Of a stretch of DNA of 34,688 nt, positions 1-34,688 are shown piece by piece. Below the pieces are notes generated by a model. That model had not been told where the DNA came from, did not search any database, and was given only the letters and a program-made list of their open reading frames with translations. This DNA is from a virus. Position numbers and translations under genes: made by a program. Each line of letters begins with the position of its first letter. Position 1 is the first letter of the stretch. The stretch spans positions 1-34,688 of the IMG/VR virus record IMGVR_UViG_3300030012_002140; one strand, given 5' to 3'.

Positions 1-98
1 AAAGAAAAAAAATTTTTAGGGAGTGACTTCGTGGAAATCAAAAAGTCGGCCTTGCTGCACTGTCCAGTCAAAGAATGCAACAAAAAACGGATTATAAA
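1..98. repeat. Terminal direct repeat, left copy
   Basis: Bases 1-98 are identical to 34589-34686. The match stops at position 99 (a here, t at 34687), one base before the window ends. The repeat is what an assembly of a circular or terminally redundant phage genome shows, giving a unit of about 34,588 bp. It cannot be decided from sequence alone whether this is a physical terminal repeat or assembler overlap. The repeat lies in the intergenic region between the divergent late operon (start 34554) and the plus-strand unit. Confidence 0.9.
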
Positions 99-153
99 AC
101 CGTATCCAATCGACGGTGACCGGCACAATGTAACACAATCTATTACAAACTAG
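31..153 (+). CDS. Tiny Cys-containing protein, 40 aa
   Basis: Short open frame starting at GTG, with a good ribosome site AGGGAG at 18-23, seven bases upstream. The product is 40 residues with a C-P-x3-C pattern at residues 11-16 (HCPVKEC), then a basic stretch (NKKR) and a Y-P-I-D-G-D segment. This suggests half of a small zinc knuckle, but only two cysteines are present. It is the first gene after the late-operon promoter region and lies mostly inside the terminal repeat. The minus strand is also open here, but it has no ribosome site. Function unknown; the call rests on the ribosome site and natural-looking composition. Confidence 0.5.
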   Translation: MEIKKSALLHCPVKECNKKRIIKPYPIDGDRHNVTQSITN

Positions 154-180
154 GTCCGGCCGTCCGGCGTCTATTTTGTA

Positions 181-240
181 TTGATCAAACCCGGAATTGT
201 TTTATAAATAATGTTCACAAATAATTAGTAATTGTAAAAT
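181..240 (+). promoter_or_regulatory. Probable promoter and operator of the plus-strand unit
   Basis: TTGATC at 181-186 and TATAAA at 203-208 (16-base spacer) form a plausible sigma-70 promoter. The operator-like TGTTCACA lies at 212-219, where the transcript would start. A second possible -10 (TAAAAT) is at 235-240. The same 8-mer occurs at other control regions of this genome, so repression by the phage HTH protein is a reasonable inference. The rest of 154-292 holds no gene. It has a GC-rich patch with two CCGG words near 156-169 and is otherwise AT-rich. Confidence 0.5.
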
Positions 241-292
241 ATTATCGATAAATTATAGCATATTAATTAACAAACTGTGAGAGGTTAGAATA

Positions 293-979
293 ATGAATAA
301 GTATATTACACATTTATCAAGAGTTTCATCCAATAGTAAAGTTGGACCAATACCGGTAAGCACTACAGAAGCGTCAACATGTCCGCCGTCATGTCCATTT
401 ATTGACGCCGGTTGTTATGCTAAAACCGGCCCGGTAAGTTGGCATTGGAACAAAGTCACTAACGGTTTACGCGGTGACACGTTCAAAGAGTTTTTAAGTA
501 AAATAAAAGCACTACCAAAAGGCCAACTGTGGCGACACAATCAAGCCGGTGATCTCCCCGGAAACAATGAACGTTTAGACGGTGACGCATGCGAAGAGTT
601 AACCAAGGCTAATAAAGGCAAGCGCGGTTTTACTTACACGCATTACGACCCACAAAAGCACGGTAACGGCGTAATTATTAAAGCAATGAATAAAGCCGGT
701 TTCACTGTGAATTTATCCGGTAATAGTATTGATGAAGCTATAGAACTAAGCAAGTTAAATGTTGGCCCGGTTGTATCTGTTGCGGATAGTAACACAAAAG
801 GCGCGTTTAAAAAAGGCGGTAAGCAGTTTGTTCAATGTCCTGCAACAACAGAAAACAATAACATAAGTTGTGCAACGTGTCAATTATGCGAGGTTAAAAC
901 GCGCAAATCAATTGTATACTTTCCGGCGCACGGAACACAAAAGAAAACAGTTAATAACATATTAAATAAGAGAGGTTAA
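293..979 (+). CDS. Cys-rich phage protein, DUF7227-like, 228 aa
   Basis: I recognise the family pattern: an N-terminal S-x-N-S-K-x-G-P-I-P-V-S-T motif, C-P-x2-C-P-x6-C-Y-A (Cys 30, 34, 41), a W-R-H-N-Q-A-G-D-L-P-G block near 80-90, a G-F-T-Y-T-H block near 112-117, and a C-terminal cluster with Cys 182, 193, 196 and 199 followed by F-P-A-H-G. Homologues occur widely in phages and plasmids and are annotated DUF7227 in recent databases (from memory). Their function is not known. The two Cys clusters suggest metal or Fe-S binding (inference). The start follows GAGAGGTTA at 279-287. The stop TAA lies inside the next gene's leader. It is the first long gene of the accessory unit. Confidence 0.85.
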   Translation: MNKYITHLSRVSSNSKVGPIPVSTTEASTCPPSCPFIDAGCYAKTGPVSWHWNKVTNGLRGDTFKEFLSKIKALPKGQLWRHNQAGDLPGNNERLDGDACEELTKANKGKRGFTYTHYDPQKHGNGVIIKAMNKAGFTVNLSGNSIDEAIELSKLNVGPVVSVADSNTKGAFKKGGKQFVQCPATTENNNISCATCQLCEVKTRKSIVYFPAHGTQKKTVNNILNKRG

Positions 980-981
980 AA

Positions 982-1113
982 ATGGATAGTATAATATTAA
1001 TTATTATTATCATTGCGCTTTATGTGAGACTTTACCACGTAAAGCAAGAGCGCAACCAATATAAAAACACATTAATACAAAACAAACAAAGAGAGGTTAA
1101 AAATGAAAAATAA
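982..1113 (+). CDS. Small single-pass membrane peptide, 43 aa
   Basis: Starts at ATG 982 after GAGAGGTTA at 970-978. Residues 4-15 are almost all Ile/Leu/Ala and form one membrane segment. The tail is basic and polar, so the short N-terminus is probably outside and the tail cytoplasmic. Its last 11 bases overlap the next gene in another frame, and its C-terminus (R-E-V-K-N-E-K) is encoded by the ribosome site of that gene. No family recognised. The strong leader makes translation likely. Confidence 0.6.
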   Translation: MDSIILIIIIIALYVRLYHVKQERNQYKNTLIQNKQREVKNEK

Positions 1114-1636
1114 AAGCACTGCAACCAAGTTTTTAGAATATATAGAGCGCAACCCGAAACTGCGTTATAAACAAATGCAACAATTCTTTTGGCGTAATAA
1201 GTACCCAAATAAACCGCTTGCGGATATGTCTAGAGGTTATTATTGTACAAATATACAAGCATTGATATATAAAGGACATATAGCAAAAGATCAAAATAAA
1301 CTGTATAGTCTTACAAAGTCCGGCAAGCAGTATAAAAAAACGCCATATGCAGAAACCAAGGAAGCTAAAATAGCTAATGAAGCAATTGAAGACTATAAAC
1401 GCAGAGTGCAAAATTTTCATAATTGGCATTTGGAAAGAGCGGACGCGCGCGGATATATTGAAACTATTGGTGAACTTAAAGCGCTTTTGAATGAGTTTGA
1501 AAATCATCATAAAGTAGAGGTTGCAATTGACCCCGAAATTAACGCGGTTGGGCCTATAGCAACCCAAGTCTGTGAAGATAAGGACGGTTTTAGGCGTTTA
1601 ATTACATTGTTTCCAACTCATACAAGGCCGGTTTAA
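1103..1636 (+). CDS. Putative winged-helix protein, 177 aa
   Basis: The ribosome site GAGAGGTTA (1091-1099) fixes the start. Residues 1-80 look like a winged helix: helical segments, then L-I-Y-K-G-H-I-A and an L-Y-S-L-T-K-S-G-K-Q-Y wing, typical of DNA-binding proteins that end a domain with 'L-T-x-x-G'. Residues 90-135 are a charged helix, possibly a coiled coil. The C-terminal 40 residues are beta-like and unassigned. It could be a regulator of the accessory unit. The stop overlaps the next start as TAATG. Confidence 0.65.
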   Translation: MKNKSTATKFLEYIERNPKLRYKQMQQFFWRNKYPNKPLADMSRGYYCTNIQALIYKGHIAKDQNKLYSLTKSGKQYKKTPYAETKEAKIANEAIEDYKRRVQNFHNWHLERADARGYIETIGELKALLNEFENHHKVEVAIDPEINAVGPIATQVCEDKDGFRRLITLFPTHTRPV

Positions 1637-1698
1637 TGAATGATTTCATTATACTAATTATTTTTATAATAATTGCATATTTATTAGACCCGGATTAA
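1636..1698 (+). CDS. 20-residue membrane peptide
   Basis: ATG overlaps the preceding stop codon (TAATG), so it would be translated by reinitiation. The peptide is M-N-D-F, then about 13 hydrophobic residues rich in Ile, then L-D-P-D. It is a minimal transmembrane segment, similar in style to the peptide at 982-1113. At this length the evidence is only the coupling and composition. It is followed by the ribozyme-bearing leader. Confidence 0.35.
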   Translation: MNDFIILIIFIIIAYLLDPD

Positions 1699-1710
1699 AT
1701 ACGCGCTTTT

Positions 1711-1776
1711 GTTGTGCTGATGACGCCTTAAGGCAGAAACTGGTGCGAATTAATCCGATCCGCGCCAGTCCATAAC
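1711..1776 (+). ncRNA. Candidate hammerhead ribozyme, stem I open
   Basis: All catalytic core parts are present in the right order on the plus strand. Stem I 5' strand GTTGTG is at 1711-1716, core CTGATGA at 1717-1723, stem II GCC/GGC with TTAA loop at 1725-1734, core GAAA at 1736-1739, stem III CTGGTGCG (1740-1747) pairs with CGCGCCAG (1761-1768) across a 13-base loop, then T1769 and C1770 (a GUC cleavage triplet), then stem I 3' strand CATAAC at 1771-1776. Stem I has 6 pairs (one G-U) and can extend past a U-U mismatch by three A-U pairs. Predicted cleavage is between 1770 and 1771, 28 bases before the next start codon. One oddity is that the usual G-C closing pair of stem II is C1724/A1735 here. 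Confidence 0.8.
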
Positions 1777-1798
1777 TAAAATAAAGAGAGGTTAAAAT

Positions 1799-2002
1799 AT
1801 GAATTATAAAGTCACATTATCCGACAAGGAAAGTAAGCAAGGCTTACAACTTTATGACGTATTATGTAATAATAAATGCGTTAGCACTTACAGTTTAAAG
1901 CCATTAAATAAATATGTTGATTTATATGAAGTTGATAAAAACGGTTTTATCTTTATTAATAATGCAACATTTGAAGCAATGCAAAGAGAGGTTAAAAAAT
2001 GA
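1799..2002 (+). CDS. Hypothetical protein downstream of ribozyme, 67 aa
   Basis: Start after GAGAGGTTA at 1786-1794. The leader between the ribozyme cleavage site and the ATG is 28 bases and keeps the ribosome site intact, so cleavage would give a short 5'-hydroxyl mRNA. The product is mixed alpha/beta with several Tyr and Lys and no recognised motif. Its C-terminus R-E-V-K-K is encoded by the next gene's ribosome site. It overlaps the next gene by four bases (ATGA). Confidence 0.6.
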   Translation: MNYKVTLSDKESKQGLQLYDVLCNNKCVSTYSLKPLNKYVDLYEVDKNGFIFINNATFEAMQREVKK

Positions 2003-2175
2003 ATGAAAAATATATAGTAGTTCAAACTTGGTGCAGTAGTGACCCAATTGTAACTGGTACATTTAAAAGCTATAAACTAGCTGAACAATGGATTAAAAAT
2101 TATTCTTGGGATAATTACGACCGCAACAACGAATTAATAATGGATATAAGCAAATTAAGAGAGGTTAAAACATGA
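1999..2175 (+). CDS. Hypothetical protein, 58 aa
   Basis: Starts in the ATGA overlap with the upstream gene, behind GAGAGGTTA at 1986-1994. It begins M-N-E-K-Y-I-V-V-Q-T-W and contains T-F-K-S-Y-K-L-A-E-Q-W-I, a pattern seen in many short phage proteins where a beta hairpin is followed by a helix. It ends R-E-V-K-T, again encoded by the next leader. No function can be assigned. Confidence 0.55.
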   Translation: MNEKYIVVQTWCSSDPIVTGTFKSYKLAEQWIKNYSWDNYDRNNELIMDISKLREVKT

Positions 2176-2324
2176 GTGAATTACAAATATTAAGAGTGCA
2201 ACGTCGCGAATATAAAAGTAAATTAATGCATTGGAAAGGCCAACAAAAAAAAGCTAACCAAAAAATAGAAAAATACTTGAACTTAATAGATAACATTAAT
2301 ATTAAAATTGATGATATAGCATAA
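2172..2324 (+). CDS. Basic helical protein, 50 aa
   Basis: Starts in an ATGA overlap behind GAGAGGTTA at 2159-2167. The whole product is predicted helical and lysine-rich (Q-Q-K-K-A-N-Q-K-I-E-K), with a heptad-like C-terminal half (Y-L-N-L-I-D-N-I-N-I), so a small coiled coil is likely. It is the last gene of the plus-strand unit. The terminator starts 16 bases after its stop. Confidence 0.55.
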   Translation: MSELQILRVQRREYKSKLMHWKGQQKKANQKIEKYLNLIDNINIKIDDIA

Positions 2325-2339
2325 ATAAAACCGCACTCA

Positions 2340-2374
2340 CAAAAAAGACCCGGACTTGTTCCGGGTTTTTTTTT
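2340..2374. terminator. Bidirectional rho-independent terminator
   Basis: Stem ACCCGGA/TCCGGGT (2348-2354 with 2360-2366) and loop CTTGT, followed by nine T on the plus strand. On the minus strand the same stem is followed by six T (from the A run at 2341-2346). It would stop both the plus-strand accessory unit and minus-strand transcription arriving from 2495. The 120 bases that follow (2375-2494) hold no gene I can support, only short inverted repeats such as TTTGAC/GTCAAA at about 2395-2416. Confidence 0.85.
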
Positions 2375-2494
2375 GCTCAAAATGTTACATGAATTTGACT
2401 TTCAAAAATGTCAAAGCCTTGAATAGTGCCTAAAATTTGATTATTTGAGGCTTATTTCTAATATCTACTGGGCAGGGTTCTAATATATATTTTG

Positions 2495-2710
2495 TCAGGG
2501 TAATTTTTTGAGTTGTCTGTTGCGCCACAAAAGCTTATCCCGGCTGCGACCTTTGTTAAAACATTTTTCATGCAAACGTATGTCAAGATCATGCCACCAG
2601 CCAAACACGGCTTTGCAAAATATGGTGTCTTTGCCAGGCATGGCAAACATGCAAGTTTTGTCCTCTTCATGCGATAAAGGACATTTATGTATAAAATCCA
2701 TTTTTTGCAT
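2495..2710 (-). CDS. Small Cys/His-rich protein, 71 aa
   Basis: Minus-strand gene behind the repeat region. The ATG at 2710 or 2701 is preferred. The product has four cysteines (in K-C-P-L-S, K-T-C, I-F-C-K and E-K-C-F) plus several histidines and an F-G-W-W-H-D segment, giving a zinc-finger-like impression. An operator-like TGTTCACA (2716-2723) sits 6 or 15 bases upstream, and a possible -10 (TATATT, minus strand, about 2738-2733) lies above it. It may therefore be expressed separately from the replication operon. The opposite strand is also open across this stretch. No family recognised. Confidence 0.45.
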   Translation of the reverse strand: MQKMDFIHKCPLSHEEDKTCMFAMPGKDTIFCKAVFGWWHDLDIRLHEKCFNKGRSRDKLLWRNRQLKKLP

Positions 2711-2715
2711 AAAAG

Positions 2716-2723
2716 TGTTCACA
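2716..2723. promoter_or_regulatory. Operator-like site TGTTCACA
   Basis: Near-palindrome TGT-TC-ACA, here inside GTGTTCACAC. A one-base variant, GTGTTTACAC, is at 2768-2777. The same 8-mer occurs at 212-219, 11200-11207, 34580-34587 and, inverted, at 11161-11168. This copy lies directly in front of the small minus-strand gene starting at 2710/2701. Confidence 0.5.
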
Positions 2724-2811
2724 CCGACACGAAATATATGTGAAGTAAGTGAAGTAAGTGAAGTAAGTGTTTACACTACTTCACCTAGTTCACTTCTCCT
2801 GCGTGTCGGTT
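2723..2811. repeat. Iteron-like repeats inside an inverted repeat, possible origin
   Basis: Outer arms ACCGACACG (2723-2731) and CGTGTCGGT (2803-2811) are perfect inverted repeats. Between them are three tandem GTGAAGTAA units (about 2740-2766), then palindrome GTGTTTACAC (2768-2777) and inverted copies TACTTCAC and TTCACTT. The last GTGAAGTA and the following TACTTCAC can form a hairpin of about 12 pairs. It directly abuts the stop of the primase-helicase gene. Tandem 9-bp iterons next to a replication protein gene suggest a replication origin. A complex operator is the alternative. Confidence 0.6.
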
Positions 2812-4675
2812 AATTAAGTAGTTCATCTAAATCTGTGCGATTCTTAGCATATACTCCGCGCTCTATTTTCAATATTCTTTGCTGTTTTAAAAGCTTTTTT
2901 AGCCATCTGCTTACTGAATTACTGCTAGTAATATTTAATGTTTCTGCTAGCGCTAGCTTCATATCTTCATACGTAAAGTTATCGCCTTGCGTATCCACCG
3001 CATCCAGTACTCGGTCCTCATCGGTCGTTTCTTTTTCTCGATACCAAAACACCTCACCTTTTGGCAGTGGCTGCAAGTACTCATATAGTAAATGATTGCG
3101 TTCTTCATCATCGGTCAACTTGATGCCTAACGGCAAATTGTGAAATTCACTATTCGTCCTGGTCTTTGTGATCTTCATTACTTTCAACTTATCATTAAAC
3201 GTTCCTGCAAGCTGAATTAAGTTATCCAACCAAAAAGAATAAAACGATCCGCCAAACACCATAGACGTATCCAACGGCACTTGCTTTTCTGCCATCTTCT
3301 TATGATGCGCTACCACCATCACCGCCAGTTTATAACGCTTCTTTATAGACTCAATAGTCTCAAGTAAGTTACGAAGTTGATCATTTTTAACTGTATCAAC
3401 CTGCGTGCTAGTATACAAATTATCAATAATGAGAACCTCATAAGGCGTCTTACTTGCTTTCAGATTGCCTTCAATTTTGACATACGAGTCCTCAAAAAGC
3501 TTCTTTTGGTCCGCACTTATAATGTGCAAGTTCTTGGCCATAATATGTTTGCGGTCAGGGTATTTATCCAGTAGTGCGTTCATCATAGAAGTGATTCGCT
3601 GCGTCATCATTGCATCCATCATTTCAAATTGTACCAAAAGAACGCGCCTCGGCTTTGGTACATTGAACGTCATAAACGGCACGCCCATCGACACGCACAG
3701 AGCAAACTGCAATGCAAAGAGCGACTTGCCTACATTTGTACCACCGGCCACACTGGTCCGACCATCCTCAAGTAGTATTTCATCACATATATAATGCACT
3801 TCGTCCTGAAACGTTTCAAGAAAGTCCAGTACATTGTACACCGGATCACCACCAAGGTCCGCAGGATCATCGCCAAACCGCTTTGCGTCATGGATCAGCA
3901 TATTAAGTTTTATAGCATCATTACCATCAACAAAGTAATCTGTAAGGTCCATACCATCACTCAGCTCCAATATTTTTATATTGCGATCCGCATGGTATAA
4001 CTGATTTGCTAACTTCTTAGCGCCTTTTTGACCACTTTCATCGGCATCGTAACAAATAACAATGTTATTAAACTCGTCCAATGCGCTAATATCTTTCGGA
4101 ATGCCGTTAGCACCACTGGTAAATGTTATGGCCGGGAATCCATAACACGAAGCACTAACGGCATCTTTCTCACCCTCACAGATAAGTAGCGTGCTATCAG
4201 GGTCAATATCTGATAGGTCAGGGTAAATTTTACACTCTGCATCGCCAAATTGCTCGCCTTTATGGCGCTTAATATGGTTATCTGCTATACGAAATACTAA
4301 CTGGACCTTATTATCTACATTGCGTACGCCGATACCAAACCGCTCTTCTAATGCAGTTTCATTCCACGGTAATTCTAAATTCTTTATAACAAACTCTGAA
4401 TTAGCAATAAAATCAGCACGATTGTTTATATATCCTGATTCTTTTACCGCACCATTACTTTTATTATATAATCGCTCTTTTACCACTGGCGGTTCAATTT
4501 CTCCATTTGTTATAGGCTTTTCCTCAAACCACCATGTCTTAGTGCATTTATGGCAAAATGCATGGTCCGGCTCAATCTGTACATTATAATTTTTCTTACC
4601 ATCGTTGCACTTAGGACAACGCGCACGATTCCCAACTGAGTTTATCTCAGTGAAAATCTCCGATGGCCGGATCAA
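2810..4675 (-). CDS. Phage primase-helicase (zinc finger, TOPRIM, RecA-like ATPase)
   Basis: 621 residues, replication protein that primes and unwinds DNA. The N-terminal zinc ribbon uses Cys 20, 23, 41 and 44 (C-P-K-C and C-H-K-C). The TOPRIM core has C-E-G-E-K-D near 167-171 and Y-D-A-D near 209-212. A RecA-like domain has Walker A G-G-T-N-V-G-K-S at 311-318, Walker B L-I-I-D-N near 415-419 and V-A-H-H near 455-458. The C-terminal 60 residues look like a winged helix (S-V-S-R-W-L-K-K-L-L), perhaps for origin binding. The architecture is close to T7 gp4-like and AAA_25 proteins. The start is TTG in a TTGA overlap with the upstream nuclease, and there is no in-frame ATG before the zinc finger. 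Confidence 0.9.
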   Translation of the reverse strand: MIRPSEIFTEINSVGNRARCPKCNDGKKNYNVQIEPDHAFCHKCTKTWWFEEKPITNGEIEPPVVKERLYNKSNGAVKESGYINNRADFIANSEFVIKNLELPWNETALEERFGIGVRNVDNKVQLVFRIADNHIKRHKGEQFGDAECKIYPDLSDIDPDSTLLICEGEKDAVSASCYGFPAITFTSGANGIPKDISALDEFNNIVICYDADESGQKGAKKLANQLYHADRNIKILELSDGMDLTDYFVDGNDAIKLNMLIHDAKRFGDDPADLGGDPVYNVLDFLETFQDEVHYICDEILLEDGRTSVAGGTNVGKSLFALQFALCVSMGVPFMTFNVPKPRRVLLVQFEMMDAMMTQRITSMMNALLDKYPDRKHIMAKNLHIISADQKKLFEDSYVKIEGNLKASKTPYEVLIIDNLYTSTQVDTVKNDQLRNLLETIESIKKRYKLAVMVVAHHKKMAEKQVPLDTSMVFGGSFYSFWLDNLIQLAGTFNDKLKVMKITKTRTNSEFHNLPLGIKLTDDEERNHLLYEYLQPLPKGEVFWYREKETTDEDRVLDAVDTQGDNFTYEDMKLALAETLNITSSNSVSRWLKKLLKQQRILKIERGVYAKNRTDLDELLN

Positions 4676-5325
4676 AGCTGAGACTTAAGTTGCGAGATTT
4701 TTACAAGCGCTTTAAATATTTCAATCCCGGTTTCTAATTTCTCTCTTTTTATGATGTGCTGATGAAATTTGCCATCATCTTTTCCAAAACGCATAATGAG
4801 GCCATACGCTACATTGGCCTTTGGTTGCGCTTGTTCAAACATATACGTGTATGCAGCAAGTTGTAATTTGTTTTCTGCATATAAATATTTACTTGTCTTC
4901 CAGTCTACAATTACAAGGTCATCACCCATACGAGCAACGCAGTCGATTGTGCCACCCACCTGCATTTCTTCATTTACCAGGACAAGTTCATTACGCAGTG
5001 GTTTGAATTTGACCTTCTCATACCATTGCAAGTATCCTGCAAATGCCTTCATTGCAGCTTTTTCTTGATTATAACTATAATCTTTGGTATCAATATCAAA
5101 GCCTTGCTGATGACCTTCAATAAGCAAATGGAGTAATGTGCCGATCTGTGCAGCCTCATCTAACACCTTGTCACTATCTTGGCCACCAAGCATCATGCGC
5201 TTGGTCCATCCTAAAAGCGCCTGCTTATTCCATCCAAGTTGGCCATTTATAATCGTTGTTACGCTTGGCACGCGATTACCTTCTTCATTTATATATTTAG
5301 TGCCATGCAAATCAAACTTACCCAT
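4672..5325 (-). CDS. PD-(D/E)XK exonuclease, Cas4/RecB-like
   Basis: 217 residues. Motifs of the PDDEXK_1/Cas4-RecB nuclease family: a helix with H66 after G-T-L-L-H, acidic D128 in G-G-T-I-D-C, D141-W-K143 in I-V-D-W-K-T-S, and the Q155-x3-Y159 motif in Q-L-A-A-Y. Such phage nucleases process DNA ends in recombination or replication. No four-cysteine Fe-S cluster is visible, unlike many Cas4 proteins. ATG follows GGAG by a short spacer. It overlaps the methyltransferase gene upstream by 8 bases and the primase-helicase by 4, so it belongs to the replication operon. Confidence 0.88.
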   Translation of the reverse strand: MGKFDLHGTKYINEEGNRVPSVTTIINGQLGWNKQALLGWTKRMMLGGQDSDKVLDEAAQIGTLLHLLIEGHQQGFDIDTKDYSYNQEKAAMKAFAGYLQWYEKVKFKPLRNELVLVNEEMQVGGTIDCVARMGDDLVIVDWKTSKYLYAENKLQLAAYTYMFEQAQPKANVAYGLIMRFGKDDGKFHQHIIKREKLETGIEIFKALVKISQLKSQL

Positions 5326-6298
5326 GTAAACTCCTTATCTTTTTTGCTACTAATTCTACCACTGGCACGCTCACGGCGTTGCCACACATTTTATATCGTT
5401 GTGTATCTGATATCTTCTGACCATCTGCATATGCAGTCCAGTCATCAGGAAAACCTTGCAATCGCTCGCATTCTTTTGGCGTAAGCCTGCGTACTTTACT
5501 ATCTAACTTATACAAACCAGTTTTATTGTCATTGTTGCCACCCTCACCGGCAAGCGTTTTAGCAATACCTTGATCACTATATACTCTAGAATTAAAGTCA
5601 TAACTATCTTGTTTACGTCCTAATGTTCCAACTTGAATCAATGTTTCACCACCTGAATGTGCGCCTCTCATTATGTTTTGTGTAATTGCGGTTGCACATT
5701 GATCCTTAATCTGCCCCGGTCCTCGGCTCTTTTGTAATACGCTATCGCCTTGTCCGATAGGAAATACTTTTGATCTACTTCCGTTTCCAAGATGTCCGAC
5801 AATATATATCCGCTCTCTATTTTGGGGTAATACCCAGCGAGTATTAAGCAATTGGCATTCAACGGTATAACCAAGGTCGGCAAGAACTCTATAGATTGTA
5901 GCAAATGTGCGTCCATTGTCATGACCAAGCAGGCCTTTAACATTTTCGAGTACAAAATAACGGATTGGCTTTCCATTTTCTCTGTAATATCGCAGAATCC
6001 GCGCGATATCAAAAAAGAGAGTACCTCGGGTGTCGTCAAAGCCTTTTCTTCGTCCGGCAATTGAGAAAGCTTGACACGGAAATCCTCCACAAAGGATGTC
6101 AATGTTACTTGGTAAATCTCGTCCTGGCTGAATAGCGGTAATGTCTCCGAGTGCTTTGGCATCAGGAAATTGCTCCTGATAGACCATTGCAGCATACTTG
6201 TCTATTTCTGAATATCCTACCCACGTAAACGTAAATCCTGCTTGCTCAAAACCTTTGTGAAAGCCACCAATACCACTAAAAAGATCCAACATGCGCAT
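5318..6298 (-). CDS. DNA (cytosine-5-)methyltransferase
   Basis: 326 residues with the canonical order of C5-methyltransferase motifs. Motif I is D-L-F-S-G-I-G-G (5-12, AdoMet binding), motif IV G-G-F-P-C-Q (71-76, catalytic C75), motif VI E-N-V (118-120), motif VIII Q-N-R-E-R (159-163), then a target-recognition region of about 100 residues, motif IX R-L-T-P-K-E-C-E-R-L-Q-G-F-P (271-284) and motif X with G-N-A-V (306-309). It transfers a methyl group to cytosine C5 in double-stranded DNA. No restriction partner is adjacent, so it is an orphan enzyme probably protecting phage DNA. Target sequence unknown. It starts one base after the zinc-ribbon gene stop. Confidence 0.95.
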   Translation of the reverse strand: MRMLDLFSGIGGFHKGFEQAGFTFTWVGYSEIDKYAAMVYQEQFPDAKALGDITAIQPGRDLPSNIDILCGGFPCQAFSIAGRRKGFDDTRGTLFFDIARILRYYRENGKPIRYFVLENVKGLLGHDNGRTFATIYRVLADLGYTVECQLLNTRWVLPQNRERIYIVGHLGNGSRSKVFPIGQGDSVLQKSRGPGQIKDQCATAITQNIMRGAHSGGETLIQVGTLGRKQDSYDFNSRVYSDQGIAKTLAGEGGNNDNKTGLYKLDSKVRRLTPKECERLQGFPDDWTAYADGQKISDTQRYKMCGNAVSVPVVELVAKKIRSLHG

Positions 6299-6299
6299 A

Positions 6300-6542
6300 T
6301 CATTTGCACCTCTTGCATACTATTTTCTTTTTTCCGTATGTAGGAATGTGTCCAACGCGGTAATATAAAACATCTTGCCCATTATGTTTAGCAGGATTGA
6401 CCTTTTCCCATGTTCTACGGCATTTAGGACATGCTCTTATAGACGTATCTACAACAAGTTTACGCCCACGCATCTCCTGATTTTTAATTAGACCACCTTG
6501 ACGGTTCTCATTCTTTATACTTTGATCAATTATCCATTGCAT
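6300..6542 (-). CDS. Small zinc-ribbon protein, 80 aa
   Basis: Two C-x2-C knuckles, C-P-K-C near residue 38 and C-K-R-C at the C-terminus, about 40 residues apart, are the signature of a zinc ribbon. The region between has W-E-K-V-N-P-A-K-H and a Tyr-rich segment. The ribosome site GAGAGGT precedes ATG at 6542. It sits directly upstream of the methyltransferase and overlaps the GNAT/Mom-like gene by 17 bases, so it could be a DNA-binding accessory of the modification genes (inference). Confidence 0.7.
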   Translation of the reverse strand: MQWIIDQSIKNENRQGGLIKNQEMRGRKLVVDTSIRACPKCRRTWEKVNPAKHNGQDVLYYRVGHIPTYGKKKIVCKRCK

Positions 6543-6972
6543 TGCTTACCTCTCTATGTAATATGATTAACTTATTAATTTTTGTTTCTCCGCAGACTTT
6601 CCATCCTGCTCTTTTAAAACAGTATCCAGCATTATTTGATTTGATTTTTTGCGCATTGACAAAGGTATAATGCCTTTGATTAGGCCAGATTGCATCAGCA
6701 ATTGCATCCGCTTCTTGTATAAGTTTGCTGCTTTGTATCTGCGATTCATTTCTAAAGACTGCGCAGTTAATTCCTTTTTGCCCTGAGTCATCTACAAACT
6801 TTCTCCATACAAACATTGCATCAGCTTTCCATGTCCTAAGAACAAGTTTTTCTCCAGGACCAACAAATAATTTCCGCTTACGTCCATCAGCATACGTTTT
6901 GCAACTATAGTGCCTTTCATACAATTCCAAACAATATTCATCGCCATCACTTGTCAAATACCAGTACGGCAC
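6526..6972 (-). CDS. Conserved phage protein, GNAT/Mom-like fold suspected, 148 aa
   Basis: I recognise a common phage family: R/E-R-H-Y-S-x-K-x-Y-x-D-G-R near the N-terminus, G-P-G-E-K-L-V-L, A-x-F-V-W-R-K-F-x-D-D-S-G-Q-x-G-x-N-C-A-V-F-R-N-E-S, W-P-x-Q-R-x-Y-T-F-V-N, and A-G-Y-C-F-K-R-A-G-W at the end. The order of strands and the final 'A-G-W-K-x-C-G-x-T' resemble GNAT acyltransferases, the fold to which phage Mu Mom (adenine modification) was assigned. The specific reaction is inference only. The start is GTG with AAGGTG just upstream. It lies between the PP-loop enzyme and the C5-methyltransferase. Confidence 0.6.
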   Translation of the reverse strand: MPYWYLTSDGDEYCLELYERHYSCKTYADGRKRKLFVGPGEKLVLRTWKADAMFVWRKFVDDSGQKGINCAVFRNESQIQSSKLIQEADAIADAIWPNQRHYTFVNAQKIKSNNAGYCFKRAGWKVCGETKINKLIILHREVSNAMDN

Positions 6973-7174
6973 TTTTCACCTTATCTGTTATATCAAATTC
7001 TTTTTTACCAATCTTATGCACGGCAAAATGCACTTCAGGGTTTTTGCGCTTTTTCATAAGTAGTTGCATCTTTTCTACTAAATGCTTGTATTGTAATGCA
7101 GTTACTATTTGGTCGCTGCGCTCTAAATCTTCTGTGTCATATGACACACTTCCTGCGTAATGTTCTAATATCAT
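6947..7174 (-). CDS. Hypothetical protein, 75 aa
   Basis: ATG at 7174 overlaps the stop of the PP-loop gene (ATGA), the usual coupling in this operon. An upstream TTG would add only three residues. Middle region is a basic helix (E-K-M-Q-L-L-M-K-K-R-K), and the C-terminal half has beta-like V-H-F-A-V-H-K-I-G-K-K-E-F-D. No motif recognised. It overlaps the following gene by 26 bases. Confidence 0.6.
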   Translation of the reverse strand: MILEHYAGSVSYDTEDLERSDQIVTALQYKHLVEKMQLLMKKRKNPEVHFAVHKIGKKEFDITDKVKSAVLVFDK

Positions 7175-7974
7175 AATCCGCAAAATCCTTCCTCACACAT
7201 AAACATTTCTAATTGATCACCAAAATCTACACGTTCAAGCGGTGTACATGAACGGTGCAAATATATTGGTTCTTTTAAACCTTTCTTACTTGAATCTCTG
7301 ATAGCTTCGTCAATCTTAACTGCTTTCTCAAATTCTTCAGGTAACTTTTCTTTTAATTCTTTCCAGTTTTTATTACTATGATATGGACAAAATACACATG
7401 ATGATTTTGGTGGTACTGGAAAACTGCGATCCTTAAAAAATGATATGCATTCACTGCGTCTCATTCTCATATCTATTAATGGATAATGATATGTAATACG
7501 TGGCAACATAGATTCTTTTACGCGCTCTATTTCGTCCATCGTAATACCTAGCCATACTTCAGTCATTGGCATACGCTTACGTGGTTTAAGACCATATATA
7601 CTGCGTATAGTCTTAATAACTGGCTCAATTTTATATTCCTTAGTGCATTGTCTACGGATCATACCACCATTTTCTGAAAAAGCAGGAATGCTTGCAAAAC
7701 GCTGACCGGTGCTATTTTGCTGATTTAATAAATCTTCATATAAGTTTCTATCACTATTAACATGGATAGGTATGCCATTGTTATATTTGGCCCAGTCCTT
7801 TAAGACTTCTAATATTTCATATGTCATCGGTAATTCTGCGCCAGGGTCAGCAAATACTGCATGATCTGCTCTCGGTATATAACCTAATGAACTCATCATA
7901 TACATTGCAGTAGACTGTACGCCTAGACCTAATGATATTACTTTAAGATTAGCTGAACTCGGGGTATTCTTCAT
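7171..7974 (-). CDS. PP-loop ATPase, PAPS reductase-like
   Basis: 267 residues from the ATG at 7974. The N-terminal P-loop-like motif is S-L-G-L-G-V-Q-S-T-A (modified S-G-G-x-D-S of adenine nucleotide alpha-hydrolases), then F-A-D-P-G-A-E and a four-Cys-type C-terminal part with R-R-Q-C-T, S-C-V-F-C-P-Y-H. This matches the PAPS-reductase/3'-phosphoadenosine sulfotransferase-like enzymes common in phages. DndC of the phosphorothioate system is in the same superfamily, but no DndD or DndE partner is here. Role in nucleotide or DNA modification is inferred from the methyltransferase and GNAT-like neighbours. The start overlaps the previous gene by 26 bases and no ribosome site is visible. Confidence 0.8.
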   Translation of the reverse strand: MKNTPSSANLKVISLGLGVQSTAMYMMSSLGYIPRADHAVFADPGAELPMTYEILEVLKDWAKYNNGIPIHVNSDRNLYEDLLNQQNSTGQRFASIPAFSENGGMIRRQCTKEYKIEPVIKTIRSIYGLKPRKRMPMTEVWLGITMDEIERVKESMLPRITYHYPLIDMRMRRSECISFFKDRSFPVPPKSSCVFCPYHSNKNWKELKEKLPEEFEKAVKIDEAIRDSSKKGLKEPIYLHRSCTPLERVDFGDQLEMFMCEEGFCGL

Positions 7975-8335
7975 ACTGATAAAACCATGTACGTTTACTT
8001 GTTTGATTGTTCTTTGCCGTTTGCAAGGCAAGACTTAACATTTTTTCATTATTATACGGCACAAATGCGCACTTATTAATAGGTGTATAATAAACCGCAA
8101 CAACATCAACGCGACCGCTATTTACATATTTAGCGCAACGTATTTGTATCGCAGTTTTTGTCGTAGGTTTGGTAATAGTCTTAATTTGTACTCGTTGAAA
8201 AGAACCATTTTTTAACTCTACAATGAGGTCAACATGATCAATATCAACTTCAGGAATATATGTGGCATATCCTTGCTTTAATAATTCCTGACGCACTGCA
8301 AGCTCTCCAATTGTACCTTTATTCGTACTATGCAA
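7949..8335 (-). CDS. PD-(D/E)XK nuclease, intron-endonuclease-like, 128 aa
   Basis: N-terminal K-G-x-I-G-E-L-A-V (conserved Glu), D in H-V-D-L-I-V-E, and Q-I-K in V-Q-I-K-T form the E-D-(Q)xK active site. The size and order resemble the small PD-(D/E)XK endonucleases related to I-Ssp6803I. The start appears to be TTG at 8335, overlapping the stop of the upstream gene, because no ATG lies before the catalytic Glu. No intron is seen near it. It may be a free-standing endonuclease or a recombination nuclease. Confidence 0.72.
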   Translation of the reverse strand: MHSTNKGTIGELAVRQELLKQGYATYIPEVDIDHVDLIVELKNGSFQRVQIKTITKPTTKTAIQIRCAKYVNSGRVDVVAVYYTPINKCAFVPYNNEKMLSLALQTAKNNQTSKRTWFYQYEEYPEFS

Positions 8336-8804
8336 CTTTCCATATCCTTAATTGTTCATGTTCCATATGGTAATGCTCACCATACCCCATATCGCTTAAA
8401 TTACTTGGATTAATTAACTCTACAGAGTATACCCATCCTTTAATCTCGTATCGTGGCATTTTACCGCTAACAAGCACATACATATCACAATCATCAACCT
8501 TACGCCACTTTTTTGCCACTAAATAACCGGGGTCATGCCTAGTGGTTTTTACATCAATTTTTATATCTTGACCGTTATGGCCACGCATCTTTAAATCATA
8601 TCCACGGCGATGTGGTCCAATACTTAAATCAGGATAGCCGTTTATAACTCTTGCTACTGCAATCTCACCGGCAAAGCCGTTGATATCGTTATCAGCTTTT
8701 GCGATCGCGTCTGAGTTCGTTCCATTTGCTAGGTTTTGATTGTGACGCGCTACGCCCACCATCTTCGCTAGCTCTTGTTCCATTTTGTTCAATGTTATTA
8801 TCAT
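8328..8804 (-). CDS. PD-(D/E)XK nuclease-like protein, 158 aa
   Basis: Start chosen at ATG 8804 because AAAGGT lies just upstream; an ATG at 8846 would add 14 residues. Active-site pattern: G-E-I-A-V (Glu), G-Y-D-L-K-M (Asp) and D-V-K-T-T (xVK). The following D-D-C-D-M-Y-V-L-V-S-G strand and W-V-Y-S-V-E are typical of phage restriction-endonuclease-like proteins. It overlaps both neighbours and is the second of two adjacent nucleases. Possible roles are recombination, host DNA degradation or superinfection exclusion. Confidence 0.7.
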   Translation of the reverse strand: MIITLNKMEQELAKMVGVARHNQNLANGTNSDAIAKADNDINGFAGEIAVARVINGYPDLSIGPHRRGYDLKMRGHNGQDIKIDVKTTRHDPGYLVAKKWRKVDDCDMYVLVSGKMPRYEIKGWVYSVELINPSNLSDMGYGEHYHMEHEQLRIWKVA

Positions 8805-9126
8805 TGTGATTACCTTTGGTATGTTGTTCTGCATGCAATGAAGCATACAATATAGAGTAATTCATAATATCTTGACATCTGCTCCGCACAGTTTCGTCAC
8901 TTACTTGTTTGCCAGTTTTTGCATCATTACAAATAGCATCAACATGTTTTAATACGTAAACCATCATGGCCTGCGATGGACTAATACCTAACCTATCAGC
9001 AACATGTTTAAAATTATAATGCTTATCCTCATTAGATATTGTGTATTCAATTGACTTAGAATCGCTTATATCTAATGCTTCTTCGATAAATGCATCTCTA
9101 AATTCGTTAAATTCTTTATATGTCAT
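8692..9126 (-). CDS. DUF1599 / all-alpha nucleotide-modification-like protein, 144 aa
   Basis: Residues 15-100 are helical, with S-K-S-I-E-Y near 24-29, H-Y-N-F-K-H-V-A-D-R-L-G, V-L-K-H-V-D-A-I and S-D-E-T-V-R-S-R-C-Q-D-I-M-N-Y-S. This is the layout I know from DUF1599/Nmad-like phage proteins related to all-alpha NTP pyrophosphatases. The last 40 residues are Asn/Ser/Gln-rich and disordered. Such proteins often accompany phage nucleotide metabolism or base-modification genes. The assignment is from pattern memory. The last 113 bases overlap the next gene. Confidence 0.55.
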   Translation of the reverse strand: MTYKEFNEFRDAFIEEALDISDSKSIEYTISNEDKHYNFKHVADRLGISPSQAMMVYVLKHVDAICNDAKTGKQVSDETVRSRCQDIMNYSILYASLHAEQHTKGNHNDNNIEQNGTRASEDGGRSASQSKPSKWNELRRDRKS

Positions 9127-9232
9127 TTTTTTTATTTCTCATAATTTGTTTTGCAGTTCTACCTTGACGAGCTAATTGTTTATTTAATAATCTGCGTTTT
9201 CTTTTACGCTCTTTTGCTTTTTTATTTGGCAT
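9116..9232 (-). CDS. Highly basic micro-protein, 38 aa
   Basis: Begins M-P-N-K-K-A-K-E-R-K-R-K-R-R and ends R-N-K-K-N-D-I. The motif 'P-N-K-x-A-K-x-R-K' followed by A-R-Q-G-R-T-x-K-Q recurs in small phage proteins I have seen, which are probably nucleic-acid binding. It overlaps its upstream neighbour by 11 bases and the downstream gene by 11 bases. No function known. Confidence 0.6.
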   Translation of the reverse strand: MPNKKAKERKRKRRLLNKQLARQGRTAKQIMRNKKNDI

Positions 9233-9401
9233 TCTTAAACTCCGGATCATCAATAACGCGTATCACATCATCCATTATATCTGTCATAATACGAAATCGC
9301 GTTGTTTCACTGGCAAGGTTTGGTTGCTTATCAGCATAGTTTTCTAAGTTATCTACGATAGCCTTACCCACTATTGCTATCATTTTTTGTTTAGCGGTCA
9401 T
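9222..9401 (-). CDS. Hypothetical helical protein, 59 aa
   Basis: ATG at 9401 overlaps the upstream stop (ATGA). The sequence is a short helical protein (M-T-A-K-Q-K-M-I-A-I-V-G-K-A) with an acidic C-terminal half (D-I-M-D-D-V-I-R-V-I-D-D). No motif recognised. Tight coupling on both sides supports it as a real gene. Confidence 0.55.
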   Translation of the reverse strand: MTAKQKMIAIVGKAIVDNLENYADKQPNLASETTRFRIMTDIMDDVIRVIDDPEFKNAK

Positions 9402-9601
9402 ATTTTTACGCTTTCTAATGAATTTTTAGCTTTATCTATAGCACTATATAATAGGTCTAATAACGCTTGTTTGCCGTTGACTTGCGCTTTTAAGTCTGCT
9501 ATATGACCATTCATTTCAAAGATCGCTTTCTCCATACTGCCATATTTTTCTGTAGCCTTGTTAACTACTTCTTTTAGGTCTTTTTGATAATCATAACTCA
9601 T
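9398..9601 (-). CDS. Coiled-coil protein, 67 aa
   Basis: Strong leader GAGAGGTAATAGT before ATG at 9601. Residues 5-62 form one long amphipathic helix with a heptad pattern (M-E-K-A-I-F-E-M-N-G-H-I-A-D-L-K-A-Q-V), so it probably dimerises. No domain recognised. Confidence 0.6.
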   Translation of the reverse strand: MSYDYQKDLKEVVNKATEKYGSMEKAIFEMNGHIADLKAQVNGKQALLDLLYSAIDKAKNSLESVKI

Positions 9602-9616
9602 ACTATTACCTCTCTT

Positions 9617-9796
9617 TTATTTCTTTCCGGCATCAGGCAGCTTACCGCCTACGCCAACCTGGGTATTAATCTTCAAGCCTTTCGATGCCGGATTATTGTC
9701 CAAGGACCGATTCGCCAACCGTTCATCAGACTTAACGTTTAGTGTCTTATCTTCAACGTCCTTGGACTTTATATGTTTATTCCACGCGAAGCACAT
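9617..9796 (-). CDS. Hypothetical basic protein, 59 aa
   Basis: Open frame filling the gap between the resolvase-like gene and the coiled-coil gene, overlapping the former by 20 bases. The product starts M-C-F-A-W-N-K and is rich in Lys/Asp/Asn. It has a G-G-K-L-P-D-A-G-K-K end and looks disordered. The evidence is position, size and absence of any other frame. The start is the only in-frame ATG, and there is no strong ribosome site. Confidence 0.45.
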   Translation of the reverse strand: MCFAWNKHIKSKDVEDKTLNVKSDERLANRSLDNNPASKGLKINTQVGVGGKLPDAGKK

Positions 9797-10079
9797 CTTT
9801 AAACATCTCTTCGTCCATTATAAATAACCATTTACCGCGATCCTCACGAACGGCAACTAGGTTTGCATTTTTAAATGCTAAATAACTTGCTATCTTTTTA
9901 CGGCGCTTTACTTGTACATGTAATTCTAACTCACCGCGTGTAGCTTTAATATCTATATCTGAAGCAAGTCCAAACGCTCTGCCATCACTACCCCATGAAC
10001 GTTCGGCATCGAAGCCGAGGTCAGAAAGTAATTCCTTAACCTCGACTTCGCCACGATAGCCTTTTTTAGCTACGTTCAA
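9777..10079 (-). CDS. Hjc-like resolvase (PD-(D/E)XK), 100 aa
   Basis: K-G-Y-R-G-E-V-E-V (conserved Glu 10), G-F-D-A-E-R-S-W-G-S-D-G-R-A-F-G near 22-37, S-D-I-D-I near 40-44, and V-Q-V-K-R-R-K-K near 56-63 match archaeal Hjc-type Holliday junction resolvases and their phage relatives. It would cut branched recombination or replication intermediates before packaging. The start is TTG in a TTGA overlap with the SSB-like gene, the same arrangement as the primase-helicase start. Confidence 0.72.
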   Translation of the reverse strand: MNVAKKGYRGEVEVKELLSDLGFDAERSWGSDGRAFGLASDIDIKATRGELELHVQVKRRKKIASYLAFKNANLVAVREDRGKWLFIMDEEMFKDVLRVE

Positions 10080-10612
10080 AACGGCAACTCTTCTTCTTTA
10101 GCGTCTTGCTGTTTCTCTTCACCTGCATCCAGCGGAGATCCATTGGTAAAAAGATTTTCAGCGTTATAGCGTGCCTTCATATCGGCCCACTGTTTCGCCA
10201 CATCATCATCTAGTGCCTTTTTAGGATTTGGAACGACTGTATATTGTGTCTCTAAGTCCTGACCACTACGTGTAATAGTGATGTCATAGTCTTGCACCTC
10301 GCCCCATTCCTTATTATCAGATAGTGCCTTAATCTGACTGAGGATAGTCTTTTGCTTAATTTCTAAGAACTTTACTTCGCCATTAATAGCAATAGTAAGA
10401 AACCAAAAATACTTTGCATCTTTTACGCCAGTTGGTATATCGGTTGGTCCGTGATACCTAACTGGTTTGTTTGAACCTTCAGGCCAATGTACATAACCTT
10501 GTATTGGCGTGGTAAGGATGCGCATTCTGTTCTCACCTTGCTCTAGCTTTTTCATAAATAGACCGCCTGATTCACTAGTCGGTATATCTAGTCCACTTAA
10601 ACTATTTGACAT
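10076..10612 (-). CDS. Single-stranded DNA-binding protein
   Basis: 178 residues from ATG 10612, chosen because AAGGA lies about 9 bases upstream. It has an OB-fold-like body (R-M-R-I-L, Y-F-W-F-L-T-I-A-I, K-F-L-E-I-K-Q-K-T-I, Y-D-I-T-I-T-R-S-G), then T-V-V-P-N-P-K-K-A-L, and a strongly acidic tail ending E-E-E-L-P-F. The acidic tail with a terminal aromatic is the partner-binding tip of SSB proteins. This is the usual phage ssDNA-binding protein. It sits between the regulatory gene and the resolvase at the head of the replication genes. Confidence 0.82.
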   Translation of the reverse strand: MSNSLSGLDIPTSESGGLFMKKLEQGENRMRILTTPIQGYVHWPEGSNKPVRYHGPTDIPTGVKDAKYFWFLTIAINGEVKFLEIKQKTILSQIKALSDNKEWGEVQDYDITITRSGQDLETQYTVVPNPKKALDDDVAKQWADMKARYNAENLFTNGSPLDAGEEKQQDAKEEELPF

Positions 10613-10850
10613 ATTGTTTTTCCTTATTTTCATTATCGATTAATGTGATCTTATAATCACTTCTTTGCACTAACCCAATTACTTGCGTTAGAATTTCTTT
10701 ATCTAATTCTTGATGTACTTTAATGCCAATATCAGCTCCGTCAGGTTCATATGTGCTATTATCTATCTTATATATATCTAGCAATGAACGTATTTTGCGT
10801 GCTATACGTATTTGCTCATTATCATCTTTAATATGTACTCTAAAAATCAT
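10602..10850 (-). CDS. Small protein behind hairpin leader, 82 aa
   Basis: Start ATG 10850, M-I-F-R-V-H-I. The product is alpha/beta with a predicted ferredoxin-like pattern (V-H-I-K-D-D-N, then helices, then D-I-G-I-K-V, then Y-K-I-T-L-I-D). No family recognised. No ribosome site is present. The bases directly before the ATG (GTCGCCCC) pair with GGGGCGAC 65 bases upstream in the mRNA, so initiation may be controlled. A TTG at 10916 would extend it but has no ribosome site. Confidence 0.55.
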   Translation of the reverse strand: MIFRVHIKDDNEQIRIARKIRSLLDIYKIDNSTYEPDGADIGIKVHQELDKEILTQVIGLVQRSDYKITLIDNENKEKQYVK

Positions 10851-10932
10851 GGGGCGACTTGAGGATTCAATTGAGAGGTTAGAATCAAAACACAGTGCAG
10901 TACACTGTGCAAACAAGAAGGATGTCGCCCCA
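10850..10932 (-). promoter_or_regulatory. Structured leader, long-range stem plus inner hairpin
   Basis: On the minus strand, TGGGGCGAC (10932-10924) pairs with GTCGCCCCA (10858-10850), whose last base is the A of the start codon. Inside is hairpin CACAGTG-TACTG-CACTGTG followed by TTTTG, which resembles a weak terminator or a dyad operator. The region lies between the HTH gene and the 82-aa gene and may attenuate or gate expression of the replication genes. It also holds an unused plus-strand GAGAGGTTA at 10873-10881. Confidence 0.5.
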
Positions 10933-10934
10933 AA

Positions 10935-11141
10935 TTATTCATGCCAAATGATGCTATCTTCTTGAACATTAAATATACGCGATATATTGTCGCGATGTCT
11001 AAATTGAAATGTTCTCTCGCCTTTTAGCATCATCGTAAGAAGTGCCGGACTTATGCCGACTAGTGCGCTGAGTCTTCGTTGCGAAATTTTATTCTGAGAT
11101 AACAATTCGCTAAATTTTACTTTGGTATGTGTTTGTTCCAT
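10935..11141 (-). CDS. XRE-family HTH repressor, 68 aa
   Basis: The product has the helix-turn-helix K-I-S-Q-R-R-L-S-A-L-V-G-I-S-P-A-L-L-T near residues 18-36, then M-M-L-K-G-E-R, typical of single-domain Cro/CI-type regulators. There is no C-terminal cleavage domain. It is divergent from the integrase with a 100-base control region that contains two TGTNNACA dyads, so it is the best candidate for the protein that binds the repeated operators. ATG 11141 is preferred over an upstream TTG. There is no ribosome site, so it may be leaderless like some phage repressor mRNAs. Confidence 0.82.
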   Translation of the reverse strand: MEQTHTKVKFSELLSQNKISQRRLSALVGISPALLTMMLKGERTFQFRHRDNISRIFNVQEDSIIWHE

Positions 11142-11160
11142 AAACGTTAACAAAACTTAA

Positions 11161-11229
11161 TGTGAACACTTTTTTATTTGCAAGTATTATTTTGCATTTT
11201 GTTCACAAATGTGTATATTCCAATATAAT
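11161..11229. promoter_or_regulatory. Divergent promoters with two operator-like sites
   Basis: Plus strand: TTTGCA (11191-11196), 17-base spacer, TATATT (11214-11219), with TGTTCACA (11200-11207) inside the spacer; TATAAT also at 11224-11229. Minus strand: TTGCAA, 17-base spacer, weak TTAAGT, with the inverted copy TGTGAACA (11161-11168) inside that spacer. A bound repressor would block both the integrase and its own promoter. The two dyad centres are 39 bases apart. Confidence 0.65.
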
Positions 11230-11241
11230 TGAGAGGATAAA

Positions 11242-12348
11242 ATGGCAAGTTTAAACACATTTCGTAATTCATATAAGGTTGCATATCGTGATCCACGCGA
11301 TGGTAAAAGAAAGCAACGTTACTTTAAAACCAAAGAAGAAGCAATTATTGCATTAGCTCATTGGCAGCAAGTAGAATTGTATGCTAAGAACAATATGAAC
11401 TGGCGCGCATTATTATATAATGAAGCACCACAAAAAACATTAGATGAGATATTTACGGCTTTTACTAATAATGTATTAAGCACATTAACTAATGTGGACA
11501 CAATAGCTAAGTATAATGTGGTAATTAATAGTTGTAAGAAAGTTTTTCCTGGCAATACAATTGCTTCTGAAGTGCGCACTACATCACAAAACGTAATGGG
11601 TGTTGCGGTTACTGGATGGACCATATATAAACATATTATGGAATATCAGCATAATCGTTCACGCCGTGGTATAGATAGTTATATGAGAGATTTATTGCAT
11701 ATATTTAATTGGGCCTATGAGGAAGAGTTGATAGATAAGCGCATCATGCGTAAAAGCGATCGCTATAAAAAGCATGAGCTTGCACCGCTTACATTTAAAG
11801 TATGGTCCAAAGAAGAAATCAATTATATCTTTAATCATTCTGAATTATCACAAGAGCAAAAAGATATATTGTGGTTATTTGCTATTACTGGTGTACGTGC
11901 TAATGAATTAGTTGGTCACAATACTAAAAAGCCATATAAGGAGTTACATTGGCATCATATTGATTTTATTGATAATAAAATGCAGTTATTGCAAAAACGC
12001 CGTCAAATAAGAGAAACGGCATCAGTGCATCCAAGTGCTATTGCAATCTTAATGAAGCGTTTTAGAAGCGGAGCTGATAGACCGCTTGATATGAACTACA
12101 AAGAGCTTAATGCATTAATCAAAGAAATTAGTAGTATTGTAGCCATTAAATTTACGTGCCATGATTTACGCAGAATGAAAGCGCAAGTATTACGTAATGA
12201 GACTCAGGATGTTACGCAAGCATCAAAAGGTATTGGTGATAAAACAACTGAGGTAGTTCATAATCATTATGCAGGCACAACCATTGAAGAGCAACAAGCA
12301 ATTAATGATACCGCTTACAATGCTTTCATTGATATTGTTAAGCAGTAA
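11242..12348 (+). CDS. int: Tyrosine integrase
   Basis: 368 residues, site-specific recombinase for phage integration. N-terminal arm-binding-like segment (S-Y-K-V-A-Y-R-D-P-R-D-G-K-R-K-Q-R-Y-F), core-binding helices at about 65-180, catalytic domain with Arg219 in T-G-V-R-A-N-E-L, His307-x-L-Arg310 in C-H-D-L-R-R, His340/342 and nucleophile Tyr343 in H-N-H-Y-A-G. ATG follows GAGAGGATA. The 3' end overlaps the convergent late gene by 11 bases, leaving no room for a downstream attP. Its presence with an XRE repressor indicates a temperate lifestyle. Confidence 0.93.
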   Translation: MASLNTFRNSYKVAYRDPRDGKRKQRYFKTKEEAIIALAHWQQVELYAKNNMNWRALLYNEAPQKTLDEIFTAFTNNVLSTLTNVDTIAKYNVVINSCKKVFPGNTIASEVRTTSQNVMGVAVTGWTIYKHIMEYQHNRSRRGIDSYMRDLLHIFNWAYEEELIDKRIMRKSDRYKKHELAPLTFKVWSKEEINYIFNHSELSQEQKDILWLFAITGVRANELVGHNTKKPYKELHWHHIDFIDNKMQLLQKRRQIRETASVHPSAIAILMKRFRSGADRPLDMNYKELNALIKEISSIVAIKFTCHDLRRMKAQVLRNETQDVTQASKGIGDKTTEVVHNHYAGTTIEEQQAINDTAYNAFIDIVKQ

Positions 12349-13102
12349 GTTCTCTTAATACTAATTGAGTAGAATATATATCAGGTGCTACTTGCCTGAA
12401 TGTCAGTGAGCGAACTAACCTTACCCAATGAAATGGCCCAGTAGTACCATCTTCACTATATATAAAAGGTTCGCGATCAGTTACTGTATTAGCAAATGTT
12501 TCTAGGCTAGTTTTATTTGCGCTAGTCATGTGATCTAAACTAAGTGTAAGTGTTTTGAAGTTATTATGCTTACTAAAATAATAACGATTAGCACCAAGTG
12601 CTTTTACCTCTTCTGAACCATATGTATGTTCTTCTATAATATTTGCGGTAGGTGCAATTGGTAATTCAAGTTTATCACCAAAAAATACTTCTGTTATACC
12701 AGTTAAATCTCCATCTCGACTATTTATATACCAATATTGATATGAAGCAACTGTTAATGCTGCAATATTCCATCCAATAGATAGACTACTTACAGTGTTC
12801 CAAATACCTACTAAATTTGTTGCATGAAAGCCTCTATTAATTCTTATGTCATTACTTGTAGCAACAGTACTGTAAATAGCGCAGAAGTCAGGTGATATAC
12901 CACTACCAAAATTAAATTGCAATGCGTCATCTACTGCCCAACCGCTAACTACTTCAGAGATACCGCCATCGTTAGCTCTTTCCTCATTTGTTAACGCATC
13001 ACTACTGCTAAAAGGGCCAGTAACAGAGGTATTGTCAATTGTGCCATCAGTTAATGTTGCGGAACGCGAATTTAAGTTGTCGTAATATATAGTTGCAGCC
13101 AT
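12338..13102 (-). CDS. Tail-tip-associated protein, paralogue B, 254 aa
   Basis: Paralogue of the upstream gene with identical length. Shared blocks: Y-Y-D-N at the start, N-E-E-R, L-Q-F-x-F-G-S, S-x-G-W-N-I-A-A, A-S-Y-x-Y-W, E-V-F-F-G, and a C-terminal V-R-L-x-x-x-x-T-F-x-Q-V-A. The N-terminal half looks like a discoidin/galactose-binding beta sandwich (inference). It is the last gene of the late operon and is probably a virion component at the tail tip or fibre base. The stop overlaps the integrase gene on the other strand. Confidence 0.65.
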   Translation of the reverse strand: MAATIYYDNLNSRSATLTDGTIDNTSVTGPFSSSDALTNEERANDGGISEVVSGWAVDDALQFNFGSGISPDFCAIYSTVATSNDIRINRGFHATNLVGIWNTVSSLSIGWNIAALTVASYQYWYINSRDGDLTGITEVFFGDKLELPIAPTANIIEEHTYGSEEVKALGANRYYFSKHNNFKTLTLSLDHMTSANKTSLETFANTVTDREPFIYSEDGTTGPFHWVRLVRSLTFRQVAPDIYSTQLVLRELTA

Positions 13103-13866
13103 TACGCACTACTTTCTTCTTGAAGTGTTAAAGTAGCAGAATATGTATTTGTTGCTACTTGATTAAATGTTATTGCTTTGGCCAATCTAACTGTATGGTA
13201 TGCTGAATCATCATAATAAACAAAAGTATGTAAGTTGCTATAGTTAGTTTGTAGTAATTCTAATTGTGTTTTATCATCATCTGTTAACAGTGGAATATTA
13301 ATTGTCCACGTGCGCAGTTCTGTATCTATTTTATTAGAAAATTCAGTATTATCATATGCACTAGCAATAAAACTATTAAATGGTTTTGTTATACTTATAT
13401 CAAGCGTAGCAATATTAAACGCTTCTCCAAAAAATACTTCAGCAGGACTTAAAAATCCACTTAATGCCTCTAATAACCAATATCGATAACTAGCTTGCGT
13501 AAATGCTGCAATATTCCAACCAACAGAAAAATCGCTAGTAAAATCATGTTGCACTGCTGTATTACCGCTTGCAGCATCATCTCCATGTACTCGTAAATTA
13601 TCTACTTCTTCACCACGAAAATATATAGCCATAAAGTCAACTGTCTTTGCAGAACCTAAATCAAATTGTAACGTATCATTTGCACTAGCACCAAAGCTAG
13701 TAACATGTGCATTAAGCTGAAGGTCTATTAATCTTTCTTCATTACCTATAGAAGCGCCTCCTGAAGAAAAAGAATATGTTCCTGCACCACTATCTTCTAA
13801 TATTACACCTTCAGTAAGCGTAGCATTACGCGTATCAACATTATCAAAATATAATTTATGTGCCAT
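13102..13866 (-). CDS. Tail-tip-associated protein, paralogue A, 254 aa
   Basis: First of two tandem paralogues. Y-F-D-N at the start, N-E-E-R, L-Q-F-D-L-G-S, S-V-G-W-N-I-A-A, A-S-Y-R-Y-W, E-V-F-F-G, V-R-L-A-K-A-I-T-F-N-Q-V-A. It follows the tail-tip protein gene and shares TAATG coupling with the next gene. Beta-sandwich carbohydrate binding is suggested by the pattern but not proven. Divergence between copies is highest in residues 15-60 and 150-200. Confidence 0.65.
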   Translation of the reverse strand: MAHKLYFDNVDTRNATLTEGVILEDSGAGTYSFSSGGASIGNEERLIDLQLNAHVTSFGASANDTLQFDLGSAKTVDFMAIYFRGEEVDNLRVHGDDAASGNTAVQHDFTSDFSVGWNIAAFTQASYRYWLLEALSGFLSPAEVFFGEAFNIATLDISITKPFNSFIASAYDNTEFSNKIDTELRTWTINIPLLTDDDKTQLELLQTNYSNLHTFVYYDDSAYHTVRLAKAITFNQVATNTYSATLTLQEESSA

Positions 13867-16064
13867 TATGCTTTATGTACTTCCATTGCTTTAATTTTAA
13901 GACTATTGACTGTACGTGTAGTATCTGTTATTCTAAACTGAAAATTAGTATAAGCAGATGAAGAACCTCTGATTTGTCTAAAATCTGCTGGTGGATCGCT
14001 AAAAGTTATGATATCACCAATCTCAAGTTTCCACGCAACTGGATCAAGTATCTCACATTCAGCGGTAACTCTTTGTATTCTAAATAACTCTAGTAAATTC
14101 TTTGCAGCTTCAAATCCGTTAAACCAGTCTTGATTTAATGTAACAACACCACTATTATCGGTTAAACCATATGTAGATTTAGTAGAAGTATTGTTATAAT
14201 TAGTACCTGATAAATATGTGCCAGTTACTGGATGTTTATCATAGTTGTAATTTACTTTCCATAGTATTTTATTAAGTGGAATATTGCCAAATGTGGCGTT
14301 GCGATACATGCTTTGAGTAAGATTTTGAGTTACAGTTTTGCTTGAACCATCTTCTATCAAATAATGTATCTTGCCATCACTAGGTTTTACATACGCAATA
14401 AACCCAGCTTCCTTTTGAAGTTTATTTAATGCATCTTGTACCGTCATTTTTTCATCATCAATTGTACATCTTACTTCATTAAAATCATTGTAATTACCTT
14501 CTACATCAGATTGCGATGTATCATCTATGGTGCTTGCACCTGAACCAAAATTTAACAATATGTTTTCATGTACTTCTGTTGGACCATGTACTGCATTAGA
14601 ACCACTAATTGCATCTAACTCAACATACGAACCTTCTAACTCTCTACCATCTTCGCCTAAATAAATTGTTTCAGGCACTTGCTCACCCATACTTTTTTGA
14701 TTGTAAGTTGTGCTAGATTTTTCAATTTCTATATATGTCGTAATATCAAGATATATGCTATATACTTTTAAGTTATAGACATTATTATCATCTATTAATC
14801 TCAATCCTAATACAATATCAGTTAAGTTGACACCTGGCTCATGTCCTTGCGCTGAACCATTATTCCAATCAGATGTTATATCTTTTTTAACAACATATTT
14901 GTTTTCACCAGCAAATTGACTCCATGAATTATCTCCTGACCATCCATTTGCAGTGGTAACATCAGATTCATGTATTCCTGATAAAGTATCACTACCACTG
15001 TTATCATATATATGTGCCACACTAAAATTAACAACACCGTTAGGAATATTAGTGCCATCATTTTCTGCGATAATTACTGCAACTACTTTTGCTACACTAC
15101 CATTTAATTGTCCACTCATTGCAGCTAATATACCAGCAGGACTGCCTGATGCAACTCCAGTTGTGGCAACTGTTACTGAATCGCTATCATCGTCATTTAT
15201 TGCTAATGTGGGTGTAACATTAACATCTAAATTAGGATTTGATACATCAGAATTTTCAATTTGATGTACTGGTGATAATCTAACAGTATTTTTAAAAAAT
15301 GTTTTTTGATTTGTAGTATCTGATACATTATTAATTCTTACAACATTTGTACCAAACTTAGATGTTGTAGCGGTGGTAGCATTTTCTACTGGCACAAATC
15401 TATCTATGCTTGCAATATAGACATGGCCTCTTGCAGCACTATTATTTAAACCCTGATCGTAATAGATAAATTCACTATCATGTGAAATTAAATGCGCTGG
15501 TCTTAAAAATCTATTTGTACATAAACCAGGACTGGCTTCAGTAGATGTGTTATTGTCAAAGTCTCCATAACTAATTGGTTTAAATTTGCCTTTTACTGGC
15601 ACGTTATACCCTGATTCGTTTTCGATTTGATCTTGCAATACTTTATTAAAACGCCATGCAGCAAAGTCTTCGCAATTAACGCTTATCTCTCTATCAGTTA
15701 ATTTAGTAATACCAATAACTCTACCAACAAAGACTTGCAGGCAGTCACTTAGCGAGGATGTTGTGCCATTATTAGCAAAGTATATAGTAACAGTCTTATT
15801 GGTCCTATTTCCAAATGTATCTGCATATCCAGCGTTTACAATACGTAATCTTATATTACTTGTTCTACTAGTAAAATTGCGTAAATCTATGCTTGAATTA
15901 ATACTTGGTGTAGATAGCAATCTTCCATCGTAGGCCTGCGAATCTACTGTTACATCTCTAGTACTAAGATATAAAGTTGTACTGCCACTAATCTGCACCA
16001 ATGGGAATATATCGTTGTTACGTTTAAGAGCGTTTGTAAAATTTGAACTTGGTGATAATGCCAT
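13866..16064 (-). CDS. Tail tip / baseplate hub-like protein, 732 aa
   Basis: Position after the tape measure and size fit the siphovirus tail-tip protein that attaches fibres and holds the hub. The N-terminus (S-N-F-T-N-A-L-K-R-N-N-D-I-F-P-L-V-Q-I-S-G) and the I-L-W-K-V-N-Y-N-Y-D block followed by A-E-C-E-I-L-D-P-V-A-W-K-L-E-I-G-D-I-I-T-F are typical of DUF2163/tail-hub style proteins where the hub has an 'L-x-x-G-D-x-I' strand. The middle (about 290-450) is Ser/Thr/Asn-rich beta sandwich. No catalytic motif seen. Confidence 0.7.
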   Translation of the reverse strand: MALSPSSNFTNALKRNNDIFPLVQISGSTTLYLSTRDVTVDSQAYDGRLLSTPSINSSIDLRNFTSRTSNIRLRIVNAGYADTFGNRTNKTVTIYFANNGTTSSLSDCLQVFVGRVIGITKLTDREISVNCEDFAAWRFNKVLQDQIENESGYNVPVKGKFKPISYGDFDNNTSTEASPGLCTNRFLRPAHLISHDSEFIYYDQGLNNSAARGHVYIASIDRFVPVENATTATTSKFGTNVVRINNVSDTTNQKTFFKNTVRLSPVHQIENSDVSNPNLDVNVTPTLAINDDDSDSVTVATTGVASGSPAGILAAMSGQLNGSVAKVVAVIIAENDGTNIPNGVVNFSVAHIYDNSGSDTLSGIHESDVTTANGWSGDNSWSQFAGENKYVVKKDITSDWNNGSAQGHEPGVNLTDIVLGLRLIDDNNVYNLKVYSIYLDITTYIEIEKSSTTYNQKSMGEQVPETIYLGEDGRELEGSYVELDAISGSNAVHGPTEVHENILLNFGSGASTIDDTSQSDVEGNYNDFNEVRCTIDDEKMTVQDALNKLQKEAGFIAYVKPSDGKIHYLIEDGSSKTVTQNLTQSMYRNATFGNIPLNKILWKVNYNYDKHPVTGTYLSGTNYNNTSTKSTYGLTDNSGVVTLNQDWFNGFEAAKNLLELFRIQRVTAECEILDPVAWKLEIGDIITFSDPPADFRQIRGSSSAYTNFQFRITDTTRTVNSLKIKAMEVHKA

Positions 16065-16067
16065 AAT

Positions 16068-17930
16068 CTATGCGTTAGCTTCACGCCTTAGTTCTTCTCG
16101 TATAGCAGGAAGTACCTTATTTCTTACGTGGTCTTCATCACCAACCATATCGCCTGCAATATTAATAGTGACTCCACCACTAGGCTGACCTGTGTTATTC
16201 ATTTGCGCTAGGTTTTGCAGGCCAATACTATTTACTGCGCTACGTTGCATTATAAACTCGCCTGATTGCGCGAGTATTGGAACATTATCTTGACCTTGAA
16301 CCATACCGCCAGTAGCAAAACGCTGTATACCATTGTTTTGTATTAATCCACCTGTATGTCCAATAAATTGAGAAATTGCTGACAACCCAGCACCTGCAAC
16401 TTGCCCACCAGGTGCTAAAGCAATAACTGAGCCTAAAGTCCTAATAAATAAACCTAATTGTTGTGAAACAGACATACTCTCTTTACCCATTCTTGCCATA
16501 CTATTTCCAATTAGACCTATTGCGCTTGCAGCTTCCGTGCTAGACATTGCCATTTCTTTATCTTTAATGATTTTTTTATTTTGCTCTGTAATTCCTTTAA
16601 GCATCATGTCTGCAAATTTTTGTTCCGCCTCTGTAGCATTATCTAATGTTAATGCAAATTCTTGATTCATTAAAATCGCAGCAGTGTCAATCTGAACTTT
16701 ATCGCCTAATACCTGCTTTAACGCTCTTTCAGCATCAAGCATTTTTTGAGTCAAAGCTAATTTAGATTCGTCCATACCTAAATTTTCAGCAGATAATAAA
16801 AATACACCACGAGCCAACTCATCCATAGCTTTTTGCAATTCTACATTTTTTTCTAAAATTGTATTGCTTTGACCTAACGTGCTAATGTACTGGTTCATAT
16901 TCATACCAGCTTGTTGATAAGCTTGCGAGTTGTTATTTATTGCAGTGGTATTGGCATTAAATGCACCTGTGTAGTCTAAAAGCTGACTAATGGCAAAAGC
17001 TAAAACGCCAACTGCACCTGCACGCAAAACGCGATTAAAATTTAATGTGGTTGCTGTAGCTATAATTGCTTTGGCATTAAAAATAACAAAGGCAGCACCT
17101 AATGCTGTCACATGTCTCGTAAAATCTGCTAATGATTGTAAATCAATTGCTCGAAAAAATCTTTCAGTAGCTTGTACTGCTTCCATTAAAAATGGTGTTA
17201 ATAAATCACCAACTGTTGCTTGAAATCTTGTAATAGCATCTTGCATATTGCTCATAGCACCAGTAAGCGTTTGACTCATGCGCTTACTACTACCCTCAAT
17301 ACCTGACGCAGGATCAACTAATGTTTTAAGCAGTGCTTGTCTAAATTGAGGCAGTGTTGTTTTAGATAGGTCATCTAAACCTTGTGTGGTCTTAATAATA
17401 TTAAGTATTCCACGTTCTCTAAGTATATCTGCTGCACCAGCTCCACCAGCAAACGCGCGACCTAAAGCATTTGCTGCTTCAGTAGCGCTTGTACCCATGA
17501 ATGCAGCAAGGTCAGTAACAGACCTAAGTGTTGCTTCTGCATTTAATCCAAATGCTTGTAACTGCGCACCTGCATTGACAACATCATCAAGCATAAACGG
17601 TGTAGTTGCAGCGACCTCATTAAAAGCTTTAAATGCTTTCTCTGCATTTTCAACACCACCAGTAAGTCCTACTAATCTTGTTTTAACATCTTCAAATTGC
17701 CTTGAAGCATTTACAAAGCCACCAACAGCGCGCGTTAGACCTACGGTAGCAAATGATACTAGTAATAAATTATTTCTTAATGCGCCAACTTGTCTGCGTA
17801 ATCCAGCAGTAGCTTGGCGTTGACGGTTCTTTGCTTTAGTTGCTTTGTCTGAAGATTTTTCAATTTCTTGAAAACCTTTTTTAGCATCTCTAAAACCTTT
17901 AGTTCTTATTTCTATTATGAACTTGCTCAT
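16068..17930 (-). CDS. Tape measure protein, 620 aa
   Basis: N-terminal K-G-F-R-D-A-K-K-G-F-Q-E-I-E-K, then R-Q-F-E-D-V-K-T-R-L, T-P-F-M-L-D-D-V-V, A-L-G-R-A-F-A-G-G-A, characteristic of phage tail tape measure proteins. Hydrophobic helices lie near 270-320 and 490-530. The C-terminus has the frequent G-G-M-V-Q-G-x-D-N-V-P-I-L-A-Q-S-G-E-F-I-M motif. Its length sets tail length; 620 residues suggests a rather short siphovirus tail, about 90 nm by the usual 0.15 nm per residue rule. It starts inside the last 32 bases of the chaperone gene. Confidence 0.9.
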   Translation of the reverse strand: MSKFIIEIRTKGFRDAKKGFQEIEKSSDKATKAKNRQRQATAGLRRQVGALRNNLLLVSFATVGLTRAVGGFVNASRQFEDVKTRLVGLTGGVENAEKAFKAFNEVAATTPFMLDDVVNAGAQLQAFGLNAEATLRSVTDLAAFMGTSATEAANALGRAFAGGAGAADILRERGILNIIKTTQGLDDLSKTTLPQFRQALLKTLVDPASGIEGSSKRMSQTLTGAMSNMQDAITRFQATVGDLLTPFLMEAVQATERFFRAIDLQSLADFTRHVTALGAAFVIFNAKAIIATATTLNFNRVLRAGAVGVLAFAISQLLDYTGAFNANTTAINNNSQAYQQAGMNMNQYISTLGQSNTILEKNVELQKAMDELARGVFLLSAENLGMDESKLALTQKMLDAERALKQVLGDKVQIDTAAILMNQEFALTLDNATEAEQKFADMMLKGITEQNKKIIKDKEMAMSSTEAASAIGLIGNSMARMGKESMSVSQQLGLFIRTLGSVIALAPGGQVAGAGLSAISQFIGHTGGLIQNNGIQRFATGGMVQGQDNVPILAQSGEFIMQRSAVNSIGLQNLAQMNNTGQPSGGVTINIAGDMVGDEDHVRNKVLPAIREELRREANA

Positions 17931-18291
17931 CTTGTTCCAATTTTATACATGCATTATACTCTTCATCTATAGCAGAAAAGATGACGAAACGCTCATACGG
18001 CATCGTATCTAAATTGTCTGCTACTGGTAAATTAAATCGCTTAATAGCCATAAATTCATCAAGCCATAACAAAGTATCACCATCGCTAAAATAACTGATA
18101 TCAGCACAATGCAAGAGGTTAAAATAAAGTTGCTGACCCGGTGTAAACTTTTGCTGGTCATCTTCATCCAATATGCGTTTAATCTCATGCCATAGCTCCT
18201 CTTCTGTAAAAGTTATGCGCTTGCGAAGTGTAGGACTATTTGCTTTATAAGGAAATGTAAGCTCACGTGACTTGATCTTATGGTAATGCAT
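17899..18291 (-). CDS. Tail assembly chaperone, second part (GT-like extension)
   Basis: 130 residues if translated alone from ATG 18291, but the frame is open upstream to the end of the preceding gene and lies in the -1 frame relative to it. It is therefore most likely made as a fusion with the 88-aa protein, giving about 226 residues, as in the lambda G/GT pair. Helical and acidic, F-T-E-E-E-L-W-H-E-I-K. It binds tape measure and tube protein during tail assembly in known systems. Confidence 0.75.
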   Translation of the reverse strand: MHYHKIKSRELTFPYKANSPTLRKRITFTEEELWHEIKRILDEDDQQKFTPGQQLYFNLLHCADISYFSDGDTLLWLDEFMAIKRFNLPVADNLDTMPYERFVIFSAIDEEYNACIKLEQDEQVHNRNKN

Positions 18292-18311
18292 CCATAAAGC
18301 TACGCGAGCCT

Positions 18312-18578
18312 TTAATTCTTTTTTTTACTAGGTACTTTATATGTATTGTAGATATCCATAAGCACAACGTCTATCTGATTATCGTCAAGATGGCTTAATT
18401 CTTTTTCTGCATCTTCAAATGCAAAATCCATTATCCATTCTAACACAGTATAGAACTTAGAGCTATCGACATTGCCATTCATATCAACGGCAGAAATCTC
18501 TAGCTTGTGTAACTCACGTCTATCTTTAAATGTTAATTCACGGCATTCAAATGTACCATGTTCTGATTTGATGGTCAT
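18312..18578 (-). CDS. Tail assembly chaperone, first part (G-like)
   Basis: 88 residues with the usual position between tail tube and tape measure. Contains F-K-D-R-R-E-L-H-K-L-E, then F-Y-T-V-L-E-W-I-M-D-F-A-F and D-V-V-L-M-D-I-Y-N-T-Y-K-V-P-S-K-K-K-N. The end of the gene is the slippery A-AAA-AAG, two codons before its TAA. The shorter product and the frameshifted fusion are expected to be made together at an uneven ratio. Confidence 0.78.
   Translation of the reverse strand: MTIKSEHGTFECRELTFKDRRELHKLEISAVDMNGNVDSSKFYTVLEWIMDFAFEDAEKELSHLDDNQIDVVLMDIYNTYKVPSKKKN
18318..18324 (-). promoter_or_regulatory. Programmed -1 ribosomal frameshift site A-AAA-AAG
   Basis: On the minus strand, AGT AAA AAA AAG AAT TAA: the heptamer A AAA AAG is in the correct zero-frame phase. 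A -1 slip continues GAA TTA AAG GCT CGC and so on without a stop, straight into the ATG at 18291 and the 130-residue frame. It joins codon 87 of the first gene to 139 further residues. This is the most common slippery sequence in tail chaperone genes. Confidence 0.85.
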
Positions 18579-18607
18579 ACAACCTCACTACTTGTATTAA
18601 CCCAGGT

Positions 18608-19603
18608 CTAAGATGCTGTAATCTCAATTATAGGAGCAGTCTCATTTGCAGCAAAAGCTCTAAATGGAATATTCTGCAATAAGAAGTCACCAACTTCAGG
18701 CTTTGAATTATCAATCATTACATCAGGTAAACTTAATGTGTATCCACTTGATTCAGCAAGGCTCAATGCAATACCAGCGCTATCTCCAGCAATTTTAGCA
18801 TCAAGATCGTGAATACTATCATCACGTTTTGCCACTAATGTACCAGTAACTTCATATGGTCCATTTTGTACGTAGCCAAATGGATAATAATTTGTAGTAT
18901 CTTGATAATGCACTCTAGCTAGTGGCCTACTTATTACAATTTCATAACTTTGCAATACTAACGCTTCACTGTTTAGCGTAGATGTTGAAAGATTAAATAT
19001 GTTTTTTGGTGCAGCCGTATCTAAGGTCTTAGAACCAGGCGCTCCAAACGCACTCTGTACTGGTCTGTATCCTGACATAAACTGAGTTTCTACTACAAGC
19101 TCACCACCATTTGTACCAACATCTGCTCTAAGCGTCATAGACGTAGCAAAACAACCGGGCATAGAAACATCATTATTTGTACCATCAGAACCAGCGTTTT
19201 CAAATAAAAGTGTCACCGCATTAACATTTGTACCACCATGTTTCATAACAGAAGCACTATTGTCATTTGTATTTGCTGCTGGTGTTAATGAGGCTGTGCT
19301 TGATCCATCACCAAATAATGCTAGGCATGATTTTAATATCGCTGTTGGTGTGCCACGCATTGTTAAAGTAGCTTCATACATTTGCGTATCAGGTCTGTGG
19401 TGACCTTGACTCTCAAGTTGCCCAAGCACACTATTTTTACTTGGCGCAACATCAATTGGAGCTGATGCAGCTTCTATGTTATAATCTGTAACTTGTAAAA
19501 AATTCCAAGTATCGCTAGTAGCATGAGCAGTTCCTAAAGCTGCTGAACCATTACCAATACCAACATCAATACTTGTTTTTGATTGAAAATTTGTTTCAGC
19601 CAT
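18608..19603 (-). CDS. Major tail tube protein, 331 aa
   Basis: Position between tail terminator and tail chaperones, and a sequence rich in Ser/Thr/Ala/Gly beta strands (T-S-I-D-V-G-I-G-N-G, Y-E-A-T-L-T-M-R-G-T, L-R-A-D-V-G-T-N-G-G-E-L-V-V-E-T-Q-F, E-V-T-G-T-L-V-A-K-R-D-D) fit a siphovirus tube protein. It is larger than the usual 150-250 residues, so an Ig-like or surface extension may be present. It would polymerise into the tail tube. Confidence 0.75.
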   Translation of the reverse strand: MAETNFQSKTSIDVGIGNGSAALGTAHATSDTWNFLQVTDYNIEAASAPIDVAPSKNSVLGQLESQGHHRPDTQMYEATLTMRGTPTAILKSCLALFGDGSSTASLTPAANTNDNSASVMKHGGTNVNAVTLLFENAGSDGTNNDVSMPGCFATSMTLRADVGTNGGELVVETQFMSGYRPVQSAFGAPGSKTLDTAAPKNIFNLSTSTLNSEALVLQSYEIVISRPLARVHYQDTTNYYPFGYVQNGPYEVTGTLVAKRDDSIHDLDAKIAGDSAGIALSLAESSGYTLSLPDVMIDNSKPEVGDFLLQNIPFRAFAANETAPIIEITAS

Positions 19604-19788
19604 TACTTACTTTCCTTTTCTTTAATTGGTTCTGCACTTTCTAAATGCTTTTCTAATTCCTTTGGCACAGAGTCTATTGCAATACTTTCTCCAGCCATTA
19701 GGCGATTATGTTTCGCTGCACTTTCAAAGGCATAAAAATTCTTACTATCATCAAGCTTTTTATAGCTATCTTTTGCTTTATATTTCAT
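19603..19788 (-). CDS. Small hydrophilic tail-region protein, 61 aa
   Basis: Lys/Glu-rich, no membrane segment, ends P-I-K-E-K-E-S-K. ATG overlaps the tail terminator gene by 4 bases and its stop overlaps the tube protein start. Y-A-F-E-S-A-A-K-H-N-R-L-M-A-G-E-S-I resembles short proteins found beside tail tube genes. Role unknown. Confidence 0.6.
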   Translation of the reverse strand: MKYKAKDSYKKLDDSKNFYAFESAAKHNRLMAGESIAIDSVPKELEKHLESAEPIKEKESK

Positions 19789-20216
19789 CCTATCACTTCC
19801 ATTACTGATACGTTTATTTCCATACTAGCACTTACTAAATATGGATTATCTTCATCTCTTGCATATTCTATTGAGCTTACATTTGCATTATTGAATTTGC
19901 GTGAGCCTGATACTTCATAGTTTCTATTATTATAAATAAGTCTTTTAACTCTTTCAGCAACCTCAGACACAGTTTTAAGTGTTAGCTTTGTGTAGTTACC
20001 ACCTAAATCAACTTGATAAGCAAGGTTGACTGTATAGTCTCTAACTTGTGCTGTAGTTAAAGTTTCATTTAGTTCATCAGAAACTGGCGTTATCAAAAAA
20101 CTTTGATTACCCTCATGGGCATCGTAATAGATCGGCATTGAAAATTCATCAGCAATAATGCTAGATAAACTTTCAATGACTCGATCGTAGATAACATTTT
20201 CGTAAGAAATTGCCAT
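19785..20216 (-). CDS. Tail terminator / completion protein, 143 aa
   Basis: Size, position just upstream of the tube protein, and pattern (E-N-V-I-Y-D-R-V-I-E-S-L-S-S-I-I, R-D-Y-T-V-N-L-A-Y-Q-V-D, V-S-E-V-A-E-R-V-K-R-L-I-Y-N-N, V-S-A-S-M-E-I-N-V) fit the tail terminator family (gpU-like alpha/beta fold). It would cap the tube and make the head-tail joint. Assigned by position and fold pattern, not by a catalytic motif. Confidence 0.6.
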   Translation of the reverse strand: MAISYENVIYDRVIESLSSIIADEFSMPIYYDAHEGNQSFLITPVSDELNETLTTAQVRDYTVNLAYQVDLGGNYTKLTLKTVSEVAERVKRLIYNNRNYEVSGSRKFNNANVSSIEYARDEDNPYLVSASMEINVSVMEVIG

Positions 20217-20221
20217 CTATA

Positions 20222-20320
20222 TTAACGGCGCTTAGATGACATCTTGCGCTTTTTCATCACTTTTTTCTTGAGCTTCTTCTTTTTTTTGCCCATCTTACCA
20301 TATCCTTTACCCATTGGCAT
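20222..20320 (-). CDS. Lysine-rich micro-protein, 32 aa
   Basis: Begins M-P-M-G-K-G-Y-G-K-M-G-K and ends K-R-K-M-S-S-K-R-R; more than half of the residues are Lys or Arg. A good ribosome site, AAGGAG, lies 7 bases upstream of ATG 20320. Similar 'P-x-G-K-G-x-Y-G' micro-proteins occur in the structural blocks of many aquatic phages. Probably binds DNA or the acidic head interior; function not established. Confidence 0.65.
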   Translation of the reverse strand: MPMGKGYGKMGKKKKKLKKKVMKKRKMSSKRR

Positions 20321-20331
20321 AGCATTACTCC

Positions 20332-21312
20332 TTATCTGTAGATTTGACCTGACTTGATTGTTCCAATTGGCAGTTCGTCACTTTGAAAAATGATTGACCA
20401 TTCATCATTAGCAACGTACACTCCTGCCTGAAATCTTATCCTTGCTCCATAAGCAAGTGGTTGATAATCACCATTTACTTGCTCGGCATCCACTACCTTA
20501 TGCATACGCAGACCTTCACTATTCTTGACATATACATCGTATTTGACTGGACTAGTTGTACCTAGTGCAAATGTGCCACCAGTAGAAATAACTACTCTTA
20601 CCTCATCATAATCCACTGCTGGCGGACCATGAAGCTTGATATCTTCAACATAACCAGTTGTAGAACCGTTAAGAGATATTTCTTGTATCACACCTTTTTC
20701 TGAAGCAAAAGATGTTTCATTTGACATTACATATTCACGTCTTTTAAGCTTATCCAATAGTCCAGTACCATCAGGATTGATTGCCATCTCTTCAATGGCT
20801 TGTGCTTTTTCAGTATCGTGACTTCTTACCAGGTCGGCGCAGGCGAGAATGGCGTTTATACGAACGATTATAAAATCATAGTTTCGCTCGCTTGCGCCTT
20901 GGTATGTGGTGTTTGCACGCTTATATATAGGTCTATTCAAATAAGACCGCATGAGATCGGCCTGCTCTTTGCATATCCTAGTCTTTAAATCTTCCCAGTC
21001 TTGCCCTGCTTCAAATACTGCGCTATTCAAAGCAGATACAGAACTAGATTCTAAATAAAAATCAACGCTATCTGTTGATTCATTGTATTTGTATTCATTA
21101 TCTGCGTTAGGTGTATCTGTGACCTTAGTTAATTCCACACCATCTTTGTATAAATTTTCTACATACCCAACATCAGATAAGCGGTACAAATTACTGCTTA
21201 CTGTGGTCCAATTAGGCGCACATACGCGCTTTCTATCATAGCGATCGATATCATTGACTACACCTTGTAAGTCAGTGGTAATGTTACAAAATGCTGAATA
21301 TATACTGCTCAT
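20332..21312 (-). CDS. Head-tail connector / neck-like protein, 326 aa
   Basis: N-terminal 150 residues helical with I-C-K-E-Q-A-D-L-M-R-S-Y-L-N-R-P-I-Y-K-R and Y-D-F-I-I-V-R-I-N-A-I-L-A-C, like head-tail adaptor proteins. The C-terminal half (about 210-326) is beta-rich with G-T-T-S-P-V-K-Y-D-V-Y-V-K-N-S-E-G, possibly an Ig-like or decoration domain. The two-part layout suggests a connector with a surface domain. Assigned mainly by position between lysis-like genes and tail terminator. Confidence 0.5.
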   Translation of the reverse strand: MSSIYSAFCNITTDLQGVVNDIDRYDRKRVCAPNWTTVSSNLYRLSDVGYVENLYKDGVELTKVTDTPNADNEYKYNESTDSVDFYLESSSVSALNSAVFEAGQDWEDLKTRICKEQADLMRSYLNRPIYKRANTTYQGASERNYDFIIVRINAILACADLVRSHDTEKAQAIEEMAINPDGTGLLDKLKRREYVMSNETSFASEKGVIQEISLNGSTTGYVEDIKLHGPPAVDYDEVRVVISTGGTFALGTTSPVKYDVYVKNSEGLRMHKVVDAEQVNGDYQPLAYGARIRFQAGVYVANDEWSIIFQSDELPIGTIKSGQIYR

Positions 21313-21500
21313 GCTCTAGCCATGTCCTCAATGTTTGGAAGTAATGTAATGTTTGGTATCTCAGCAGTTGCTATTAAAGCAAGAATGAGTGAGAATATCT
21401 CACCATGCGCGTTGTAGTCACGGCGCAGTTCTTTTTCTAACTCTTTGAGTCTGCACATTACTTCTATAATGTTTTCTATTTTTTGTACTTCACTATCCAT
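21309..21500 (-). CDS. Coiled-coil protein, 63 aa
   Basis: Residues 1-30 are a strong amphipathic helix (E-V-Q-K-I-E-N-I-I-E-V-M-C-R-L-K-E-L-E), then a hydrophobic stretch F-S-L-I-L-A-L-I-A-T-A that may be a weak membrane segment. Overlaps the neighbours by 4 and 8 bases. No family recognised. Confidence 0.6.
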   Translation of the reverse strand: MDSEVQKIENIIEVMCRLKELEKELRRDYNAHGEIFSLILALIATAEIPNITLLPNIEDMARA

Positions 21501-21975
21501 ATGCTTCTACTATCTTCACAAAATGGTCTACAGTGCCTTTACCACGCGCAGTGTTGTAATACTGCTTCCATTGACGAGCCTGATCTAATAATGTCTTTGG
21601 CAGTTTTTGCGGTACTCTGCGCCAATGCAATCTGCAAAAGGCAATTTGTGCTTTTACATTATACGTTAAAATAATGCGCCAAGCATCTTCATTAGGACTC
21701 GTAAAAAAACGCCAGTCCAACATACATGCATTTGCTACCTCACGCATCAGATCTTCTCTATACGCGAGGTAGTTTTTGCATATATCAACGGCATTGTGTG
21801 GTTCGCACTGGAAGAATCCACGTGCTACATTATTCCCACCTTTTTGATATAGGTACTCATACTTTGATTCAACAAGGCCAGTATTATATACAAGTGACAC
21901 TGCTTCCTGACTATGCAGGCCAATGTCATGCAATGTCTCATCAATGAGATTTATCATTTGGTCCTTATTGACCAT
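21493..21975 (-). CDS. Lysin / transglycosylase-like peptidoglycan hydrolase, 160 aa
   Basis: N-T-G-L-V-E-S-K-Y with Glu36, then G-G-N-N-V-A-R-G-F-F-Q-C-E-P, C-K-N-Y-L-A-Y-R, and a C-terminal W-K-Q-Y-Y-N-T-A-R-G-K-G-T. I recognise this as the phage family in which 'E-S', 'A-x-G-x-F-Q-x-E-P' and 'Y-Y-N-T-x-x-G-K-G' recur, of the lysozyme/lytic transglycosylase superfamily. Glu36 is the expected general acid. It would cleave peptidoglycan for lysis. The membrane protein directly upstream could be its holin. No signal peptide is visible. Confidence 0.72.
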   Translation of the reverse strand: MVNKDQMINLIDETLHDIGLHSQEAVSLVYNTGLVESKYEYLYQKGGNNVARGFFQCEPHNAVDICKNYLAYREDLMREVANACMLDWRFFTSPNEDAWRIILTYNVKAQIAFCRLHWRRVPQKLPKTLLDQARQWKQYYNTARGKGTVDHFVKIVEAYG

Positions 21976-22209
21976 TTAGAACTTCCACACTAATCTGCCA
22001 ATAGCAACGATAACATCCATACATTCTTTAGCAATAGCCTGCTGTTCTTGCTTAGATATCTTACCATCTTTTTTAGCATCGTGATATTTCTGCGCTACTT
22101 CTTTTATTTCTTTAATTAGTGGTCTATAACGCACAGCAGTAACTGTTCCTACTGCACCTAAGATAATTACTAGCATATATGCTGCATTACTAAGTGATAA
22201 CCATTCCAT
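21976..22209 (-). CDS. Membrane protein, candidate holin, 77 aa
   Basis: One clear membrane segment (A-Y-M-L-V-I-I-L-G-A-V-G-T-V-T-A-V near 10-26), then a charged cytoplasmic helix with H-D-A-K-K-D-G-K-I-S-K-Q-E-Q-Q-A-I-A-K-E, ending in an aromatic V-W-K-F. It is adjacent to the lysin with no gap. One membrane helix plus charged tail fits a class III-like holin, but the phage carries several similar small membrane proteins nearby, so the assignment is tentative. Confidence 0.5.
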   Translation of the reverse strand: MEWLSLSNAAYMLVIILGAVGTVTAVRYRPLIKEIKEVAQKYHDAKKDGKISKQEQQAIAKECMDVIVAIGRLVWKF

Positions 22210-22210
22210 A

Positions 22211-22450
22211 TTATTTTCTTTCCTTAAGTATTTGTTTTATTTCATCGATGTCTTGCATAATAACATCAAGTTTGTAATTAACCAAATCTTCATCAGCTTC
22301 GTATTGGCGTGTGTCTATTTTAAGCTCTAATTCCTTTTTTATGCTACTAACATCTGATTTCATAAAACCAAAAGCAAGTGTCATAGAAGCAATAAGCACT
22401 ACTATTGTAATAACATTCTCGATAGATACATTGGTATTTAACTTTACCAT
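22211..22450 (-). CDS. Membrane-anchored coiled-coil protein, 79 aa
   Basis: Residues 11-28 are one membrane segment (E-N-V-I-T-I-V-V-L-I-A-S-M-T-L-A-F-G), and residues 30-79 form a charged coiled coil with repeated I-K-K-E-L-E-L-K-I and D-E-I-K-Q-I-L-K-E. Same design as the proteins at 22692, 22967 and 23731: a short N-terminus, a membrane segment and a long cytoplasmic or periplasmic coiled coil. Spanin-like behaviour is possible but no lipobox is present here. Confidence 0.6.
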   Translation of the reverse strand: MVKLNTNVSIENVITIVVLIASMTLAFGFMKSDVSSIKKELELKIDTRQYEADEDLVNYKLDVIMQDIDEIKQILKERK

Positions 22451-22695
22451 TTTTTACAACTCCAGTAACGTGCGGTAAGCTTATTCTTACCAGCAGGCGT
22501 ATCACATTTATGTCTGGCCCTAAAAGATTTACGCCTAGCAGGACTGCTTTTTTTAATACGCATATTTGGGTCGCCATAACGTATTAACTTTACTTTCTTG
22601 CCCACTTTAGCAAGTACTGCAAACTTTTTACGCTTACCTGGTGTGCGTTTTGGTTTATTGTAACCACTAAATCTTTCACCGCGATATGTAATCAT
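22444..22695 (-). CDS. Basic structural-type protein, R-F-S-G-Y-N-K-P family, 83 aa
   Basis: Starts M-I-T-Y-R-G-E-R-F-S-G-Y-N-K-P-K-R-T-P-G and continues A-V-L-A-K-x-G-K-K-V-K-L-I-R-Y-G, S-F-R-A-R-H, A-R-Y-W-S-C-K-K-W. I recognise this as a conserved small phage protein family with the same blocks in many marine phages, without a known function; its high charge suggests DNA or head interaction. It is embedded between membrane coiled-coil genes. Confidence 0.75.
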   Translation of the reverse strand: MITYRGERFSGYNKPKRTPGKRKKFAVLAKVGKKVKLIRYGDPNMRIKKSSPARRKSFRARHKCDTPAGKNKLTARYWSCKKW

Positions 22696-22970
22696 CTATC
22701 TCTTAACCTTTCAACTTCTCGTTCAAGATATTCTATGCGTTGATTTTGCTTGATGTCCGCAGGAATTTCAGCATCTTGATTTTTTTCGGCATCTTCTTCT
22801 AAGTCTATAATGTGTTCTTCATTCATAGCGACTTGATATTCAAGAAAACTAATCCTAGCATTTAATTGCGAATAACCCCATACAAGCATCACAATAAACG
22901 TTACTGCTTGTATAATCATTGGCAGTGAAATACTTAATGCACTAGAATCAGATATTGCTTCTGACTTCAC
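22692..22970 (-). CDS. Membrane-anchored coiled-coil protein, 92 aa
   Basis: One membrane segment at about 13-31 (L-S-I-S-L-P-M-I-I-Q-A-V-T-F-I-V-M-L-V), then a coiled coil of about 55 residues rich in Glu/Arg/Asn, ending R-E-V-E-R-L-R-D-R. Four-base overlaps with both neighbours. Same architecture as the proteins at 22211, 22967 and 23731. Confidence 0.6.
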   Translation of the reverse strand: MKSEAISDSSALSISLPMIIQAVTFIVMLVWGYSQLNARISFLEYQVAMNEEHIIDLEEDAEKNQDAEIPADIKQNQRIEYLEREVERLRDR

Positions 22971-23293
22971 TTTGAACCACCATTGTTCTTGCCTTGCAAG
23001 TATGCAACGCTCTTACTTAAATCTTCTAAGTTTTCATCTTGCCTGTCAAACTTGCGATCTATCTTGTCATTGATAGATCCTTTAAAAGTATTAATAGAGT
23101 CAATTAACTTGATACAGATGTTTTGCGTATTGCTTAGTTCTGCGCTCATTTTGCTCAAATCAGAGCGTATAGACTCTAGGTCATCTGTTTGCTCTTTTTG
23201 ACTATTAACTAAATTCATCAGCAAGTATCCGAATAAAATACATACCATCCCAGCACTGCCTAGCTGAATATAAAGTTCCGCAAGTTCTGTCAT
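22967..23293 (-). CDS. Membrane-anchored coiled-coil protein, 108 aa
   Basis: Membrane segment near 12-29 (S-A-G-M-V-C-I-L-F-G-Y-L-L-M-N-L-V), then a long coiled coil (E-S-I-R-S-D-L-S-K-M-S-A-E-L-S, D-K-I-D-R-K-F-D-R-Q-D-E-N-L). Four-base overlap with each neighbour, so translated in one chain. Could form a trimeric or tetrameric rod near the membrane or be a spanin-like or lysis-inhibition component. Confidence 0.6.
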   Translation of the reverse strand: MTELAELYIQLGSAGMVCILFGYLLMNLVNSQKEQTDDLESIRSDLSKMSAELSNTQNICIKLIDSINTFKGSINDKIDRKFDRQDENLEDLSKSVAYLQGKNNGGSK

Positions 23294-23538
23294 CTAGCTC
23301 TTCTCACTTTCGCTCTAGTTGATTTACTGTATTTAGCACGCTGCTTACCTCGTTTGCTTGCAGCACGCTTTCGTCTGTTCTCATATGCCTTTTGTGATGG
23401 TGTTAAGGATGCACGTACACTAGCAGGAAGATATCTACCGCGCTTTCTACGAGGCTTTTTGCTGTCTTTTGGGTTGACATATCCCCAGTTCTGTTTTGTC
23501 CATTTTTTGAGGCTTTTTTGTGATTTTTTAAGTGCCAT
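23290..23538 (-). CDS. Very basic protein, 82 aa
   Basis: Arg/Lys make up close to half of the residues (K-K-P-R-R-K-R-G-R, R-K-R-A-A-S-K-R-G-K-Q-R-A-K), with S-L-T-P-S-Q-K-A-Y-E-N-R-R in the middle. Histone- or protamine-like composition; probably nucleic-acid binding. A similar but shorter basic protein follows at 23538-23729. No domain recognised. Confidence 0.6.
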   Translation of the reverse strand: MALKKSQKSLKKWTKQNWGYVNPKDSKKPRRKRGRYLPASVRASLTPSQKAYENRRKRAASKRGKQRAKYSKSTRAKVRRAR

Positions 23539-23729
23539 TATCTGTATCCACCACCAGCTTTTTTATATGCTCGCGCTAACATCTGGGCCTTACGACCACT
23601 CCACTTTCCAGCAGGCCCGCCCTTGCTTCCTGCTTTTATGCGATAAAATAGTCTTTTGCGTAAAGCAGGCTTTGTATAATTACCAGCTTCGTTTACGCGT
23701 GATCTTGTTCGCTTTTTCTTACGTGGCAT
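23538..23729 (-). CDS. Very basic protein, 63 aa
   Basis: M-P-R-K-K-K-R-T-R-S-R-V-N-E-A-G-N-Y-T-K-P-x-x-R-K-R-L-F, then K-A-G-S-K-G-G-P-A-G-K-W-S-G-R-K-A-Q-M-L-A-R-A-Y-K-K-A-G-G-G-Y. The 'G-N-Y-T-K-P-x-x-R-K-R-L' and 'G-x-x-G-K-W-S-A-R-K-A-Q-x-L-A' blocks are familiar from small phage proteins near structural genes. Probable DNA- or head-associated protein. Confidence 0.7.
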   Translation of the reverse strand: MPRKKKRTRSRVNEAGNYTKPALRKRLFYRIKAGSKGGPAGKWSGRKAQMLARAYKKAGGGYR

Positions 23730-23730
23730 T

Positions 23731-24045
23731 TTATTTCTTTCTTTTTAATATATTTAATGGATTAAGATCAATCTCCAGCGACTTTTTATACCAAGCTTCA
23801 ATTTCTTTCATCTCAGCATCATGTATTGACTTGAGGTCAGCAACTCGTTGCTCAAGTTCGTCAATTCTTCTGTCATTGTCTCTAATTGACTGCGTAATCT
23901 CATTGTACGTATAAACAAGTCCAGCGATGAGAACAATACCTTGCAAAAGCCACTTAGCGTTGATATGCAAAGACAAATTATCATCAACGATTCCAGCTTT
24001 GTAGCTCCGCGCTGTTTGTGGATTGTAACTCTTTTCATCGCTCAT
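23731..24045 (-). CDS. Membrane-anchored coiled-coil protein, 104 aa
   Basis: N-terminal 30 residues polar, membrane segment at about 32-48 (K-W-L-L-Q-G-I-V-L-I-A-G-L-V-Y-T-Y), then a coiled coil R-R-I-D-E-L-E-Q-R-V-A-D-L-K-S-I-H. Same membrane-plus-coil plan as three neighbours. It starts in an ATGA overlap with the lipoprotein-like gene upstream. Confidence 0.6.
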   Translation of the reverse strand: MSDEKSYNPQTARSYKAGIVDDNLSLHINAKWLLQGIVLIAGLVYTYNEITQSIRDNDRRIDELEQRVADLKSIHDAEMKEIEAWYKKSLEIDLNPLNILKRKK

Positions 24046-24161
24046 ACCTCATAACCAGCTATGGACCATCCACCATCACAGCTACCAAGCAACACTAAAC
24101 CGCCTAGCACAATAATTAAAAATGCTAGTATAGAAACGTAATCTTTCCAGTCTTCATTCAA
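24042..24161 (-). CDS. Short membrane or lipoprotein-like peptide, 39 aa
   Basis: TTG start at 24161, overlapping the upstream stop. M-N-E-D-W-K-D-Y, then about 15 hydrophobic residues ending L-V-L-L-G-S-C, then a G-G-W-rich tail. L-G-S-C is close to a lipobox, so a small lipoprotein, such as an outer-membrane spanin subunit, is possible. Coupling through TTG..ATGA overlaps on both sides is the main support. Confidence 0.45.
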   Translation of the reverse strand: MNEDWKDYVSILAFLIIVLGGLVLLGSCDGGWSIAGYEV

Positions 24162-24486
24162 TGTCTGATGTCCAATCTGTTCCAGCTAATATGCTCATAA
24201 TTTGACTGTGAGAGTATTTTTCATATGAAGCAAATACTTCAGGATCGTTACCAGGCTCATTGTCGCAAGCAAACTTTAGTAATGCTTTTGAGCTATCTCC
24301 AGTCTCGCCATTGTTTTTTCTAAGTGTTTCTTTGCTAGATTGTATAGCGTTGTCGATAAGATTATTAGAGCCATCTTCTTCATTGTCAGCTGCATCAATA
24401 TCTGCAACTGGCACGATCATATATGCCCTGTTTACCCACCTACCACTATAGTCATCTGACCATCTGTTTGTTACTTCTTCACTCAT
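24154..24486 (-). CDS. Acidic hypothetical protein, 110 aa
   Basis: Acidic and Asn/Asp-rich (D-A-A-D-N-E-E-D-G-S-N-N), with N-R-A-Y-M-I-V-P-V at residues 19-27. The C-terminus has S-S-K-A-L-L-K-F-A-C-D-N-E and S-H-S-Q-I-M-S-I-L-A. No family recognised. Follows the LamG protein gene after a 9-base gap and may be its chaperone, as small proteins after long fibre genes often are (inference). Confidence 0.55.
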   Translation of the reverse strand: MSEEVTNRWSDDYSGRWVNRAYMIVPVADIDAADNEEDGSNNLIDNAIQSSKETLRKNNGETGDSSKALLKFACDNEPGNDPEVFASYEKYSHSQIMSILAGTDWTSDIE

Positions 24487-24495
24487 AATTTTCCT

Positions 24496-27400
24496 CTAAG
24501 GTGTTGTTGTTGAACGATTAGTATCACCTTTTGCATAGCCATTAGGTTCTGCGTTTGGTGAACTTTTTAAATCTCCTGCATCTGCATTTGTTGGAGTTCC
24601 ATGATTTGAGTTTCCACTTCTATCATATATGGTGCTTATTGAATCAGATAATCCTGTTTTACTATCAAGCGATGACATTGCCCAATAGCCTAGTAAGTTA
24701 TCTGAGTAGCTATCAAGTAAGTTGCCATGTCTGCCTAAAGTGTAGATTGCATTCACTTCAATTTCTGAAAGTGCCTTATTAAAAATATTTACACTTCCTA
24801 CAGAACCTGTAGATGAATGACCAGAACTATTTATAGCTCTTCCAATTTTAAAAGTCCCAGAAGTAGATGCAGTTGTTGCAGGTATAGTATTACCATAGTT
24901 AGAGCTTTGCTTAACGCCATTTATATATAAATTTAATCTTGTTGCATTATCAGCTTGAGTACCATCATAAACCATAGCTATATGATTCCAATCTGTTCCC
25001 GATAAAGAAGCATAAGCCCAAGCTCCACCACTACCTGTACCCACATTAGCATATAAAACACCATCAATATCTAAATTCAAACCAACTCTATCATTTAAAC
25101 CTGTGCTTTTTTCAAAAGTTATTCTATCATTTGATTCTAATCTTTTTGCCCAACCCATTACAGTAATTTTAGCCACTCCATCCATTTCATCAATATCACC
25201 ACAATCAATATATTGGTCAGTTCCATCAAATTCTATAAAGTTATACGCAGAGTTTACTCCTGTGAGAAAGGATTGGTCTGGTAGAACTGAGGAATAGACT
25301 AGATCAGCAGAGTCTTGATTAGTCATTGTGCCGACATGGCCTTGTATAGGCTTAACAGAAACATTATCTATAGAACCTGTAAATGAACCACCACCAAAAA
25401 TAATATTACCATTAAATGAGCTTTCTAAATAGATACCCTCAACATAAGAACCTACTGCTGTAAACTCTGTTAAATGTGAATCGCTAAAACTATCTTGCCC
25501 ACCACCATACACTTTTAATGTTCCACTCGTGTAATCAGTAATATCAAAAGATATGAAATACATTCCTGTTAATGAACTTCCTATATCTTGAAATAATGCA
25601 GTTGTACCACCACTACTAAAATTTGCTTTTCCACCAGATATAGTAACACTTGATTTTGTCCAATTTGAATCTGCATCAAATGTTCCGTTAGTAATTTCTT
25701 CTACACCTAATATAGGCTCATTTACATCTATGATGGCAGGAAAAGTGTCTGATACTTCTGATTGTAGGACTTCTTTGACTGAAAAAGCAGTTACTTCTCC
25801 ATCACAACTTCCAAGTCTTATTATTCTTATAAATGTAGATACTGCTTCAAAATGACCTGTATATGTACCTTCTGATTTTCCATTTGCTGTAAAAAAAGTA
25901 GTACCACCATTATTAAAATTAAAATCATCATCAGTTAAATTTGCCAAAGTAATAGAGTATTTATACATTTTACCAGAAGTAGTAACATCAGCTAATTGAG
26001 CATATATTGCACTACCATCTGATTGTATTCTTAATCCACCTGCTGAACCTTGAGATATATTATTACCTGCATCATCATCACCCACTACTGTCCAACCATC
26101 AGGAACATCACCTGTAAAGTTTGAAAAAGTAGGATTTGGATTTAACTCACCACCCAACTCTTCTGAACTATTCTCAAATGCACCCATGTCATAACCTGCA
26201 ACCATTTGCTGTACTATGTCATCTGATGCACCATTTGTGATAGTACCATCGTTTGAGTTAGAACTTGAATCTGCTATGGTAGGATATGCCTTACTTGTGT
26301 CATCCCCCATTCTCCAATAACCTACTAACCCAGACTCAGAACTCTCGTTGTAGGTAATACCCTTGCTATACAGAGCGTAAACTTCTTCTGCTGATTTAAC
26401 ACTTGAATAATAAGCTACACTTGAAATTGAACCACTTGTAAACTGCCCACCACTGTATTTACCAATTAATATATCTCCTGCTGTAAATGCTATTGCACTA
26501 CCATCTAAATCTAAAACACCATTTCTATATACTTTTGTGCCACTTGAATCTGCTGTAATTGCTATATGAGTCCACTCATTAGCTACAAACGATGTAGTGG
26601 AATTTTGACCTGCAACTCCACTTTTATTAACATGGACTTTATTTCCATTTGATTTACTAATTAATAAATCGCCACATTGAATAAAGGTTCTATAACTACT
26701 ATCTGCAACAGTTGCAACCCACATTGTAAATGTTAAAGCTGATGGTGTTAAAGAACTTGATATATTAATGAAATCATTACTACCATCAAAATCCACTACA
26801 GAAAAGCGATTGTCTCGCATGGGGGTAAATCTGCTCTTTGCCATCTGTGAAATGGTTTGAGCATCAAGTGTAGTATTAAATAAAGCTAAATTAGATATTG
26901 CACCATCAAAATATGCACTTGCAGACCTTGCAAAATGATTAAATGTGAAAGTACCCGATTGTGTTGCAGAACTACCTGTATAATCTCCATTAACATACCA
27001 TTTTAAGGCATCGCTACTATCTCTTGTAATTGCTAAATGAATCCACTTATCTGCAACTAATACATTTCCCGTTCCATAAGTTGCACCTGCACTTGCAATT
27101 CTTATAGCTACATTTTGAGAAAACTGTCTTATATAATTTGAATCTCCTGTAGTAGTCCCTAATATACCAACACCACTATCTGTAACATTGTTTGGTCTTA
27201 TCCACATAGACACACTAAATACACCTGTAAAACTTTGAGTAACTCCTGCGATGTGGTCATCCGTACCATCAAAGTCTGTATAGAAGTCCTGTCTTGCGAT
27301 TGCAGTATTAGATTCTGGTTCTGCTTTGTCTCCTGCTCTGAGCCATAGTTTAAGATTGGAAGTTCTATCTGTAGCGTAAGTTGATGCCTTAGAAAAATCA

Positions 27401-27996
27401 ACTGGCTTAGAGGCGATCTTTGCTATATCTGAGGCACTTAAAGCAGTATCCCAAATTGCTACTTCGTCAATGAGTCCTTCAAAAGTATTACTTAAGTTAT
27501 AATATGCACCTATTAAAGTTTTTAAATTGCTAAAATCAAAATCAAGTGGAAAAGTAGGTGATTGTCCACTTGTTAATTCTTGATCTACTCCATTTAAATA
27601 AACTTTGTTATTTGCTTCAACACTAGCATCAATAACAAAAGCTATGTGTTTCCAATCTGTACTTGCATCTGTTAAAGCAAATGTATATCTATCACTAAAT
27701 GCGTCATTAATGTGAAAAATTATTCTATTGCTTGTTCCTGCATATATATTTACTTCTCCATATCCATTAAAATTTCCTATATAAAAAAGACCACCACTTG
27801 TTTCAACAGACGGGTTATATTTTACCCACATTGAAATAGTTAAAGTTCCTGTATAATTATTGCCAAGTGTGTTACCAAGTGAAGTCCCACAATCTAAATA
27901 ATCATTAGAACCATCGAAATTGAAGGAATATTTGTTGGGGAATGCTAAAAGCGCATTGCCTGCGGTAAGCAGATTGCCTAATTGTAGATTAGGCAT
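24496..27996 (-). CDS. Large LamG-repeat adhesion / fibre protein, 1166 aa
   Basis: Four concanavalin-A-like LamG domains, each opening with F-D-G-x-x-D-x-I/L-x-C/I and a T-x-S/T-M-W-V/I strand and closing with a G-x-I-S/D-x-V/L-A segment. They start near residues 24, 238, 402 and 920. Between domains 3 and 4 are carbohydrate-binding-module-like stretches (residues about 560-900, with N-P-T-F-S-N-F and G-T-F-D-A-D-S-N-W). LamG sandwiches bind sugars or proteins; here host receptor recognition or capsid-surface decoration is likely. It is by far the largest gene and lies in the head gene region rather than beside the tail tip. Confidence 0.85.
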   Translation of the reverse strand: MPNLQLGNLLTAGNALLAFPNKYSFNFDGSNDYLDCGTSLGNTLGNNYTGTLTISMWVKYNPSVETSGGLFYIGNFNGYGEVNIYAGTSNRIIFHINDAFSDRYTFALTDASTDWKHIAFVIDASVEANNKVYLNGVDQELTSGQSPTFPLDFDFSNLKTLIGAYYNLSNTFEGLIDEVAIWDTALSASDIAKIASKPVDFSKASTYATDRTSNLKLWLRAGDKAEPESNTAIARQDFYTDFDGTDDHIAGVTQSFTGVFSVSMWIRPNNVTDSGVGILGTTTGDSNYIRQFSQNVAIRIASAGATYGTGNVLVADKWIHLAITRDSSDALKWYVNGDYTGSSATQSGTFTFNHFARSASAYFDGAISNLALFNTTLDAQTISQMAKSRFTPMRDNRFSVVDFDGSNDFINISSSLTPSALTFTMWVATVADSSYRTFIQCGDLLISKSNGNKVHVNKSGVAGQNSTTSFVANEWTHIAITADSSGTKVYRNGVLDLDGSAIAFTAGDILIGKYSGGQFTSGSISSVAYYSSVKSAEEVYALYSKGITYNESSESGLVGYWRMGDDTSKAYPTIADSSSNSNDGTITNGASDDIVQQMVAGYDMGAFENSSEELGGELNPNPTFSNFTGDVPDGWTVVGDDDAGNNISQGSAGGLRIQSDGSAIYAQLADVTTSGKMYKYSITLANLTDDDFNFNNGGTTFFTANGKSEGTYTGHFEAVSTFIRIIRLGSCDGEVTAFSVKEVLQSEVSDTFPAIIDVNEPILGVEEITNGTFDADSNWTKSSVTISGGKANFSSGGTTALFQDIGSSLTGMYFISFDITDYTSGTLKVYGGGQDSFSDSHLTEFTAVGSYVEGIYLESSFNGNIIFGGGSFTGSIDNVSVKPIQGHVGTMTNQDSADLVYSSVLPDQSFLTGVNSAYNFIEFDGTDQYIDCGDIDEMDGVAKITVMGWAKRLESNDRITFEKSTGLNDRVGLNLDIDGVLYANVGTGSGGAWAYASLSGTDWNHIAMVYDGTQADNATRLNLYINGVKQSSNYGNTIPATTASTSGTFKIGRAINSSGHSSTGSVGSVNIFNKALSEIEVNAIYTLGRHGNLLDSYSDNLLGYWAMSSLDSKTGLSDSISTIYDRSGNSNHGTPTNADAGDLKSSPNAEPNGYAKGDTNRSTTTP

Positions 27997-27999
27997 TGC

Positions 28000-28299
28000 T
28001 TATCCTAAGTATGCGATTACTGAACCACTAGCTAGTGTAAAAGCAGTCCAATCACCAAATATTGTTATTCCAGCAGGAAATTCATTGGAAGTATCGATCG
28101 CATCACCATTACCACCAGCCGTACCAACATAGCTACTGCTTGATGGCGTTAGTGTAGTGAATGTGGATGCAGTAATGAATTGAATCGCAACAATTTTCTT
28201 GCCTGAGATAGCATCTGTACCATCTTCAAAAAGGCAACCATTTTGCCCTAATGATACATTCTGCGATTCTTGAACTGAGTATTTGTGTATGTTTGCCAT
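28000..28299 (-). CDS. Probable virion protein, 99 aa
   Basis: ATG preceded by GGAG. V-Q-E-S-Q-N-V-S-L-G-Q-N-G, then beta strands (K-I-V-A-I-Q-F-I-T-A-S-T-F-T-T-L), S-S-S-S-Y-V-G-T, and F-P-A-G-I-T-I-F-G-D-W-T-A-F, a compact beta-rich fold ending with S-G-S-V-I-A-Y. Position between capsid and LamG protein suggests a head decoration or fibre-attachment protein. No family named with confidence. Confidence 0.55.
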   Translation of the reverse strand: MANIHKYSVQESQNVSLGQNGCLFEDGTDAISGKKIVAIQFITASTFTTLTPSSSSYVGTAGGNGDAIDTSNEFPAGITIFGDWTAFTLASGSVIAYLG

Positions 28300-28341
28300 A
28301 TTTTCTCCATCTCTAAGGTTTGGCGCACCGTGAACGAGACA

Positions 28342-28500
28342 TTAAGATTGTTTTTTCTTAGCCTTTTTCTTGACTTCCTTAACGATCTTTGGCCCACCGA
28401 GCTTATTCTTTTGCACTTCATAGCCTTCATTAACAAGCGCTTGCGCTTTTTCTCTGCTATCTACGTTGCAATAATGATTGTCTTTTTTTAATACTATCAT
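28342..28500 (-). CDS. Small basic protein, 52 aa
   Basis: From ATG 28500 (with AGAAAGA upstream); a longer start at 28563 would overlap the capsid gene stop and is less likely. M-I-V-L-K-K-D-N-H-Y-C-N-V-D-S, then E-K-A-Q-A-L-V-N-E-G-Y-E, then a lysine tail. The 'E-K-A-x-x-L-V-x-x-G-Y-E' block looks like a small HeH/LEM-like or ribbon fold. Function unknown. Confidence 0.55.
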   Translation of the reverse strand: MIVLKKDNHYCNVDSREKAQALVNEGYEVQKNKLGGPKIVKEVKKKAKKKQS

Positions 28501-28522
28501 AATAATCTTTCTATATATTGCA

Positions 28523-28551
28523 CTGGGCGATGACAAACCACCACCGCCCAG
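28523..28551 (-). other. Hairpin in the capsid 3' leader region
   Basis: CTGGGCG (28523-28529) pairs with CGCCCAG (28545-28551) through a 15-base loop, directly after the capsid stop. No T run follows on the minus strand, so it is not a standard terminator. It may act as a 3' stabiliser or processing site for the abundant capsid mRNA. Confidence 0.45.
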
Positions 28552-28562
28552 CATAGTTACCA

Positions 28563-29474
28563 TTACGGATTCAAGAACTCAATTCCTTTAACATGGTTAG
28601 AAGTAGTAGCTACACATCCATAAACGATGTCAGCAACAACTTTAGTACCAAGAAAATCAACTGAATATTCTGATTGTATCCTAATGTCTTGTTGAACAGC
28701 AACTGCAATCGCGCTCTTATGGACTAAATATCCAACATGAGTATTATCAGCAACGTCAGTAGCTATCAATGAGCTAGTGTAGACTGGAATACCAAATAAG
28801 CTTCCAATCTCACCGCGATTCATTGCATCGTTATCTGCACCAAAACCAATACCAGCAGATGAACCAGCAGCGACAAATGCTCTTGAGTTTAGTAGGTCAG
28901 CAAAGATCAATGGATTCACGAAGAATGCACATTCATCTCTTGGAATATCATTAGACATTAATGTTCCAAGTGCTGTTTCAACATCAGCGTTTGACATAGA
29001 ATTATCAGCAGCTAAATCCTGAGTTGTACCTAATCCTTGAAGTTTGGATTCAATTTCTGTATCAACTGCTTTTGATAAAGCATATGCCATAGACTGTGCA
29101 TACTTATCAAATAGCTGTTCATTGGACTGAATCATTGCAATATCTTCAAATAACTTTGCAGCATAAGTATGCTGGTCAATATTTAAAGCAATTCCAGTTT
29201 CAGTGTTTGCAGTGTAAGCAACACCATCGTTTGCAACTTTTCTAGCACTTGCAACTTCTTGGATTGTTGGGATGTTTAGTACGTCACCTCTGCCTTGCAC
29301 CATTGATGAGTAATCATCAAAAAATGGTCTAAAGACAAGGTTCTTTTCAAAGTAGCGATAGATACCATCGGACCACAGTTCAGGTATAAATACATCCAAA
29401 TGCGTTGCATCAGGAGTTAAATCACCAACTGTACTACCTTGGGTAGTATCACCACTAAAATTAGCTAAAGCCAT
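28563..29474 (-). CDS. Major capsid protein, HK97-type fold
   Basis: 303 residues directly after the scaffold gene. L-D-V-F-I-P-E-L-W-S-D-G-I, R-G-D-V-L-N-I-P, A-Y-A-L-S-K-A-V-D-T-E-I-E-S-K-L (spine helix), P-R-D-E-C-A-F-F-V-N-P-L-I-F-A-D-L-L, I-G-S-L-F-G-I-P-V-Y-T-S-S-L, Q-D-I-R-I-Q-S-E-Y-S-V-D-F-L: the family pattern of P22-type/phage coat proteins with HK97 fold. No protease gene is seen beside it, so a separate scaffold is used instead of a cleaved delta domain. Confidence 0.9.
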   Translation of the reverse strand: MALANFSGDTTQGSTVGDLTPDATHLDVFIPELWSDGIYRYFEKNLVFRPFFDDYSSMVQGRGDVLNIPTIQEVASARKVANDGVAYTANTETGIALNIDQHTYAAKLFEDIAMIQSNEQLFDKYAQSMAYALSKAVDTEIESKLQGLGTTQDLAADNSMSNADVETALGTLMSNDIPRDECAFFVNPLIFADLLNSRAFVAAGSSAGIGFGADNDAMNRGEIGSLFGIPVYTSSLIATDVADNTHVGYLVHKSAIAVAVQQDIRIQSEYSVDFLGTKVVADIVYGCVATTSNHVKGIEFLNP

Positions 29475-29487
29475 AATTTAGACTTCC

Positions 29488-30045
29488 TTATTTTCTTGCT
29501 CGACTGTAGCTTGCAACTATCTTATCCCAATTGCTCATGCGATCTTTCTGATTCATCTTCGTCCAATCACCTTTGACCTCATTCGCAGGAACAGCAGGAT
29601 TATTTGCAACAGCTACTTTCGGCGTGTTAACAATTTTACCGTGCAATGCTTGGAGTTTACTTAATGGCAAATCTCCAAATGTCTCACGGTCTTCTTCATT
29701 AAACTCAGAAAGTATATTATTTCTCATCTGCTCTTCTTGCTGCTTTGCTTGCGCCACAACTGGCTCAAGTTCAGCAATTCTTGTCGCACGTTCTTCAGCG
29801 AGTGTTTGCCACTCTTGCTGCTTTTCAAGCTCTGCTTGACGTTGCGATTCGATCTGCTTCTTCAAATCAGCAAGCTCAGATTCTACTTTCTGCGCTCTTT
29901 GACGATATTTTTTTGCATCTGCGATCAATACTCCAACATCGCCTTGTTGGGGTTGATCCTGCGCTTCTTGAGTCGCTACTCCTTGGCCATCGTTTGCTGG
30001 TGTTGGCTCATTACCAGGTACGCTCTGTACATTATCTTCAGACAT
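29488..30045 (-). CDS. Capsid scaffolding protein
   Basis: 185 residues. Acidic, disordered Gln/Glu/Asn-rich N-terminus (P-T-P-A-N-D-G-Q-G-V), a long coiled coil (about 40-110, Y-R-Q-R-A-Q-K-V-E-S-E-L-A-D-L-K-K-Q-I), then a basic capsid-binding end with W-D-K-I-V-A-S-Y-S-R-A-R-K. This composition and the position directly before the capsid gene define a classic scaffold, which guides capsid assembly and leaves the head. Confidence 0.88.
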   Translation of the reverse strand: MSEDNVQSVPGNEPTPANDGQGVATQEAQDQPQQGDVGVLIADAKKYRQRAQKVESELADLKKQIESQRQAELEKQQEWQTLAEERATRIAELEPVVAQAKQQEEQMRNNILSEFNEEDRETFGDLPLSKLQALHGKIVNTPKVAVANNPAVPANEVKGDWTKMNQKDRMSNWDKIVASYSRARK

Positions 30046-30057
30046 ACTGTCTCCTAT

Positions 30058-30576
30058 TTACACTTTTACCGTGTGGCGTTTGTTAATCTTTTTCACATTA
30101 TTGCGAATTACATCAGCAAACATTTTAACCACTTCCTTTTCAGCAATTGGTCCTATCTTATTATTACGAACGATGACACGCGCCTTATCAGGTCGCTTGA
30201 TTATGTTCTTACGTTTGCGTGCATTACCAAACTTTCCAAGCTGATTATCTTTAAGTTTTGTCGCTTGAAGTTTATCTTTAATACCATATAAAATTCCTAA
30301 TTCACCACTTGGAAAACCGCTTCTAATAAAACGAAATGCACCAAGCATTGCACCAGTGAGTTTTAGATTTGGCGGTTCTACTTGTGTGCTTTTCTGACCT
30401 TTAACAGCTTTGCCTGATGCTTTATTCTTACGATAACGTGATGTATACGAAGCAAATGTCTTACCTTCAAAGTCTACACCCATTTCTGTTTGCGCTTTAT
30501 GAGCATCTGCTATTTCCTTGCCATGTTTATCAAGGTCTTTTTTTGTAAATCGTAATACTTTTTGAATATTCAACAT
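30058..30576 (-). CDS. Virion morphogenesis protein, gpG/gp10-like, 172 aa
   Basis: Start ATG 30576 shares its A with the preceding stop (TAATG). Sequence F-T-K-K-D-L-D-K-H-G-K-E-I-A-D-A-H, S-R-Y-R-K-N-K-A-S-G, L-K-L-T-G-A-M-L-G-A-F-R-F, G-P-I-A-E-K-E-V-V-K resembles phage Mu-type virion morphogenesis / HK97 gp10-like proteins in which 'L-x-x-T-G-x-x' is frequent. Probably helps head completion or the neck. Basic overall. Confidence 0.55.
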   Translation of the reverse strand: MLNIQKVLRFTKKDLDKHGKEIADAHKAQTEMGVDFEGKTFASYTSRYRKNKASGKAVKGQKSTQVEPPNLKLTGAMLGAFRFIRSGFPSGELGILYGIKDKLQATKLKDNQLGKFGNARKRKNIIKRPDKARVIVRNNKIGPIAEKEVVKMFADVIRNNVKKINKRHTVKV

Positions 30577-31244
30577 TATACAAGTGGTATCCATAAATGA
30601 CGGCAGTTATATCCACCTCTATCAAGAAATGCTCCTGGTTGCTCTGCTTCTATTTCTGCTTGTGTCAATGGCTGATCATTTAAAAATGTTCTGCATAAAT
30701 CTCTGTTCTTATTATCACGTGGTCCTTGATAGCGATATAATGTGCTATCAGGTAAATCTTCTGACATTGTAGCGATAACACTTTGCTGATATGTACCTAG
30801 CGTACTTGTAATAATTGTATCTACTCTTGGAACATCTCTTGCAAGATTGCGTCTAATTAAATCTGCAATATCATCTTTATCTAATTTATTTGTTATGCCT
30901 TGTGATATACTCATTCTGACAGACTCTCCAATTGTGCCAGTGAGCCTTACAACATTAGAACGTTGCATATTTTGTAAAGCTAGGAGCTGATTTTCCGATG
31001 TTGCTCCAAAAAATGGGATATCATCCAATAGTGACTCGGTTGCTGCCATGTATGCAATAATTGCATTTCTTGCGCCTAAATCTTCAATAAAATACGTACC
31101 GATATCGATTGCAGATAGAAAAAGCAATATTTCTTCTACAGATAGACCTTCTTCTTCTAGTTCTTTGGTATCATCAATAAAATCGTTACTAGCTTGGTCT
31201 ATTGCGCTATTAAAAGCGTCTATGGTATCATCAAGAACCGCCAT
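30576..31244 (-). CDS. Minor head protein, Mu gpF / SPP1 gp7-like, 222 aa
   Basis: The C-terminal motif of this family is clear: Y-R-Y-Q-G-P-R-D-N-K-N-R-D-L-C-R and G-G-Y-N-C-R-H-L-W. The N-terminal two thirds are helical. Such proteins sit at the portal inside the head and assist DNA release or head assembly. It is shorter than Mu gpF, so perhaps only the C-terminal core plus a helical arm is kept. Gene order portal-gpF-like is standard. The start overlaps the portal stop by 14 bases. Confidence 0.82.
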   Translation of the reverse strand: MAVLDDTIDAFNSAIDQASNDFIDDTKELEEEGLSVEEILLFLSAIDIGTYFIEDLGARNAIIAYMAATESLLDDIPFFGATSENQLLALQNMQRSNVVRLTGTIGESVRMSISQGITNKLDKDDIADLIRRNLARDVPRVDTIITSTLGTYQQSVIATMSEDLPDSTLYRYQGPRDNKNRDLCRTFLNDQPLTQAEIEAEQPGAFLDRGGYNCRHLWIPLV

Positions 31245-32589
31245 TTTGTAGTCTGTTTAATAATCGATTAACCGGTTGGTCTTGCTCCTGAGTCTGCTCT
31301 TGTTGTGCTTGAAACTCAGCACGTTGTTCAGGACTTGCATCAGGATTCATATAATCAAAATAATCTTGCTTTGATGCTAAGCCTTGCTCAAAACGCCAAC
31401 TCCACAATGCGATCTCCGTGTCAGGTGTGAGAGCATAATTCGGCTCGAGAAAGTCTACACTATAATCTTCACCGACATCTACGCCTGCTTCTACACGAAG
31501 TATTTCTCTATCGATTTTGTAGCGTTTTTGTTCCCAAGGTCGCCATGTATCTTCTTTTTCGCCAGTGGTGATATCTCTAGCTTCCATCTCTAAGATAGAT
31601 AAACTAGCTGCACTTGGCGCGTTACCTGAGTCATCTCTAGCAAATTTTGCTCTAATGTGGTTATTATTTAAGGTTGACTCCACGAAAAAACGTGTCGCGT
31701 CCACTATTTCTTGAAGCGAACCACCACTATTGGTTACTCCAAAATTTGCACCTTCAGGTAAATATAAAATCTTATCTGTACCAATCTGAATCCTACTTGC
31801 ATCATCAACACCGGCAACAAACTTGATACCCATTGCGCCATATCTTACTGCTATCTCAAGCTCAAATAATGCTACATTTAGCGCTAGGTCAGCCTGCGCA
31901 ACATCCATTGCGTTCTTTACGCTATTAAAGTCACGTATTGGTGGATGTCTATGGCAAAAGGTAACTGGCATTACGCCATATGGATTGATATCACCATCAT
32001 TGACGCTTATCTTGCGTCCGTGGTCATCAAGAAGATAATGCTCGCCTTGGTATCCTGGTCTAGATTCGGTCCATACTGCATGCATTGGTGCATCCATTCT
32101 GCTGTTGCCTTGAAACTCAATTGGATAGCAAACGCCAATCGGTTGATCTCTACTATCTCCAGCAAGAAATAATGGCGTAAAGTGAGATAGTATCTCATAT
32201 TTTAGCTTCTGTTCCATCTCGCACCATCTTGAGCGAAAGGCCATTGAGCCTAATAAAAATGTAAGTCTTTCAAGTTGTCTGCGCTGCGCGTTTAGACTGT
32301 GGACGTTTATGGAGGCAAGGTAAGTATCCGAAGCGCGCATTCTTGGGGGGCGCTTATATGTCATAGCTCGTACAGCGCAGACTCTACCAGTTATATTTGA
32401 ATTTAGCATTGGCGCTTGCCTTAGTGTTTCTGCACTAAAGTAATCACGCACATAATCATCGACATTGATACCCTCGTACCAATCCATGAGATAATCGCGC
32501 TCTCTTACGCGTTCATCTTCGATGTATCTTAAACTATCTTTTAAACTTTCAGCTACCGCACTCTGCGATAAATCAGGAATTGTTACCAT
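31231..32589 (-). CDS. Portal protein
   Basis: 452 residues after the large terminase. Helical N-terminus with W-Y-E-G-I-N-V-D-D-Y-V-R-D-Y-F, R-A-M-T-Y-K-R-P-P-R-M, clip/wing region H-A-V-W-T-E-S-R-P-G-Y, R-H-P-P-I-R, D-V-A-Q-A-D-L-A-L-N-V-A-L-F-E-L-E-I-A-V-R-Y-G, and a Gln/Glu-rich C-terminus, all as in siphovirus portals. It forms the dodecameric ring at the vertex through which DNA is packaged. No inserted domain seen. Confidence 0.88.
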   Translation of the reverse strand: MVTIPDLSQSAVAESLKDSLRYIEDERVRERDYLMDWYEGINVDDYVRDYFSAETLRQAPMLNSNITGRVCAVRAMTYKRPPRMRASDTYLASINVHSLNAQRRQLERLTFLLGSMAFRSRWCEMEQKLKYEILSHFTPLFLAGDSRDQPIGVCYPIEFQGNSRMDAPMHAVWTESRPGYQGEHYLLDDHGRKISVNDGDINPYGVMPVTFCHRHPPIRDFNSVKNAMDVAQADLALNVALFELEIAVRYGAMGIKFVAGVDDASRIQIGTDKILYLPEGANFGVTNSGGSLQEIVDATRFFVESTLNNNHIRAKFARDDSGNAPSAASLSILEMEARDITTGEKEDTWRPWEQKRYKIDREILRVEAGVDVGEDYSVDFLEPNYALTPDTEIALWSWRFEQGLASKQDYFDYMNPDASPEQRAEFQAQQEQTQEQDQPVNRLLNRLQNGGS

Positions 32590-32596
32590 ATATTTC

Positions 32597-33907
32597 TTAC
32601 CAATCTATTACTCCGGCCATTCTCTGTTTAATAGGAAATAAGTTTACAATCATGTAACGCATAGCATCGTTTATGTGATCATATACACCATCTTTTAATG
32701 GCTCTTCTTTGATGGATTGTTCTGCTCTATTCTCAGGATATCTGTAATTTTCATAGCTTGCAATACTACCTTTGCACTTATCAGATACAAAGAAATGCGT
32801 ATCTCCATTAGCATCTTCAAACCATCTACGCATATGTGATACGCCATTTACTACATTACGCGTCATCGCGTCTTTTCTAAATCGTATGCGCATGCCTTTG
32901 CGCCAAAAAATCTGTATATCACTCATTCCGGACTGGCTATTCCTACCACCACCGGCCGGATCGCCAAAATATCCAGCAATCTGATATGGTTTTTTACGGA
33001 CCATATTAGCAAGGTCTTCTGTTTTGATATTTTCTACCATTGCTATTTCGTCAATCTGATAGATAGTTGGTAATCCTTTTGACTTAAAGTCGATCTGAGC
33101 GAAAACAACGGCAGGCTTACGGAAACCGAAGTCGATTGAGCAGTATGTTGGCAAGCTGGGATTGTATTTAAGGTCTTTGCGTACTTGAACATTGGAGTCG
33201 AATGGAAAAACCTTACCTGAGAACGATGTGAATTGTGCTTCATATTCTTGTAAAAAAGTTTCATTGGTTAATTCCTTTTTTAAATCTTCCGGGTTGTCTT
33301 TAAAAAATGGTGACTCACTACTTGGATGTTGCCAGCTTTCCCAGTCAGGATAGTTGGAATCACTTCCTCTTTCCCATAATTTATGCCACCAATTATAACC
33401 ACGTGGTGTAGACACCATCAAGCACCAACCTTGCCTATCGGATAGCGTTGGTCTGAGATACTGCTCCCATATCAGTTTGTTTGGCATCGCTGCAGCTTCG
33501 TCTATAACCAAGTAGTCCACGCCTTCACCGATCAAGGATTCCGGTGAATCTGCTGACTTTACCGATAGCTCAGAGTTCAATCCGGCAAGTTTCATGTAAT
33601 ACAAATCGCCATTAACTTCTTTTTTGTTCTCAATCGGCAATTTGAGTTTTACCATTATGTCTTCTTTAATGATACGTGCAATCTTTTGTGATAAGTTGTA
33701 GCTTGGTGATACTATCCAGCCACGAGTGTTTGGCGTTAAAAGCCACGGAAGTATTTCGTATGCTGCTGAGTAGGATTTGCCACTGCGCCTGCCTTGGCAG
33801 TTGATGCGAAAGCGAGCTTTGGAATTGTGTATGTTAAGCTGTTGCGGAATCGGTTGGTATCCCACCAGCTTCCACAATTTCTCTTTGTTGACTATCTGCT
33901 TGATCAT
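32597..33907 (-). CDS. terL: Terminase large subunit
   Basis: 436 residues. ATPase: Walker A G-R-R-S-G-K-S (39-45), Walker B L-V-I-D-E-A-A (133-139), coupling motif S-T-P-R-G (166-170). Nuclease: D259 in S-I-D-F-G, D316 in G-D-P-A-G, and D410/D414 in Y-D-H-I-N-D-A. This is the packaging motor that cuts concatemers and pumps DNA. ATG overlaps the small subunit gene by 74 bases, with AAGGT upstream. The length is at the short end of the family, but both domains are complete. Confidence 0.95.
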   Translation of the reverse strand: MIKQIVNKEKLWKLVGYQPIPQQLNIHNSKARFRINCQGRRSGKSYSAAYEILPWLLTPNTRGWIVSPSYNLSQKIARIIKEDIMVKLKLPIENKKEVNGDLYYMKLAGLNSELSVKSADSPESLIGEGVDYLVIDEAAAMPNKLIWEQYLRPTLSDRQGWCLMVSTPRGYNWWHKLWERGSDSNYPDWESWQHPSSESPFFKDNPEDLKKELTNETFLQEYEAQFTSFSGKVFPFDSNVQVRKDLKYNPSLPTYCSIDFGFRKPAVVFAQIDFKSKGLPTIYQIDEIAMVENIKTEDLANMVRKKPYQIAGYFGDPAGGGRNSQSGMSDIQIFWRKGMRIRFRKDAMTRNVVNGVSHMRRWFEDANGDTHFFVSDKCKGSIASYENYRYPENRAEQSIKEEPLKDGVYDHINDAMRYMIVNLFPIKQRMAGVIDW

Positions 33908-34229
33908 CCATTGGGTTACCTTGAAACCCCACTTCTTTTAACACTAACTCCAGGTTGTTGGTGTGGTCCACTTGAGACTTGTCCGTTTGGTTTAAGTAAT
34001 TCTTGCCTAGGAAGATGAGCAATGCCGTGTTGCCTTGGCCGGCATGTTTCCATTGGAGCTGACGCAGAGATAATTTCATCTCTTCTTTGCCTTGCTCGTA
34101 TTCTGCTTTGTACTTCTTGCGTATTACTGCTTCATTAACAGCAAAGTATTTACCTATTTCTAGGTAGGTGCAACCAAAACTGGCAAGCATCTTGACTTTA
34201 TCCGGGTCTATATCTGCTTTTTTTCCCAT
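33834..34229 (-). CDS. terS: Terminase small subunit
   Basis: 131 residues from ATG 34229. N-terminal HTH region (P-D-K-V-K-M-L-A-S-F-G-C-T-Y-L-E-I-G-K-Y-F-A-V-N-E), then E-E-M-K-L-S-L-R-Q-L-Q-W-K-H-A-x-Q-G-N-T-A-L-L-I-F-L-G-K-N-Y-L-N-Q-T-D-K, the typical 'G-N-x-x-x-L-I-W-L-G-K-x-x-L-G-Q-x-D-K' block of phage TerS. It binds pac/cos DNA and feeds it to TerL. No strong ribosome site is visible, so coupling to the 106-aa upstream gene (gap of 4 bases) is likely. Confidence 0.8.
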   Translation of the reverse strand: MGKKADIDPDKVKMLASFGCTYLEIGKYFAVNEAVIRKKYKAEYEQGKEEMKLSLRQLQWKHAGQGNTALLIFLGKNYLNQTDKSQVDHTNNLELVLKEVGFQGNPMDDQADSQQREIVEAGGIPTDSATA

Positions 34230-34233
34230 ATAC

Positions 34234-34554
34234 TTATAGTTTATTCGGCGACACGAAGAGCTTGCTACATTTAGCCATGGTCCGTAGCCAGTAAGTCTTT
34301 GCACTGCTTTCGCTGATGCCGAGCGCGTCAGCAATAATCGGAAATGTGTGTTGTTGTATGCGCATGCTAAAGACTTCGCGTTCGCGTGGTGATAGCTCAT
34401 CGTAAAGATCATGCGCTGATGTTTGCAGCCATCTCATGTCAGGTGCGATAAAACCGCTTTGGAATATGGCCATCTTTTTAGCGTAATCTTTGGCGCGAGT
34501 GATGGCACTAACTAAGCGTTCCGCATCTTCGTCTGTTAGTTCTACCCAATCCAT
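34234..34554 (-). CDS. LuxR/sigma-region-4-like HTH protein, 106 aa
   Basis: Residues 55-100 form an HTH with L-S-P-R-E-R-E-V-F-S-M-R-I, F-P-I-I-A-D-A-L-G-I-S-E-S-S-A-K-T-Y-W-L-R, as in LuxR or sigma-70 region 4. First gene of the late operon, so a late transcription regulator or a packaging partner of TerS. Start chosen at ATG 34554, since an upstream extension to 34671 runs antisense through the small gene at 31-153 and the promoter. There is no ribosome site. Two operator-like sites (34564-34571 and 34580-34587) lie just upstream. Confidence 0.72.
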   Translation of the reverse strand: MDWVELTDEDAERLVSAITRAKDYAKKMAIFQSGFIAPDMRWLQTSAHDLYDELSPREREVFSMRIQQHTFPIIADALGISESSAKTYWLRTMAKCSKLFVSPNKL

Positions 34555-34563
34555 GTGGTGGAA

Positions 34564-34588
34564 TGTAAACAGTGCAGAGTGTTCACAA
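34564..34588. promoter_or_regulatory. Late-operon control region with two TGTNNACA sites
   Basis: TGTAAACA (34564-34571) and TGTTCACA (34580-34587) lie between the late operon start (34554, minus) and the small plus-strand gene. A possible minus-strand -35 (TTGTGA, 34588-34583) and -10-like TACATT (34567-34562) overlap both sites, but the 15-base spacer is short. Repressor binding here would keep late genes off in a lysogen (inference). Confidence 0.5.
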
Positions 34589-34686
34589 AAAGAAAAAAAA
34601 TTTTTAGGGAGTGACTTCGTGGAAATCAAAAAGTCGGCCTTGCTGCACTGTCCAGTCAAAGAATGCAACAAAAAACGGATTATAAA
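34589..34686. repeat. Terminal direct repeat, right copy
   Basis: Exact copy of bases 1-98, offset by 34,588. The next base (34687) differs from position 99 and the final base agrees again, so the disagreement is one base at the very end and may be an assembly or read error. It carries a second copy of the start of the small gene at 31-153. Confidence 0.9.
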
Positions 34687-34688
34687 TC

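Follow-up and report, generated by a model that had tools for sequence, protein, structure and literature searches.

Positions 1711-1776 of the window, a viral sequence of 34,688 nucleotides (positions 1 to 34,688 of IMG/VR record IMGVR_UViG_3300030012_002140), contain a genuine type I hammerhead ribozyme in the leader of a phage gene, with a mismatch closing stem II in a form that recurs in other phages and is apparently functional. The ribozyme lies within an operon, and it is probable that the RNA is cut co-transcriptionally at the predicted site, between 1770 and 1771, splitting the transcript in two.

Architecture of the element

The core, the GAAA, the GUC and the three stems that a sequence-only reading had picked out on the + strand are all present. 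Stem I pairs GUUGUG (1711-1716) with CAUAAC (1771-1776) through six pairs, one of them G.U, and is followed by C3 to A9 of the catalytic core (CUGAUGA, 1717-1723), stem II with its loop (1724-1735), the core residues G12, A13 and A14 (GAA, 1736-1738) and the stem III hairpin (1739-1747 paired with 1761-1769). In stem II, C1724 at position 10.1 faces A1735 at position 11.1, and three base pairs between GCC (1725-1727) and GGC (1732-1734) then lead to the loop UUAA. Stem III consists of the A15.1-U16.1 pair and a further eight pairs, nine in all of which one is U.G, and has a loop of 13 nt. Since both ends of the RNA fall in stem I, the permutation is type I. The type I core is complete over 1717-1770 (C3 U4 G5 A6 N7 G8 A9, G12 A13 A14, A15.1-U16.1 and H17), and the stems of six, three and nine pairs, with both ends in stem I, match the covariance model R1, described below, over its full length. 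Absent is a G10.1-C11.1 pair, or indeed any pair, closing stem II, the window having C.A.

The hammerhead NUH rule is the established basis for placing the cut after C17, here C1770 of the GUC, giving a predicted cleavage site at 1770/1771. The 3' strand of stem I, as positioned by the covariance-model alignment, would then lie at the newly made 5' end of the mRNA downstream, with a predicted leader of 28 nt (1771-1798) that carries the ribosome site AGAGAGG (1785-1791), an instance of the AGAGAGGTTA box, before the ATG at 1799.

The bare pattern of core, GAAA and GTC would be expected 0.5 times per window; a descriptor with at least five, three and five pairs in stems I, II and III gave one match in the window, at 1717, and none in 400 dinucleotide-preserving shuffles. 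An exact search of viral contigs with the 29 bases of the window's own core found no other occurrence. For the isolated 66-nt stretch the hammerhead fold has an energy of -19.6 kcal/mol against a minimum free energy (MFE) of -21.2 kcal/mol, which means that a local hairpin competes with stem I and that a fold without this stem is slightly favoured for the sequence on its own.

Related phages and the surrounding operon

The window's leader is shared by contig IMGVR_UViG_3300030406_003319 (L005), and the ribozyme of L005 recurs in a third contig (L031). In these two relatives stem I is GUUAUA/UAUAAC, the core-adjoining G-C pair having become A-U through changes on both sides and the window's G.U having become A-U. 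Compensatory changes of the kind that the sequence-only reading had proposed looking for are thus seen in stem I; between the window and L005 they amount to one compensatory pair, and across the class described below covariation of the stems is strong. The core of both relatives is CCGAUGA, with U4 changed to C (U4C), where the window keeps U4. The opposition closing stem II in L005 is A.A, and its stem III retains eight pairs.

The operon occupies roughly 2 kb of the + strand, starting at about 280 and closing with a terminator near 2370, and most of its genes are preceded by the AGAGAGGTTA box. At its head a gene at 293-979 encodes a DUF7227 protein (PF23872, E 2e-87). Upstream of the hammerhead are a 177-aa gene of no family (1103-1636), which is 90% identical in L005 and replaced by a different gene in L031, and a hydrophobic ORF of 20 codons (MNDFIILIIFIIIAYLLDPD, 1636-1698) that stops just before the hammerhead and the end of which is kept in both relatives. 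Downstream, a 67-aa gene of no family (1799-2002), for which a protein search found no relatives, is followed in the 3' half of the operon by two more small genes of 58 and 50 aa (1999-2324), all on the + strand. L005 and L031 have a downstream gene in common and it differs from the 67-aa gene, the place of which it takes. The operon ends with the hairpin ACCCGGACUUGUUCCGGGU and a run of T (2348-2372), conserved in L005 and L031 and assigned here to the + strand (the hairpin listing gave it for the - strand). Amongst the three phages, therefore, the end of the 20-codon ORF and the hammerhead form a constant block, with the genes on both sides changing. A search of cultured-phage DNA with the window gave methyltransferase matches only, among those listed.

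On the + strand CGGAUUAA at 1691-1698 is complementary to UUAAUCCG at 1750-1757 in the stem III loop, a possible pseudoknot (P about 0.003). This 8-nt complement between the end of the upstream ORF (CGGATTAA, 1691-1698) and the stem III loop (TTAATCCG, 1750-1757) is identical in the three phages. Its presence in all three would be consistent with an upstream segment that switches cleavage on and off, either through this pairing or through a hairpin of GCGC (1703-1706) with GUGC (1714-1717), which is included in the MFE structure of the flanked sequence. L005, however, has AUAC and cannot form the GCGC/GUGC hairpin, and this alternative was set aside as a switch; the 8-nt pairing is invariant in the three phages and its 5' half lies inside the end of a coding frame. 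Regulated cleavage would therefore seem distinctly improbable, and the reading of a co-transcriptional self-cut is preferred.

A class of leader hammerheads in phages

Two patterns were scanned over IMG/VR; in the second, stem I was constrained at its inner three pairs alone. The second pattern gave at least 134 distinct viral matches. Among the 134 listed, the outer three pairs of stem I were complete in 121, stem II had at least two pairs in 118, stem III had at least three further pairs in 119, and all of these were found together in 110. Chance accounts for most of the 118 matches in genome contigs, and the outer pairs were complete in only 20 of them. The alignment from which R1 was built has 99.7% of its cells paired, against 33-38% when the partners are slid, a statistic that is partly circular; as its rows were chosen for pairing, the outer-pair count among the viral matches is the fairer test. 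A survey tolerating a single change at any conserved core position returned 169 distinct elements, of which 165 had the consensus core and four had U4C, with no other core change. In the 59 copies that neither pattern constrained in the core, N7 was C in 26, U in 24, A in seven and G in two, with the rest of CUGANGA invariant save for one U4C and GAAA invariant throughout. In known hammerheads, too, N7 is the only core position free to vary (PMC3088659).

The elements are tightly placed in leaders. Measured from the cut, the next ATG (of a frame of at least 30 codons) lies 15-30 nt away in 65% of 150 elements, compared with 9% for random positions on the same strand; the median is 26 nt and the window has 28. 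A long open frame spans 11 of the 150 elements against 104 of 150 random positions, and within a locus all copies are on one strand. Whole contigs have up to 13 matches (G029, the thirteenth being weak), with nine in G010 and seven in G031. A 39.8-kb contig, IMGVR_UViG_3300044732_000574 (L328/L329), has 13 type I matches on one strand. With these numbers the suggestion that a leader hammerhead before a phage gene is exceptional does not hold, more than 100 having been found here and examples flanking prophage genes having been reported in 2011 (PMC3088659).

Members of the class were taken as intergenic elements with a six-pair stem I ending in an outer G-C pair and a cut 15-45 nt before an ATG. 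The window fits this description, with a 6-bp stem I, the outer pair G1711-C1776, an intergenic position and a cut 28 nt before the ATG. The typical stem I has six pairs ending in G-C with a conserved A on its 5' flank and AA on its 3' flank, and loop II is UNANN, which together may form a tertiary contact. The corresponding elements of the window are U, UAA and UUAA, and no partner for a tertiary contact of loop II was identified.

Hosts of the class include Bacteroidota, with examples from Mucilaginibacter pedocola (L278) and from the cultured Flavobacterium phage elemoA_7-9A (MT497017, L370). The latter has one leader hammerhead (17290-17347, - strand) with the stem I GGCAAA/UUUGUC and a 28-nt leader, and the small CDS annotated over it on the + strand (17275-17382) is probably spurious. 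There are also four Legionella loci (L182, L226, L260 and L293) and a contig binned as Aliivibrio (L292) with nine matches, one of them weak. Cultured phages searched with regions from three of the loci (L328, L152 and L151) gave no match.

The covariance model R1 was built from 45 members of the class, with the window, L005 and L031 all left out. Against the window it gave 32.2 bits, with all positions scored and the alignment running end to end over exactly 1711-1776, although with the filters at their defaults the search reported just part of the element, at 13.2 bits; L005 and L031 both scored 34.8 bits. The type I assignment, the position of the cut at 1770/1771 and the 28-base leader proposed in the sequence-only reading thus find support in this independent model, in the two related phages with their compensatory change in stem I, and in a large class built on the same plan.

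That reading had also proposed a covariance search against Rfam, and here no hammerhead was found in the window by Rfam 15 at gathering thresholds, nor any hammerhead family in a 201-base segment at E<=10. The result does not refute the assignment. Of 16 loci with hammerhead-like matches none was matched by Rfam at the type I sites, the single match amongst them being to Hammerhead_II at another position (L025:1890-1953), and 12 loci with strong canonical type I members yielded none. Canonical members in L151 aligned at the right places with up to 28.6 bits to RF03152 RAGATH-1-hammerhead, where the cut-off is 56.3, and with 19.9 bits to RF00163 Hammerhead_1, where it is 34. Since Rfam also misses canonical members of the class, its silence is uninformative here. 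It would otherwise favour an attenuator, an inverted-repeat operator or a coincidental similarity, and the stem III hairpin alone might serve other uses; nevertheless, an invariant core with a free N7, covarying stems and a fixed leader spacing in many contigs are specific to hammerheads, making any such non-ribozyme explanation very unlikely indeed.

The opposition closing stem II

Mispairs closing stem II have generally been reported to be harmful, and the C.A of the window, correctly identified in the sequence-only reading, had been taken there as an unusual feature that might lower activity. Amongst 151 elements the closing opposition is G-C in 121, A.A in 13, C.A in nine, U..C in five, U.U in two and G.U in one, the A.A and C.A counts being partly selected by the first search pattern; A-U, C-G or U-A was found in none of the 151. 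An unbiased scan of the whole viral collection for A at 11.1 facing either A or C at 10.1 (M.A) gave 60 stretches, and a control scan of the same collection with C at 11.1 (A.C or C.C) gave five. Real hammerheads numbered 37 for M.A against one for M.C. L088, among these 37, has the look of a chance match, which leaves about 36 distinct members.

The 37 M.A elements comprise 20 with A.A and 17 with C.A, and have leader distances of 14-50 nt. The pair that follows the mismatch is G-C in 29 and G.U in six, so that G is at 10.2 in 35 of 37, compared with under half of the canonical set. The simplest reading is that the usual G-C has moved one step outward, with the M.A apposition inserted between it and the core. 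Perreault et al. treated any mispairing at 10.1-11.1 as grounds for rejection, noting U.U as a surprising exception (PMC3088659). Because U.U is known and M.A recurs in the class, a G10.1-C11.1 pair is a consensus feature and is not strictly defining.

It could still be argued that the fold was inherited from the class and that the mismatch, together with U4C in the relatives, slows cleavage to the point of irrelevance, the stem III hairpin being kept as a structured leader. Both C.A and U4C depart from the consensus, stem III is the stablest part of the element, and three phages are too few for strong covariation. Decay would, however, be expected to lose other core bases, and L005 retains all of them and compensates in stem I; U4C is the sole core change in the 169 matches even though any one change was allowed; and M.A occurs with G at 10.2, intact cores and leaders in about 36 members as against one for M.C. 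A slow or decaying hammerhead is consequently an unlikely explanation, and the C.A of the window is a recurrent natural variant and not an isolated defect.

The M.A opposition was also seen in other settings. Nine type III hammerheads with A.A or C.A closing stem II (L010, L013, L017, L018, L020, L023, L042, L057 and L059) lie upstream of phage genes with the cut 64-70 nt before the ATG, and have a stem I hairpin of seven pairs in which the loop is often GUGU, forming a second leader class. In four elements (L012, L014, L050 and L054) A.A closing is combined with a stem I that is extended to a considerable length and interrupted by an internal loop, which appears to be a further architecture with M.A closing. 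A type I hammerhead at L025:1171-1223 has both U4C and C.A, and the Hammerhead_II at 1890-1953 lies 0.7 kb downstream in the same phage.

Discussion

From the sequence, fold, class membership, leader placement and conservation described above we infer both cleavage and an effect on the mRNA. In type I cleavage the ribozyme stays on the upstream product, which ends in a cyclic phosphate, and the downstream product has a 5'-hydroxyl. The nascent RNA would fold and then cut itself at 1770/1771 while RNA polymerase passes, and the operon transcript would become two mRNAs. At its 3' end the upstream one would have the stem III hairpin of the ribozyme and a 2',3'-cyclic phosphate; the downstream one, which holds three small genes and reaches as far as the terminator at about 2370, would have a 5'-hydroxyl at its start, followed by the 28-nt leader containing the ribosome site. 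The phosphate-dependent decay pathway of many bacteria starts poorly from 5'-hydroxyl ends, which makes a longer life for this mRNA plausible. Such a cut might make the swappable accessory genes independent of the genes upstream in both mRNA stability and translation, and provide them with a 5' end that is uniform and free of phosphate. The likely role is thus to set the 5' ends of mRNAs by cutting during transcription.

Known systems show parts of this arrangement. Like the elements described here, the hammerheads flanking prophage genes reported by Perreault et al. in 2011 are of types I, II and III, lie near phage genes and often occur several close together, and in haloviruses HF1 and HF2 the example upstream of a helicase gene is 13 nt from the start codon, with a mapped 5' end within 3 nt of the hammerhead cut (PMC3088659). 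In the main text of that study only U.U appears at 10.1-11.1, and the C.A of the window and the M.A group as a whole fail its filter. RF00163 Hammerhead_1 has the same core and permutation as the window but does not match it, nor does it reach its cut-off with the canonical member noted above. RF03152 RAGATH-1-hammerhead is also type I, with a core-adjoining part of stem I that resembles the class and a sub-threshold alignment in L151, but it has an extra conserved 5' hairpin and spacer missing from the class and leaves the window unmatched. The core change of L005 and L031 is that of a U4C viroid hammerhead (Ambros and Flores 1998), the activity of which, in the account given by PMC3088659, is strongly lowered in vitro and sufficient in vivo; that example comes from a viroid rather than a phage leader, and the window itself has U4.

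The kind of element is therefore already known, whilst the variant, its frequency and its tight leader placement appear not to have been described in searchable open-access papers, and a 2017 review called the role of bacterial and phage hammerheads an open question (PMC6155905). The position of the cut, at a median of 26 nt before the start codon and in up to 13 copies per contig, points to a definite job, the making of mRNA 5' ends. The chances seem evenly balanced that leader hammerheads, numbering up to about a dozen in a genome, serve phages as a general means of dividing long transcripts into mRNAs of one gene each that begin with a 5'-hydroxyl. One working version of this system would be the form of stem II with M.A inserted between a G-Y pair and the core, a form that Rfam does not see and that the filters of earlier searches removed. 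The M.A form suggests a second natural solution at a position thought to be nearly fixed, and suggests that present covariance models and filters overlook a sizeable group of ribozymes.
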